NCBI GenBank assembly: GCA_021234155.1
Contig: JAJEKV010000098.1
Span: 2,568,592 to 2,632,591, forward strand
Direction of reading: 5' to 3'
Length of the DNA: 64,000 nucleotides
From: Isoetes taiwanensis
Taxonomy: Eukaryota > Streptophyta > Lycopodiopsida > Isoetales > Isoetaceae
Part shown: positions 1-64,000 of the stretch, piece by piece
Numbering within the stretch: the stretch's first letter is position 1
How the letters are laid out: each line of letters opens with the position of its first letter
Notes under the pieces: generated by a model
What the model was told of the DNA's origin: nothing
Databases searched by the model: none
The model's input: the letters and a program-made list of their open reading frames with translations, nothing else
Made by a program: the position numbers and the translations under genes

Positions 1-1632
1 CGGGAAGGGACGAAGCTATTATATAAGGCCATTTCCTCTTTCTCGGACCCGTTATCTGCCTTCTCGCAGTAGCTCTTCTTCTATTCTCGCTGCTTTCAAT
101 CTTCCTCCTTTTCCTCATACTCTACCATGATCCCATCTTCCTTTCTACTCTTTGTTCTCGCTTGTTTTCAATCTTCCTCTTTCCATCCTTTTCCCTCATA
201 CTCTACCCCGATCCCATCTTCCTTTCTAATCCTTTTATCCATGACTCTTAGCATTCATTGCCGATATGGCTTTCACATATATCTCATACATGGTTATTGC
301 TAATTTTTTGGAAGCCATCTTTTCGATGTTTATAGCAGATTTCGGGCATTTGGTCTGACTCTCGATTCGACTCTGGATTATGCGATTGTTTTTGTTTCTT
401 ATTTGCACGCTTTTTCTAAGTCATGCATGATTCATCCTATCTGGGCCTAGTTTCTATGGCTAGGTGGCTCCTAACATATCCTTATTTAGGATTGGTTACG
501 ATGGCTAGGAGGATCTCGATGCAATGCATCTCCCTCTTGTTGCTTTTAGATCATGTGATAGCAAAGATGGGCCGGAAGCCGCATTCTTTGTCTCTCTTTC
601 TTTGTCTTTCTCATATTTTTGTGCAGAGTCGCTTTTTCTTTATGGGATGTAAGGAGCGGCTTGATTCCCTCGCTTCCGCAGCCCATTGGTGCCGTGCAGA
701 GCTCCAGACCGCAGATCCGCCATCTAGCATCCAACATCCACAAGTAAAGACACCGCCATCCGATTGGCTCGTGGATCTACTGCTAACTCGCTCAAATTTT
801 ACCATGGACTGCTCCACCATGCAGATCCGAAGCTATGGCATGCGGCCATCCTGGATTCCCATCCCTATGCACCATGATCGGGCCAGCCAGCTCATGGCCT
901 CGAGCAAGTTCCTAGTCAGATCCCCTATTCTGGGACCGCCCTGGGGCCATCCGCTTGGCTCAGTGGATTGCCACTGTGAAGCCTCCTCCGCTCCTCTTCT
1001 TCTTCGCCTCTCCAATCGCTCCACCCGCCGACCGCTTCTCTACCTAATGTTGGCTTTACCGCCGCCCATCTCTAGCTTTTGGCTTCTACCCCAAACCGCC
1101 TTATTTTAATCATGTAGTAGCTTCCTTCTTTCTTTCCGCCTGCTCTCCCGTGAATGTGCCGCTTCTCTTTGTTGGAAGCCGCCCATATGGCAGGCCAACA
1201 ATGGCCGCAGGTAATCCCCGCCCAGATAGATCCCGCGGGCCAGGTCTAGCCTGTGCCAACCCGGCCAAGACTCTGAGGAGCGATAGGTGGCATCCCCGAT
1301 TTAAGGGGTGCTCACCTTTTAACGCACCATGGTTTTATAAACTTCTCACTTTCTATTCCCTTTCACATTTATATTATACATCACTACCTCTATATTTCAT
1401 ATAACATTTTTTCATGTTTTGCTTTTCTTCACACACTTTACACTTATCACTCATTTACTCACTTACACGTATATCCACATCCCATCTATCTCTCTCATTC
1501 TTTCCTTTTTTCACTCCTACAATTGTTTCACCTCCACCCTTCATTCCTTTCACTCATACTATTGCTCTACTCTTACCTTTTCATTTCCTTATTCTTCCAT
1601 CTTTCTTACATTCTTTTTATATACATTCATAC
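1..1632. other. Gene-free pyrimidine-rich repeat DNA
   Basis: No protein similarity is recognisable; the open frames here are low-complexity (Leu/Ser/Phe/His/Tyr-rich) translations of C/T-rich DNA. Bases 14 to about 98 are an inverted copy of about 5260-5345; both contain the stretch reading AGCTATTATATAAGGCC. The tract at 1360-1730 is almost purely pyrimidine on the + strand with scattered ACA triplets. I see nothing else in it. Confidence 0.6.
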
Positions 1633-2234
1633 TCATTCACTATATTTCCTTCATCTCAATTATATCTTTTTTACACACATTGCCCATTACGTATTTTTCC
1701 ACACATTGCCTTGTCCACTCCTTGGCAGGAAATAAATCTTAACCCCATTTCCAATCCAAATAACCCAGTCACGGTTTACACTAGTCTACCGTGAGGTTGC
1801 ATCTCCGACCATGGTCGGGTCTTGCCGCGATACTACCCGGCTTAATCTTTTGCCAACATGCGATGTAATCGGTGCTAATTTTTTTTACGTGGCACCCGAG
1901 GTCCTAGGGCATGCATTTGTGGTTTTATTGTACAAGTTCCTCGCTCATCGAAGTAAATTAATGTTGGGTTGCTCATCCGTAAAGTAATGTTGAGTTATCG
2001 TATGTTTTATTATATGTCGATATTGTCCTCATCATTTTTTCCTTTGTTCCTTTTTTCCCTTTCCTATATAGTAGCCTTTTTTCTCATTATTTTTTTGTAA
2101 CCACATTATGTCTTCTCGAGGTGAGGCATTTTTGGGGACCATAGTTTTAGACTTAGTCATATTGTTGCTTCCTCCATGGTGTTGAGCCTTAGGCATGTCT
2201 TTACATTCACAATTGAACCGATGCCTTTAAACTT
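1633..2234 (+). repeat. Direct repeat A, copy 1 (about 0.6 kb)
   Basis: This block recurs in the same orientation at 3922-4513 with only small indels and substitutions. Shared landmarks include the run ending in CCCATTACGTATTTTTCC, the text around TTTACACTAGTCTACCGTGAGG, and a shared TCCTCATCATTTTTTCC. It has no coding similarity. The likeliest origin is a decayed transposable element or a segmental duplication. Confidence 0.8.
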
Positions 2235-2637
2235 GACATTTTTGAAGGTGGACTTTCCATCTCTAAGATGCATTCTTTTCCAAGATTCATGCAGTTTGAC
2301 CTCAAACATTGGCTTGTTTTTTTTTATGCTTGTTATTTTTACATATTCTAAACGAGGTGCACCCCTGACTAGATGCCGGACCGCCAATCATGCGTATGTT
2401 GGAGCTTGACCCTCAAATTATGATTGGCTATGATTTTAAGATGTCAATAATGAAGTTTTGTTTTGATGGTATATGCCTCTTTACGGAGAAATGTCCTAAT
2501 AATAACTACTTTAACCAATTGGTGAAATGTGACTATTTTTATCTTAAATTATGTTTTTTTATAATAACCCATTGAATTGTTTTAGGATATGGTCTATGGT
2601 TTCAAGTCCCCCCGAAATTTTGCTACATATTGCATTT

Positions 2638-2965
2638 GGGTGAAAGCATGCTAGGTGTACCATCTAAAGTTCTTTTAGGGGAGTGCAAAACTACGCAGAA
2701 AAAGGTACCCAAAGACGACTGGTACTAAGAACTTGCATAAATGCCTCAATAAACAATAAGTTTGAGAGTTGGTTCATTCATTTTAGTCTCTAAGAGTATT
2801 GTTATCCTCTACTACTATAGATTGACATGTTGTTGACCTTCAATTCAAAATTTTTGATTGATTTTAATGGGAAGAAAAAAAATAGAAAGTACCAGCTTTT
2901 AAAAGTACCCCTGTAGGTACTTTTGAGGGTTCCAAAAGTGGTACAATCAGAGCATGCTTTCACCC
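2638..2965. mobile_element. MITE family 1, complete copy
   Basis: The element is 328 bp, starts GGGTGAAAGCATGCTAGG and ends with the inverted form GCATGCTTTCACCC. The 4-base target duplication ATTT lies on both sides (2634-2637 and 2966-2969). It has no coding capacity. Related copies lie at 35322-35638 (complete) and 10910-11206 (one end lost). The short element with terminal inverted repeats and a target duplication fits a non-autonomous DNA transposon; I cannot assign the superfamily. Confidence 0.75.
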
Positions 2966-3830
2966 ATTTGCCATTTTTGCAATCGAGTTGAAGGTTACTA
3001 TTTTGCTTTGAGGTCTCCTCATTCTTGGGGCGCATCTTCTTCACCGCTGAGTTGTTTTTGTGGGCACTATTCGAACTTTCTCGCGAACTTTTAGCATATT
3101 GTTCATTCACGCTTTTACCTCTACCCTACCCTTGATATTAACATGGTTAACGTTGCTTTTGTTTTCATGTGGTGTTATATTTGGGGGCATGTTTTCCTTG
3201 CCATATAAGGCTCATTCCTCCATCTTCATTTATGTGCACTTTGTTTTGGCCTCCTTGGCTACTTGCATCATTATTCGTGGCATTATTCTAATAGACCGCA
3301 TGGTGACCATAGGTGATCAGATGTTGTGGTTGGCTGCCATAGCTACATATGTTTCTTTTGTCTCCAATTTGTCGCGAACTAACATCTCCATCTCCTTCTT
3401 TGTTAGTAGCTCACACTTTTCATGAATGGTTTTGCTACTAACATGTCCTTTCATATTGTGTTTTTGATTCCTTTCTCATGTCCATTGCTTTATTATTTCC
3501 GCCCTTCAGTATGGCCCTCGATTTATTCATACTACGTCCCTTTACCTAGTCATTGCTCCTTTTTACTATCCGCTCACCTCTTCTCACCTCCCTTTGACCG
3601 CTTTGACCTTGGCACTTTTTGCCCTCCATCTTTTCCTTTCCATTGGCCATAACCTCTTTTTCTTTAATTAGGGCCTCATTTTTGCTCGATTTACGCTTGA
3701 TTCACATTAACCTTGATCTCACATTTTCAGCTTAACCTTGTTGTTGGTTTGTGCTAACATGTCTACAACATCTTCCTCAATCTTGTCCCTCGCTTGTAAG
3801 AGTCTCATTTTTTTGGGACATTTGTCATGG
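2662..3830. repeat. Left arm of a large inverted repeat
   Basis: This 1169 bp arm is matched in reverse complement by 10033-11206. The match is high over the whole arm: the same frame reading MNGFATNMSFHIVFLIPFSC appears on + at 3422 and on - near 10443. The outer boundary falls inside MITE family 1. No transposase is visible between the arms. This could be a foldback element, a duplicated-and-inverted segment, or long inverted repeats of a non-autonomous transposon. Confidence 0.8.
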
Positions 3831-3921
3831 TCGGCCATTGAAAGAGATAATAGAGAACGCTGAAATTTTGCTTTCACAAAGTGCGAGTCATGTTATTACA
3901 TTTTTGCACGTACGTCTTTAT

Positions 3922-4513
3922 TCATTCACTATATTTCCTTCATCTCAATTATATCTTTTTACACACATTGCCCATTACGTATTTTTCCACACATTGCCTT
4001 GTCCACTTTTTGAATCTTAACCCCATTTCCAATCCAAATAACCCAGCCACGGTTTACACTAATCTACCGTGAGGTTGCATCCGCACCATGGTCGGTCTTG
4101 TCAAGATACTACCCAAAATTAATCTTTTGCCAACATGCGATGTCGGTGCTAATTTTTTTTTACAGCCACCCGAGGTCCTAGGGCATGCATTTGTGGTTTT
4201 ATTGTACAAGTTCCTCGCTTCATCCAAGTAAATTAATGTTGGGTTGCTCATCCGTAAAGTAATGTTGAGTTACTGTGGCGGTGTTTTATTATATGTCGAT
4301 ATTGTCCTCATCATTTTTTCCTTTGTTCCTTTTTTTTTCCCTTTCCTATATAGTAGCTTTTTTCTCATTATTTTTGTAACCACATTATGTCTTCTCGAGG
4401 TGAGGCATTTTTGGGACCATAGTTTTAGACTTACTCATATTGTTGCTTCCTCCATGGTGTTGAGCCTTAGGCATGTCTTTACATTCACAATTGAACTGAT
4501 GCCTTTTAAACTT
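3922..4513 (+). repeat. Direct repeat A, copy 2
   Basis: This is a second copy of the 1633-2234 block, in the same orientation and inside the loop of the large inverted repeat. It differs by short indels, for example loss of the CTTGGCAGGAAAT stretch near 4010. No gene is visible. Confidence 0.8.
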
Positions 4514-7500
4514 ATGTGTCAACATCATTGCAAGTTTCAAGCACGAAGTTTAACCACTAGGTATTTTACCACCATAGTTTTTGTTGCTAAGCCGCAAATT
4601 ACACATGAAAATAATAGCAAACCATGTGTGTGATTTGAAATCCACTTTTCTATGAACCAATGTAAAGCTCAACATGATTTGATTTTACGACTCACTCTTC
4701 TCAGTAGCAAATCACATATGAAATAATAGCAAACCATGTGTGCATGAAATAACAGCAAACCATGTGTGCGGTCTAGGACCCACTATTCTGGGAAGGGACT
4801 CGCAAGAGACACAAAACCGGCCGATAGATAGGCTTGTCATGCATCACAAAGAAGAAGATACAATGTTTTGAAGAATAGAGAGGGGTAGCCCACCATAGGA
4901 ACAATATCGGACTACCCCATAAAAAGAAATGTGCACATGCACTATAGAAGGGTAATGGCTTATTAACTTCTCATCGGGATAAAATCCCTTAAATGGTCGC
5001 CAACAACCTTTGAATGTGTTGCCCGGAAAACCTAAGGAGATGGGTTGATGGCTTAACACAAATATAGCAGACCCCGTAAGACGGGCGGAATCCTTTGAAT
5101 GTGTGGCCCGGAGAACCAAAAAGGTTGGGTTGATGGCGAACACAAATATAGCAGACCGGCGGGCGGAAGCCCGCAAGCAAACACAAAGAACCCCTAAAAA
5201 CACCCGCGGAATGGTTAGAGAAAAGCAAACTTCATGCCCCCACGCCAGCCAGGCGTGAAGGGAGGGAAGCAACGAGAATAGAAGAAGAGTTGCGGAGAAG
5301 ACGCCGATAACCGGTCCGAAGAGGAAATGGCCTTATATAATAGCTCGCCGGATCGATGCTATTCGGGAAGGGACTCTTAAGAGACACAAACCCGCCGACT
5401 ACCGAGAACTTCCTCAACTATAAGCCGATGGGCGAAAAACCCGCAAGCAACGTAAAAACTCCAAAACACCCCGGAATGGTTAGAGAAAATCCAACATGTA
5501 GCGTAAAAGAGAGCATCACCCAATAGGGTGGAGAACAAAGATCACACAATCCGTGGAAAACAATTACGAAAAAAGAAATATAAAGGCCACCGAGGTGGAA
5601 ATAACCAAAGATCACCCGCAGTGGAGATAGCATCACCCATAGGGTGGAGAAAAGCCGCCACCCAACGGGTGGATAACAATCATGTAAAAAGAAATACAAG
5701 GCCACCCCGAGGTGGAAATAAAGATCACCCAACGGGCGGAAGAAAACATGATAAATAGAAATGTGTGTCACCATCACGGTGGAAATAAACAAAGACCACC
5801 CACAAAAAAAATGGTCCAATAGAAACCCATGTCACAAAATTGCAATGGAGCGCCAAACGCAATACTCGACACATCCAGACACAACTAAATAGCAAAATAT
5901 GATGTATAATGATAGCACAAGACACAATGAGAGCACAATGCACGGTGAAAGAAGAGCTAAACAGCTAGCTAGAAATGAAGTTCCCGGCAAATGATGCATA
6001 ATAATAGCAATGCACAATGAGAGCACAATGTACAGGAAAAAAGATCTCAACAACCAGCGAAAAATAAATGCCCCAAGACAACTAGAATTAGGCAGGACTG
6101 CACAAAATCAGGATGCGCCCAAGATAATACCTCATGCACAATAACCCAATATACGCGACAGCTAGAGAAAGTAAGCATCAATGTAAAACCATAAAAAAGA
6201 ACGTCAAGAACACGAAAACAAACTAAAAGTGGCCAAATAAAACATGCTGTCGACAAAAAATGCAATACACTCCATGCAGGACCAGATGCACCAATAGGAA
6301 TGATACTTGTACAGAAAAAGGAAAGATGATCCAATAGAAACCCATGTCGCAAAATCCCAATGCGGTGCCAAACGCAATATGCATCATATCCAGATAAAGT
6401 TAAATAGCAAATATGCCAATGATATTACCAAAATAGAAAAAGATCCACTACAAGTGCAAAAAGCCCTCAACAGACAACTAAAAATGGATGTCTCGAGATA
6501 ACTAGAATCGTGTAACTAGCACCATGCACAAAACTAGAATATGCCCAATATAACACCTTATGCACAATGTTCAACATAAGATACTCCCCATCAAGACGAA
6601 AAGAAACATAAAAAGAAAAGATGATCCAATAGAAACCCATGTTGCAAAAACGGAAGGCGGTGCCAAACGCAATATGCATCATATCCAGATAAAGCCAAAT
6701 AGCAAATATGCCAATGATATAGAATGATAGCACCGAGAAAATCTAGAATACTAAAGAACCTCAAGAACACGATGTCAAACTAGAATTTGCCAAATAAGAC
6801 GACTTTATGGACAAAAATGCAATGCAACGCAGCTTGTTAAACAAGATGTGAATGTGGAACAAAAGAGAAATGATAGTGTCAAATGAGAGGTCATAAGGAA
6901 GATAATAGGACATTTGGAGCGAGGAAGGGATGCGGCAATATGAATAGCACTATGAATACAAAGGGTGGAGGGAGAAGTAGAAGACATGTTAGTACAAATC
7001 AAGAGGAAGGTCAAGGGAGAGGAGAGTGAAGTTAAATTTGGATCACATCATGGATCAAGAAAAACAAGGCGTAAGTTTGAAGAAAAGTAGGATGGCTATG
7101 CACAAACAATTCATGGCAAATGTGAGGCCAAATTCAAGGTGAGGTTATGGCCAAGAGAAAAGAGGAAACGAAAATCAACAGTGGCAAGGTCAAAGAGGAG
7201 TGCCAAGAGGTTAGCCACATGGTAGAATGTCTACATAGAAGGACATATTGTTAGCAAAACGAGGGCCGTACAGCTGGTCTGCAATAAGAAAGCAAATGAG
7301 GGGATGTACATGTTAAAGGAAATGAAACACAATAGGTATATAATATTACATATTGTGAGTAAAGCGATGCACGAAAAAAGAAGCCTACAGCAAATATGAC
7401 AAAGGGGAGCTAACATAAACAAAAGATCACCCAAATCCAGAAAATTAGTGCTATATAAGCAATGAACCTGTGTCGAGTCCGTAAAAAAATGGAGAAACCA

Positions 7501-8147
7501 CCGAACAACATAACATGGCACCCATGTTCAAGAACGCGAAGCTGCAATGTTACGGGATAAATGACAATCGCCAACATAATGACAATTTCAGAGCAATGTG
7601 TCCAAAGTCATGTTTTAAGCCCAAGCATAAATATGAGAAAAGAGGAATGCAAACCAATGAACAACCGCAACAAGAAAATAACCACGAACAAGAGCCCAAC
7701 TGTTAGAAAAAATGTAAAACATGATTGCCTGAATAACAACATGAACAATGGTATAATCCCCAAAAACCTCATTAGAGCAGAATACAAAGAATGATCGAGT
7801 GAGCAAGGCAGAATAATGGAGGAAAACTCCCCATAACTGAAAAATAAATGAAAACACAATGAGTATGTAATAGTACATATTGTGAGCAAAGCTATTCACG
7901 GAAAGATAAGCCTACTGCGAATATGACAAAGTGGAGCTAACGAAAAGAAAGGATCTCTCAAATCTATAAAATGGATGCCACATAAGCAATAAAACATATG
8001 CCAAGTCTGTACAAAATGAATAGAATAGAATGGAATAGAAAACACACCTAACAACATCACACGTCACCCATGTTCAAGAACGAGAAGAACGCTAAGCAAC
8101 AAAATAATATAATAAAGTGAACAACGGCTTAATAAACAAAACAAACA
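4514..8147. repeat. Degenerate tandem and dispersed repeats
   Basis: Between 5490 and 5810 short units built around CACCC / GGGTGGA alternate (for example CACCCATAGGGTGGA). Between 5815 and 6720 a longer unit recurs three times, starting near 5815, 6329 and 6626; each begins with CCAATAGAAACCCATGT and continues with GCCAAACGCAATA. From about 6880 to 7225 the sequence resembles 9960-10330. A motif GGGAAGGGACTC at 4791 and 5365 recurs in altered form (GAATGGGACTCG) at about 15410 and 16062. I see no gene. Confidence 0.6.
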
Positions 8148-10032
<1,885 letters not shown>

Positions 10033-11206
10033 CCATGACAAATGTCCCAAAAAGAATGAGACTCTTACAAACGAGGGACAAGATTGAGGAAGATGTTGTA
10101 GACATGTTAGCGCAAACCAACAACAAGGTTAAGCTGAAAATGTGAGATCAAGGTTAATGTGAATCAACGTAAATCGAGCAAAAATGAGGCCTAATTAGTA
10201 AAAGGAGAGGTTATGGCCAATGGAAAGGAAAATATGGAGGGCAAAAGTGCCAAGGTCAAGGCGGAGTGCAAGGAGGTGAGAAGAGGTGAGCCAGATAGTA
10301 AAAAAGGAGCAATGACTAGGTAATGGAACGTAGTATGAATAAATCGAGGGCCTTACGAAGGGCCGGAAATAATAAAGCAATGGACATGAGAAAGGAATCA
10401 AAAACACAATATGAAAGGACATGTTAGTAGCAAAACCATTCATGAAAAGTGTGAGCTACTAACGAAGAAGGAGTGGAGATGTTAGTTGCAGACAAATTGG
10501 AGACAAGAAACATATGTAGCTATGGAAGCCAACCACAACATCTGATCACCTATGGTCACCATGCCGGTCTATTAGAATAATGCGCGAATAATGATGCAAG
10601 TAAGCTTCTAATGGACAAGCCAAGGCCAAAACAAAGTGCACATAAATGAAGATGGAGGAATGAGCCTTATATGGCAAGGAGAACATGCCCCCAAATATAA
10701 CACCACATGAAAACAAAAGCAGCGTTAACCATGTTAATATCAAGGGTAGGGTAGAGGTAAAACTGTGAATGAACAATACACTAAAGTTCGCAGAAAGTTC
10801 CGAATAGTGCCCACAAAAAACAACTCAACAGTGAAGAAGATCTGCCCCAAGAATGAGGAGACCTCAAGCAAAATAGTAACCTTCAACTCCAGTTGCAAAA
10901 ATGGCAAATGGGTGAAAGCATGCTATGGTGTACCACTTTTGGAACCCTCAAAAGTACCTACATTGGGTACTTTTAAAACTCGTACTTTCTATTTTTTCTT
11001 CCCATTAAAATCAATCCAAAAATTTTGAATTGAAGGTCAACAACATGTCAATCTATAGTAGTAGAGGATAACAATACTCTTAGACACTAAAATGAATGAA
11101 CCAACACTCAAACTTATTGTTTATTGAGGCATTTATGCAAGTTTTTAGTACCCAGTGCTGGGTACCTTTTTGGGTAGTTTTGCACTCCCTAAAAAGAACT
11201 TTAGAT
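10033..11206. repeat. Right arm of the large inverted repeat
   Basis: Reverse complement of 2662-3830. It contains MITE family 1 from 10910 onwards, truncated at 11206. The missing MITE end is replaced by an unrelated sequence with the short repeat CTCAACGTC, so the inversion or duplication breakpoint lies inside the MITE. Confidence 0.8.
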
Positions 11207-14200
11207 CCTCAACGTCCTCAACGTCAGCTCTACAATATTAATATGCTTGTTAATACACGCTTACGGATTTATTTTGTTCTATAAAGGTATCTTCTACAAT
11301 ATGATGCTCGCTATGCACGCTTTGGCATGATTTTTTTTTTTGGGTTTGCCCCTAGGGGCAAAACCTCGCTTTTATGGGTATGTGGGCATATCCGGTATAT
11401 GCCGCATATGCCTAGCATATACCGGTGATCGCTAAAAACCGGCCGGTGCCTCGAAGTGTTAGGTCGCCCGCTGTTCCGGGTGGATGTTTGGGCAAACCGG
11501 GCTAACCTAGCCGAAGCTTGGAGTTTCTTTGTGGTTGTTCTATTCCATAGCTCAGATTTTTTACAGATTTGGCGACCCTCGCTTTGAGTGCTTTGGGCAT
11601 ATAGCCTTTGCTTCGGGTTTTTCAAAGGCAAGCACGATGCTTTGCCCGGGCGCGTCAGAACTGAAATTGGGAACCTGGAGCCCGTGAACCTACGTGCAAT
11701 AACCGTTAGAAGGCAATTCACGTACCGATGTTATAAGAATTCAAGTCGACAAGAATTTGTAAAATTACCCTTACGATTTGAGCGCTGCGTATAACGCCTT
11801 CTTTGCCGAGGCTAGGCTAAGAATAAAAAGACTCCACCTGTGTAAACCGTGCACGCTTCCATCGTTAAATTGAATTGATCAGAATTTAGAGAGCACAAAA
11901 CTCTGATAAATCCCTTTGAACTCTAAATCTAAAGAGCACAAAGCTGCACCAAAGATAAATTTGGCGGGTTTCAAGGGTTGCTTAGTTAAATTTGTAGACG
12001 TAATAGGCAAAGGTGTGTTTAGGCTATAGAGAGGATGAACATTTCCTTAGCACAAGCAAGGCTATAGCGACCGTGGTTTGTTTGGAAAAGCCGATAAAAC
12101 AAGGGCACATGCCCGTGGCTTTCGGCCTTGATCGGAATTCCATCGATTGCTTCCAGATTAATTTTTTGTTTCACCCGCTTGGTCTGTTAAGAAACTCTTT
12201 TGGGTAGTCAAAGACTTTTGCTCAAATCAATGCTTCAATTTTTCACAAGAACCCCTTTCCGGCTCAAAGCACAAGCGAGCTATGGCGGCCGTGGTTTGTT
12301 TGGCCCAAGTTTCGCCTCTCATTTGGAGATAGGAACTATGAATTGGGGTTATAGAGGGAAAGAGAGTATCGTGTTATCCTTAGAATTTTTCATAGATTAA
12401 GCAAGGTAAATGGGCAAATTTCAGCGATGGGCAAATGTTGTCATGCAGAAAAAATGCAACCGAAGACATAAATTTTGTTGAAAGGTTGCACTTATCAGCA
12501 ACAGAGGCATGTGGACCGGTGCGGTGTGAAAAAGGAAGCAAGGGCAAATTTTAGCTTTCAAGAGGCGTAAAGCTGTTGATAGGAAGGTTTGAATCCAAGC
12601 AATCAAAGATGGCGAGTAGTAGTGCAGAGTTTCAAAGAAATCTTTATGCCATAGCCCGAAAGCAGTTGCCCCCAGCTGATCCCTGCTCAAATTCCGTGAT
12701 GTCCACATCGACCTTTTTCCCCGCTTTTTTAGGATCGGGATCCGTTAGCATCCGCTTCGCTTTTAGGCTCCACTATTTGTGAGTTTGCATTGTTCATGTC
12801 TACAATGGTCGAGCTTAGCTTGGCTCCTTTTTGAAATATTTGTCGGCTTCTAAGTAGAAAATAATCAAGATCCGCGGCAAAATTTAGCTTTGGTGGCTTA
12901 ATGAGATAAGATGTTCTCTTTACATTTGGCAACATAGCCTATGCGCATAGGATCGTGGATCCGCTAGCATCCGCTTCGCTTATAGGCTCCACTATTTGTG
13001 AGTTTGCATTGTTCATGTCCGCAATGGTCGAGCTTAGCTTGGCTCTACATTCTCTATGCGTGCATAGGCTCTTGGTTTTATAACCTTCTTAGAATGCGCC
13101 TTTGCTCAGATTCTCTATGCTTCCATGTGCTTCGCTCGCATTATTTACTCATGCTTTTATTTTTTCAGACAGAGTTGCCTTGATAGCTTGATCCCCAGCT
13201 TTACAATCTTACAATCTTGATCGCACATTCAAGTTGAGTTGTTGAATACATTTGATATACATCCGGGTTTTTCGCCCGTGATGCAACAAGACAAGTAAGT
13301 AGCCATGCAGATTCATTTTATATTTTACTTCATATTCTACTTAATTTTTCATGTTATCTTTGTCATGTTGATCAGATTCCAACATGCCGATAGCATTTCC
13401 AACAGTTCACACCTCACGGCATAGTCAGTAGTTAGTGAAAAAGGCGCATGGACCTATTTAGAAGATACAAGATTCTACTTGCAAACTTGCTTTGAATATG
13501 CTTCCTTAAGAGTTGTATTTTGTAGAGTCCTAGAATGCGATGTGATTGTGCTAGATGCATCCGTGGGTTATTTTCCCGAAGCTCCCGGAAGAATGGATGC
13601 TACATTCACCGAGTTATTAGGTCGCATCCGGACGATTCAATGGATCCAAGGCAAATCCTTTCGATTTCCACGTTAATTATGCATCCATTTACATCAAGAA
13701 TAAGCCCGCCGATTTATAACATGCATTGGGTGGCCGCTTTTGCAGGTTGATTTAGTGACAATGCTAGAGAAAGCTATTAATTACGTGAAGTTTCGCAGCC
13801 TACAAGTCAAGGTAAAAAGGTGGATTTAATGATAAGTACTAGGGATCATGATTTGCATGGGATGAATTAATTGATGTGGTCATAATGTAATGTGATATTG
13901 ATATATACAAAAGCAAGTTCTTACGTTTATTGCAAAATAGATTGCTCGATAGCTCAAGTAATCGCGATCAAATTGAAACTTTATTTTTGAACAATGCGGT
14001 ATTGATGAACGATTTAATTCGGGCACGAAGAAGAGGGGAAAATCACGATCAACCTGTGTCGGATATAACAAGCGATCCACGAGTATAACGGATCTATGTA
14101 GCATGCCGCAGCGATTTAAGATGTAAAATGGCGATCACGCATGATGTGATCGACCATGTTGTGATGGTTGATCACGGAAGACGGATATCAAAGATTTTAA

Positions 14201-16856
14201 TTTGAAGACAAAAAATAGGGGCATTTTTCCTCTCACACCCATTTTTACGTCCCTACATTGTTGAAGAGGCTGGTGTGGAAGAGAAATGTCTCTTTTGAAA
14301 ATGTATTATTTATCTATCTAATAATTTGTTGTACACAAGATTCTTCAATGAAAAAAAGTTCGACATTATCCATGCCAATCATTTTCTAGCTTTTTGTCAA
14401 CCCTCGCCATGCCCATTTTTTTTTTTTTATGTTGTTGTTGGAAAAGTTGTTTGTTCCCATGCAAAATAAATCCATATGTTCCCATGGTAAATAAATCCAT
14501 TTGTCCTAGCTCATACAAAGGATTCTTTTCAAGTATTGAACATATCTGCCGCGATCCATTTCTTTCCCGGTTCATAGTCCGGTTTTTATGTTACATATGG
14601 TCCAAGATTGTGTTACAAGAATGCACAAGATCCAGATATTAAAAAGAAAGCATCTATATATAGAAGTTATTGCAAATTATCAGATTTTGCCATAAAGTTT
14701 TGAAATTTTCATATGCGACCAAATATGCTTAAATTTGCATCGGTTGCAAATGCAATTCTGCAAAAAAATAAAGCTAGCATGATTATAACCCGCGATAACT
14801 CTCCATTGTTAAAACGTTTGAGCTTTTCTCCCTTCCCATTATTCCTAGTTGGTCGGATGTTAAATGTTCTATACCTTTCCCCTTTTTTTTTTTTTTCTAA
14901 TCATCGGATGTTAAATATTCTATCTATTTATTTATAATATTCTATTCTATCTATTTATTTATCTTTTGTCTTTCTCCGCTTTTCCATTCTTTTGTATTCC
15001 CCTTCCTTTTTTTTTCTAACCCAAGAAGTCCAACAAGTCAAAGCCGCCATGCGCTCCGCGACGCCGCTCGACCACATCTGGACAGACTTCAAGCCCGCTC
15101 TTTGCGACATGGTATAGGTATGATTGTGCAAAAATACCCTCTGGCCATGGAGGGCAACCCTCCGTGCGCAGCACCTTGTTTTTTTTTTTGTCGCTAACTA
15201 GGTTTTGCTCTATAACTAAATTTCTTCTACAATATTATGCTTGCTAATAACACGCTTGGCGTGATTTTCATTGTTAGTTAACTAGGCTTTACTTGTTGGA
15301 ATAAATCATGTGAGATTATTTGAATGCACAATTGGACCATATAAAACATTAAGGAACATGAATTTGGATTTGCAAGGGTAATAACAACATCACTCATACA
15401 TTCTAGAATGGGACTCGCATGAAACCAACAAACCGCCCGAGACTTGCTTCTCATTCATCTCAGCAGATTTTCTACAATGGTGGATAGTGGGTAGCCGCAC
15501 ACATGTGAACTACCCATAAAAAATAAAGGGAAAATCCAATTATATCATTTGGACCCCAACAAAATACAATGCTAATAGATATTGGGCTAGTGTACCGCCG
15601 AAAGCTTATCAACCGGATTAAAACCCCTCCCTTTTTGGGTTTTCGAGGAAAACCCTAGTGATAAGCCTTCGCAAGGGGCTTGACAAACGTGAAGGCATAA
15701 AAATCGCTCCCAAAACCCACGAATGGAAAAGTCGAACAGATGTCGCCGCTAACCCGCAACGCGCACATCACCAACAAAACAACAAGACAAAACAAACCTC
15801 CCAGAGTGGAGGGGTTGATTACGCGTGCCACGCGATAAAAAGTACAATAACAAAGAAGGGGAGGGTGGGTTCAAAGAGAATAAGGTAATCTGCTGAGAGA
15901 GAAGAGGAAGCGCCGATGAGAAGTCGAAGCGTAAACGCAGCGCCTAAAATAGCTTAACTCCCAACTAGAATCGGGCATGCCAAGATGCATGCATGCAAAA
16001 CATGCATGCTCGCCCCATTCTAGAATGGCGATCCGGATGTCTCGGATCGATGGGATTCTAGAATGGGACTCGTGATGAAACCAACAAACCGCCCAATACC
16101 AAAGGACTTCCTTAACAAACTAGGATCGAGGGACTAAGGTCACAGGATGAAGGCTAAAGGTCGAGAAAGTACAAAGATGAAAGAAACGCCAAATTAGCCA
16201 AACCAGGTGAAGAAGCCCCTCCCCGCCTCGAAACAATTCAAAGAGAATAAGGTAATCGCTGAGAGAGAAGAGGAAGCGCCCGATGAGAAGTTGAAGCGTA
16301 AACGCGCCTAAAATAGCTTAACTCCCAACCGAACGGGCATGCGCACCAAGATGCATGCAAAACATGCATGCTCGCCCCATTCTAGAATGGCGATCCGATG
16401 TCTCGGATCGAATGGAAATAAAAATGCATAAGGGATTTTCTAAGAGAACTTCAAGAGTTACCGGATCAACTTGGTATCCGAATAAGGATGAATAATCAAA
16501 GTGTTATGATGACTCTCCAAGTGATTCTACAGTTAAACTTAGGCCCAATCCACCATCTCAGGATCCAAGAACCTTTGCAACAGATGACTTCCTGGTCCAA
16601 TGTATACTTATTATGAATAATCTGGCTATGGGGATGATAGTGCATGAAAGTGTTAGAATCACATCCAGAACTAGATAGAACAGCTGATATGGAACCACAT
16701 CTTGTTACTGTGGAAAAACACATATTGATCTCTTAATGTTTTATTGAAGTATATCATTGTTTTTATTGATATTCGTTTCATATATCTATAATTTTGAGGT
16801 TGTTCTTGTCCAACAAAAAAATGTAATATGTTATCAAATATGTATTATTTTCGTCA
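11207..16856. other. Gene-free region with short duplications
   Basis: No gene is recognised. A roughly 105 bp segment occurs twice, at about 12730-12830 and 12952-13050; both copies contain GCATCCGCTTCGCTT and GGCTCCACTATTTGTGAG. A roughly 185 bp segment occurs twice, at about 15850-16047 and 16228-16410; both end in CCATTCTAGAATGGCGATCC. The sequence around 15610-15655 shares a GGGTTTTCGAGG hairpin region with the LINE 3' ends at 33.9 and 56.15 kb. A short coding-like stretch at 15021-15118 ends in TAG but matches nothing I know. Confidence 0.5.
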
Positions 16857-19252
16857 CAATGTTCCAAGATTATGATATCATAAGCCCATCACCTTATTGT
16901 CATCCGTATATAAGATCTTCGCCAAGGCTTTTGCAGAGCGGGTAAAGGACATCTTGGCAGAGTCCATCTCAACAACCCAGTCATGTTTTCTTCCAAAACG
17001 GTGCATTTTGAATAATGTTGCTGCTGCTTACGAGGGAATTTATTGGGCACGTAGGCAAAACCTTCCAGTTGTATACCTTAAGCTTGATTTTGCAAAAGCT
17101 TATGACAGTGTCAGCTGGGAATTCATGCGTCGTTGTATCTTCGAGAGGCGGGATTTGGGGAACAATTCACATTAGATATTATGAAGTCGCATATCTCCGC
17201 CGGGCGACCATCTGTTCCATGGTGAGTCGTCACATGCTTTTTCACTCACCGTGGTATTCGCCGGGGATGCCCTTTAGCACCTTTGCTTTTCACAATTGTT
17301 GCAGAGGCTTTGTCACAGTTATTCACCATTGCAACGACAGAGGGACTTCTCCATGGTCTTGCAATGGAGGACGGCACCCAAGAGGTTTGCAATCAATATG
17401 CAGACGACACGTTCCTCTTCCTAGTCGCTAATGATGAGAATCTCGTTGCTGCCAAAATGCTTTTAGACACTTTTTCACTGGCTTCCGGTGTTCTTGTGGG
17501 GTGGCGTGGTGTATGACTTTGTGGACATTGGATAATCCGGCTCCGGCATGTGTTCACGATTATCCATGGAAATTACTTGCGCATGGACAGGCCATCAAGT
17601 TGTTGGGGATTCCAGTTGGCATCTATGTTACTATGGGAGCTGCATGGGAGGAGATCATTAGGGGTTTAGAGAAACACTTATTCTGGTGGTCCACTGCTAA
17701 GTTGTCTCTTGCAGGTTGCATTACAGTGGCCAAGTCAGTCCTTAGTAATACCCATGTTTATATGGCATCCTTATTGCTAGCACCACAGATCAAAGTGCGT
17801 GAGCTCATTGCAATAGTTCGGAACTTTATTTGGGCAGGTACTGAGGAAGGTGTTGTGGTTAAGGTGGCTTGGTCGAAGTGCATCCTTCCAAAATGGGCAG
17901 GTGGTCTGGGTATGATAGACTTCTTACTGCAGAGCAAAGTGCTTATTTCAAAGTTCATTTGGAGACTCCTGAATGGTGAGGATGACTCTCCTGGTTCACG
18001 CCTTCTTAGACAAGCTCTTGGTCACTGTATCCCTATAGGCAAGAAGGCTGTTAAACCAGTCCTACCTTGGGCTTTATTTCAGACTCTGCAGCCTTTTCCA
18101 AGCGCTTCTCCATTTTTGCGTGGCTTGTTGGCAAAGATGGGAGGCGGTCGGGCATCTCTTTCCGCCATGCCCCTCTATCCATACCCTATTGGAGACTCCA
18201 TGGTGGTGGGCACTGCCCCGCCTCCGGACCCCTCGGCACCTCCATTGGCGCCTCGGTTCATCCCCTTACACGAGAGGCGGTGGGTTCTTGCGGTGTTGTC
18301 TCTATTCAAGCATGGTGCGAGGAGGGCCGCTGCTTTGCTCCGGCGAATTTCGGCGAAGTTCCGCTCTCGTTGGGATGTATCTCTATGGGAGAAGGTCGCA
18401 AAAAATTTGCCTCTCATAGTGCAAGTTTGGTTTCTTTGAAAGGGTGCCATGGGACTGTCATGAAAATATTCACAAAGGCAAGCAATTTGTCAGATCAGTA
18501 TATCGCCTTCTTTTAGCACCACAACCCCTCCAGTTGCCAGATGGGTGGCACCTACATGTTCCACATCCCACTTTGTGTCGTACATGGCGATGGCTTTGGG
18601 ATAGGTTGCTCCACCCTAAAGTCTCTGTACTGTGGTGGCAGGTTATCCACAGGTGCTTGCGGGTTAATGCCTTTCGACATCACTATGATCCTCACCTGAT
18701 ATCCGCAGTATGATGCCCGCCTTCTCGGACGTTGAGACTCTTGAGCATTGTCTCTTTAATTGTCTTGAGGTTCAACCGTGGTCCGGCTACAAGGCTTGTT
18801 TAACAAAGCACATTGACCGCCGGCAGGCCCTTCCTCAAGGCCCTATCCCAACGCATGGCCTCCGGCTAAACAAAGGGCATTTCATCTTGGTTAGGTTGGC
18901 TCCTATGATCGATATGGGGAGCCGCCGCAGCATAATTCACATCTTTCGTGGCATTTATTCATCCGCATTACGGTGTTATTACAAATTGGCCCGAGAAAAA
19001 AGATATTGACAAAATTTCACGAAAGTGTTCTTCCCTTGACTCGTAGGCGGTGGAACGATCGGATTCGGTATCTTGGATTGATTCTTATCATTAGTCTCCT
19101 ATTGTGGAGTAAGTACATTGTGCTCCGTGCTCGTGCTCTGTGGCATCTCCGTGTGCTTACACGTTAGATGAGACATGTAAATTTTTGTACTTTTTCTCCG
19201 ATTAATAAACTTTTTGGCTTTAGGTCCCAAAAAAAAAAAAAAAAAAAAATTG
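16857..19252 (+). mobile_element. L1-type LINE, 5'-truncated and decayed
   Basis: The sequence starts at the reverse transcriptase block reading ITLLSSVYKIFAKAF and continues through the conserved KLDFAKAYDSVSWEF, the catalytic YADD box (17397-17408, QYADDTFLF), the thumb and connection region (17501-18400) and the C-terminal zf-RVT-like region (WRWLWDRLLHPKVSVLWW, about 18580-18660). It ends in a poly(A) run of about 21 at 19229-19249. The frame shifts several times, around 17160, 17280, 17500 and 18440, so it cannot make a protein. ORF1, the endonuclease and the RT N-terminus are missing. It is related to the minus-strand LINEs at 24.3-31.4 kb and 35.2-37.5 kb. Confidence 0.85.
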
Positions 19253-19736
19253 TATGGCATGCTTACAAAATGTAAAGTGGGCGTTAGAAGTGATGAAAGC
19301 ATGTTGTGATGATGCCACAAGTCCTTTCCAATAAAACACAAAATAGAAAATGGATTTGACAATTCGATGAATTGATAAAGTTTTTTTACAAGAGTGATTC
19401 ACATTTCACAACATCAAGTCGGGACACCTCTCAACTTTCCTATTAGGGGAGCAACGGAGACTTGCTCTCGATCGCCATCGGTCGTGAGGCTCCTCGGCTA
19501 AAATTAGGAGAATATAACCCTCGACAGAAATATAACCTCGACTAAAATTAGGACAATATAACCCTCGACTAAACTTAAGGGATTTCTTCCACTCGAAATC
19601 TTTTGAGAACTCTGCTCAAATTTTTAATCCTTTCCACCTATGGTAGCATACTTGGCGGGTGATTTTTCTTTCAAAAAATCCCTTATGCCATGTGTTAGAA
19701 TATCACCCATTGGCTGTCACATCTATTATCTTTGCC
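19253..19736. other. No gene seen
   Basis: Non-coding. A short local repeat around 19500-19590 contains AATATAACCCTCGAC three times in variant form. Nothing else is recognisable. Confidence 0.4.
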
Positions 19737-20050
19737 CAAGAAAAAAGAAAAAAGAAAAAAGAGAAAAAGAGAAAAAAAGAAGAGAAGAGAGAAGAGAGAA
19801 GAGAGAAGAGAAAAGAGAAAAGAGAAAAGAGAAAAGAGAAAAGAGAAAAGAGAAAAGAGAAAAGAGAAAAGAGAAAAGAGAAAAGAGAAAAGAGAAAAGG
19901 AAAAAGGAAAAAGGAAAAAGGAAAAAGGAAAAAGGAAAAAGGAAAAAGGAAAAAGGAAAAAGGAAAAAGGAAAAAGGAAAATAGAAAAGGAAAAAAAAAA
20001 GAAAAAGAAAAAGAGAGAGAGGAAGAGGGAGAGGGAAAGACGCAAGAAAA
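19737..20050. repeat. 7-bp-period purine microsatellite
   Basis: The tract is pure purine on the + strand. It goes from irregular AAGAGAG units to regular AAAAGAG heptamers (about 19810-19895) and then switches sharply to AAAAAGG heptamers (about 19896-19980), decaying into mixed A/G. The period equals that of the plant telomere unit TTTAGGG, but the sequence is not telomeric. The open frames on both strands (Lys/Glu/Arg or Phe/Ser/Leu) are artefacts. Confidence 0.95.
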
Positions 20051-21986
20051 AAAAATAAGTCAGCTACCATAGGATTGCTTGCAATAAAGAAGAAGGGTGC
20101 ATAAGGAAAATGCACAAGCATATATAGACACTTGGATCATGGTATATCCAGACAAAAAAGTGGTATATCTGGCCATAAAATATCAGCCCGGTGACATATT
20201 CAACCAAAGAAGTCGTATATTCAGTCAAAACACCATGTGCGAAACTGTGTTGGGGAACGGGGGGCAAACATTTTTGGTCATATCGTTCTTGCTGCTCCAT
20301 GGGCGGCTTGATCTACTTCAAAAAGCCTTTTTATTGCTTTGCCTGCCTTTTAATCCAGATTGATAAAGAGTGGAAAAGATTTTAGATCAGATGGATTGAT
20401 CAAGAAATGAAAAAAAAATGATTGGTTTTAGGCTTGAAACTGTGTAGTCCTATCTGACTGATAATGGAGGGCTAGATATACCATGATCCCAGGCTCCACA
20501 CAATCGTTCGCTAGAAGGAGTTTGATATGGTCTGGCTGCCTGGAGGTATGAGATAAAGCCTCATGGATGTTGGGACTCATGAAGGATCCGCCCATTTGGC
20601 ATGTTGGTTACTAGAAGTGCTAATATTTGGTATTAAAATCAAGGTTCAATTACTTGTAGCAACATTGGTGTATTTCACATGCTTGAGGGCAAGCATCTCG
20701 TGGAGGGGAGGAATTGATATGGTCTGTGTGCCTGGGGGTATAGAATAAAGCCTTATAGAGGTTGGGGCTCACAAAGGATCTGCCCTTTTGGTGTGTTGAT
20801 CATCACTAGAGGTGTTAATGCGTAACAAGAAAAGGGATGATCATGAAAAAGAACAAAAAGTCCATCCCATTTGTAATCATATCCGTCTGTTTATTTTTAT
20901 TTAAAGAAAAACGACCCTGCTTTCTTGCTAAATGCATAGTTACATGATATGATATGTATACTAGATAGAGCTTTTGCAACAAAATTGAGTATTCATGGTC
21001 ATTGATTATGTGGATGTGTTGTTTGCTTTTACTTTTGATTTCTTTTTAGACAGTTTGTAAAATTGGGCTGATTTATCTTATATTATAATGTTTTGATATG
21101 TGTCGTGAATCGAGCCTTAAATTTTTGACGGCCCAGATTTGACTTACAAGTTAGATCGACAGTCCAGATAACCTGATACAAAACCACAAGTAACTCAGCT
21201 TTTAAGCAACAATAAAAGAAATAGAAAGACAATCTAATCTTTAAGAGCTCAACCACCCAACCAGGCCCAATCCATCAAAGATCCTTTATCTTGGCATCCC
21301 AACAAGGAATCATGTAATCAAATCACAAGCTATGGTAGTAATTCTGGCTTGACTCTGGCTTTAGGAAGGCAAATGCTCAGACTGAATAGAATTGAATGAA
21401 TCAAGAATGAAAACATCACTCATACTTATAAAAAAGTAAGACCCCCTCTTTCCAGGTTAAACCTTTTAGCATCAGAACTATCCAGATTAAAGGCAAAGAG
21501 GAAGATCGAATTCAGTTATTAATAGGCAAATCAGCTTTGATAAGATAAAATTGGACTGATATATTTGGGTTTTGGGATGCTTTGCTACTTCCGATATTAC
21601 ACAAATACTTTCATTGTAATGCATAATGCCCCATTATCCGCCATTCCAATAATAAAGAAATAGGTTTCATAGCTAAGGTTAACAATGTTTTATGTCACTA
21701 TGTGGGTTATTCCCTATACATATGTGACATTCCAGATAATTCCTTATTGAGCTTGAGCTCCTCCAAGCCGACATAAAGTCAGAATAATCCTTTCCTTCCC
21801 CGCATTGAACGCTTGCATCAATCTCGAGGAAAAAAAATTGTTCACCCTAATTCCTTAAGGATGATCATTTCAGTTCATTTAGGATCGCCTCAGATCATTT
21901 CTCAATTCCTTTAGAGACGTTCATTCCACTTCCGTTAGGAATGACCTCAATTGTTTTAAAGGTCTTTCACCTCAGTTCCATTAGAG
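20051..21986. other. Gene-free region
   Basis: A segment of about 110 bp is repeated in tandem with a period of about 190 bp (20520-20630 and 20710-20820; both contain TTGATATGGTCTG and AATAAAGCC or GATAAAGCC). At 21880-21985 several related phrases of the form CCRTTAGRRATGRCCTCAA lead into the minisatellite that follows. No coding similarity. Confidence 0.45.
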
Positions 21987-22261
21987 ATGGCCTCAAGTCT
22001 GTTAGCGGACTTTGATATCTTTATAGTCATTAATAAAGAATTCAAGCTATACCAACCATAGATGGCCTCAAGTCCGTTAGCGGACTTGATATCTTTATAG
22101 TCATTAATAAAGAATTTAAGCTATACCAACCATAGGTGGCCTCAAGTCCGTTAGCGGACTTGATATCTTTATAGTCATTAATAAAGAATTCAAGCTATAC
22201 CAACTATAGATGGCCTCAAGTCTGTTAGCGGACTTGATATCTTTATAGTCATTAATAAAGA
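21987..22261. repeat. Minisatellite of about 71-74 bp, four units, each with a hairpin
   Basis: Units start near 21987, 22062, 22134 and 22209 with GATGGCCTCAAGTC. Each carries the palindrome CAAGTCCG-TTAG-CGGACTTG (8 bp stem, 4-base loop); units 1 and 4 have one stem mismatch (TCTG). The fourth unit is cut off by the adjacent MITE at AATAAAGAAT. Confidence 0.85.
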
Positions 22262-22733
22262 ATTTTTTTAGTTAACACAAATCATTAACACACAACTAAC
22301 ATTATTAACACAAACCATTGCATTTGACACATTTAAATTAAAATCCCCTTAAACCCCCTTTGGTTTGGGTGCATATTCACAGAGGGGTTACTCCCGCAAC
22401 TAGAGTCGGGCCGGGATGGGCATATTTTTCCTTTATTCCAAGATCCGGACCGCATATAGCAATCCTCGCTTGTGGGTATGCATGTACAAGTTTTTGTATA
22501 TTGTATATTAAGATTTGCAAAATACTATAAGGTTTGAGAGAATGTACTTAATGGTGTTAATTTTGTACATGTATTGTAAATTTTTTAGGCTCACGCCCCA
22601 ACGTGAACCAAGTGTAAATATGCACCCAAACCAAAGGGGGTTTAAGGGGGATTTTAATTTAAATGTGTCAAATGCAATGGTTTGTGTTAATAATGTTTGT
22701 TGTGTGTTAATGATTTGTGTTAACTAAAAAAAT
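22262..22733. mobile_element. MITE family 2 with 119 bp inverted arms
   Basis: The left arm 22262-22380 and right arm 22615-22733 are nearly perfect reverse complements; the left begins TTTTTTTAGTTAACACAAAT and both contain CCTTAAACCCCC(C)TT. The intervening 235 bp are non-coding. It lies inside the last unit of the minisatellite. A relative of one arm lies at about 49800-50010. It is a foldback-type or long-TIR non-autonomous element; no transposase is present. Confidence 0.8.
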
Positions 22734-24299
22734 TTTTGGCCCTTTCGGGGCCTTAAGGATGGTTTAGGGGTGTAGATATAGACATTACCTAATACTCTAA
22801 TGATGGATGGTATATCATAGCCTCACAAATCTAACAAAGTAGAGGTGCTCAAATTATGGAAATGAAAACATTGCATAGAATTAGACATATAATATTATAC
22901 CAATATCAATATTAATACACGAGGTAGCTGGATATCTGCGATTGTCCAAAGATACTTCACTTTCGAGGGTTGAAGTTATCGCTCTCTTATCCGAAAGTAA
23001 TCGCTTTCATTAGTCATTTGTAAGACAACGCTCATGAAGCTTCCAGTTTGATAAGTGAATTAGCAGCATGTGATAAATAACATTTATTCCACAACCTAAT
23101 CGAAATGGATTCCCATGCTGCACATGTCAGCAATGAATGACTAGCTGAACCTTATATATGGATAGAAACTAGCCTTGGACTAACTGACATTTTACATTCA
23201 ACATACCAATATCGCCAGATCTTTTCATTTTAACACATGCATCGATAAGAGAAGACGGCATTGTGGCTTCAATCCGTAGTTGCATCCGCAAAATATTATT
23301 TCAAGGGATGGCTCCGCCATAGCCAACTGTTTCTTAAAGAAGAGGCGCCATTTTGCTTTGCTTGCCTTTTCTTTGCTGCAATCCAAGATGTGCTTCACGA
23401 TCTACACGATTTGATGATGAAGAGTATGAGCATGTATATAAATCTTCCAAGAATATGTAGAAATAAGCAAAATCTTTGCAATGAAACAAGAAAACATAAA
23501 AACTCGAAGGCTAATGTCTACCGGGCGCTTGAAAAAATTTTCACATAGCTTGCTTGCCCGCAGCCTGCATCGGCCTTGCCAAGCCTCCATTGATCACTAA
23601 ACCGGGCCACCGATCCGCCTAACAAAGCTCCTTTGTGAACAAGTGAAACCCCCCGCTCTTCGCCAAGGGAGGTCAACCCTCCTTCACGGGGGTTATGCAA
23701 ATGACTGCCTCCGCCTAACGGCCTCGAGGGTTATTTTGCATAGCCCAGAGGGTTATTTGCATAACCCCTTGAAGGGAAGGTTAACCTCCCTTCACGTTGG
23801 TCAATCCTACATTTCCAAACACCTTTTGGCTTCTTAGATTCATAGTGAATGGTCTTTATGGAATATATACCTCCTTTGTGTTTTTCGGCTATATAATTTC
23901 TAATCATCTGCACTTTCATGGATCTTGAGCAAAAACGTAACCTTCAAAGACACCACCCATTCCTTGAGGTTTCAGCCTTTTTATTTTTCGTGTAATTTTG
24001 GGGCTCTTTTTTTCGGAGCATGTGTGGCCACCAATAGAGTTTCTTTGCGGCTGCCATTCCTATGTTCCTCATCAGAGGCGGCATCAGGGACCGCATCAAG
24101 ATCTTCTAGTCTACATCAAGATCTTCTATTCCGCATTAGGATCTTCTATCCGCATCTATTCTCGTGATCTGCATTAGGGCTTATCGGGGCCCGAAGTTCT
24201 TCCTCCGGCCACATCGGGGCTGCATCGGGGGGCCTAAAAGCCTAGATTAGGCAAGATTAGGGGTCTCCATCGCCTAGATCAAGCAAGATTAAGCATCAA
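22734..24299. other. No gene; small palindromic repeats
   Basis: At 23660-23800 a short motif built on GGGTTATTTGCATAACCC and GGGAGGTCAACCCTCC forms several small inverted repeats. At 24075-24165 the phrase CATCAAGATCTTCTA recurs three to four times. No coding similarity. Confidence 0.4.
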
Positions 24300-24627
24300 G
24301 CTGGGAACTCTGCTGAAATAGTCCGAGGATCCTTGACCTTGGGGATGAGTGAGATGGCACCTGTGTTTAGACTTCTATCCAAAGCAGTGGACCGCCGAAA
24401 GTTACAGAAAGCATCATACACATCCGCTCCAAAGCCCATTCCCAATACTCCCCGAAGAACTCAATTGGCAAACCATCCAAACCTCGGCATTTGCCTCTTT
24501 TTTCAGTTCAAAGGTCGCCGATTTTAAATCACAACCGTCATAGTCGCTTTCTATTGACTTCAAGGCCGCTCACCAGAGATGATGGGGAAATCCTAGATAA
24601 AAAAAGATCTTGTATTTCTCGATTGAA
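24300..24627 (-). pseudogene. LINE reverse transcriptase N-terminal part (separated half)
   Basis: Read on the minus strand this encodes the conserved entry of a LINE RT: DGLPIEFFGEYWEWAL, then, after a frame slip, NTGAISLIPKVKDP near 24330. It is the downstream continuation of the endonuclease segment at 28016-29350, from which it is separated by the LTR element at 24633-28008. Similarity ends near 24300, before the fingers and palm domain, so the rest of the LINE is lost. Nonsense changes and frame slips make it non-functional. Confidence 0.7.
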
Positions 24628-24632
24628 GGGAA

Positions 24633-24975
24633 TGTTAGCCCCTGGGCTAAGTCATAGACGTTAGTGGCATAGGCCACATGTCATCATAGATGTTAGTGGC
24701 ACATGGCCACATGTTGTCATCATATAGGGTTAGGGTTTGCTCACTATATAGAGAGAGAGCATTTCCCCTCATTGTTTAGGTTTCAAACACGTTTTGGAGC
24801 GCCTCATTTTGGCAATATGATCCACTTTGTTCATTTCTTGGCATTTGTGCCCCGTTTGTGTTCTTGGAGTTTCCTCCCCTTTGTTTTGTCATTCTTGAGC
24901 ATTTGTGGCAGTTTTGTTGCATCCGGCAGCCATGGTCTCAAGCAGCAAGGTGCATGCTAAGAACCCCATATTTCA
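24633..24975 (+). repeat. 5' LTR of a non-autonomous LTR retrotransposon
   Basis: 343 bp beginning TGTTAGCCCC and ending CATATTTCA. It is directly repeated at 27665-28008. A TATA-like TATATAGAGAGAG lies about 110 bases in. The TG...CA ends and the primer-binding-like site just downstream support the LTR call. GGGAA precedes it at 24628-24632. Confidence 0.88.
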
Positions 24976-27664
24976 AACTGGCGCCGCCGATGCAGGGTTC
25001 GCTCAAGAATTTCTTGATCCTTCTTTGTTATCCCGTTGTCTTGTTTGCTCTCATGGTTCTTGATCTTTGAAAACTTTGTGTACACTACTCTAAACTCTTT
25101 TCCTTTGCCCAACCGGCTGAATTGTCCGAGGCCTTGTTGTTCATTTGCCCAACCAGCCGAATTGTCCGAGGCCCTTTGTCTTTCAAATCAAACCAACCAT
25201 GATGATAAGCCGGTGATCCAATCAATCTTGTTCAAAAGCCGTTTTCAAAACTCGTTCTTCAATTGCAGCAAGCGCGATTGATCCGTTTCCGCATTTTGAG
25301 TGGTGACAAGACTTCATTCTTAAAAATTTTCGAAAAATCGTTTTCTCCAAGCTTCTTTCGTCCCATTTACAGGAGGGACGTTTTCTTTGAAAAACCGCCA
25401 AAAATATCATGCTTTTTTTTTTGCCTCTCGAAAGCTTTTTAGATCCCCCGACCGGACGTTTTTTGTTGTTTTGTTTAAAAATTTCCAAAATATCCTCTGT
25501 TTTCTTTGTCTTCGTCATCATCCGCAAGAAACTATGGGTTATCATACAATCACCTGTTTGAAGCGTGCCAAAAACGAAGGCTCTTGTTACTCTTGTTACA
25601 AATTTTTCAACACTCTTCAACAATCATCTTCAAGAAAGCTTCGATTCAAAGATTCAAAGATTCAAAGATCCGCAACAACAAATTATCAACACATCGCACA
25701 ACAATCATACTCGGATCCATGAAGTTCTTGTTCTAAAATTTTCAAGAGGGGGCGAAGCAGGCTAGCCCCATTCCTCTGTTCAAGCCTATAGAGGCCGCAG
25801 CAACAACTCCAATCGACCGGTCAAGCACATCCACGAAGACTGCGGTGAATCTATCTCGCAAAAGCTTTACAACAATCAAATCAACACAACATTTCAGATA
25901 AGTTTTTTAGGAGGGCCAAAGACCTTAGGCTAGCCCCTTTCCTCTGTTCAAGCACACAACAAAAGAAAAAAGCAGCCAGGTTTATTTTTCAAGCAAGCAA
26001 AGATCTCTCGTGAGACATTTGACGCTTCGCTATTGGTTCGCAACATCTGCAAACAAATCTTCAAGTCGACTCATTCGCAACAACAAAACCACCGGCACAA
26101 AAAAGAAACAAGCACAAAGATTAACATGGGTATGCCTGGATTCGATGTCTCGATCTAGTATTTTCAAGAATCGATGTTGTTTTTCACCGTTGAAGCAAGA
26201 AGCACAAACATCCCACTAGCGAGGCGAGGACGCTTCAAATCCCAACCACCCGATTCGGCCTGCATAAAAGATCCGCCACCATTTGCAACGAATCCAAGAA
26301 ATATAGCAACTAACTGCGTGTTGCTCCAAAGAAATCGCCCCTTGTGCGTAATCATGCAAATATCTACCATCCAAACTCGCCTTCCAAGCAAAACCGCCCA
26401 ATAGCTCGGATCGGGCCGCCATTCTTGAACTCAAAGAACTCCACTATGTTTTTCAAGCAAATCCCGCTATTCGTGAACAGGATGCCAAGATTCAAACCAA
26501 AAAACAATCGAACTTTCAAATTTATTTCAAGACGCAGGGCCATTTTGACACTAATCCGCCGCCTCGGCCAAGAGATTCAAGCAAGACATCAACAAAATCG
26601 AAGTTACAAACTTCAGGGCAGACCCATTTTTGTCGTTTTGTTGCAAAGACAAAACCGACAACCAAACAGAGTAAAAAGATTTTAGGGCAATTTTTGTTCA
26701 CGGCTAAGATTTGCCGCCTACTCTATGGCCCGTGATACACTTACATTTTAGGGCATACACTTTCTCACCTGGAAGTTCATGCAACGCCCACCCGCAACAC
26801 TTTTCATCACGCCTTAACCACCCGCAACGGCTAGAACAACTTATTTGGTCAACACTTATTTTCCCTACTCAACCACGGGCCATCCCCGCAGACCGGACCA
26901 CTTTGCAATTTTTCCACTTCTTACCCACGGGCCACGCAGAGGTACTTGAAATCTTACCCACGCCCGCCACGCTTTTTTGAAAATCATTTGCCCATAGCCA
27001 CTTTCACGCACGTGGCGACGCTTTTATGCACGCGCCCACGCTAGTCATTTTACCCACGTTAACACACGCACATGTTTGTCATTAACCAACCACGGGCCTG
27101 TTAAAACCCACGCCCAATTATTTTTGTTATGTGCATACTCTAACACTTTGACATTTGGCCCACCTAACTCCCCGCAACTTTTTCCAGCCCACCCACGAGC
27201 TACACTTTGGCAGCCTTTTTGGTCACGCCCCAACCAAGGGCCCCTCTTGCCAAGCATGGGCCCGCCCACGGTTCACACTTTGAAATACTTTTAGCAACAC
27301 TTAAGGGCCACGCTTTGAACCCTTGCAAGTTTTTTCACGCCCACCCACGGGCCATCCTTACACGCTTGTCCACGCCCGTGGTTGATATTTGGTGCTTACA
27401 TTTTTGAAGACCCTCTATCATTATTTTAAGTTGTATTTTTGCCACTATTGGTTACAATTGCCTTCCCCATGATATAAGGGATGGCCATCATTATTTATTG
27501 CCCCTATGTGATCTACACGGCATCAACATTCTTTTGATCTAATTCGTCACCAACACCTTGAAGAAGACTTTTTGGCAAATATTTTGTTACTTCCCCTCCG
27601 TTTTTGTAAACATGTCAAACCTAATATTATAAAGGTTTGCATATAGTGAGGTTTGGTGGGGGAG
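24976..27664 (+). mobile_element. Internal region of the LTR element, no gag-pol
   Basis: About 2.7 kb with no recognisable gag, protease, RT or integrase, and no long open frame. The first half is rich in CAAA/TTCAA phrases (tandem AGATTCAAAG at about 25645). From about 26780 to 27380 it is dominated by irregular repeats of CCCACGGGCCA / CACGCCC. A polypurine tract (GAGGTTTGGTGGGGGAG, 27648-27664) abuts the 3' LTR. The whole 24633-28008 unit fits a non-autonomous LARD/TRIM-like element that depends on proteins made elsewhere. Confidence 0.75.
24979..24996 (+). promoter_or_regulatory. Primer-binding site candidate
   Basis: TGGCGCCGCCGATGCAGG begins three bases after the 5' LTR. TGGCGCC is the usual start of sites used by Asp-tRNA-primed plant Ty3-type (Athila/Tat-like) elements. 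The later bases diverge from the canonical site, so the tRNA assignment is inference. Confidence 0.6.
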
Positions 27665-28008
27665 TGTTAGCCCCTTTGGGCTAAGTCATAGACGTTAGTG
27701 GCATAGGCCACATGTCATCATAGATGTTAGTGGCACATGGCCACATGTTGTCATCATATAGGGTTAGGGTTTGCTCACTATATAGAGAGAGCATTTCCCC
27801 TCATTGTTTAGGTTTCAGCTCACGTTTTGGAGGCGCCTCATTTGGCAATATGATCCACTTTGTTCATTTCTTGGCATTTGTGCCCTCGTTTGTGTTCTTG
27901 AGTTTCTCCCCTTTGTTTTGTCATTCTTGAGCATTTGTGGCAGCCTTGTTGCATCCGGTACCATGGTCTGCTGCGCAGCAAGGTGCATGCCAAGAACCCC
28001 ATATTTCA
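27665..28008 (+). repeat. 3' LTR of the non-autonomous element
   Basis: 344 bp, matching the 5' LTR from TGTTAGCCCC to CATATTTCA with scattered substitutions and small indels, which indicates a moderately old insertion. GGGAA follows at 28011-28015 after two extra bases (AC), matching the GGGAA before the 5' LTR, so it is a probable 5 bp target duplication. Confidence 0.88.
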
Positions 28009-28015
28009 ACGGGAA

Positions 28016-29350
28016 GAGGTTTCTCAAAGAAAAACGCACGGAAGTGGTTATCACGATGTCTTTCGAAGTTCGGTCGGCTCACAAGAACGAACCATTCGGC
28101 AAAAAAGCAATGAGGACATGGTTGATGTCATCGCACGCCTCTTTAGCCGCGAAAAAGAAGTCTGCATAAATCCGGTCTCCATCACGAAAACCACTTTGCA
28201 GGACCTACCTTCATCTTTGCTTGCTGAATTTGCTCCTCCTCCAATGCTTGATTCGGCGCCAAAATATCACGATCATGAACACCGGAAGACGCCCCCGGCG
28301 AGAATGGAGCAGGTCCCGATACAAAGTGTCCAAGAAAGCACGCGACCGGCCGCCGCACTCTCGACCCCACTCTTTGGCAAAACCCTTGACTCACCGTAGA
28401 ATTGCATCCACTATGCTACCATACCTCGGACGCCGATTGAAGGCAGCTTGTCCAAGCATTCTTGCAACCTTCTTGAAAGTCAAGATCCTTTAAGAACTTC
28501 ACGCTCAAGCGAAAACATCGCCCTTCCGTGGTCGCTGCAGGGGCTCGTCGAAAATGAGTTGCGATGGTGGTCTCAAACCGAAGTTATCTCTCGAGATGTA
28601 ATCGAAAGAGACCGGAAGTGCCGCGAATCAGATCAGATTCCAATAAGCTCTATCCAACCGAGAGCTTGCACGACCCCCACCAACTTGACCATTGCACCAA
28701 GTGAGGGCACCTTCACCATCAATCTCCCAGAGGTTACAAACATGGAGTAGACGGCCATTGTCGGGCGCTCAAAACCGAACACCACTGTAGAGGTCGCCCA
28801 ACCGATCGGACTCCACTTCCACCATATTGAGATCCCCAACAAGAAGCCATGAAATGTGGCAGCCCAAAGCCGAGTATCTTCCCGCAAAGAGGCCCACGGT
28901 GAAGCTCTCGATGCGGTCTATTGTGGGCATAAACATTAATTAGACCATATTTAACCCCTTTGCTCCCGCCATACAATTAGGGGCCCAACGACCAAAGCGA
29001 TCAGCCCGAGTAAAGATGATCGGGCAAGGAAGGAAGCCATGCTATCACGACCTCTTTGACCGCGTAATCACCACAAGCGATAAGGACATTAAACTCATGA
29101 CCAATCATGTCCGCAAGCTTTGATATCGCCTCTCCTTACGACACTTATGCTCTTGAAGACATACAAACCGAAAGCATCCAATCTAGATAAGTAAAAGAAA
29201 TACGACTCGCTTTGAGGGGGAGGAGGCTACCCTGAACATTCCATGAGACTAACCGCATTGATCTTGTGATGGGGCCAATTCGATGAGACCACGGTGTCTC
29301 AAGGGAACTTGAGGATGTTTCGGCACTGGCATGGCAAAGAAACCTCATCA
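28016..29350 (-). pseudogene. LINE ORF2 endonuclease segment
   Basis: The minus strand encodes an apurinic-like endonuclease of L1-type LINEs. It starts MRLVSWNVQGSLLPLKA (start codon near 29258), the usual ORF2 opening. Further on come LINVYAHN (about 28940) and, in a shifted frame, LVGDLNMVEVESDRLGDLYSG (about 28770-28840), which is the conserved GDxN active-site block. Frames shift several times and stops are present, so it is dead. It continues beyond the nested LTR element at 24300-24627. Confidence 0.75.
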
Positions 29351-31370
29351 ACCAAATCAGCCCAATCGAAGTGGATCAAAGCCACCACCATGGGATGCAA
29401 TGGGAGGGGCAAGTACACCAAGCGTAGAACCGAGGGCGGGACGCAGAGGAATTAGATCCCTTAGCGACTTTCGTGGTTGACGAAGAGCTCATGGATGTTT
29501 AGTCGGTGGGTGGATGCCACGCATCAATGTCCATATATACGCCCCGAGCCTCTTCAATTTGCTCTTGCGATTTGGATTCCGGCCGGTCTCAACATTTGGT
29601 GATCCGAGACCGAGGTGGAGGAGCCGGGAACTGGAAGAGCGGGGAGGCAATCACTGTGCATAGGGACTTGTGAGATATCCAATGGAGGTGGGGAGCCGAT
29701 CTAGGAGCATGGAGTCTTGGGAGGAGCGGATGGAGAATCTGTTGGTGAACCTCCGATATTGAGCAAAGAGAGGGGCTTCGGGAAACATGAGAGCTAGCTC
29801 GTGACCATTCAACAAGGACAGCTTAAATGGAAAGAACATGGGCCCGCTTTGGACGACAATTGTTTGAGGCAAATCACGATGAATCCTTGCCACGCAAACC
29901 TTGGTGATGCCGTTGGTTATGGAGTGTTGCAAATGGAGTCCAATCTCATTAGCAATGGCGTAAATGAACTTGGAATCAGAACTTTGGAGGAAAATCTTTG
30001 ATAGCAAACCAAAGGGGGCACGTAAAGGCATCCGGCTTTATTTGGAAAGGATCCGGGAACATACCGTTGATAGAGCAAGAAGTGTTTCCAGAGAGGATCA
30101 ACTCCTCGCTCTATGAGTTGAGTGCCGGTTCGGAGATTCAAACATCAAAAGAAAGCAACGCTGATCTTTTGCCACAAGCTTGATAGATTGATAAGCGAGG
30201 GAGCCCTAGCTTGTGAAGGTGCCTGCATGACCAAGATCCCACGCCCGGATCTAGGAAAGGGCCAAATTGAAGTGGCAGACCACGGAACACGAACCAACCG
30301 CCCACATGTCGCCGATGATCCTCATGGCTAATCTCAACCAATTGGAGCCCCAAACGCCAAAAGTTGCCCCCGCACTCCCGAACCTCATAAAAATTTCGCC
30401 TCGATGGGAGCTGGACATCCATAGAGTCTTGCTTGGCTTTGCAATTGCTTTGGAGATAGGACACAACTTCCTTCCCGTTATTATCCACCATGGTGGCAAT
30501 GGCCTCAGGAGACACGCCCAGAGGTGGCGAGGAGCCGCGGAGGCCCTTGCAAAGCCACTGCAGAACGGGACACCAGAACTTCGAGCAATCGTGTCGGATG
30601 ACCTCCAAGGTGTGGTCGATGCGATTTCGGGGAATGGAAGAGGATGTAAGCCCCGGGCTGCCGGGGGGAAGAGGGGAAACTCCTCCTCGCCCTAAGGAAC
30701 CTCCAACGTGTGTTGGACGTGACACCCGGGCCAGGAGGTTGCACCACCACCGAGCACTACACAGAGAAGTAGTCCGCACCCAGGGAACTTCCAACCTGTA
30801 TTGGAGGTGCCGCCTGTGTAATACTATTAGGTGCAAACTGGTCGAGAGGAGCACTCTATAGGCACATGAGGTCCGAATCGATATATATGAGGGACTTCCA
30901 TTTTGTGTCTGAGGAGCTAATAGCCAAAGAATCTCGGCAGATAATACCAGGGTCCCCGCCTGGACTTTAACCTCCAACGAATGTTGGAGGCTAATTGGCC
31001 GAGCGCACCACGGTCTGAGGGAACCTCCAACGTCGCGTTGGAGGTGTGACACTCTCGGAAGAGTTTTCCAATGGCACAACACGGCTTCCAATCTCACCAG
31101 GCGTGTGGGGGCGGCCTTTAACTATAGTTCTTTGCAACTACAGGTCCGGGATGGAAATTGGAGCAAGTGGCGGGGACGAGGGAAGAAGATGGAGCTCCCC
31201 TCCAATTGAGGTGGCCACACTCATGCCATTAGAAGACATATTGGGCAACACTAGAGGATTGAGATGCATCAAGAGACTAAACTCGGGTTTAAAGAGCACC
31301 CTCACGAGCCATCTTGTGTGCATACAATTTTTGTGTTATCAATCCATGTTCTGCAGTAACGGTCCTATGC
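29351..31370 (-). pseudogene. LINE ORF1 (DUF4283 / zf-CCHC_4-like) and 5' region
   Basis: Minus-strand frames at about 29651-30031 carry a block like the ORF1 of plant L1 elements: LHLQHSITNGITKVCVARI is the part that normally precedes the CCHC knuckle, and a run rich in aromatic and basic residues lies upstream (FGVWGSNWLRLAMRI, about 30330-30380). The usual start is not clear, and frames change around 30140 and 30500. Four small hairpins with the stem CTCCAAC/GTTGGAG lie at 30700-31045. I assign this by position (just upstream of the endonuclease on the same strand) and weak pattern similarity. Confidence 0.5.
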
Positions 31371-31411
31371 CATAAGAGGCCAACAACTGGATAGTATTTG
31401 CACACAATGCC

Positions 31412-32195
31412 ATTAGAGGTAATTTGAGATCTCATTTTGTCCCATTAAGGGATGCTTAAAAAGCCACATACTTTTTTAAACTGGCCCAATAAGAGAAGAG
31501 CTCCAGTGTATTTTATTCCAAGATATGTGGCAAAGAAAGAATTAATGCAGTTCTAACTAACTTTTGCAGTGTCATTTTTCTACTATAACTTTTGATCAAA
31601 AACTCCGATTCGAATACTATTTGTGGCAATGGATTCATCTCCTCAAGATCTTTCTAATGACAACCCATTGTTATATCTTTTGGGATGTAAATATATAAGA
31701 AAAGAGCAAAAAACCATATTTTTTAAGGTTAACACATATGGCTTGTATTGAAATACATCATAACCATATATCACTTGAAAGATCTTTTCATTCTGCATCT
31801 AATGCAACAAACGCCGCAGCATTTTCATGAGTAGATCAAAAGTTATAGGGAAAAAACAACGGCAATGAAGTTGTTAAAGCTGCATTAATTGCAGTTTGAT
31901 GTAGAGTACTCATTCTGGGCATTTGGTCTAGTGGTAACACACTAGTTCCTTAGCAATGTGGTCCCGAAGTTCGAGACCGGGGAATCCTTTTCTCTGTGAT
32001 TGTTAAGGGGTCAAATCCCAACAGACGCCATGTAAGGTGGTTGGGGGCAGGGCCCAACCAAGCAATGTAGTGTGGTGTGTGGTCACATGTCCAGTTGGAT
32101 GCTGCCTAGTGGCGTGACGTTAAAACTACTATCTATCTATCTATCTATTGGAGGATTCTTATGGGGACAAAAGGAGATCTCAAATTACCTCTAAT
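31412..32195. mobile_element. TIR element (38 bp arms) with a SINE inside
   Basis: 31412-31449 (ATTAGAGGTAATTTGAGATC...) and 32158-32195 (...GATCTCAAATTACCTCTAAT) are inverted copies with about three mismatches. The 0.7 kb between them has no gene and holds a tRNA-derived SINE in its right part. I find no clear target duplication. It is probably a non-autonomous DNA transposon, though a chance pair of inverted insertions cannot be excluded. Confidence 0.55.
31917..32149 (+). mobile_element. tRNA-derived SINE with a (CTAT)n tail
   Basis: The head contains a Pol III A box (TGGTCTAGTGG, 31924-31934) and B box (AGTTCGAGACC, about 31968-31978), spaced as in a tRNA gene, but the stems do not form an intact tRNA. 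The body runs about 150 bases and ends in ACTATCTATCTATCTATCTA. ATTCT directly before it (31912-31916) reappears a few bases after the tail (32155-32159), a possible target duplication. It would be mobilised by a LINE. Confidence 0.7.
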
Positions 32196-33796
32196 AGCCT
32201 AATTTAATTGTCTGTTATAAGTGATAAGTAGAAAAGGAAAACCGTGGCACATGCAGGGTTGAGGAAAACCCATGTGGGATTAGCCAATAGTGGAAACGGC
32301 TATGTGAAAAACAATTGGAGACGAAGGTCGAAAACTATTGGAAAAGGGCTGAAATTAGGATGTATCAAGTCAATTGGCTTGCCAAGAATTTGGGTTATTC
32401 TGTAACATAGGACGGTGACCCAACTGCTTCAAATCTAACTCGAATCCATGGAAAATAGGCCGAAATTGATCCAGGAGAGATCTAACTGCGAACCCATGGG
32501 TGGCAACGATATGATCTACACCAAGAATGCTACACAAGGAAGAGAAAAATGGTCGGAAACACTTGAAAATGATCTGAACAGGCCGATTGGACTGGTTACA
32601 GGTCGGTTTGGCCTTAGGATATTGGCCATGCCTAAAAAGCAAGTTGTTTTCAGAAAGATTCTCTGCAGGTCAGGAGCTTTTGGGTCCACATTATAAATTT
32701 TGAGGCTAATAAGTGTTGTTTGAATTGTTGCTTTGCTTAAGAATTACTTGGTTTGTTGTCTCGTTGAAGAATAAAGCTAGGTAGCTATTGAGGGATTTTA
32801 GGTTGTGCCTTAGCTTAAGAGGACTTAAGAGGCCAACAATTGTACAATATTTGCACATAATGCAGTAACCTGATAAATGGGAATATATGCATGCATATAT
32901 CCATGTAAACAATGGGTTTACAAAAAGGGAATTTTTGAAAGGGAGCTTTTTGAAAACGTGACTAATTTTGCAGAGGGTTTTGGAGCTTTGTGGTGCTGTG
33001 GAGGCAAGAGCTTGAAGAGACTACATCGATCTTCCTCTTTCAGAGGGGTTTCAGTCTATTTGAGATTCCATAGGTTGCAGATTGAGTTAAGCATATGGTA
33101 GATGATGAAATGAAAGCAGTAGGATTGAATTAAAAATTTGGCTTTTGTCTCAGGAATAATATAACCAATCTAATGTTAATTCTATGGGCATGAGCCTGAT
33201 TTAATTGTCCGCTGTCAGTGTTAAGTAGAAAGGGAAAACTGATGGCATATGCAGGGTTGAGGAAAACCCATGTGGGATCAGCCAGAACTCTATTCTGTAT
33301 CATAGCTTGAAGATCAAAATACTATAGTTTTATGTGATGGCTTGTTAAAAAATCCAATATATATTGTACTAATATATGGCTCTATTATTTGATTTTTATA
33401 GTCTCTATTATTTGATTTTTGTAAGGTTGTAAATTGTAGGGATCACGTTTTTTCTTGATAATACACATTGGTCAAGGAAAAGAGGGCAAGCGGGAGCGAA
33501 AAAACAAGTGGACATTTTTATATTATTAATATTATTATAAATTACTTTGATATATTCTATTAAATAGTATTACTAGATCAAATGTTTCGTCGACATGAAT
33601 GCTCTTTAATCAGTTCATGGGGATAGGAGAAACGGGAGTAGCACTATTAGAAGTCGCAAAGGATTAAGTGGAAAATTTTGACATAACATCCTGCAAATAT
33701 GTTGTCTATAATCCATATTTGCTTTCTTCATTAGTTAGATATCAATGTCCTTTAAACTTGGCATAATGATTTTTCGGATTCTATCGCCGTGTATAT
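32196..33796. other. Gene-free; one 90 bp direct duplication
   Basis: About 32200-32290 and 33190-33285 are direct copies (both contain GCAGGGTTGAGGAAAACCCA and TGATAAGTAGAAA or GTTAAGTAGAAA). The phrase GGCCAACAA...TATTTGCACA near 31380 also recurs at 32830. No coding similarity is visible. Confidence 0.5.
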
Positions 33797-34343
33797 TATA
33801 GAATAGAATAGAATAGATTTTTTATCGTCCATGGAGACCAATTGGCCTATGGGACCCAAATAAAAAGAGAGCAGCAAGCGTATTACTGTCAGGATTAAAA
33901 AACCCCCGCCCCGAAGGGTTTTCGAGGGAAAAACCTTAGCAGTAATAAGTATACTGGTAGACTGTACAATTGTATAGGACAATTCGACATCTTCCCGTGA
34001 GGACATAACCGAGTCCCGCGATCCATAACCTCCTGGAGATATGACCCCAACAAGCCCACGGATGCCATATTCAATAACTCATGCAGCGGCTGATCAGGCA
34101 CAACTAACCGAACATGCCACGCTCAGATATGGGCAAATGCTGGGTAGATCTGTAGGGCATGGCATTCATCTTCAATGGCGCCCTGGTGGCAACACTGACA
34201 AGGCCTATCCTCCCTGCTTCCCGAGTCCAATGCCCTATCTCAATACAGTGAGACAATGTGCACCGTTATGAATGGAAGCTATAATCTGTGCTTCTTCATG
34301 GGCAAATGGGTGTACAAGTACTGGTGTGGGCCTCTCGTGAGCC
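33797..34343 (-). mobile_element. LINE family 2, 3' end with (ATTCT)n tail
   Basis: The minus strand carries the C-terminal tail of a LINE protein (PLHELLNMASVGLLGSYLQE) and its 3' UTR, including the hairpin region CCCTTCGGGGCGGGGG, and ends in repeated ATTCT units at 33800-33815. It is the inverted counterpart of 55722-56286. The frame is broken. Confidence 0.8.
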
Positions 34344-34345
34344 AT

Positions 34346-34430
34346 TAGGGCGGATTTGGGGTCTCAAAATGGCCCATATCTTGGATGCCAATTCCACGCC
34401 ATGTTTTCGCGACCAATGATGTTTTGCATT
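34346..34430 (+). mobile_element. Inverted 5' piece of the same LINE family
   Basis: Directly beside the minus-strand 3' end, this + strand segment starts ATTAGGGCGGATTTGGGGTC, which matches the minus strand of 41280-41250 (GRIWGLKTDLL block of the family-2 LINE), and continues with a diverged CCATTCCACGTCATATTTC-like stretch. The two abutting pieces face opposite ways, the pattern left by twin priming during LINE insertion. The right boundary is uncertain. Confidence 0.55.
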
Positions 34431-35164
34431 TTTTTTCCAAAGTCAAGATTAGTTGGCAAGTAGAAAGAGGAGGGGCTTACTTGGCATCCACATGGCAAAA
34501 TTTCATAGGACATGTTTGTGCATTCATTGCAACCACATTAATGGCCCGCATTTTTCGAAAATCGTATCGCGGACCAAAATAATGGCTACTTTTCCCGCCT
34601 ACTGTGCACATGCCCACATGCACCAACCACCTTATCAAATTTTGGCACCAAGATTTCCATTGTTCACATTAGCGCCGCTACGTGCATCCTCTCCGCCTTC
34701 GCTCTTCATTTGGAATCCAAGTCTCCAATAGTGTCGTGTTTTTTATGGGCGAAGCATAGAGTTAAGCAACAACGGCGAGGCGATGTGCGGACAAGCAAAC
34801 GTACGTTACATGCCATGTTTACAATTCAACGACCGATCGATCTGACGGTGGAAGGATATCTATCCATAGGCTCGTGGGTGAGAATGCTATCCTTAACGAA
34901 GGGTGACTATGGAGTTACATCGCCGGAGCGACATTCATACGCAATGAATAGGTAGAACTATAGGGTTCAAAATAAATGCTATGGATAGTATATTGCAAAA
35001 AAAAAAGGGAAGGGAAGGGGGGAAGGGATTTGAAGAGGAGGATATTTGCAAATTTGCACCCTCAATAATACATGGATCACACCATGCGAAAATGCATATG
35101 CACTTTGTAAATGTGTAGTGAGATTTCGGCCATGTGATCCTTGCTTTTTTTTTCTTCCCTCTTC
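34431..35164. other. No gene seen
   Basis: Weak open frames on + (34453-34731, 34710-34955) have no recognisable similarity. A G/A-rich tract lies at 34996-35035. The motif GGATCACACCATGCGAA at 35074 also appears in the hairpin repeats at 38.1-38.8 kb. Confidence 0.35.
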
Positions 35165-37500
35165 TTGATTTTTTTTTTTTTTTTGAAGAACTGTGTCATC
35201 AATATATTAAAAGAATGGTAATGTTACAAAGCAAGTGAGGAGGAAGGAGAATCGCCCCAAAGAGACAAATGATACCGACACTCCACAACAAACTCACAAA
35301 CAAACCGCAACTCTACTCTTTGGGTAAAAGCATGCCACTTGTACCACTTTTGAACCCTCAAAAGTACCTATTGGGTACTTTTAAAATGGTACTTTCGCTT
35401 TTTCTTTCCATTAAAATCAATCGAAATTTTTGAATTGAGGGTCAATAACATGTCAATCTATAGTACTAGAGGATAACAATACTACTAATGACTAAAATAA
35501 ATGAATTAACTTTCAAACTTATTGTTTATTGGCAAGATTTTTGTAGTTATCCAGTCTTTGGGTGGGTACTTTTTCTCGGGTAGTTTTGTACTACCTAAAT
35601 AGGTACTTTAGATGGTACACCCTAGCATGCTTTCACCCTCTTGTATAAACCGACCATCACCATCTACAACACCCAAGAAGTCCCGCCTAAATGGCAAACT
35701 TCCGCTCTACTAATCCGGGAACACCGTAAAGCTTTGAAATAGCTTGTACTCCAGTCGAGGAATCGGAGAGGGCCGCAGGCCTTTGAATCCACGAAGATCC
35801 ACAACCGGCCGCTTCAAAATCAACCACACCAACCAAGCCGCACACGGATGCAAGGCTTGCTGCGCCAGCGGCCAAGCACCGAAGGATACACATGAGAAGA
35901 ATGGCGGCTAGTCAATCTCACGAAATAGAGCCCCGACCCAATCGAGGCTGACTGCCAAGTGAGGGCATAAAACCGCATAATGCTCTGATCCTCAATGATG
36001 AAGGCCACAACAAGGGCAAAGAGGGCTCACACCCAGCCTAAACCGGACTCCACAAGGACATTCACCACGATACGGTGCACCACCCGGGCGAAGCACCCCT
36101 AACTTCCGGTGGGGAAGTGAGCTCCATGTCCCGCCCAAACCAAGCCATCGAGAACCAGGAAGGCTGCAGAGACCACTTGCTTGAAGGGGGCGAGTGTCAT
36201 GAATAGCCAACACCCTAAGAACAAGACCGCAGACAAAACAAGAAGACACAACATCCGGATGAACCTTCCAAACCGCACCACCACATCCTCCCCGAGGGAC
36301 TATAGGTATGTGTAGCGGAATACTCTCGCCACTTGTTCCCGATAGTCCGCCCACGCCCTTCAGCGAAAAGCACGCCGAAAAGAACTCCCCACGGGCTAGT
36401 TGACCACTCCAATACCAATCCTCCAAGGTGAGCACAACAGCCGCTTCCAACGGCCTCTGCCAACCGAAAGCATGCACAAGCGGGCGCCTAAGGGCAAGCG
36501 CTAGGGGTAGAGGAACCCACAAGAAAGGAGAAGAGTGGTGATAAACCGAGGCATAATCTAGCCGGAAGAGCACACGACATGATCCCAAGCCCGCACACCC
36601 CCCTGCGGAGAAAAGGGGATGCATGTGGGAAAGGCCAGAGACCATACAACAAAGCCCTGGGCAACTCCACATGCACAGACGGCTTCCCAAACGCCACACA
36701 ATGGCGAAGAGACTGCAACAACAAACACAAGCACTGTGAGAAGATGCTCCATCCTCGCAGAATGCTCCAAACAAACTTGGAGACCAACACCTTACTATGT
36801 AGTGCCAAATCCAGAATGGCCAAGCCCCCATCCTCCCGGGGGCTGAGACACTTCCACCAAGCCACTTTAACAACTGCCCCTTCATCATCCCCGCCCCACA
36901 CAAAATTTCGAACAATCTTATCCAAAGCCACAGATCTTACCATCAGAGCCAACATCGCAGATGTCAGTATACACATGAGTGCTACAAAGTAATCGACTTG
37001 GCAATAGTGATCCTACGCCATGGACAACTTGCTACCCTTCCACCAATTGAGGTGTTTTCGCAACCCCCGCGAAATCTCATCCCACACCTCCCCATGGAAA
37101 CATCCCTCCAAAGGGAATACCCAACAGCCTTAGTACACACATTACCCGGAAGCACCTTCCAGGGAATAGAGCCAAACAAGGGGAGGCGTGAGTTGGGCCC
37201 ATAATGCGGAGCATTTACCCCAATTAGTAAGAATGCCCGAGGCCAAGGAGAAAGTATCCAAAGAAACCCTTCACATTCCGCAAATTCCTCTTCTCGCCAC
37301 CAAGAAGAGGAAAGTGTCATCACTGAACCGTTAATAATCTGGCCGACTACCATCCTCCATCCAAGCCCATCCACCACCCCCCCTCCACCTGCCCCAAAAA
37401 AAACCGAGACAAAGTGCCTCCCACAATCAGAAAACAAAAACGGGCGCCAAAGGGCACCCTCGACGCACCCCTCCCTAAGGAGAAAAGGCTGAGGGTTCAC
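35165..37500 (-). pseudogene. L1-type LINE, 5'-truncated, minus strand
   Basis: The 3' end is marked by a T run at 35169-35184 followed by TGAAGAACTGTGTCATCAATAT, which on the minus strand is a typical plant L1 terminus. Coding blocks lie between about 35690 and 37500: KIVRNFVWGGDDEGAVVKVAW and LAILDLALHSKVLVSKFVW (36700-36920) match the same region of the + strand LINE at 17.8 kb. Catalytic RT motifs upstream are gone (5' truncation), and frames are broken near 36000 and 36900. MITE family 1 sits in the 3' part. Confidence 0.8.
35322..35638. mobile_element. MITE family 1, copy inside the LINE
   Basis: 317 bp from GGGTAAAAGCATGC to GCATGCTTTCACCC, with the same internal blocks as 2638-2965 (CTCAAAAGTACC, TCAATAACATGTCAATCTATAG). 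Flanks TCTT(T) and TCTT look like a target duplication offset by one base. It interrupts the LINE 3' region, so it is younger than that LINE. Confidence 0.8.
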
Positions 37501-39719
37501 TCATTGAATCAAATATTTTTCTTTGGGCTATATTTATCGGATGTTCGGGATTTGAGACTAGGGAAAAGCATTACTAGCATCGTTGTTGTCTAACATATGG
37601 ATATAAGAGACATGCTTTTCCAAGATATACATTCGGGGCAATGGGCATCTAGTTTCACGTTGTAAAGTTGTGGGAGCCCAAATTTTGAAAGTCGCCCCAT
37701 GACCTCTTTTAAGTTTAATTGTGCAAGCCTTATGAGAATGGTGTCCTTGCAATGAAGAAATGTTTGATAAGACGGCATCCGAGGATTGTTCAAAAAATGA
37801 GTTACAAAATATTTTCTCCATTAGAGGTGTTTACTAATGCTAATACACAAAAAGCTCCAAAGATATATTGTATAAAAAATGTTTCATGAGCCTTTGGATC
37901 AGTTAACTCAAAAAGTGTCACATATGGAAACATTGTTAGGTTTGATAAAATAACATAAAAATCTTATTTAATAAAGCTTTGGTTGTTGGTAAAGTGTTGG
38001 CTTATTGATTAAGTGTTTGTATTTTGCTTTGGGACCCTCTTTGAAAAAGTTTAGTTCATAAAACATAATATAACTTGGAATGATACATAGTTTATATGCA
38101 AATGGGAGACTATTGATGAGGGACTTGGTGTTATTATCTATTGACAACAAACAAGAAAGTGGATCACACCATGCGAATTTAGTATATTCCAACCTTTTAG
38201 CTTATACAAAATTCACTTGGTGTGATCTTTTTGGAAAAAGATGACTTCCTATAGTAAAATTACTTTGATTATCTTTTAATAAAAGAAATATATATGTGTC
38301 TTATTTGAAGTTAAGTGTGGATATGTGACGTGCTCATTTATTGATAAAGTGTTTGCTTTTTAAAAAAGGCTAATAACTTTATGTACTACTAGAGTTGGTA
38401 AAGTATTTTAGATGCAAATAGGATGCTTGATGTGATCCTTCTTAAAAAAAGATATGCTCTTTGAAAAAGACTAATAACTTTATGCACTTAGGATGGTAAA
38501 GCATTTAATGAGAAGGGGTACTTGTGTTTAATTTTAATTTGACAACAAATAAGAAGGTGGATCACACGATGCGAATTTAGTGTGTTCCATTTTTGTTGCA
38601 TATATACTATTCGTTTGGTGTGATCCTTCTTGAAAAATAATATGCTCTTTGAAAAGGGATAATGACTTATGTACTTAAGAGTGGTAAAGCATTTTAGATA
38701 CAAATAGGAATGAGTACTTGTGTTTAATTTTAATTTGACAACAAATAAGAAAGTGGATCACACCATGCGAATTTAGTGTGTCCCTTTTTTTTGCATATGT
38801 ATTATTCGCTTGGTGTGATCAATCTTGAAAAAAAAAAATAGCTTTCAAGTAAAAGGAAAGAAAGAAATATCATATTTAAAGTGTAAAGTGTTAGTATGTA
38901 AAGTATTGGTTTATTAAAATACTATTTGTTTACGCTAAGTTGTAAGTTCAATATTTGTGTTTCTATTTACTTTTTTACGCAAGGATCACACCAGGCGATT
39001 CCTCTTTAAACAAGGATGGCTTTGACCTTCAATGTTCATAAATTTTATGAATGTTTGCATATAAGAATGTCACATATCATATTTTCTTAAAAAATGGTCA
39101 TCAAATGGATAACTAGTCAAAGAGTTCTTCTACTACTTAAAGAGTTTCAAGACTCATTTTTGCTATAATTTAAACAGCAATAGATTTTTAAAGGAATATG
39201 TTGTGAAACGTAGTCAAAGACTTCTTGTATTAGAGGTATCTAAACACAAACATCGTAACCTTTGTACTTCAAGAATGTATAAACCCTTTGTATAAACCAA
39301 TCATAAAATTGCATATTTCCATACAATTCACATCAATTCATAAAATTTATACAATTGCGTACATTCATCCAATTCAAATGGAATCCTATAAGCACCAAAA
39401 CATGTACAGTAAAACATACACAAATCCTATAAGCACCAAAACATGTACAGTAAAAAAACAAGTTAGGTATTCAAATGGAATTAGAAGCAAAAACTTTTTA
39501 CATTCAAAATTTTTTATGGCCGTATGGCTTTACATCGTAACATCATTTTGTAAATTTAAATGCTGGGAGGCTTCAACTATTCACAACAAAAACCCCGGAG
39601 GCTTGCAAGTCATATGGTAAAAAGGGAAAAGTCGGAGGCTAAGCCGAGGCAAGCCGGAGGCTAATTTGGAGGCTAAGAACAAGGAAAAAAAAAAAAAGAG
39701 GTGCTCGCCCTAACAAATT
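37501..39719. repeat. AT-rich region with recurrent GATCACACC hairpins
   Basis: No gene is visible. Near 38161, 38558 and 38754 the phrase GGATCACACCATGCGAATTTAG is followed about 60-80 bases later by TT(T/C)G(C/T)TTGGTGTGATC, so each copy can fold on itself; a diverged copy lies at 38983. The copies are separated by related text (TTTAATTTTAATTTGACAAC). At 39383-39455 a 33 bp phrase (AATCCTATAAGCACCAAAAC...) is duplicated. At 39590-39675 GGAGGCTAA recurs. Confidence 0.65.
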
Positions 39720-40156
39720 TCATTCATCTGCTTCACCATCTGCAAAACAAAAAAATAAGAAATAACCGTTAGTTGAATGCTTAAGAAAAGAAAGAAAACA
39801 TGCATGTACCATTTAGCAACGCCATGAGCTCCTCGAAGTCAGCGGATTCGTCTTCAACTTCTTCATCTTCTTCATCATCTTCGGCTTCTTTTCCTTCGGT
39901 AGACCACTCATTCTCTCTCAAGAATCTCCTATCCAAACCTTCAAGAACACATGTGATGAACTCCCCGCTCCGAAATTTCCTATGATTCCTCATTCTCTGA
40001 TTGCTCGTCAAAGGAATCAGAGGATTCAGAGGAATCAGAGGCATTCAAAGCAAGAACCATGGGCAGCGGAGGGAACTGCGGAGGGAACACCTCTTCCAGC
40101 CATAATAGGCGCCTCTTGGAGGACACCTCTGGCTCTTCCGTAGCTGATCTCTTCAT
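39720..40156 (-). CDS. Possible small acidic-protein gene, two exons, frame problem
   Basis: On the minus strand an ATG at 40156 opens MKRSATEEPEVSSKRR..., a basic start followed by a Ser/Asp/Glu-rich stretch that ends at a stop after about 58 codons. An overlapping frame then gives FRSGEFITCVLEGLDRRFL, a strongly acidic run (EAEDDEEDEEVEDE) and FEELMALLN. A good intron follows: donor G|GTACATG at 39809 and acceptor TTTTGCAG at 39740, leaving a second exon of DGEADE and a stop at 39720. The change of frame near 40010-40030 needs either a frameshift mutation or a very short extra intron. I recognise no family. It could be a small nuclear protein, or a decayed gene. Confidence 0.35.
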
Positions 40157-40345
40157 GGCGATGGACTAGCGAAATTGGGCGAAGGATCTGGTAAGATTCA
40201 GGAGATTGGGGGGAGAATGGGAAGCCAATCTAGGCTGGAATAGATATAGGCTGGATTAGACGTGAAAATCGAGGGAATGATTCAATTCGGTCTTATCAAC
40301 CATCATTACATGCCATTATGTGCATGTCTCTGAAATTTGAGCCAT

Positions 40346-40448
40346 ATCCAATATCTTCCCTTTTTAACCTTATTCCTAAATATCCAATATCTTCATTTTT
40401 TAACCTTATTCCTAAATATCCAATATCTTCCTTTTTTTAACCTTATTC
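40346..40448. repeat. 36 bp tandem repeat, three units
   Basis: Three consecutive units of CCAATATCTTCCTTTTTTAA-type sequence, each continuing with CCTTATTCCTAAA; the third unit breaks off after CCTAAA. Confidence 0.9.
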
Positions 40449-41078
40449 CTAAACCTATATGATTTGAGTTTAACCTGAAAATGAACACCGATATAATTCG
40501 AATTTAACATACTATTTAATACCAAGATGCTACGCCACACTATGTCGATAATTGGGATTTAAAAAAAAACACTCCAAACCCTCCTCGAAAACCACGTAAG
40601 TGCCGACCTCACTTGTGTTTAAGTTTAATTTGACAACAAGCAACTTCCATCTGCGTGGATTGCACGCATTTATGAAATGAAGGTGTACAATTTTATGCCC
40701 CAACACAATTCGCCCCGTGTGAGCGAACGTCCGGTACTAACTAACCTTTCGTTTTTGAAATTTGCAACGTGCATATGGAAATCGAAAAGTCCATTCTCCT
40801 ACAATCCATGCTTTTATACATTAAGCAAATTCAAATTTCGAATTGTAGGGGCGGAAAGCCTGTATTAGGGATGAAGTGAAGATCGGTTGTTATAGCGGCC
40901 GCTAACGCCAAAAAAATGAAAGTCCGATCCGATACAAAGCTTCAACCTACACATTCAAATTTTGAAATGTAGAAGGCGGTGACGCCGCGACGCTTGGTAT
41001 CGACAAACCAAGATACACCGTCATAAGTTGCCGGTATGCTATAATGCAAGTGGCATTTTAGAAGCGCCACGTGTTGCA
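40449..41078. other. No gene seen
   Basis: A 63-codon + frame at 40677-40868 has no recognisable similarity. No repeats or RNA genes are seen. Confidence 0.35.
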
Positions 41079-42464
41079 TCAGTCTGTCTGACAACCAACA
41101 GAATTAAATACATATGGCGCCATGAATGTGCAATCCCCCTTATTCCGGAAGAATATTCCAAGCAAATCTGTAATTATGAGAGTTTGGTATCCTAGGTGGC
41201 ATGGAAAAAAAAAGGAGCCGGAAATATGACGTGGAATGGCTGATAGGAGGTCTGTTTTGAGACCCCAAATCCGCCCTAATGCTAGGGGCCCGACTTGTTG
41301 CCGATAGTGTGCCATCTTAATGTATGTCAGGGCATCTGCATCCCAGAGCTTGCGAAGGAAACTACCATCTAGGTATAGCTTTAGTGCATTGTGATCCTTC
41401 TTTGTCTGTACCTGCATGCATCCGTTTGCCTGTACATCCCAACATGAGAACCACTGAGCTTGCTTATCTTTCCAACAGGCTTTGAGGTGTTGGGGACCCA
41501 TTGTTACGACCAAAGCAAGGTTGGGCAAATGTGTATCACCCATAGCGACCACCTTCTTGAACTAAATAATATGGTGTTCCAATGCACCGCTGATGAGGAC
41601 CTGGTATGGAACTGTGGACTTTACCCCAAGGGCTCGTGCCAAGAAGGCTTTCTGCACCTGCTCGAGATCATTCCAGATGGTGAGGGATATCACCGGACCA
41701 CACACTTCTGCCTCGTACAGGAGAACCGGCTCGACCAAGGCCCTAAACAGGTGTGACTGGTGGCCCCAGACATATAACTCTGCCTTGTGGCTGTTGCTCT
41801 TCATGGCATATAGTGTGACGACCATCACATATAGTGCTTTCCAACCCGTTGTGACACGCATCCTGATGGCAGCATCCCAATAGGTGGTAGTAGAGAACTC
41901 GATCCCCAAGTACTTGTAGGTCGAAGCCACCTCTACATCTTATCCCTGGTAAGTGAATGAGGGAAGCCTTGGCTGATGAGATGACAAAACTAGCAACACC
42001 CTAGTTTTGGCCAAGTTAACTCGCATGCCAATGAATTGGAAAAAGTGTCAAGAGCATCCAGGTGATGTTGCATGTTCTCTGGAGTATAGGCCAGGAGGTC
42101 GACATCATCAGCATATATGAGTTGCTGGATTGTGTGATGCATGAGATGGGCGCCCACACCTTCGTGCTCAGAAAGCCAGTCTTCCAGCTGATCAATGTAT
42201 AGGCCAAAGAGTGTGGGGGACAGGGGGCAACCCTGATGTACTTCAATACTACTGACTACCGACTGTCCTGATGATGTGACACGTCCTAAGCATGCCTCGT
42301 ACAGCCTGTATATTGCGTTCTGCAAGTCAACGGGGGTCCCCATCTGCCGCAATCTATCCCATAACTTGTCCCGGGGCGCTGTGTCAAAAACTTTTGTGAA
42401 ATCCACGAAACAACAGTATAGGTTTTGCCGCCAATTCCTGCTATTCTCAATAGCGAACATTTGA
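41079..42464 (-). pseudogene. LINE family 2 reverse transcriptase, fragment
   Basis: Minus-strand RT in two frames. The first (about 42460-41990) has CCFVDFTKVFDTAPRDKLW, QGCPLSPTLFGLYIDQLEDWL and the catalytic LIYADDVDLLAY (YADD near 42099-42116). The second (41930-41562) carries the thumb, with TYKYLGIEF, and the third (41552-41079) the connection region ending in LGRIWGLKTDL. Frameshifts separate them and a stop lies near 41940. The endonuclease and C-terminal zinc region are absent. It belongs to the same family as 33.8-34.4 kb and 55.7-56.3 kb, and differs from the L1-type LINEs in this window. Confidence 0.85.
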
Positions 42465-42911
42465 TTTGCAATTATGTTTTGATGTTTGCAGAGATTGCAC
42501 AGATGAAATAAGAATACATTATTGAGCTAAATTAATATTGACTTTTATGAATGGTGGTTGAGTGCTTTTGGTAACTCACTAACCTTTGTATCGAGAGATG
42601 ATGTTAAATGTATAGATGATGTTAAATCTGCAATTCTAATTAAAGTCTGATGTATTGTAAACACATGAACCTTGAATAACAAAAAGTATTGACCAATTTA
42701 TTAAAAGAATCTAAATATTGTATTATGTAATTTCTAAATGAGGGTTAGGATGTTACTAAAATGCTTTACACCAATCCAGAATCACTTATTGCATTATCAA
42801 ATGTTGGACATTAACTGGGGTCCTTGGAATGAAAGAAATGTTCGCGGCGCCGAAGGCTCTTGCGATAAATTTCTTGTAGAAATAAAGTATATAGGAGAAG
42901 AACGTATTTTA
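42465..42911. other. AT-rich spacer, 3' of the receptor kinase
   Basis: Non-coding, about 70% A+T. It lies between the LINE remnant and the stop codon of the lectin kinase and probably includes that gene's 3' UTR. No polyadenylation signal can be singled out. Confidence 0.4.
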
Positions 42912-45428
42912 TCAACGTGGCAAGAGTATTGACCTGGACATGGAGGTGCTTGCTATCACTTGAGAAGATGAAGAGCTTCGTGCTCGAGACTCCAACAATG
43001 CCATAAATTCGTCATTAGCTGTAGGTTGTATTTTGGGAAAAAATTGGACTGTACTTACAAATTCAGGAATCTCGATACTGCCTTCCAGCATTTGGACCAC
43101 AGAAGACATGTGAGGCCGTAAATAAGGGTCATGGTTGAGGCAAAGAGCTGCAATTTTAATAACTCGTTTGGCTTGTTCCAAAATGAATGCTTCGTCAAGC
43201 CTACTATCAACAAGGCTTTTAACAGCATGATCATTTCTACTAAGCTTCCAATACTCTTCCCCATTTGGTTGAGGAGGTTTAACTCCAGCAAGGATCTCTA
43301 GCAATACGACTCCAAAACTATAAATATCACTCTCGACTCCTATAGCTTCACCCCACATCAATTCTGGGGCCAAATAGCCAGGGGTGCCACATATTGTAGT
43401 CATAAAAAAATGATCCTCGCCTCTATCTAGGAGTCTTGAAAGTCCAAAATCTGCTACTTTTGGATAAAAATTATCATCCAAAAGAATATTTTGAGGTTTC
43501 ACATCCAAATGTAGAACTTTCTCAAGGCACTCTTCATGCAAGTAGGCCATTCCTCGAGCTGCCCCTATAGCTATTTCCATTCTGGCCTCCCAGCTAAGAG
43601 GAGTGGTGTTTTCGCCGACGAGCCAGTGATCAAGGGATCTGTTTGCCATATACTCATATACCAGAGCTCTGGTTGTTTTGTTACTACAGAATCCAAGAAA
43701 TTGCACCAAATTGAAGTGGTGAACTCTGCCCAGTATTGTCAGCTCAGCATAGAAGTCCTGAGCTTGCTGCCTTGACCCATTCAAGATCTTCACTGCCACA
43801 TAATTCCCATTTGGTAGTTGCCCTTTATAAACTGTTCCAAATGCGCCATTTCCCAGCTTTTCACTAAAGCTACTAGTTATCTGTTCTACTTCCTTTAAGG
43901 AAAACCTTGTTAGAGTTGCCTCTGACAAGTAACTGGTTAAAATACCATCTTCTTCCTCCCCATCTTCTCTTTTGAGCTTGACAACAAAGCCAATAACACA
44001 AATCAGAATACAGAGTAGTACTCCTGCTCCTGCAGCAACTGAAGCAATAAGGACAATATTGGTTCCCTTCTTTTTGACGATCCCCTTTGTTATGGTGGTC
44101 TCATTAGTTTTGATCTTGCATAGCTTGAAGGAAGCTGAATAACTGTTATTTGAAGCTTTAAGGCTGTATAGATGATTGACTAAAAAGCAGTCACTGGTAT
44201 TATGATGATAAAATGCAGCAACGCAGTTAGGAGTATCGAGACATTTTTTATAGCACTCTGCTTCCTGGCCTGTTAGACTGGGGCTGGAAAATGAAGTCTC
44301 ATAATAATCAATTCCAGTCTGATTGATCATCTCACAACTGCCAGAATCGCTAGAATTGGTGTAACCTGATCCAAGTGCACAGCCTGCAGCTTCATTTGAA
44401 TCATCGATGTGTGTGAAGTAGGCTGAATTATTCAAGGGGCAAGTGCAGCTGCCATCAGTGGGAGAACAAACGCCAAACTGGCCACAAATGTTAGGCAAAT
44501 TACAGGAGTCATTACCTTGAAATTTTGAAGTCTGAGGGGATAATTTTTTGAGTGTGAGAACCCCATTGCCCTCAAGAGAGAGTACAGCCTCATACGAAAC
44601 CGTACTTGTGTAATTGCTTCCCCACCACAGCCACATCATATACTCCACTGTGGGTTGGTAACCGCAGAAGTTATAATTCTGCGTATAATACCCGGCATCA
44701 GATATGTTGCCTGTATCATATCCAAGCTGAAGAGTTGGTCCCCATCCATCACAGCAAAGAGCAACAAAAGTAGTGCCGCTGCTATCATATGTAAAGTTCC
44801 ATTCTCGATAGATATGCGTCTGGAAGTAGAGGGCAGCTCCAGTTTTCTCTGCTCTGAAACGGTAATCTCCGTTTGCAATCTCCATGCCATATTCCAAAAC
44901 TTGGCCACATACAAGCTTGTCTGTTGGGTTCTTAAAACTGCTCCACAGGGTCTTATTATTACTGTCCAGAAGAAGCAAGGCTCCGTATCGAGTAAGGCGC
45001 ATTCTGCTTACTCCAGGGGTGTTAGTAGACCAAACAGCAACTTGGTTCTCATCTTTAAGAACCAGCCCATCAGCTTGAAGTTGAAGAGTGGCATTGATGC
45101 CTACTGTCCTGCTAGCTGCTGCAGCCCATATAACATCATCTACATCCTGAAGATCGGCATTCCAGGCCACTATAGACGGAACCACATTTCTTTGATCTCC
45201 CAGAAACAGCAACCAGAACCACATCGTTTGCCGATCCTCCTTGATTGTGGTGGTGTTGAACATTGGAATTGCCAACCCTCCTGGGCTGTAGCTCCTCCCG
45301 TTGCTGAGTGGCTCTTGAGAATAGTTGGTTGTATTCCATCCCACTTCCGCAACATCCACATAAGTATAACTCAAAGCTGAAGAGATCTCGGAAAAGAAGA
45401 AGAAAACAAACAAAAGATTGCCCATCAC
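42912..45428 (-). CDS. G-type lectin S-receptor-like Ser/Thr protein kinase
   Basis: A single uninterrupted frame of 838 codons with no intron. Residues 1-20 form a signal peptide (a Phe-rich hydrophobic run). A bulb-type mannose-binding lectin domain covers about 80-190 (LQADGLVLKDENQVAVWSTN). Cys-rich EGF-like (about 305-335) and PAN/apple-like (about 360-437) segments follow. A transmembrane helix spans 457-484, followed by basic residues. The kinase spans about 520-790: G-loop GNGAFG 526-531, catalytic Lys in VAVK at 547, catalytic loop HLDVKPQN 640-647, DFG 660-662 and APE at 687-689. All invariant residues are present except the Arg of HRD, which is Leu, so this is a non-RD kinase, a class common among plant immune receptors. 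It probably sits in the plasma membrane and phosphorylates cytosolic partners on ligand binding. A second Met follows the first directly; both give the same signal peptide. Ligand unknown. Confidence 0.93.
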   Translation of the reverse strand: MMGNLLFVFFFFSEISSALSYTYVDVAEVGWNTTNYSQEPLSNGRSYSPGGLAIPMFNTTTIKEDRQTMWFWLLFLGDQRNVVPSIVAWNADLQDVDDVIWAAAASRTVGINATLQLQADGLVLKDENQVAVWSTNTPGVSRMRLTRYGALLLLDSNNKTLWSSFKNPTDKLVCGQVLEYGMEIANGDYRFRAEKTGAALYFQTHIYREWNFTYDSSGTTFVALCCDGWGPTLQLGYDTGNISDAGYYTQNYNFCGYQPTVEYMMWLWWGSNYTSTVSYEAVLSLEGNGVLTLKKLSPQTSKFQGNDSCNLPNICGQFGVCSPTDGSCTCPLNNSAYFTHIDDSNEAAGCALGSGYTNSSDSGSCEMINQTGIDYYETSFSSPSLTGQEAECYKKCLDTPNCVAAFYHHNTSDCFLVNHLYSLKASNNSYSASFKLCKIKTNETTITKGIVKKKGTNIVLIASVAAGAGVLLCILICVIGFVVKLKREDGEEEDGILTSYLSEATLTRFSLKEVEQITSSFSEKLGNGAFGTVYKGQLPNGNYVAVKILNGSRQQAQDFYAELTILGRVHHFNLVQFLGFCSNKTTRALVYEYMANRSLDHWLVGENTTPLSWEARMEIAIGAARGMAYLHEECLEKVLHLDVKPQNILLDDNFYPKVADFGLSRLLDRGEDHFFMTTICGTPGYLAPELMWGEAIGVESDIYSFGVVLLEILAGVKPPQPNGEEYWKLSRNDHAVKSLVDSRLDEAFILEQAKRVIKIAALCLNHDPYLRPHMSSVVQMLEGSIEIPEFVSTVQFFPKIQPTANDEFMALLESRARSSSSSQVIASTSMSRSILLPR

Positions 45429-47118
45429 GTAGCTTGAGCAACAGCGGCAACAGATTTCACCTTACTTCAGGCCTAAACAGATAGTCTAAAATATCCACTT
45501 TCTAGGTTCGCCAATCACGTCGGCCATATACGTACAAATCACATAGATAGGTGATAGACGTAGTCCAATTACATTCTATCCATTCGTTTCCAATCACATA
45601 GATGATAGACAATTACTTTCTAATGTTAATCACACCTTTCACCTATGACTCCACGTAGTTCAATCACACCAAGTCAAGATACCATAGAAAGTGAAGATGC
45701 CCTGGGCCAAGGTTGATAAGGGGCATCTTCACATTCTGTGATTGGTATGACAGCCACGTGGCAAGCAATAACTTCCCCCTTATCTTTACATGGGGCAAGC
45801 TAGGCCCACACCTAACGAGTATTTCAAAGTCTCTCTAACACTAGATCAAGCGTCCATTATCCCTAACGAAGTGTGTGTAGCGTTGGATAGCAGAGGCAGA
45901 CAAAGCAGAGGAATTCACTTATCATTGTAGTTGTCATAGTCAAGGGGAAGAACCTAAACATGTTTGTTGGATGATATGTCAATTATTGTGTGTTTTAAAC
46001 TTCCCGTCAATGACTTATCATTTATGGCAATCAAGAGGGAAAATCCAACCATGTATATTGGATGATATATCAATTATCGTGTGTTTTAGCACTAGAGTTG
46101 TCAGGCGATGGACCAAAAATGGTGCACTTGCACTGTTCACTTTAAAATTCATATAAAATCAATGGCTCAAAATTCAATAAACCCCTTCCTAGAAGTTGTT
46201 ATATGGCAGTCATATTTCATATGAAAAATATCTAAAAATCTATCTACCTCCATTCTTGGAAGTTATGCGTAGATGAATCCAAGGGGATCATGCCAAGACT
46301 GCCTTATATTTACATAAGGTAAAACTATCTTAATGAAATGATTGTTTCGATTCTTTTCAGTATTTTCTTATTTTTCTATGCGAGTTAGAGAGTACAACAC
46401 AAAAAATTGCACCTCATTCCAAGGTATGAGAAGGAAGATAGGGTTCATCAAAGATGACAGGGTCAAAATTGTTTTCTGTCTTCTGTGGACCAATAATCAT
46501 TTTAACATGAAATTAGAGATCTATATTACCAAGCAAGGCTTGCATCCATAAAAAAATAGCTCATCATAAAAGATGATCTACATACACTATTGTCATACTT
46601 CACCTACAATACTTCTGGCAGCAAACACAGTAATAAGTTTATGATAGCAAGAGAAAAGTAGGTTTGTTTGTGTTTTTTGCAATATATGACATCAAGAATC
46701 TCTATGCACATGTATAATATTATATGTGAGTTGAAAAAGAGTGTCATCTTGATTAAATGATTCAAATTTTGAAAAGTCTAAGTATTGACCATTAATGATT
46801 CATGGATATTTATATTTAAATCTTGCAACTACTATGTCACTTTCACATCAAACTTGAGATCTATGTTGCCAATGAAGCCTTACATTCATAAAAAATATAG
46901 CATTTCTTAAAAGATAAACTATATGTACAATTAGCATAAACTCCAATATCGTGTAGTAACAAACACAACCAAATGTAGAGAATACATGATTAACTACTAC
47001 CTATAGGTTGATAAAATTACAATCTACATAGATATACGTGTAGTGCATATCGTGGATCTTTTATTGCTCTTTTAAAGATGATATACGTATTGCGGCTGAA
47101 GATTTGCGACAATATTTA
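45429..47118. other. Upstream region of the receptor kinase and gene-free DNA
   Basis: The first 300 bases hold the probable promoter. They contain a repeated phrase (CCAATCACATAGAT, at about 45535 and 45591) and several TGATAGAC copies; no clear TATA box can be fixed. At about 46510-46600 and 46850-46935 a diverged 80 bp direct repeat is seen (GAGATCTATRTTRCCAA...). No gene. Confidence 0.4.
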
Positions 47119-47237
47119 GAGCCCTGAGCTGAGAGGTCGGATTTGTGAGGTCGTGAGGTCGGATTTGAGCCCTAAGAGCTGAGACTGAGAGGTCAGATTC
47201 GAGCCCTGAGAGCTGAGACTGAGAGGTCGGATTCGTC
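47119..47237. repeat. GAGAGGTCGGATT tandem repeat
   Basis: Units of about 43 bp read AGAGCTGAGACTGAGAGGTC(A/G)GATTCGAGCCCT with variation; about two and a half copies. The repeat provides the tail of the helicase-like frame next to it. Confidence 0.8.
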
Positions 47238-47360
47238 CCAATCATCCAGATATTCTGGATCTATTGAAGTAACAGCAAAAAGGTAAGGCTTGGAGGTTGT
47301 AATAAGCTCATTGTAAACAAGATAATCTCGGGCAGTTTTATGAACTGAAGAAGAAGGGTG
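47238..47360 (-). pseudogene. DEAH-box RNA helicase C-terminal (OB-fold) exon fragment
   Basis: On the minus strand, after a splice-acceptor-like GTGCAG, the frame reads GETVYLHPSSSVHKTA, then YLVYNELITTSKPYL and TSIDPEYL. This pattern (HPSS, VYxELxxTSKxY, xIDPxxL) is the C-terminal oligonucleotide-binding fold of DEAH/RHA helicases. No helicase core is present anywhere nearby, and the frame runs into tandem repeats. It is a captured or orphaned exon, not a gene. Confidence 0.65.
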
Positions 47361-47729
47361 AAGATAAACAGTTTCGCCAACTGCACATGTCATATCTCAA
47401 TGCTTTTGACTGCCTGCTTCCATCTCAACTCTCTCTTTTAAATGCCTGTTTGCGAGCAACCCTGTTTGCTCAGGTTTTAGTCCTTTCCCAATCAATACCC
47501 TCTTTTCAACCATGCCTTTTCATAGCATTCGGCTATTTACAGAGATATGCCATCAAATTGGAGAAAGACGGGAATTGGATGGAAGCCCCAATGCTGAAGG
47601 GCGAGTGGGAAGGATTAGTTTATTCATCTACGACATGCTTTTTCCCTTGAATGATCAAGACTGGGCATATTATTTGATCATTTTGACATAAACATAAACT
47701 TTATCTACAACATCTATAATTAGTTCCAA

Positions 47730-47912
47730 TAGACTTTCTTCCCAAACCTCCTGAAGCTCTGCTACCACCTGTCCTGTACTAGTATCCTGGTAATGTAGGG
47801 TGTCAGCTTTATTTATGCTGGCTAATAAGAAGTGGCGCCCCAAAAACTCAAGTTTGAGAGGAGGAGACACATGGTTCTGTGCAGAAAATCGGACCGATTG
47901 AGAACCAAGCAT
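47730..47912 (-). pseudogene. UTP7/WDR46-like WD-repeat fragment
   Basis: The minus strand reads PPLKLEFLGRHFLLASINKA then LHYQDTSTGQVVAELQ, which matches a central region of the U3 processome protein UTP7 (WDR46). Only about 45 codons are similar; the flanking frame (EVWEESLLELIIDVV...) is unrelated. It lies on the same strand and 0.4 kb from a helicase exon fragment, suggesting both were picked up by a transposon. Confidence 0.55.
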
Positions 47913-49111
47913 CTCATAAAAATTAAATTATATAGATTTCCTGAAGTGGACTTTAAGCAGTGACTTCAGCGCCTGTTTTGTCATAGATATAAACATATCT
48001 ACAGAATTTAGCACATTTGTTAGGAATAGTCAAGCTGGCTTGCATTTTTTAAATTTCATCACACCTTTTTTGTGCGGCTGCAATGAAGCATTCATTATGG
48101 AGAAACTTTTACATCCCGAATAGTCTCCTTTACCTGCATTAAAAGCAAGCATACCGGACATTATTAATGTGACGAGTTATAATTTGAGGAAAATAGAATT
48201 AGGAAGAAACCTTAACATGGATTAAATTGGATTATTATTTAAATATGGATTTGGGAATGCTATGCTCATTGTTTCTCATTGTTTATCTTAGGTACTCTTG
48301 TCATGACGAGGAAAAGGAAGACAAGTGAGGCAACCAAAGGGCCAAGGCCAATGGATTGGTGGAAAGAGGTGCGGGTAGTTGAGACTGAGAAGAATACGGG
48401 AAGTAATAAGTCATGGTTTTGTCTATATTGCTTTCCTACATGTTTGTCTATAATGTTTTCCTACATGTTTTCTTTATGTGTTCTAAAAACTACTATGATA
48501 TTTTCATATAACTTAAACTTGTGTTTTCTTTATGTGCTCTAAAAACTACTATGATATTTTCATATAACTTAAACTTGTGTTTTATTTGAACATTTCTATA
48601 TGTTTTAAAGCCTAATCTATAATATATTTGGAATCTCAATGCATTACAAAATATGTTGTTCATTCATTCTTAGAAGCAATTGCATTTTGAGTACTTTGGT
48701 CGATTTTTCAGATTCCAGATTTCAGATTCAGTAGTTGTTTTTTTTGGCATGCAGATCGTATTCGTGATCCGTGATTTGGTAACTATGTCACTGGCAACGG
48801 GCAATGCGAATGGCAAATTTTGCCTTGGTCGGAATGGAATGGCGCAGGGAAGCCAAAAATACGAAAAGGGGAAAAGTTTAGGGTTTCCCCTTTTGTTCCT
48901 TATACATGAACTTTTAGGGTTAGGTTAGAAGGGACCAAACGGGGTATTGCCACTTGACAAGGGGGTTTTAATTGCATATGTTTAATATGTAGCATAATAA
49001 CAGGGGGTTTTCTTTGTGTTTTTGTACGCTTTTCACTAAGGTTTTCCTATGATTTCGTGACATATTCAAATAGATGTACTAATGCGTACATCTAGAGTGC
49101 ACCATTTCTGA
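47913..49111. repeat. Gene-poor; 63 bp tandem duplication
   Basis: 48469-48522 and 48532-48585 form a tandem pair (TTTCTTTATGTG(T/C)TCTAAAAACTACTATGATATTTTCATATAAC). A + frame at 48279-48430 begins with a Lys-rich start and contains WFCLYC, which resembles the opening of a BED-type zinc finger, but it is too short to call. Confidence 0.5.
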
Positions 49112-49306
49112 GCCATTGATTTTAGCCTTTTTTTTTCAATGGTCAACAACCAATGGCTCACAACAAAAGCCCTTTTTTTTTGCGTGTGGTGCATAATGGG
49201 CACATGAAGGGCCATTGATTTTAGCCTTTTTTTTCAATGGTCAACAACCAATGGCTCACAACAAAAGCCCTCTTTTTGTGTGTGTGATGCATAATGGGCA
49301 CATGAA
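49112..49306. repeat. 98 bp tandem duplication
   Basis: Two adjacent units starting at about 49112 and 49209 (GCCATTGATTTTAGCCTTTT ... CATAATGGGCACATGAA). Each carries an inverted pair AGCCATTG / CAATGGCT. Confidence 0.85.
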
Positions 49307-50240
49307 GGGCTTGAAGGGCGCATGTAGTGCTTTCACATCCTACCAGCTGATTAATACAGGATTGCGCTATTGGATATTATTTTATGGCTCATTCCGAATG
49401 AAGCTTGCAAAAAATTACCATGCATTTTTAGATTTTGAGGCAGTTATTAAGCAAATTCCAAGGCTTCTAGATCCTTGTGCTAACAAGCATAAAAGTTTCC
49501 CACTTTGGTTTCTCACCACAAGAATCCATGGAGGCCAAAGGCTGCTGTTAAATTCCAGTTGAAAAATGTTTGTGTATGGGTGTTGCAAACTTTATGACTT
49601 TCACAATAATGGGATCAATTTGCTCTATCTTTATGGTAACTTTTACTTATGTTCTATTTGTTTTATTGTGATCAAATTCAAAAGCTGCTGTGTGATGAAA
49701 GCCTCTAATGAATTCTAGTTTTTTCTCGGTTTGAATTCTATATTTTTATCACACCTGGGGAGAGGGGAGGTGGCGTCTCTAAGCCCCGGAAGGGGCAAAA
49801 AAAAAAAATTTTTTGCAACACAAACCATTAACATCCAACATATAAAAATTAAATCCCCCAACACATAACAATCAACACATAACAACCATTGACATTAACA
49901 ACCAACACATAACTACCATTGACATTAATTAACACAACCATTAGGTCCAACACATTTAAATTAAAATCCCCCTTAAACCCCCTTAGGTTTGGTGCATATT
50001 CACACGGGGGGTGACGTAGGGCAGCGAGAGCTGTAAGATAGGCATATTCACCCCTTATTCCTTAATCTACACCGTGCATAAAGTTCCTCGTTTGTGGGGT
50101 ATGCAAGTATAAAATTTGCTATACTGTATAACAAGATTCGCAAAATACAACATACAAGGTTGCCCCCTATGTGCAACTCTTTACGGCTCTCAAGTACTTG
50201 TCGTGGTGACATGTACGTGTGACGTGGCAGTATAATATAC
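49307..50240. mobile_element. Remnant of MITE family 2 and gene-free DNA
   Basis: Between about 49780 and 50160 the text GCCCCGGAAGGGGCAAAAAA, then CAACACAAACCATTAACA and AAATCCCCC...CCTTAAACCCCCTTAGG, matches one arm and flank of the 22.3 kb MITE. The other arm is not seen. A + frame at 49215-49562 has no similarity. Confidence 0.55.
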
Positions 50241-51056
50241 GTATTCAGATCGTATGTTATGCTGGAACGTCACAGATGTCTAGTCCTCAAACATTCTATC
50301 AAATATAAAGAATGGGAGCAAACTAGCCTTAGTACAATTGACAGTATTAGAACACCTTTGGGATGGAGGACATGGCAAGAGCTATCCCAAATTATTCCCA
50401 ATAGTGATATAAACAGAAGGATATATGAGGCAACAATCAGCCATATCACTGGCTGGCAGAGGGAATTTGACTCGAGCTGCCAAAGCAAGGGGTACAACGT
50501 AGCTACCATATATGCTATGCTGCTTCCTGAAAGCTCCTTTAAAGTTGCGTATGTGGAATTGCTCTCAACAGCAGGCTACATCAATGATCAGAAAAGGGTG
50601 GAAGCTTTACTGTGCCAAAAAGTTGGTATGCTTTAGATGGCTGGCGCTGAATCATTGTTTGAAAATGTGTCCTAGTATAATGCTCAGGTATTTGACAGAT
50701 GTCCAATGGACTGTGAAGGAAGGGAATCCTCAACCCATATCTTTTCTCAGGTTCTTTCGAACCGGATCAAACCTCTGGCTTACTCCCACCTCTGAGCTAG
50801 AATTCCTCTCCTTCCTTGACTATGATAATCCTTTCCTTGGTTCTGTAAGGACTATCTCTTGCTGGGCCATATGGAAGCACAGGAATAATGTTGCCTTATC
50901 ACAGATCGAGCCTAGCCTTAATAAGCTAACATCTAAATTTCAAATGCCTTTGGTCAAAACAGCAATGGCTCACAGAATGCTAAAAGGAGCAGATTATGAT
51001 CATTTATGGGATACATTAGGATCTTTTCAAGGGTTCTTTATATTTTTCAATCTATA
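50241..51056 (+). pseudogene. LINE C-terminal fragment
   Basis: Frames on + carry a tail typical of plant LINE proteins, notably ISCWAIWKHRNNVALSQI at about 50850-50905, preceded by a diverged Cys-rich zf-RVT-like stretch (about 50640-50740). Several frameshifts separate the pieces. The RT domain is missing. It abuts the Gypsy fragment on its right. Confidence 0.55.
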
Positions 51057-51905
51057 TCAATGATGTTGATGCTTTGCTCGATAGATATAACAGATCCATG
51101 GAAGATCGTTCGAGTGGATCTTGATGTCACGTTCTCGAGACACCAGCATAAATGGATAGATCACCGTGAAGGTCACCTTCCGCTTCCCACAATCAGTGAT
51201 GGCTCCTGCTGGTCCAAGATACTCCATTCCTATTATCAAGTCATATTTGTCGATGTTCATCACTTCTGCTCCCATTTGGATGTTGATCCCTGGCAAATCG
51301 ATGTCCAAATTTATCCTCTTGCCTGCCGTGTGTCTCACTGCCCCGCTTGCTAACACCACGGGTCTCGACTTTGACTTCAACGGTTTGAGCTTTAACATCT
51401 CGACCATAAACTGGACTATAAAAGACTTGGCCATGGCCTTCCCTACTGTGGAGATTACCTGATACTGATTTTCTGCTTGGTCTGAATCTATGGCTGCAAA
51501 GATATGACACTCACCCTGAATGAAGTCGCGTGCCTCCCCGCCGTCGTCGTCAGAGGGGGTCTCCCATCCACCCAACTCTGCTAATGCCGCTTTCATGACA
51601 AAAGGGCAGTTTGCTGTTCTGTGGCCTGGCTGAAAGCACCTGAAGCAGAGCTGTTTCTCAATGCACTCCTGCCTCTTCTCTTTAGGCATTGCTTGCAAAA
51701 AGGATCGCACCGCTTTCGAATAGTTTGACCCTTCTTGCTGCGGCTTATCCTTGAAGGATACTTGTTTCTTTTCCTGCTGCTTCCCATAGCTGCCACTATA
51801 TGGAGCCTTTGCTAGTCCTGGACTAGCTGCCCTAGGGCTATAACTTCCCGATGCGTTGCCCTTATCCTGGTAATACTGCTGTTTCTGCCCACTGCTCTGA
51901 GGGCC
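51057..51905 (-). pseudogene. Ty3/Gypsy gag end and protease, displaced
   Basis: The minus strand carries a gag-hinge-like Gln/Ser-rich part, then the zinc knuckle CFRCFQPGHRTANCP (about 51604-51648), then an aspartic-protease-like domain with IDKYDLIIGMEYL near the expected flap. The usual Asp-Ser-Gly-Ala active site reads LASGA, so the catalytic Asp seems lost. In a normal element gag-PR comes before RT; here it lies downstream of the integrase of the neighbouring fragment, joined at about 51905. Confidence 0.8.
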
Positions 51906-53688
51906 GGATCCTTGCAGGCTCTGTCATCTCTAGGAGTGTTGGTGTATCAAGAATCTCATGAGGATCCGGGGTGTGCTTCTTCAGAAGGCTCACGTGGAAA
52001 ACTTTGTGGACCTTAAGATGAATATGCAAATTAAACTTATAGGCTTGAGAACCTATACATTCAATGATCTGAAATGGTCCGGCCCATTGTGGTGCCAATT
52101 TCTTGCAATTCCCAATTTTGAGCTTGGCCTGCTTAACCTTGATCTTCAACCCCACAGATTCACCAACCTGGAACTCACGCGGGGTACGATGTCTATCTGC
52201 TAAACTCTTTTGGCGACTATACAGGCGTGCTTCCTCTACCGAAACTTGCATATCGGTAAGCAATTGTTGTGAGATTGCCACTTTGGAAACTGGGTTATGC
52301 CACGTATCTAGAGTAAGACCCATGGAGTCCAAAAACCTCCTTGGAGAATAAAAGTGTCGTATACAAAGCAGTGTCGATGGTGCGGCATGGCAAGAAATAC
52401 GCCATCTTAGAAAGCTTGTCAACTACTACCATTAAGGCGTCAAATCCTCGAAGTGTTCGTGGGATGCCTACAATAAAGTCCATGGTAATGACTTCCCATT
52501 TTGCATTGGGGACATCAAGAGGTTCCAGTGTGCCTGGCGTTCTTAGCCGCTCTGCTTTTGTCTGCTGGCAAAGTTGGCATTGCTTAATGTAGCGGGCAAT
52601 ATGCTTCTTCATACCAGGCCAAAAGTAATTGGATCTTATCTTGAGATATGTTTTCATAAATCCAGCATGACCAGCAATAGGGCTGTTATGTGTGTCATGG
52701 AGAATAAGCCTCCTAACTCCTGATGACTCGGGTACACACAACTTATCGAGGTAATATAAAAGATTACCGTCCTTCTTATAATGCTTAAATGTGTCCCTCT
52801 CCTTATCAGTCGTGGCCTCTTTAGAAAGGCTGCCCCACACTTCACTGAACTTGGGATCCGTTGGAAGATATTGCTCAATAGTCTTCCCAAATTCACTTGC
52901 AAGAGTGGAAATAGCGTTATAATGGGTACATGTGGTCAACGGATGCCGAGATAAGACATCTGCAACAACATTGTGTTCTTCGAGTTTATACAAAACCTCA
53001 AAGTCATATTCTTCCAAAAATTCTATCCATCGGCGTTGTCGGAGATTGAGATTAGCCTGAGTAAAGATTGGTGATCTGTGTCTAGTTGGAACCGCCATCC
53101 AAGAAGATAATGTCTCCAGATGCGCAAGGCACGCACAACTGCAAGCAATTCCTGGTCATGAGTAGGATATCTTTGTTTCGCATCATTCATTTTCTTAGAG
53201 TCATAGGCTATGACGCATCCCTCTTGCACCAAAACAGCTCCAGTTGCTATCTTACTGGCATCAGTCGCAACGACCTTATCCTTCTGAAGATCAGATAAGG
53301 TAAGGACTAGTGCCGACGTTATAGCATCTTTCAGCTGTTGGAAGCCTGTTTGAACCTTGCTTTTCCAATGTGATGCCCAATCTTTGACCTTCTCATGCTT
53401 TGTGAGGTCGGTAAGGGGTGCTGCAATCTTAGCAAAGTCCTTAACGAACTTCCGATAATATCCTGTCAATCCCAGGAAACTTCTGACTTCCGAGACATTG
53501 GTAGGAGCTAGCCACTCTTTGACTGCCTCAATCTTTGCTGGGTCTATAGCAATACCCTCAGCAGAAGCAATATGACCCAAGTACTCGACCCTGGTGGTCG
53601 CAAATTTACATTTGAAAAACTTAGCGAACAGCTGGTGGTGCCGCAACTTCTGAAGTGCCAGCCGAAGATGGCATTCATGATCCTCCAG
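51906..53688 (-). pseudogene. Ty3/Gypsy RT-RNase H-integrase fragment
   Basis: Reading down the minus strand: the end of RT (VEYLGHIASAEGIAIDPAKI, about 53580), the RNase H domain (VVATDASKIATGAVLVQEG, about 53250), the H2C2 zinc finger of integrase (CQLCQQTKAERLR, about 52560), the start of the integrase core (WEVITMDFIVGIPRT, first catalytic Asp, about 52480) and the integrase C-terminus (GPFQIIECIGSQAYKFNL, about 52060). The part of the core with the second Asp and the Glu is deleted at about 52300, and the RT palm is cut off at 53688. The element cannot transpose. Confidence 0.9.
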
Positions 53689-53697
53689 GAGTAAGGT

Positions 53698-54093
53698 AGA
53701 GTAAGGTAATTATTCGTAACCATCTTGTAACCTACATCTTGTTGTTAGTATCACATCCTAGGAAATGCATGAAATAGGAAAAAAAAAAAATGTTAAGTGT
53801 ATTATCTCAACTGCAATGATGCCTCTCATCTGGAATTCTCTGCTAAGGAGATTCGGCTAAGGGCCCTAGACATGGAAAACTTGATTCATAGTCCTAGATC
53901 ATAAAGTGTTTTCTCTGCTCCTAACGTGCCGGATTATGCAAATAGCACCTGGGCATTAGCTAGAACAAAAAAGAAAATTAGGTTAACAAAAAATGTTTAA
54001 CAGAGCAATGACAATCATTTTGCCTTATCTCAAAAAAAGACTTCCGTCGCCTGCTCTGGATCATGGTTGTTACCCTTTCCTCATTAATAAAAC
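53698..54093. repeat. 396 bp direct repeat B, copy 1
   Basis: It is identical to 58432-58826 except for one base in a poly(A) run (12 versus 11 A). It starts AGAGTAAGGTAATTATTCG and ends CCTCATTAATAAAAC. The ends are not TG...CA and no target duplication is visible, so it is not a typical LTR. It directly abuts the broken end of the Gypsy element. Confidence 0.9.
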
Positions 54094-54590
54094 ATGTTGG
54101 AGCCCACATGGCATGTTTGAGCCACCTTGGCGTATTTAAGCCACCTTGGCATGTTGAATCCTAGGTGGCATGTTGGAGTCTAGGTGGCATGTCTGAGCCA
54201 CCTTGGCATGTTGGAGCCTAGGTGGCATGTTGGAGCCTGCATGGCATGTTTGAGCCACCTTGGCATGTTGTAGCCTTGGTGGTATGTTGTGAGCCACCTT
54301 GGCATGTTTGAACCTATGTGGCATGTTCGAGCCCGCGTGGCATGTTTGAGCCTAGGTGGCATGTTTCAGCCACCTTGCATGTTGGAGCCTAGGTGGCATG
54401 TTGGAGCCACGTGGCATGTTTGAGCCTCCGTGCCATGTTTGAGCCACCTTGGCATGTTGGAGCCTAGGTGGCATGTTTGAGCCACCTTGGCATGTTGAAG
54501 CCTTGGCATGTTGGAGCTTAGGTGGCATGTTGGAGCCATCTTGGTGACATGTTTGAGCCTAGGCGGCATGTTTGATCCAAGTGGACAAAA
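54094..54590. repeat. GGCATGTT minisatellite, about 18-19 bp half-units
   Basis: About 25 half-units of the type TTGGCATGTTGGAGCC and GTGGCATGTTTGAGCCACC alternate, forming a higher-order period of about 37-38 bp. It has no stop on the minus strand over long parts, giving artificial frames rich in MPRWLKHA and CHLGSNMP. Confidence 0.92.
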
Positions 54591-55634
<1,044 letters not shown>

Positions 55635-57170
55635 TCAACAGTGGACCTAAAATTAGGGTCGGTGTGAATGTTATGCAATTGCCTATGGCTTTGACAGGAA
55701 TGCTTACCCATGGGCATGGCCCTTCAACTCAATCCCAGGCTCACGAGAGGCCCACACCAGTACTTGTACACCCAGTTGCCCATGAAGAAGCGCAGACTTA
55801 TAGCTTCCATTCGCACGGGTGCACATCACCTTCGTATTGAGACAGGATGTTGGGCTCGGGAAGCACGAGAGCAAAGGCTTTGCCAGTGTTGCCACCAGGG
55901 CGCCATTGAGGATGAATGTCATGCCCTCCAGATCTGCCTAGTGTTTGCCCATATCAGAGAGCGGTATGTTCGATTACTAGTGCCTGGCCAACCGTTGCAT
56001 GAGTTATTGAATACGACGTCAGTGGGTTTGTTGGGGTCATACCTCCAGGAGGTTATGGATGCACGGACTCAGTTGTGTCTTCCGGGACAGCGGTGAACTG
56101 TCCTATACAATTGTACAGCATGCCAGCAGACTTATTACTGCTAAGATTTTTCCCTCGAAAACCCTTCGGGGCGGGGGTTTTTTAATCCTGTCAGTAATAC
56201 GTTTGTTGCTCTCTTTTTGTTTGGGTCCCATAGGCCAGTCGGTTCTCCGTGGACACTGAAAATCTATTCTATTCTATTCTATTCTTATGGCCATTTTTCC
56301 ACATGGAATTGGTCATTTGACCCAAACTTTACAATAGGTTTTATTGCGAAATGTTTGTGGAGTTTAGAGAGTTTCGAAGACGGAGATAAGGGTGATTTGA
56401 CTCCAACTTTCACCTCAGCAATACAACCCCTTCATAAAGCATTGTTGACAAGAACAGATGGTAAGCAATTGATAAAGGAAGAATATGGTGGTTTTAAGCC
56501 TCTTCCAAAAGTTCTACTTTTACAGGTGGATAACTGTGTCTCTGAGAATAAAAATTGATATGTCTTGGCATACTTGGCACTATTAGTGGCAAGAGGACAT
56601 TTCAAACAAATATTGATGGCATTTCTTATGGTTGGGCATACGCATGAAGATATTGATGCTTTCTTTAGCAGAGTTGGAGAAAGTTTAAGAACGCGTCATG
56701 CTCACACTTTGCCTCAGTTATTTGAAGTGTTTGAAACATGTGTATCTGCAAAAAATGTTCCATATCTCGTACAAGAAGTTCCTGATTTTAAGAAATTTGT
56801 GGATGGTTATATAGAAGATGGGTGCAATAAGTTGGTAGGGCATACCAGGCCATTACATTTTCGGTTGTATTTAGATGATAAAGGAGCTCCCAAAATGCAG
56901 TATAAGGTGCATCCTAAGCAGGCAATATGGGAACTAGAAGCCAATGTTGAACTTTTTAAAAAAGATGGTGATATACAAATGTTGCCTCAAGGTGAACCTG
57001 AGCCAGTGCCCCTTGCTGAACATATGAGAGGAGAAAAAAATATTATATCCGGCATTTCAAAATATATAGATTTTTGGAAAATAGGTTTGGAAGGTCGTTT
57101 TAGGCAAAGTTCCAAGTATCATGAAGTAGTGAAACCAACTATTGCATTGGATTTATGTACTGTTGAGTGA
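55635..57170 (+). pseudogene. DUF7869-like gene, split by a LINE and a stop codon
   Basis: Two blocks belong together. Block 1 (about 55635-55721) reads RVGVNVMQLPMALTG and ends THGHG. Block 2 (56287-57170) continues in the same frame, with QVDNCVSENKN, ARGHFKQILMAFLMVGHTHE and DIDAFFSRVGESL, then a C-terminal half ending LPQGEPEPVPL and a stop at 57168-57170. This is the DUF7869 signature (DNC...NK, VGHTHEDID) seen in large families of plants and invertebrates; the function is unknown, although the spaced acidic residues resemble those of an RNase-H-type nuclease or transposase. Between the blocks sits a LINE 3' end flanked by ATGGCC. An in-frame TGA at 56556-56558 directly follows NKN, so even with the LINE removed the frame is closed. 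The 5' end is unknown. Confidence 0.75.
55722..56286 (+). mobile_element. LINE family 2, 5'-truncated insertion
   Basis: About 565 bp with the C-terminal part of the LINE protein, containing a Cys/His cluster (CQCCHQGAIEDECHAL), then the 3' UTR and four ATTCT units as the tail (56262-56285). It lies in the DUF7869-like frame. The flanking ATGGCC (55716-55721 and 56287-56292) is a target duplication; excising one copy plus the element keeps the host frame. The 3' UTR contains the hairpin AAAACCC...GGGTTTT (56158-56182). Confidence 0.85.
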
Positions 57171-58431
57171 TTTATATGAATACAAACATCTTTGCAACGT
57201 TTGCTTTTTCATTTTATTTATCATGTCAAATAAACATTCGTATGAATGCAAACTAATTTGGATTTATATTCTATTGAATAATTTATATAAATGTAAACAT
57301 CTTTGCAAGGTCTCCTTTTCTAGTTTATGTCAAAAATGTCTAAAAACTTTGAATAAGTCTAATTTTTCCTAAATAAGTCATACTAAGGTGTTGTAGTAAG
57401 AGAGAGACCTCACATTTGTATTCTCTCTATTGTATAGACAATGATATTTTTTGGAACGTAAACCCGTGTTGCAATCGAACATGCAAAGCCATCTTTTCTA
57501 CAAAAACTACATAACCTTAACAATTAAATAACACTTATCGACACTCCGACACTGATAGTCAAACTGCTTGCAAATAGTGGCAAAAATTATCATGATGTAA
57601 TCCAATATAAAATTAAACATGCATATCCATATACTCATGTCCAGCCAAATATTTTGCCCACCATATGTTTATAATGCTCACATCTAGGAGTCAGCCATAA
57701 CTTAGAACGAATAAAAGCTTTATTTTGCATATCCAACCAAGGATATTTCTACTGTGTGGTTTATATATGCTCACTAAAAGGCAGATATAGCTTACAATTG
57801 AAACCCTATTTTGCATATCCAACCAAGGCCAATTTTACAGTCTCTAAGATTATGTGATGAGAAAACGAAAATATATAGAAGAAAAAAAAAATTAAGCACT
57901 GGAATATTGTACAACTGAAACCTCATAACTCATACTTCAAAAGCTAAATATCTTATCATAGCCAATGCCAAGCTCTTGTACATCATTATTAGCATGTCCT
58001 TTGCCTGTTTGCGATCTGAAGGAATTAGTTGAAGAGATAAGTGCAATAGAAAGAATAATGGAAGCAAGTTCTCAACATCACATATAGAGAGATTTGTAAG
58101 ACATAAATATTCATTGAGCTTTAGCCATTGTTGTAACTCAGCAAAAATGACATCATTTTTATGGATATCCAACTCTGTCAGGACAAAGAACAAATCTAAC
58201 CAATTCTAGCATGTCCAAAATATGTTGCTCTATTGTGTAACAACTTAGCAATTGTTTAATGCAGCATTGTTTCCTCTAATGAATCAAATGCAAACATTTA
58301 TAACATTTTCCTCTAAACTGGTGACTAATATGGGCAATGAGCATTGAAATTGATTTGCCTCTAACATTTTCAAAAGATACATATTCTGTTTTTGCTAAAC
58401 CAGAGATCATTAACCAACTAAGAAGTGTGGC
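57171..58431. repeat. Tail duplication and gene-free DNA
   Basis: 57252-57345 is a diverged copy of 57150-57240, so the last codons and 3' flank of the DUF7869-like gene were duplicated in tandem (TGGATTTAT...CATCTTTGCAA twice). At 57740 and 57815 TTTGCATATCCAACCAAGG is repeated. A minus frame of 87 codons at 57930-58193 is Leu-rich with no recognisable family. Confidence 0.5.
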
Positions 58432-58826
58432 AGAGTAAGGTAATTATTCGTAACCATCTTGTAACCTACATCTTGTTGTTAGTATCACATCCTAGGAAAT
58501 GCATGAAATAGGAAAAAAAAAAATGTTAAGTGTATTATCTCAACTGCAATGATGCCTCTCATCTGGAATTCTCTGCTAAGGAGATTCGGCTAAGGGCCCT
58601 AGACATGGAAAACTTGATTCATAGTCCTAGATCATAAAGTGTTTTCTCTGCTCCTAACGTGCCGGATTATGCAAATAGCACCTGGGCATTAGCTAGAACA
58701 AAAAAGAAAATTAGGTTAACAAAAAATGTTTAACAGAGCAATGACAATCATTTTGCCTTATCTCAAAAAAAGACTTCCGTCGCCTGCTCTGGATCATGGT
58801 TGTTACCCTTTCCTCATTAATAAAAC
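58432..58826. repeat. 396 bp direct repeat B, copy 2
   Basis: Second copy of 53698-54093, differing by a single A in a homopolymer. The 4.3 kb between the copies holds the minisatellite, the microsatellite and the DUF7869-like gene. Confidence 0.9.
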
Positions 58827-59554
58827 TATCTATACAAAGCCATCAAATAAAAAACGTACAAATTTGAAAATATTATTCATTGTTGTCATCTTGTATTTAC
58901 ATAAGCTGATAACAACATGGAAGAGTCCATCAGATTACTTATGGCGTTTCCAACATGTATAATGTGCTACAAATTCAGCCATCGTCAGAAGTTCTGTCTC
59001 GGGAAGTTATGAAATCTTGCAAGAAGATGTGGGCTAGTGATAGAGATGAACTTATGCAGCCAAGAATCGTGTTTACCATGACCAATCAAGAAACAAATAC
59101 AATTACCTCAGAATCTCATAGTTCTGAAAGCCAATTAGAACTCCGAGCCACCAAAAACAGCCCTTCTCCAGAGCAACATGACAACCAACTTTTTGTTAAT
59201 CGGAAGCTTCAATACCTATCTGCAAGATGAAATACCATAGCATAAATGTCACTCAGATGTATATGTGGCTTGTAACAACTTAAAACTTGCAATACAGAGG
59301 CCATGTTCACGAATCAAAGGGGTATAAAAATTAACCAAAGCCACTCCTGTGGTCTTTCAGCGTCCGTGGCATGCATGCCGAGATGATGGATCGGGTCCCA
59401 AATTCCCCGCTCAAAAAAAAAAAAAAAAAAAAAATGTTTGTAAATTTCTGGAAGAACGGTAATATTTCCCGGCCGTTAAAACATCAACAATCTTAGGAAA
59501 TCACACAAAAATAAATTTCAAAAAACTTTTCCACCAGACCAAAAATTTCCAAAT
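58827..59554. other. Gene-poor; poly(A) tail of a retroposon
   Basis: A + frame of 91 codons at 58955-59230 (Ser/Glu/Gln-rich, starting MYNVLQIQPSSEV) has no recognisable similarity. A run of 22 A at 59413-59434 follows CAAATTCCCCGCTC and probably marks a retroposed sequence whose body cannot be identified; the palindrome GGCATGCATGCC lies 50 bases upstream. Confidence 0.4.
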
Positions 59555-59967
59555 TAACAAGATTGATTTTCAGGCTTTATATCTCTGTAGAAAACATAGC
59601 CGCTATGGCAGTGTTGCAAAGCATCAATGAGCTGCTAAAAATATTTCCTTGCCTCATCTTCTGGAAGCATTGTCTTTTCCACTATTTTGTTAAATAGCTC
59701 ACCTCCGGTGATATACTCCATAACTAAGTAGATTTTGGTCGGGACCTCATGGAGATGGACTACGTTAGGATGCTTGTGCTTAAGCACCTTGTCTTTGTCT
59801 AGAACTTTCACTGGCACATGCTCCCCTGTTTCTATGCTTCCGGCGAATCTAACCTTTGTAAATGTGCCTGTTCCTAACAAAGGGCTTAGCTCATACTTTC
59901 TTACTTGCGTATGCACATACATCTCAAAGTAAAAACTTCCCTTGAAATGCTCAAACCCACAGATCAT
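59555..59967 (-). pseudogene. CIPK (SnRK3) kinase N-terminal pseudogene
   Basis: The minus-strand frame begins RKYELSPLLGTGTFTKVRFA, then TGEHVPVKVLDKDKVLKHK, HPNVVHLHEV, YLVMEYITGGELFNKI and EDEARKYF, which is the N-lobe of a CBL-interacting protein kinase. A block of about 20 residues between LKHK and HPNVV, with the alpha-C helix, is deleted. A TAG at about 59635 breaks the frame just before QLIDALQHCHS, and the catalytic loop that follows reads YRDIKPEN instead of HRDLKPEN. The rest of the C-lobe and the NAF domain are missing. It lacks introns over the region seen. It is non-functional. Confidence 0.85.
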
Positions 59968-60813
59968 CTAACATAGACACTATCAGAAATCTCAGCAAGC
60001 TCAAAGCTAAAGTATCGAAGTCCTAACCCATTCTCACCAGCTCAAAGAAAGAGCAAAAATTCGAACTACAAACTAAAGTAAAGGCATTATAATCAGACCA
60101 CAAGATGAGATTTCAAGTCTAGGCTACATGAAAATATCAAGAGGACACAAGCAGCTTCTCTAGCTTCGGTTTTACATCTTTGGCTACAATAACTTGTGAT
60201 TTTTAAGCGCCAAGGCTTAACGACTTTTGCAAAACAAGTAAGTCGTTTGAGGCAACAAACACTGTTCTTTTTGCCAAAGGGAAAAATGCATTTTGCCATT
60301 GATACGACGCCTTTAGACCTCCATCGATTCTGCTGCACACAAATATCAAAAGCGAGAGGCCGCCACAGCTTATACAGCAGAGCTGACCAGATAAATGTGA
60401 GGTATGCAGATCGAAGTTCGGGCTCAGGCTTTCCGAGTTAGAAATACACCACCAATACTTACCGCAGAAAATACGTCCCTTCCCTAAAGTCACGAATTAA
60501 GTATTTTTTTCAACCATTCTTCAAGATAGATCTAAATCTAACGGTGCAAGAAGAGGCCAGGTCAAATTTTTTTACACGTGGATAGGCTAGGCTTCAAGAT
60601 AATGTGTGATAGGCTAGGCTTCAAGATAATGTGACACTCAGGGTCAGGGTTGCATTAATAAGGGGGCCAATTTTACCCCTTAGGTACAAAATCCACGGAA
60701 TATGACAGTAATTGGATGAGTCTTCCGTCATTTTCTTCATTCATTCTTCTTCAGAATGACAAATAACCTCACAAAAATCTGTAGAATCCGGTCAAGGAGC
60801 TTACCTTAACGTA
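59968..60813. other. No gene seen
   Basis: Two small opposing frames at 60196-60441 and 60203-60493 lack similarity. A 29 bp phrase (GATAGGCTAGGCTTCAAGATAATGTG) is repeated in tandem at 60582-60633. Confidence 0.4.
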
Positions 60814-60815
60814 GT

Positions 60816-60893
60816 GCAATGGAAAGGGGTAAGGCATTGCCCGGATTCTGCAGGTCAGGGGGCTGGCAAGAATGCCTCACCCCTTTCCATTCC
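60816..60893. ncRNA. miRNA-like foldback candidate
   Basis: The left arm AATGGAAAGGGGTAAGGCAT (60818-60837) pairs with ATGCCTCACCCCTTTCCATT (60872-60891) with one A.C mismatch on the + strand, or one G.U wobble if transcribed from the minus strand. The loop is about 34 bases, partly paired (TTGCC/GGCAA). The near-perfect 20 bp stem with a short loop is the shape of a plant miRNA precursor, and the pyrimidine-rich 3' arm ending in CCATTCC is reminiscent of the miR482/2118 superfamily. It may equally be a small inverted repeat of a MITE. Confidence 0.35.
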
Positions 60894-61169
60894 ACATAAC
60901 GTCCGAATAGTCCTTTGGCCTAGGGGGGCGGAGCTTCTGCCAGCCAGGGGAGATTTTAGGGCGACTTCTGCTCTAATACGATGGCCGACAGCAAGGAGTA
61001 GTAAGTACATTGTTTCAAAAATTCATGCAATCCCGTCTTAGAATTGAGATCTACATGTAGAATTAATCATATTCTTTTTCAATTTCCATTGATCAGCGAC
61101 CCAGGTAGATCTGGAAAGCGGAGGTATGTATTTAGCCCGAAACTGAATGGTTTGACCATATCTTTACAG

Positions 61170-61251
61170 GTAAATCTGGTGGGAGGATATTATGATGCTG
61201 GAGACATTGTTAAGCTTGGCCTTCCCATGGCTTTCACCATAACAATGCTGA
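61170..61251 (+). pseudogene. GH9 endoglucanase exon fragment
   Basis: After a good splice acceptor (TCTTTACAG, ends 61169) the frame reads [19 protein letters not shown] then MAFTITML, the conserved N-terminal block of plant GH9 (KORRIGAN/CEL-type) cellulases. In the family a catalytic-region Asp pair lies in DAGD, which is intact. Downstream and upstream the frame is unrelated and no other GH9 exons are present. It is an orphan exon or relic. Confidence 0.75.
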
Positions 61252-61460
61252 AATTACATGACCTCAAGTATGATTTAGTGAGCAGAGTACTTGAACTTGG
61301 GAAAAAATCTAAGGTTTGTTTATTTCGGCAGGTTTCTTGGGCAACAATCGCTGCTCCACCGCCTTGCAACCATTTTGTGCCAGATTTCAGGGTAGATCTG
61401 ACGCCTCTAGAGATTCTTAAGCAGATTGAGCAGAGCCAAGCCATGTACACACTTCTGTAA

Positions 61461-61792
61461 AATAAAAGCGCTTCCTTGCCGATATTTTTCCCGAAGTAAC
61501 CGGTTTTCTCTCCCTTTTGATCCTATTTCACATAGAGCAGAGTCAAGCTCTGCTATGGCATCGCCCCAAATGTAAGCTCTGCTAGGCCATTGTAACCTCT
61601 CTTAGGTCCTTGGAGCTGTTCAGTTGCGGGCTCATAGATTGGAAGAGACGGGCACAGAAAGAGAGTAATCAGCGGCCCCGCTTTGCAGATGACGGATAGC
61701 AGAGAATAAAACTTGCAGAATATACTTGCAGAATATACCAGTAATTTCAACCAAACGTGTATTACATCTGCTTTTCAGATGTCGACTTAACA
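61461..61792. promoter_or_regulatory. 5' region of the kinase-pseudochitinase gene
   Basis: It contains a small hairpin AGCAGAG-TCAAG-CTCTGCT (about 61536-61555), whose right half recurs at about 61571. TGCTTTTCAG at 61769-61778 is a convincing intron acceptor just upstream of the first Met. The gene may therefore have an upstream non-coding or coding exon; in frame, the sequence is open only from 61745. Confidence 0.4.
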
Positions 61793-64000
61793 ATGGAATC
61801 AAGCCCTGAGTGGGACTTTGATGTCCTTGGTTTATGCTGCAGGATCAGAGAAGCAGTGGACCAGGAAGGTAAAATAAATGAGCAACAATGTCTTTTGGTA
61901 AAATTACTAGCAGATTGCATCCAGCGATACATGGAAATATGGATTACATTATGTGGTGAAGAAGTATGGTGGAATTTGAGGAAGGAGCTGTTTAGCGTTC
62001 TGGAGAACGCCCTGCAACTCATAATTCTATCTGGCCAAAAGAATTCTTCTGCTGACATAGCTCTTGCTGTTTTGGGTTTTAAAGGTGAGTTAAATGAGAT
62101 TATTGATGATGCAAGGGTATATGCCCAGATGATTAATCGCTTCATTTTGAATTTTCCGAATTCATTGCATAATGTTGAAGAACAACGAAATTATGTTGAA
62201 AACCTTAAAATCCAGGTAGTGTCGGACTGCAACAGTTTGCAATCTTCCATTGAAACTGCATATCAACAGGACAAGAAGACTCTAATACGAAATTGGAATA
62301 ATAGCCCAGTGTCTAGATCTGTATGGTCCAGCTTGGTGCCTATGTTGATAAGTGCAGAGCCTAAAATCAGCGACACTGATTTGTCTAGACAGGAAAAGGT
62401 GGGACAAGGTAGTTTTGGAACTGTTGAGACCGCACAGTGGCATAAACTGCCTGTAGCTGTGAAAAACTTTACTGATGTTCGTTATTTCCATGATGAATTA
62501 GCAGTTTATAAGAACCTGCTGCATGCTGATTCTCCCCATATTGTACGCATGTTAGGTTACTCTACAAGTAATTTACTTGTATTAGAGCTTATGAGTAAGG
62601 ATTTGAAAGAACATATTACAGGGCTAAAATCTCCACTTCCTCTAATTCAGTCACTTCACTTGATTCTCCAAATAGCCAAAGCATTGAGGCATTTACATAA
62701 CATGGATGTTGTTCACCGGGACCTTAAACCCGCTAATGTATTGCTCAAAACTAGAAAGGATGGAAGTCTACTTATCAAACTGACTGATTTTGGCATCTCT
62801 AAACACTCTTTTGGATTTGCAACATCCCATACATGCTTCCAGGGCACCATGATGTACATGGCACCAGAAATGCTGGCAGGATCAACAAAGTATTCAAGAA
62901 AAGTTGATGTTTACAGTTTTGGTTTGATTAGTCTTGAGATTCTTGCAGGGAAGGTACGTCAGAATAGAGAAGAAGAATTAACTCTACCCAAAGACATTCC
63001 TAAGATGCTAATAAGTCTGATAAACTCTTGCATGGAATTTAATGATGTCAAACGTCCCGGCTTTGACGAAATTTGTGATAGCTTGTGGCTTGTGAAAGAA
63101 GAAGTCTTGGCCAAAGTCAAAATAAGTGGACTACGAGGAATAAGGATTGAAAACTTTCCAAGTGCTTCTGCCATTCATCCTAATCAAGATAATGCAAAAT
63201 CACGAAGGCACATGTTTCTTCCGATCATATCTCCGTGTTCTACTTTGACAGGTAAGAGAGCTATTTATGCTTTGTCACACAACGCTATCTGTAAGGGACG
63301 GTACTCAGTAACAGATTTGCCTGTAGACATTTTGGTTGATATTATGTTTGTTGGTTCCGTGCGTCTTATAGCCTCTGGACAATTAAAAATAGAGGATCGT
63401 TGGAATACTCTATTGAATCCATATGAAAGCATTGCACATGAAAATCGCCATCCTGAAGATCTAGGTATATTTGGGCAATTCAAGAAGTTGCTAAAGGATC
63501 AAGGAAAAAAGTTCAATCTCTATCTTTATATAGGAGGCTGGGACAATTCAGAGTGCTTCTCTACTGCCTTTTCTACTGCAACAACTCGCACTATATTCGT
63601 CAATTCTGTAGTGGGACTCTTGAAAAGCTACCCAATCTTCAATGGCCTGGTTATTGACTGGAGCTATATCAGTGACAACGGGAAGAATTATGGTAAGGCT
63701 GGCAATGTTACCAGTGAAAAAGATGTTGATAACTTGGTTCTTACTCTTGAGGTACTTAGAAAAGAACTACCTGTTGGTAGTTTTATGATTGCGTTAACTT
63801 GCACATCATCTGCTGCGCAGGAATGGCCAATAGAAAAGGCAATTCATTTGCTAGATCAGATCCATGTGAACCTTCCTGTCATTAGCAGTAAAATTACATC
63901 TCATAGATCGGCCTTGTATGCTAGTTCTTCCTTTGAACAGCATAATACAGATGAAAGTGTGAAGATGTACATCTCCCATGGGGTACCGTCTTCCAAGATT
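61793..64000 (+). CDS. MLKL-like kinase fused to a GH18 pseudo-chitinase (partial, runs off the edge)
   Basis: 736 codons are open from the ATG at 61793 to the window edge. Residues 1 to about 190 are alpha-helical and Cys/Leu/Glu-rich, with INEQQCLLVKLLADCIQRY near 30-50; this resembles the N-terminal helical bundle of plant MLKL-type proteins (inferred). Residues about 195-460 form a complete kinase: G-loop GQGSFGTV 204-211, catalytic Lys224, HRDLKPAN 308-315 (an RD kinase), DFG 332-334, then MYMAPEM. Residues from 487 follow the GH18 fold: strand AIYAL, GIFGQFKKLLK, IGGW (580-583), then NGLVIDWSY (617-625) where active chitinases have DGxDxDWEY, so only one of four acids, D622, is left. 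VKMYISHGVPSSKI, the last residues, matches the block near the end of the barrel. No signal peptide or membrane helix is seen, so it is probably cytosolic. Predicted role: a kinase with a non-catalytic chitin- or glycan-binding or scaffold domain. An AG|GTAAG at the GH18 start (63251) could be an alternative donor, but the frame stays open. Confidence 0.85.
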   Translation, partial: MESSPEWDFDVLGLCCRIREAVDQEGKINEQQCLLVKLLADCIQRYMEIWITLCGEEVWWNLRKELFSVLENALQLIILSGQKNSSADIALAVLGFKGELNEIIDDARVYAQMINRFILNFPNSLHNVEEQRNYVENLKIQVVSDCNSLQSSIETAYQQDKKTLIRNWNNSPVSRSVWSSLVPMLISAEPKISDTDLSRQEKVGQGSFGTVETAQWHKLPVAVKNFTDVRYFHDELAVYKNLLHADSPHIVRMLGYSTSNLLVLELMSKDLKEHITGLKSPLPLIQSLHLILQIAKALRHLHNMDVVHRDLKPANVLLKTRKDGSLLIKLTDFGISKHSFGFATSHTCFQGTMMYMAPEMLAGSTKYSRKVDVYSFGLISLEILAGKVRQNREEELTLPKDIPKMLISLINSCMEFNDVKRPGFDEICDSLWLVKEEVLAKVKISGLRGIRIENFPSASAIHPNQDNAKSRRHMFLPIISPCSTLTGKRAIYALSHNAICKGRYSVTDLPVDILVDIMFVGSVRLIASGQLKIEDRWNTLLNPYESIAHENRHPEDLGIFGQFKKLLKDQGKKFNLYLYIGGWDNSECFSTAFSTATTRTIFVNSVVGLLKSYPIFNGLVIDWSYISDNGKNYGKAGNVTSEKDVDNLVLTLEVLRKELPVGSFMIALTCTSSAAQEWPIEKAIHLLDQIHVNLPVISSKITSHRSALYASSSFEQHNTDESVKMYISHGVPSSKI

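What the first reader, a model, noticed from the sequence alone, without database searches (positions are those of the whole stretch)
61793..64000. Cytosolic-looking kinase with an N-terminal MLKL-like bundle and a C-terminal dead GH18 chitinase domain
The sequence shows one open frame with a helical N-terminus, a complete RD kinase and a GH18 fold whose DxxDxDxE signature is N..V.D.S. Known plant chitinase-kinase proteins (tobacco CHRK1) place the chitinase-like domain outside the cell, before a membrane helix and the kinase. Here the order is reversed and no membrane helix or signal peptide is seen. If the N-terminal bundle is truly HeLo/MLKL-like, this would be a kinase-gated membrane-acting protein with a glycan-sensor tail: a candidate undescribed immune or cell-death system.
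Basis: partly seen in the sequence, partly recalled or inferred. Interest (0 to 1): 0.92.

Follow-up and report, generated by a model that had tools for sequence, protein, structure and literature searches.

The report
Kinase with hypervariable dead chitinase tail
A lycophyte (quillwort) genome carries a family of proteins that join a likely cell-death domain, an active-looking kinase and a chitinase fold whose catalytic residue is lost and whose former sugar-binding pocket is evolving fast, which looks like a pocket turned into a recognition surface for an unknown, probably pathogen, target.

Summary
The 847-codon frame (61793-64336; the last 336 bases lie beyond the window) encodes an N-terminal helical domain, a kinase with its key motifs, and a GH18 barrel lacking the catalytic Glu. 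It is not a one-off: its own genome (Isoetes taiwanensis by assembly size) holds at least 15 intact genes of this order, besides broken copies and relatives with no GH18 or with a second kinase. The N-terminus is a remote MLKL_N/HeLo relative: two kinases of the same genome bridge it to Pfam's MLKL_N, though Pfam's models do not hit it directly. The fused GH18s form one clade beside two stand-alone GH18 genes that keep the Glu. Catalytic Glu is absent in 15 of 15, replaced by nine different residues. Active-site columns that are conserved in ten bacterial GH18s are variable here, and codon models find sites at omega about 4 (LRT 43 on gap-free codons; 40 null simulations reach 5), several of them former substrate residues. 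Best reading: an intracellular kinase-fusion immune receptor with the dead chitinase pocket as diversified recognition surface. Chitin sensing is not supported. Function is untested.

The parts
61793..64000 (+). Coding frame, 736 of 847 codons (stop ends at window-equivalent 64336, outside the window); no intron needed
61805..62293 (+). N-terminal domain, predicted helical at low confidence, remote MLKL_N/HeLo relative (residues 5-167)
   Evidence: hhalign of family profile A1 to the N-terminus of L065: probability 98.9, E 1.2e-17, 162 columns; L065 and L066 pass Pfam's cut-off for MLKL_N. Weak direct similarity to Arabidopsis chains 6lba/6ka4. Direct Pfam hit absent
62387..63091 (+). Protein kinase domain (residues 199-433), RD type
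   Evidence: PF00069 1.6e-41; motifs
62462..62464 (+). Conserved Lys of VAVK (K224)
62720..62722 (+). Catalytic Asp of HRDLKPAN (D310)
62786..62788 (+). Asp of DFG (D332)
63251..64000 (+). GH18 barrel, from about residue 487; last part lies beyond the window
   Evidence: PF00704 6.4e-24, solved chitinases, full domain in L001
63662..63664 (+). Ser in place of the catalytic Glu of DxxDxDxE (S624)

Best explanation
It is an intracellular kinase-fusion protein of the MLKL-NTD plus kinase kind, with a catalytically dead GH18 barrel as a C-terminal integrated recognition domain. Shown by sequence: three-part architecture in one frame, 15 intact copies, homology of the N-terminus to MLKL_N through intermediates, active-looking kinase, one clade of fused GH18 beside stand-alone GH18 genes, loss of the catalytic Glu, and a signal of diversifying selection that includes former active-site positions. 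Inferred: the barrel mouth binds varied partners, most likely pathogen effectors or other foreign proteins; binding releases or activates the kinase; the kinase frees the HeLo-type bundle, which acts at a membrane or feeds cell-death signalling. Sensor, switch and executor would then sit in one chain.
For: Architecture and copy number. Kinase motifs in 15 intact genes: Lys 15, HRD-type Asp 15, DFG 14, APE 15. N-terminus to MLKL_N (weakly 38, 39). Fused GH18 one clade, SH-aLRT 95, next to L047/L048. Catalytic column SRRLTNNHMMTFVMM in 15 intact genes. Of 18 active-site or nearby columns named, 16 could be scored in both sets: entropy in 17 fused domains minus entropy in ten bacterial GH18s averages +0.98 against -0.16 for all shared columns, reached by 1 of 100000 random sets. 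M2a over M1a LRT 94 on 361 codons, 43 on 225 codons away from gaps, null simulations at most 5.0 in 40; two clades separately 21 and 36, sharing M218, G268, Y272, R274 of L047 numbering at posterior above 0.7. The C-terminal place holds a second kinase in L031 and L062, the pattern described for kinase fusion proteins (passages of PMC10951266).
Against: No expression, ligand or phenotype data. The kinase domain of the same 15 genes also gives a weaker signal (LRT 16.4), and the N-terminus 5.0, so diversification is not confined to the GH18. Residues 1-130 of the barrel give none on 58 gap-free codons with their own tree (LRT 0.09). Taken alone, the 16 scorable columns are not significantly more variable than random columns of the family (11879 of 100000 sets); the 13 of 100000 rests on a smaller set that I picked after seeing the residues. 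Pairwise omega of the groove is only about 1 (1.04 against 0.63; 25 of 382 shifted masks do as well). Copies seem to have exchanged GH18 pieces (low GH18 dS against kinase dS in L010/L011 and L007/L019), which can inflate site tests. L008, one of 15 proteins, has a membrane-like stretch between kinase and GH18, and L035 lacks DFG.
Confidence: 0.55

Rival explanations
1. Glycan sensor: the dead barrel still binds chitin or another glycan in the cytosol, as chi-lectins do, and gates the kinase.
For: GH18 fold kept; the Trp after strand 3 is kept in 16 of 21 fused rows; CHRK1 is a precedent for a dead chitinase on a kinase (passages of PMC10573068).
Against: Many substrate-holding positions differ from copy to copy, some at sites called as positively selected; the sequence offers no route for chitin to the cytosol.
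Confidence: 0.15
2. Self or partner recognition outside defence: the diversified pocket serves self/non-self or copy-specific pairing, as HeLo proteins do in fungal allorecognition, or symbiont control.
For: Diversifying selection and copy-number growth do not by themselves name a pathogen.
Against: Architecture resembles plant resistance proteins of the kinase-fusion kind.
Confidence: 0.15
3. Passenger: the GH18 is a relic under relaxed selection on a kinase that works without it.
For: Several relatives show no GH18 in the fetched flanks or only half of it; GH18 omega of recent pairs ranges from 0.30 to 1.22 and is near 1 in several.
Against: 15 intact frames of 832-942 residues, about half of the GH18 codons at omega about 0.2 and 7% at about 4.
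Confidence: 0.12
4. Assembly or gene-model artefact that joins two genes.
For: The window is cut inside the gene.
Against: Same order in one frame at many places on different contigs.
Confidence: 0.01

Closest known systems
Pm13 of Aegilops longissima (MLKL_NTD plus serine/threonine kinase; powdery mildew resistance)
   Same: N-terminal MLKL-type domain followed by a kinase with the key catalytic residues (passages of PMC10951266)
   Different: No third domain is mentioned in the passages I saw; its kinase is of the RLK/Pelle DLSV group there
Arabidopsis MLKLs (PDB 6lba, 6ka4 by recall; DUF1221)
   Same: Same two-domain order and an IN..QC motif near the start; profile score above 100 of 100 shuffles
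   Different: Pseudokinase there, RD kinase here; no GH18. A DUF1221 search of this genome found nothing, but also nothing in its control genomes, so it decides nothing
Wheat kinase fusion proteins, e.g. Lr9/Pm57 (tandem kinase plus vWA)
   Same: Kinase with an extra domain; extra domains of such proteins are hypothesised to perceive effectors (passages)
   Different: Other domains; not a GH18
Tobacco CHRK1
   Same: Class V chitinase-like domain lacking the Glu, on a kinase (passages of PMC10573068)
   Different: Here the kinase comes first and no helix is seen
Plant NLRs with integrated domains
   Same: Works like: a foreign domain used as a recognition surface beside a HeLo-like executor (general knowledge)
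   Different: No NB-ARC or LRR found by Pfam; a kinase sits in the middle

Membership tests
Plant MLKL / MLKL_NTD-kinase | N-terminal MLKL_N or DUF1221 domain by direct model match | tested here: not met
   Not among Pfam matches of the window protein or of 23 family N-termini at E up to 1; the genome search with MLKL_N lists no place that one search lists
Plant MLKL / MLKL_NTD-kinase | N-terminal MLKL_N/HeLo homology by profile and intermediates | tested here: met
   A1 to L065 E 1.2e-17; L065/L066 over the MLKL_N cut-off, 28.4 and 28.8 bits against 27
Plant MLKL / MLKL_NTD-kinase | Kinase domain directly after it | tested here: met
Plant MLKL / MLKL_NTD-kinase | Four-helix bundle structure | tested here: inconclusive
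   Single-sequence AlphaFold2 model all-helical but mean pLDDT 44.9
Plant MLKL / MLKL_NTD-kinase | Causes cell death, oligomerises | not testable with these tools
   bench work
Kinase fusion proteins | Kinase fused in frame to an unrelated domain that varies between relatives | tested here: met
   GH18, second kinase or neither after the kinase
Kinase fusion proteins | Confers resistance | not testable with these tools
   bench work
GH18 chitinase (enzyme) | GH18 fold by profile | tested here: met
   PF00704 6.4e-24
GH18 chitinase (enzyme) | Catalytic Glu of DxxDxDxE | tested here: not met
   0 of 15 intact genes; kept in one partial copy, L024
CHRK1-type receptor kinase | Signal peptide, extracellular chitinase domain, membrane helix, then kinase | tested here: not met
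   Order kinase then GH18; no hydrophobic helix in the window protein

The most novel reading that the evidence does not exclude
Lycophytes have an NLR-free class of intracellular immune receptor in which the mouth of a dead chitinase barrel is a hypervariable recognition surface, read out by a kinase and a HeLo-type executor in the same chain, and expanded and recombined like resistance genes.
Probability: 0.4. Interest if true: 0.95.

Novelty: new variant of a known kind. Interest (0 to 1): 0.86.

Why it matters
Kinase-fusion resistance proteins are known from cereals; how their extra domains work, and how old the design is, is open. A many-copy family in a lycophyte, with an enzyme barrel whose catalytic mouth has lost its conservation and carries positively selected sites, would give an early-diverging case and a ready set of natural variants for finding what integrated domains bind. 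It would also show a TIM barrel being used as a diversified recognition scaffold. In ten full-text searches none of the papers listed looked, by title and start of abstract, like a description of this architecture; several lists were capped (for example 10 of 803), and most subscription journals and all preprints are not in that library.

Tried and rejected
Direct domain calls for the N-terminus: Pfam on the window segment gave nothing better than 0.15, and 23 family members gave 20 scattered hits of one member each, best 0.0023 for PhoU, with MCAfunc, RPW8 and DUF7792 at 0.11-0.12. PDB by sequence gave nothing clear, with 6lba at E 2.1. DUF1221 found nothing, nor in its control genomes. AlphaFold2 on the N-terminus without an alignment was too poor to use, so no fold search was made. 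Bacterial origin of the GH18: the scan of genome contigs, which rests on two short peptide patterns, found 10 relatives at 28-31% identity; the lycophyte clade sits on a long branch, so horizontal transfer is neither shown nor excluded. Pairwise dN/dS alone was not decisive. Simple decay of the GH18 was rejected as the main reading because constraint and positive selection coexist.

Limits of my own tests. The strand-end mask was written after I had seen the most variable columns, so its p values are not blind. The site models were run with my own code, not PAML or HyPhy, with branch lengths fixed from M0 up to a scale; it was checked only by 40 null simulations. The naming of groove residues comes from general GH18 knowledge. 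That 6lba and 6ka4 are AtMLKL2 and AtMLKL3 is recalled; the PDB labels say Protein kinase family protein and F22L4.1 protein.

Full report
What was checked. The window frame starts at an ATG at 61793 and runs off the end. The window lies in a genome of 1,658,258,908 bases in 1110 contigs. The published Isoetes taiwanensis assembly has 1658.30 Mb in 204 scaffolds plus 909 contigs (passages of PMC8566536), so I take the species as I. taiwanensis, by inference. In that genome the frame ends 336 bases beyond the window and codes for 847 residues. Pfam finds a kinase (1.6e-41) and GH18 (2.4e-23) and nothing useful in the first 190 residues.

A gene family. A search of the own genome with the 736 residues gave 77 matches; only 61 of 1791 candidates were scored, so this is a lower bound. 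Reading the loci as they stand, 14 carry N-terminus, kinase and full GH18 in one open frame (L001, 002, 003, 005, 007, 008, 010, 011, 014, 016, 019, 021, 022, 035), and L063 is a fifteenth. Others are broken or partial (for example L004, L012, L018, L024, L026) or show no GH18 in the fetched flanks (for example L006, L009, L015, L033), keep half of it or a remnant (L028, L030, L034, L061, L064), or carry a second kinase (L031, L062) or two whole units (L039). On the tree of N-terminus and kinase (39 rows; L023, L024, L039 and L040 were left out for missing or short kinase parts) the GH18 label needs 8 changes. On the GH18 tree (27 rows; I left out the fused L004, L012, L025, L026 and used 7 of the 10 bacterial loci) the 17 fused domains form one clade, SH-aLRT 95, beside the stand-alone L047 and L048. 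The simplest history is one fusion followed by repeated loss or replacement.

The N-terminus. Direct evidence is weak: no Pfam model is shared by more than one of 23 members, the profile reaches the Arabidopsis chain 6lba only at E 2.1, and profile comparison with 6lba and 6ka4 gives P 0.0014, score 28.1 against at most 26.4 in 100 shuffles, with hhalign probability only 18%. The bridge came from a search of the genome with Pfam's MLKL_N, which lists 20 places at E up to 10, none of them a place listed. Two of them, L065 and L066, are kinases whose N-terminus passes the MLKL_N cut-off (28.4 and 28.8 bits against 27) and also that of DUF7792. The window family's profile matches the N-terminus of L065 with probability 98.9 and E 1.2e-17 over 162 columns, score 112 against at most 21.8 in 100 shuffles; single-sequence BLAST of the pair gives 6e-07. 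So the domain is an MLKL_N relative by transitive homology. The structure itself is untested: the single-sequence model has mean pLDDT 44.9.

The kinase. The window gene has VAVK, HRDLKPAN, DFG and APE. Among the 15 intact genes the Lys is found in 15, the HRD-type Asp in 15, DFG in 14 (not L035) and APE in 15 (in L005 and L008 it reads APEI and APEV). Arabidopsis MLKLs have a pseudokinase and Pm13 does not (passages of PMC10951266); this protein is like Pm13 in that.

The GH18. The best solved match is 5gzu, labelled Chitinase (Paenibacillus ChiW by recall), at 1.6e-21. Among the closest GH18s in the genome are stand-alone frames such as L047 (426 residues, with a CBM5/12 at its end) and L048, both with DWE. 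L047 is 59% identical to L048 and 42-56% to five fused domains, while the plant class V type L049 is 26% to L047. In 15 intact fused genes the column of the catalytic Glu reads S R R L T N N H M M T F V M M; the partial L024 still has Glu. Positions 1 and 4 of DxxDxDxE are N and V or I already in L047 and L048, so their activity is itself unproven.

Pocket diversification. In one search I listed 18 catalytic or nearby columns. In ten bacterial GH18s their mean entropy is 0.62 against 1.47 for all columns (0 of 100000 random sets as low); in 17 fused domains the 16 that can be scored average 1.63 against 1.37, which is not significant alone (11879 of 100000); the change between the two sets, +0.98 against -0.16 for all shared columns, is reached by 1 of 100000 sets. 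So the columns lost their conservation as a group, some much more than others: in 15 intact genes the strand-7 Tyr ranks 1st of 361 columns, strand-7 Arg 4th, strand-6 Met 6th, catalytic Glu 10th, strand-8 Trp 49th, while the GGW and YD positions stay largely conserved. A smaller set, picked after seeing the residues, gave 13 of 100000. With three aligner settings, 22 of the 40 most variable columns fall in a strand-end mask of 67-68 of 361-362 columns; 3 of 382 shifted masks reach its mean entropy; in the bacterial set the mask is less variable than the rest, 1.32 against 1.51. The mask was written after seeing the top list.

Selection. My own codon-model code gave M2a over M1a LRT 94.5 with 7% of codons at omega 4.0, and M8 over M8a 80.6. 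Using only 225 codons free of gaps and over two codons from one, LRT is 43.3 against a maximum of 5.0 in 40 null simulations. Of 17 sites above 0.9 in M8, 10 lie in the mask. Controls on the same 15 genes: kinase 16.4, N-terminus 5.0. Two clades alone give 21.5 and 35.8 and share M218, G268, Y272 and R274 (L047 numbering, posterior above 0.7). With a separate tree for each part, residues 1-130 give 0.09, 131-250 give 36.6 and 251-400 give 28.6. Pairwise counts point the same way but more weakly: groove dN 0.208 against 0.080, omega 1.04 against 0.63, with 25 of 382 shifted masks as extreme. In L010/L011 and L007/L019 the GH18 has far lower dS than the kinase (0.048 against 0.296; 0.124 against 0.429), which suggests exchange of GH18 domains between copies; this is a caveat for site models and also what a receptor family might do.

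Reading. The barrel is kept, its chemistry is gone, and part of its mouth is the fastest-changing part. The most economical account is a recognition surface. With a kinase and an MLKL-type domain in front of it, and with other domains in the same place in relatives, the protein works like a kinase-fusion resistance protein, closest to Pm13 with an added integrated domain. Whether it is one needs function. CHRK1 shares the idea of a dead chitinase on a kinase (passages of PMC10573068) but carries it outside the cell. Passages only were also seen of PMC12512272, PMC6362431 and PMC11153570; the 2020 paper on plant MLKLs was not held. Confidence: architecture about 0.97, N-terminus as MLKL_N relative about 0.85, pocket diversification about 0.8, immune function about 0.55.

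Noticed in passing
L065, L066 (own genome C1049:11741500-11744200 and C226:107900-110600): MLKL_N plus kinase proteins with a weak, below-cut-off Ig-like (AIR9 A9) tail match: perhaps a second kind of MLKL-kinase fusion in the same genome.
   Followed up: partly
L062, L031, L039: Family members with a second kinase in place of the GH18; in L062 it looks like a receptor-kinase type (by eye). L039 holds two N-terminus plus kinase units.
   Followed up: partly
L047 200-1477: Stand-alone GH18 with CBM5/12, first Met right after an in-frame stop and no signal peptide seen by eye; unlike plant class V. Possible horizontal transfer, not tested.
   Followed up: partly
L008 residues 526-544: Strongly hydrophobic stretch (Kyte-Doolittle 3.0) between kinase and GH18, alone among 15 proteins: perhaps a membrane-bound variant.
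   Followed up: no
L060 from base 2: About 160 residues of unknown kind in frame before the N-terminal domain (the fetched piece starts inside the frame); reminds me of the end of an Hsp70-like ATPase, no Pfam match at 0.01.
   Followed up: no
L006 residues 455-549: Weak RsgA-like GTPase match (E 0.0015, below cut-off) in the tail of a GH18-less member.
   Followed up: no
window 42915-45461 (-): 849-residue open frame with B-lectin, weak PAN and kinase domains: an S-domain type receptor kinase.
   Followed up: partly
window 61005-61457 (+): Fragment of a GH9 endoglucanase just upstream of the gene.
   Followed up: no
window 59566-59967 (-): Kinase fragment that reads like a CIPK start (by eye), seemingly a relic.
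   Followed up: no
window 41993-42526 and 52298-53709 (-), 56559-57167 (+): Retroelement pieces (reverse transcriptase, RNase H, integrase zinc finger) and a DUF7869 frame.
   Followed up: no
L010/L011 and L007/L019: GH18 dS much lower than kinase and N-terminal dS of the same pair: likely exchange of GH18 domains between paralogues.
   Followed up: partly
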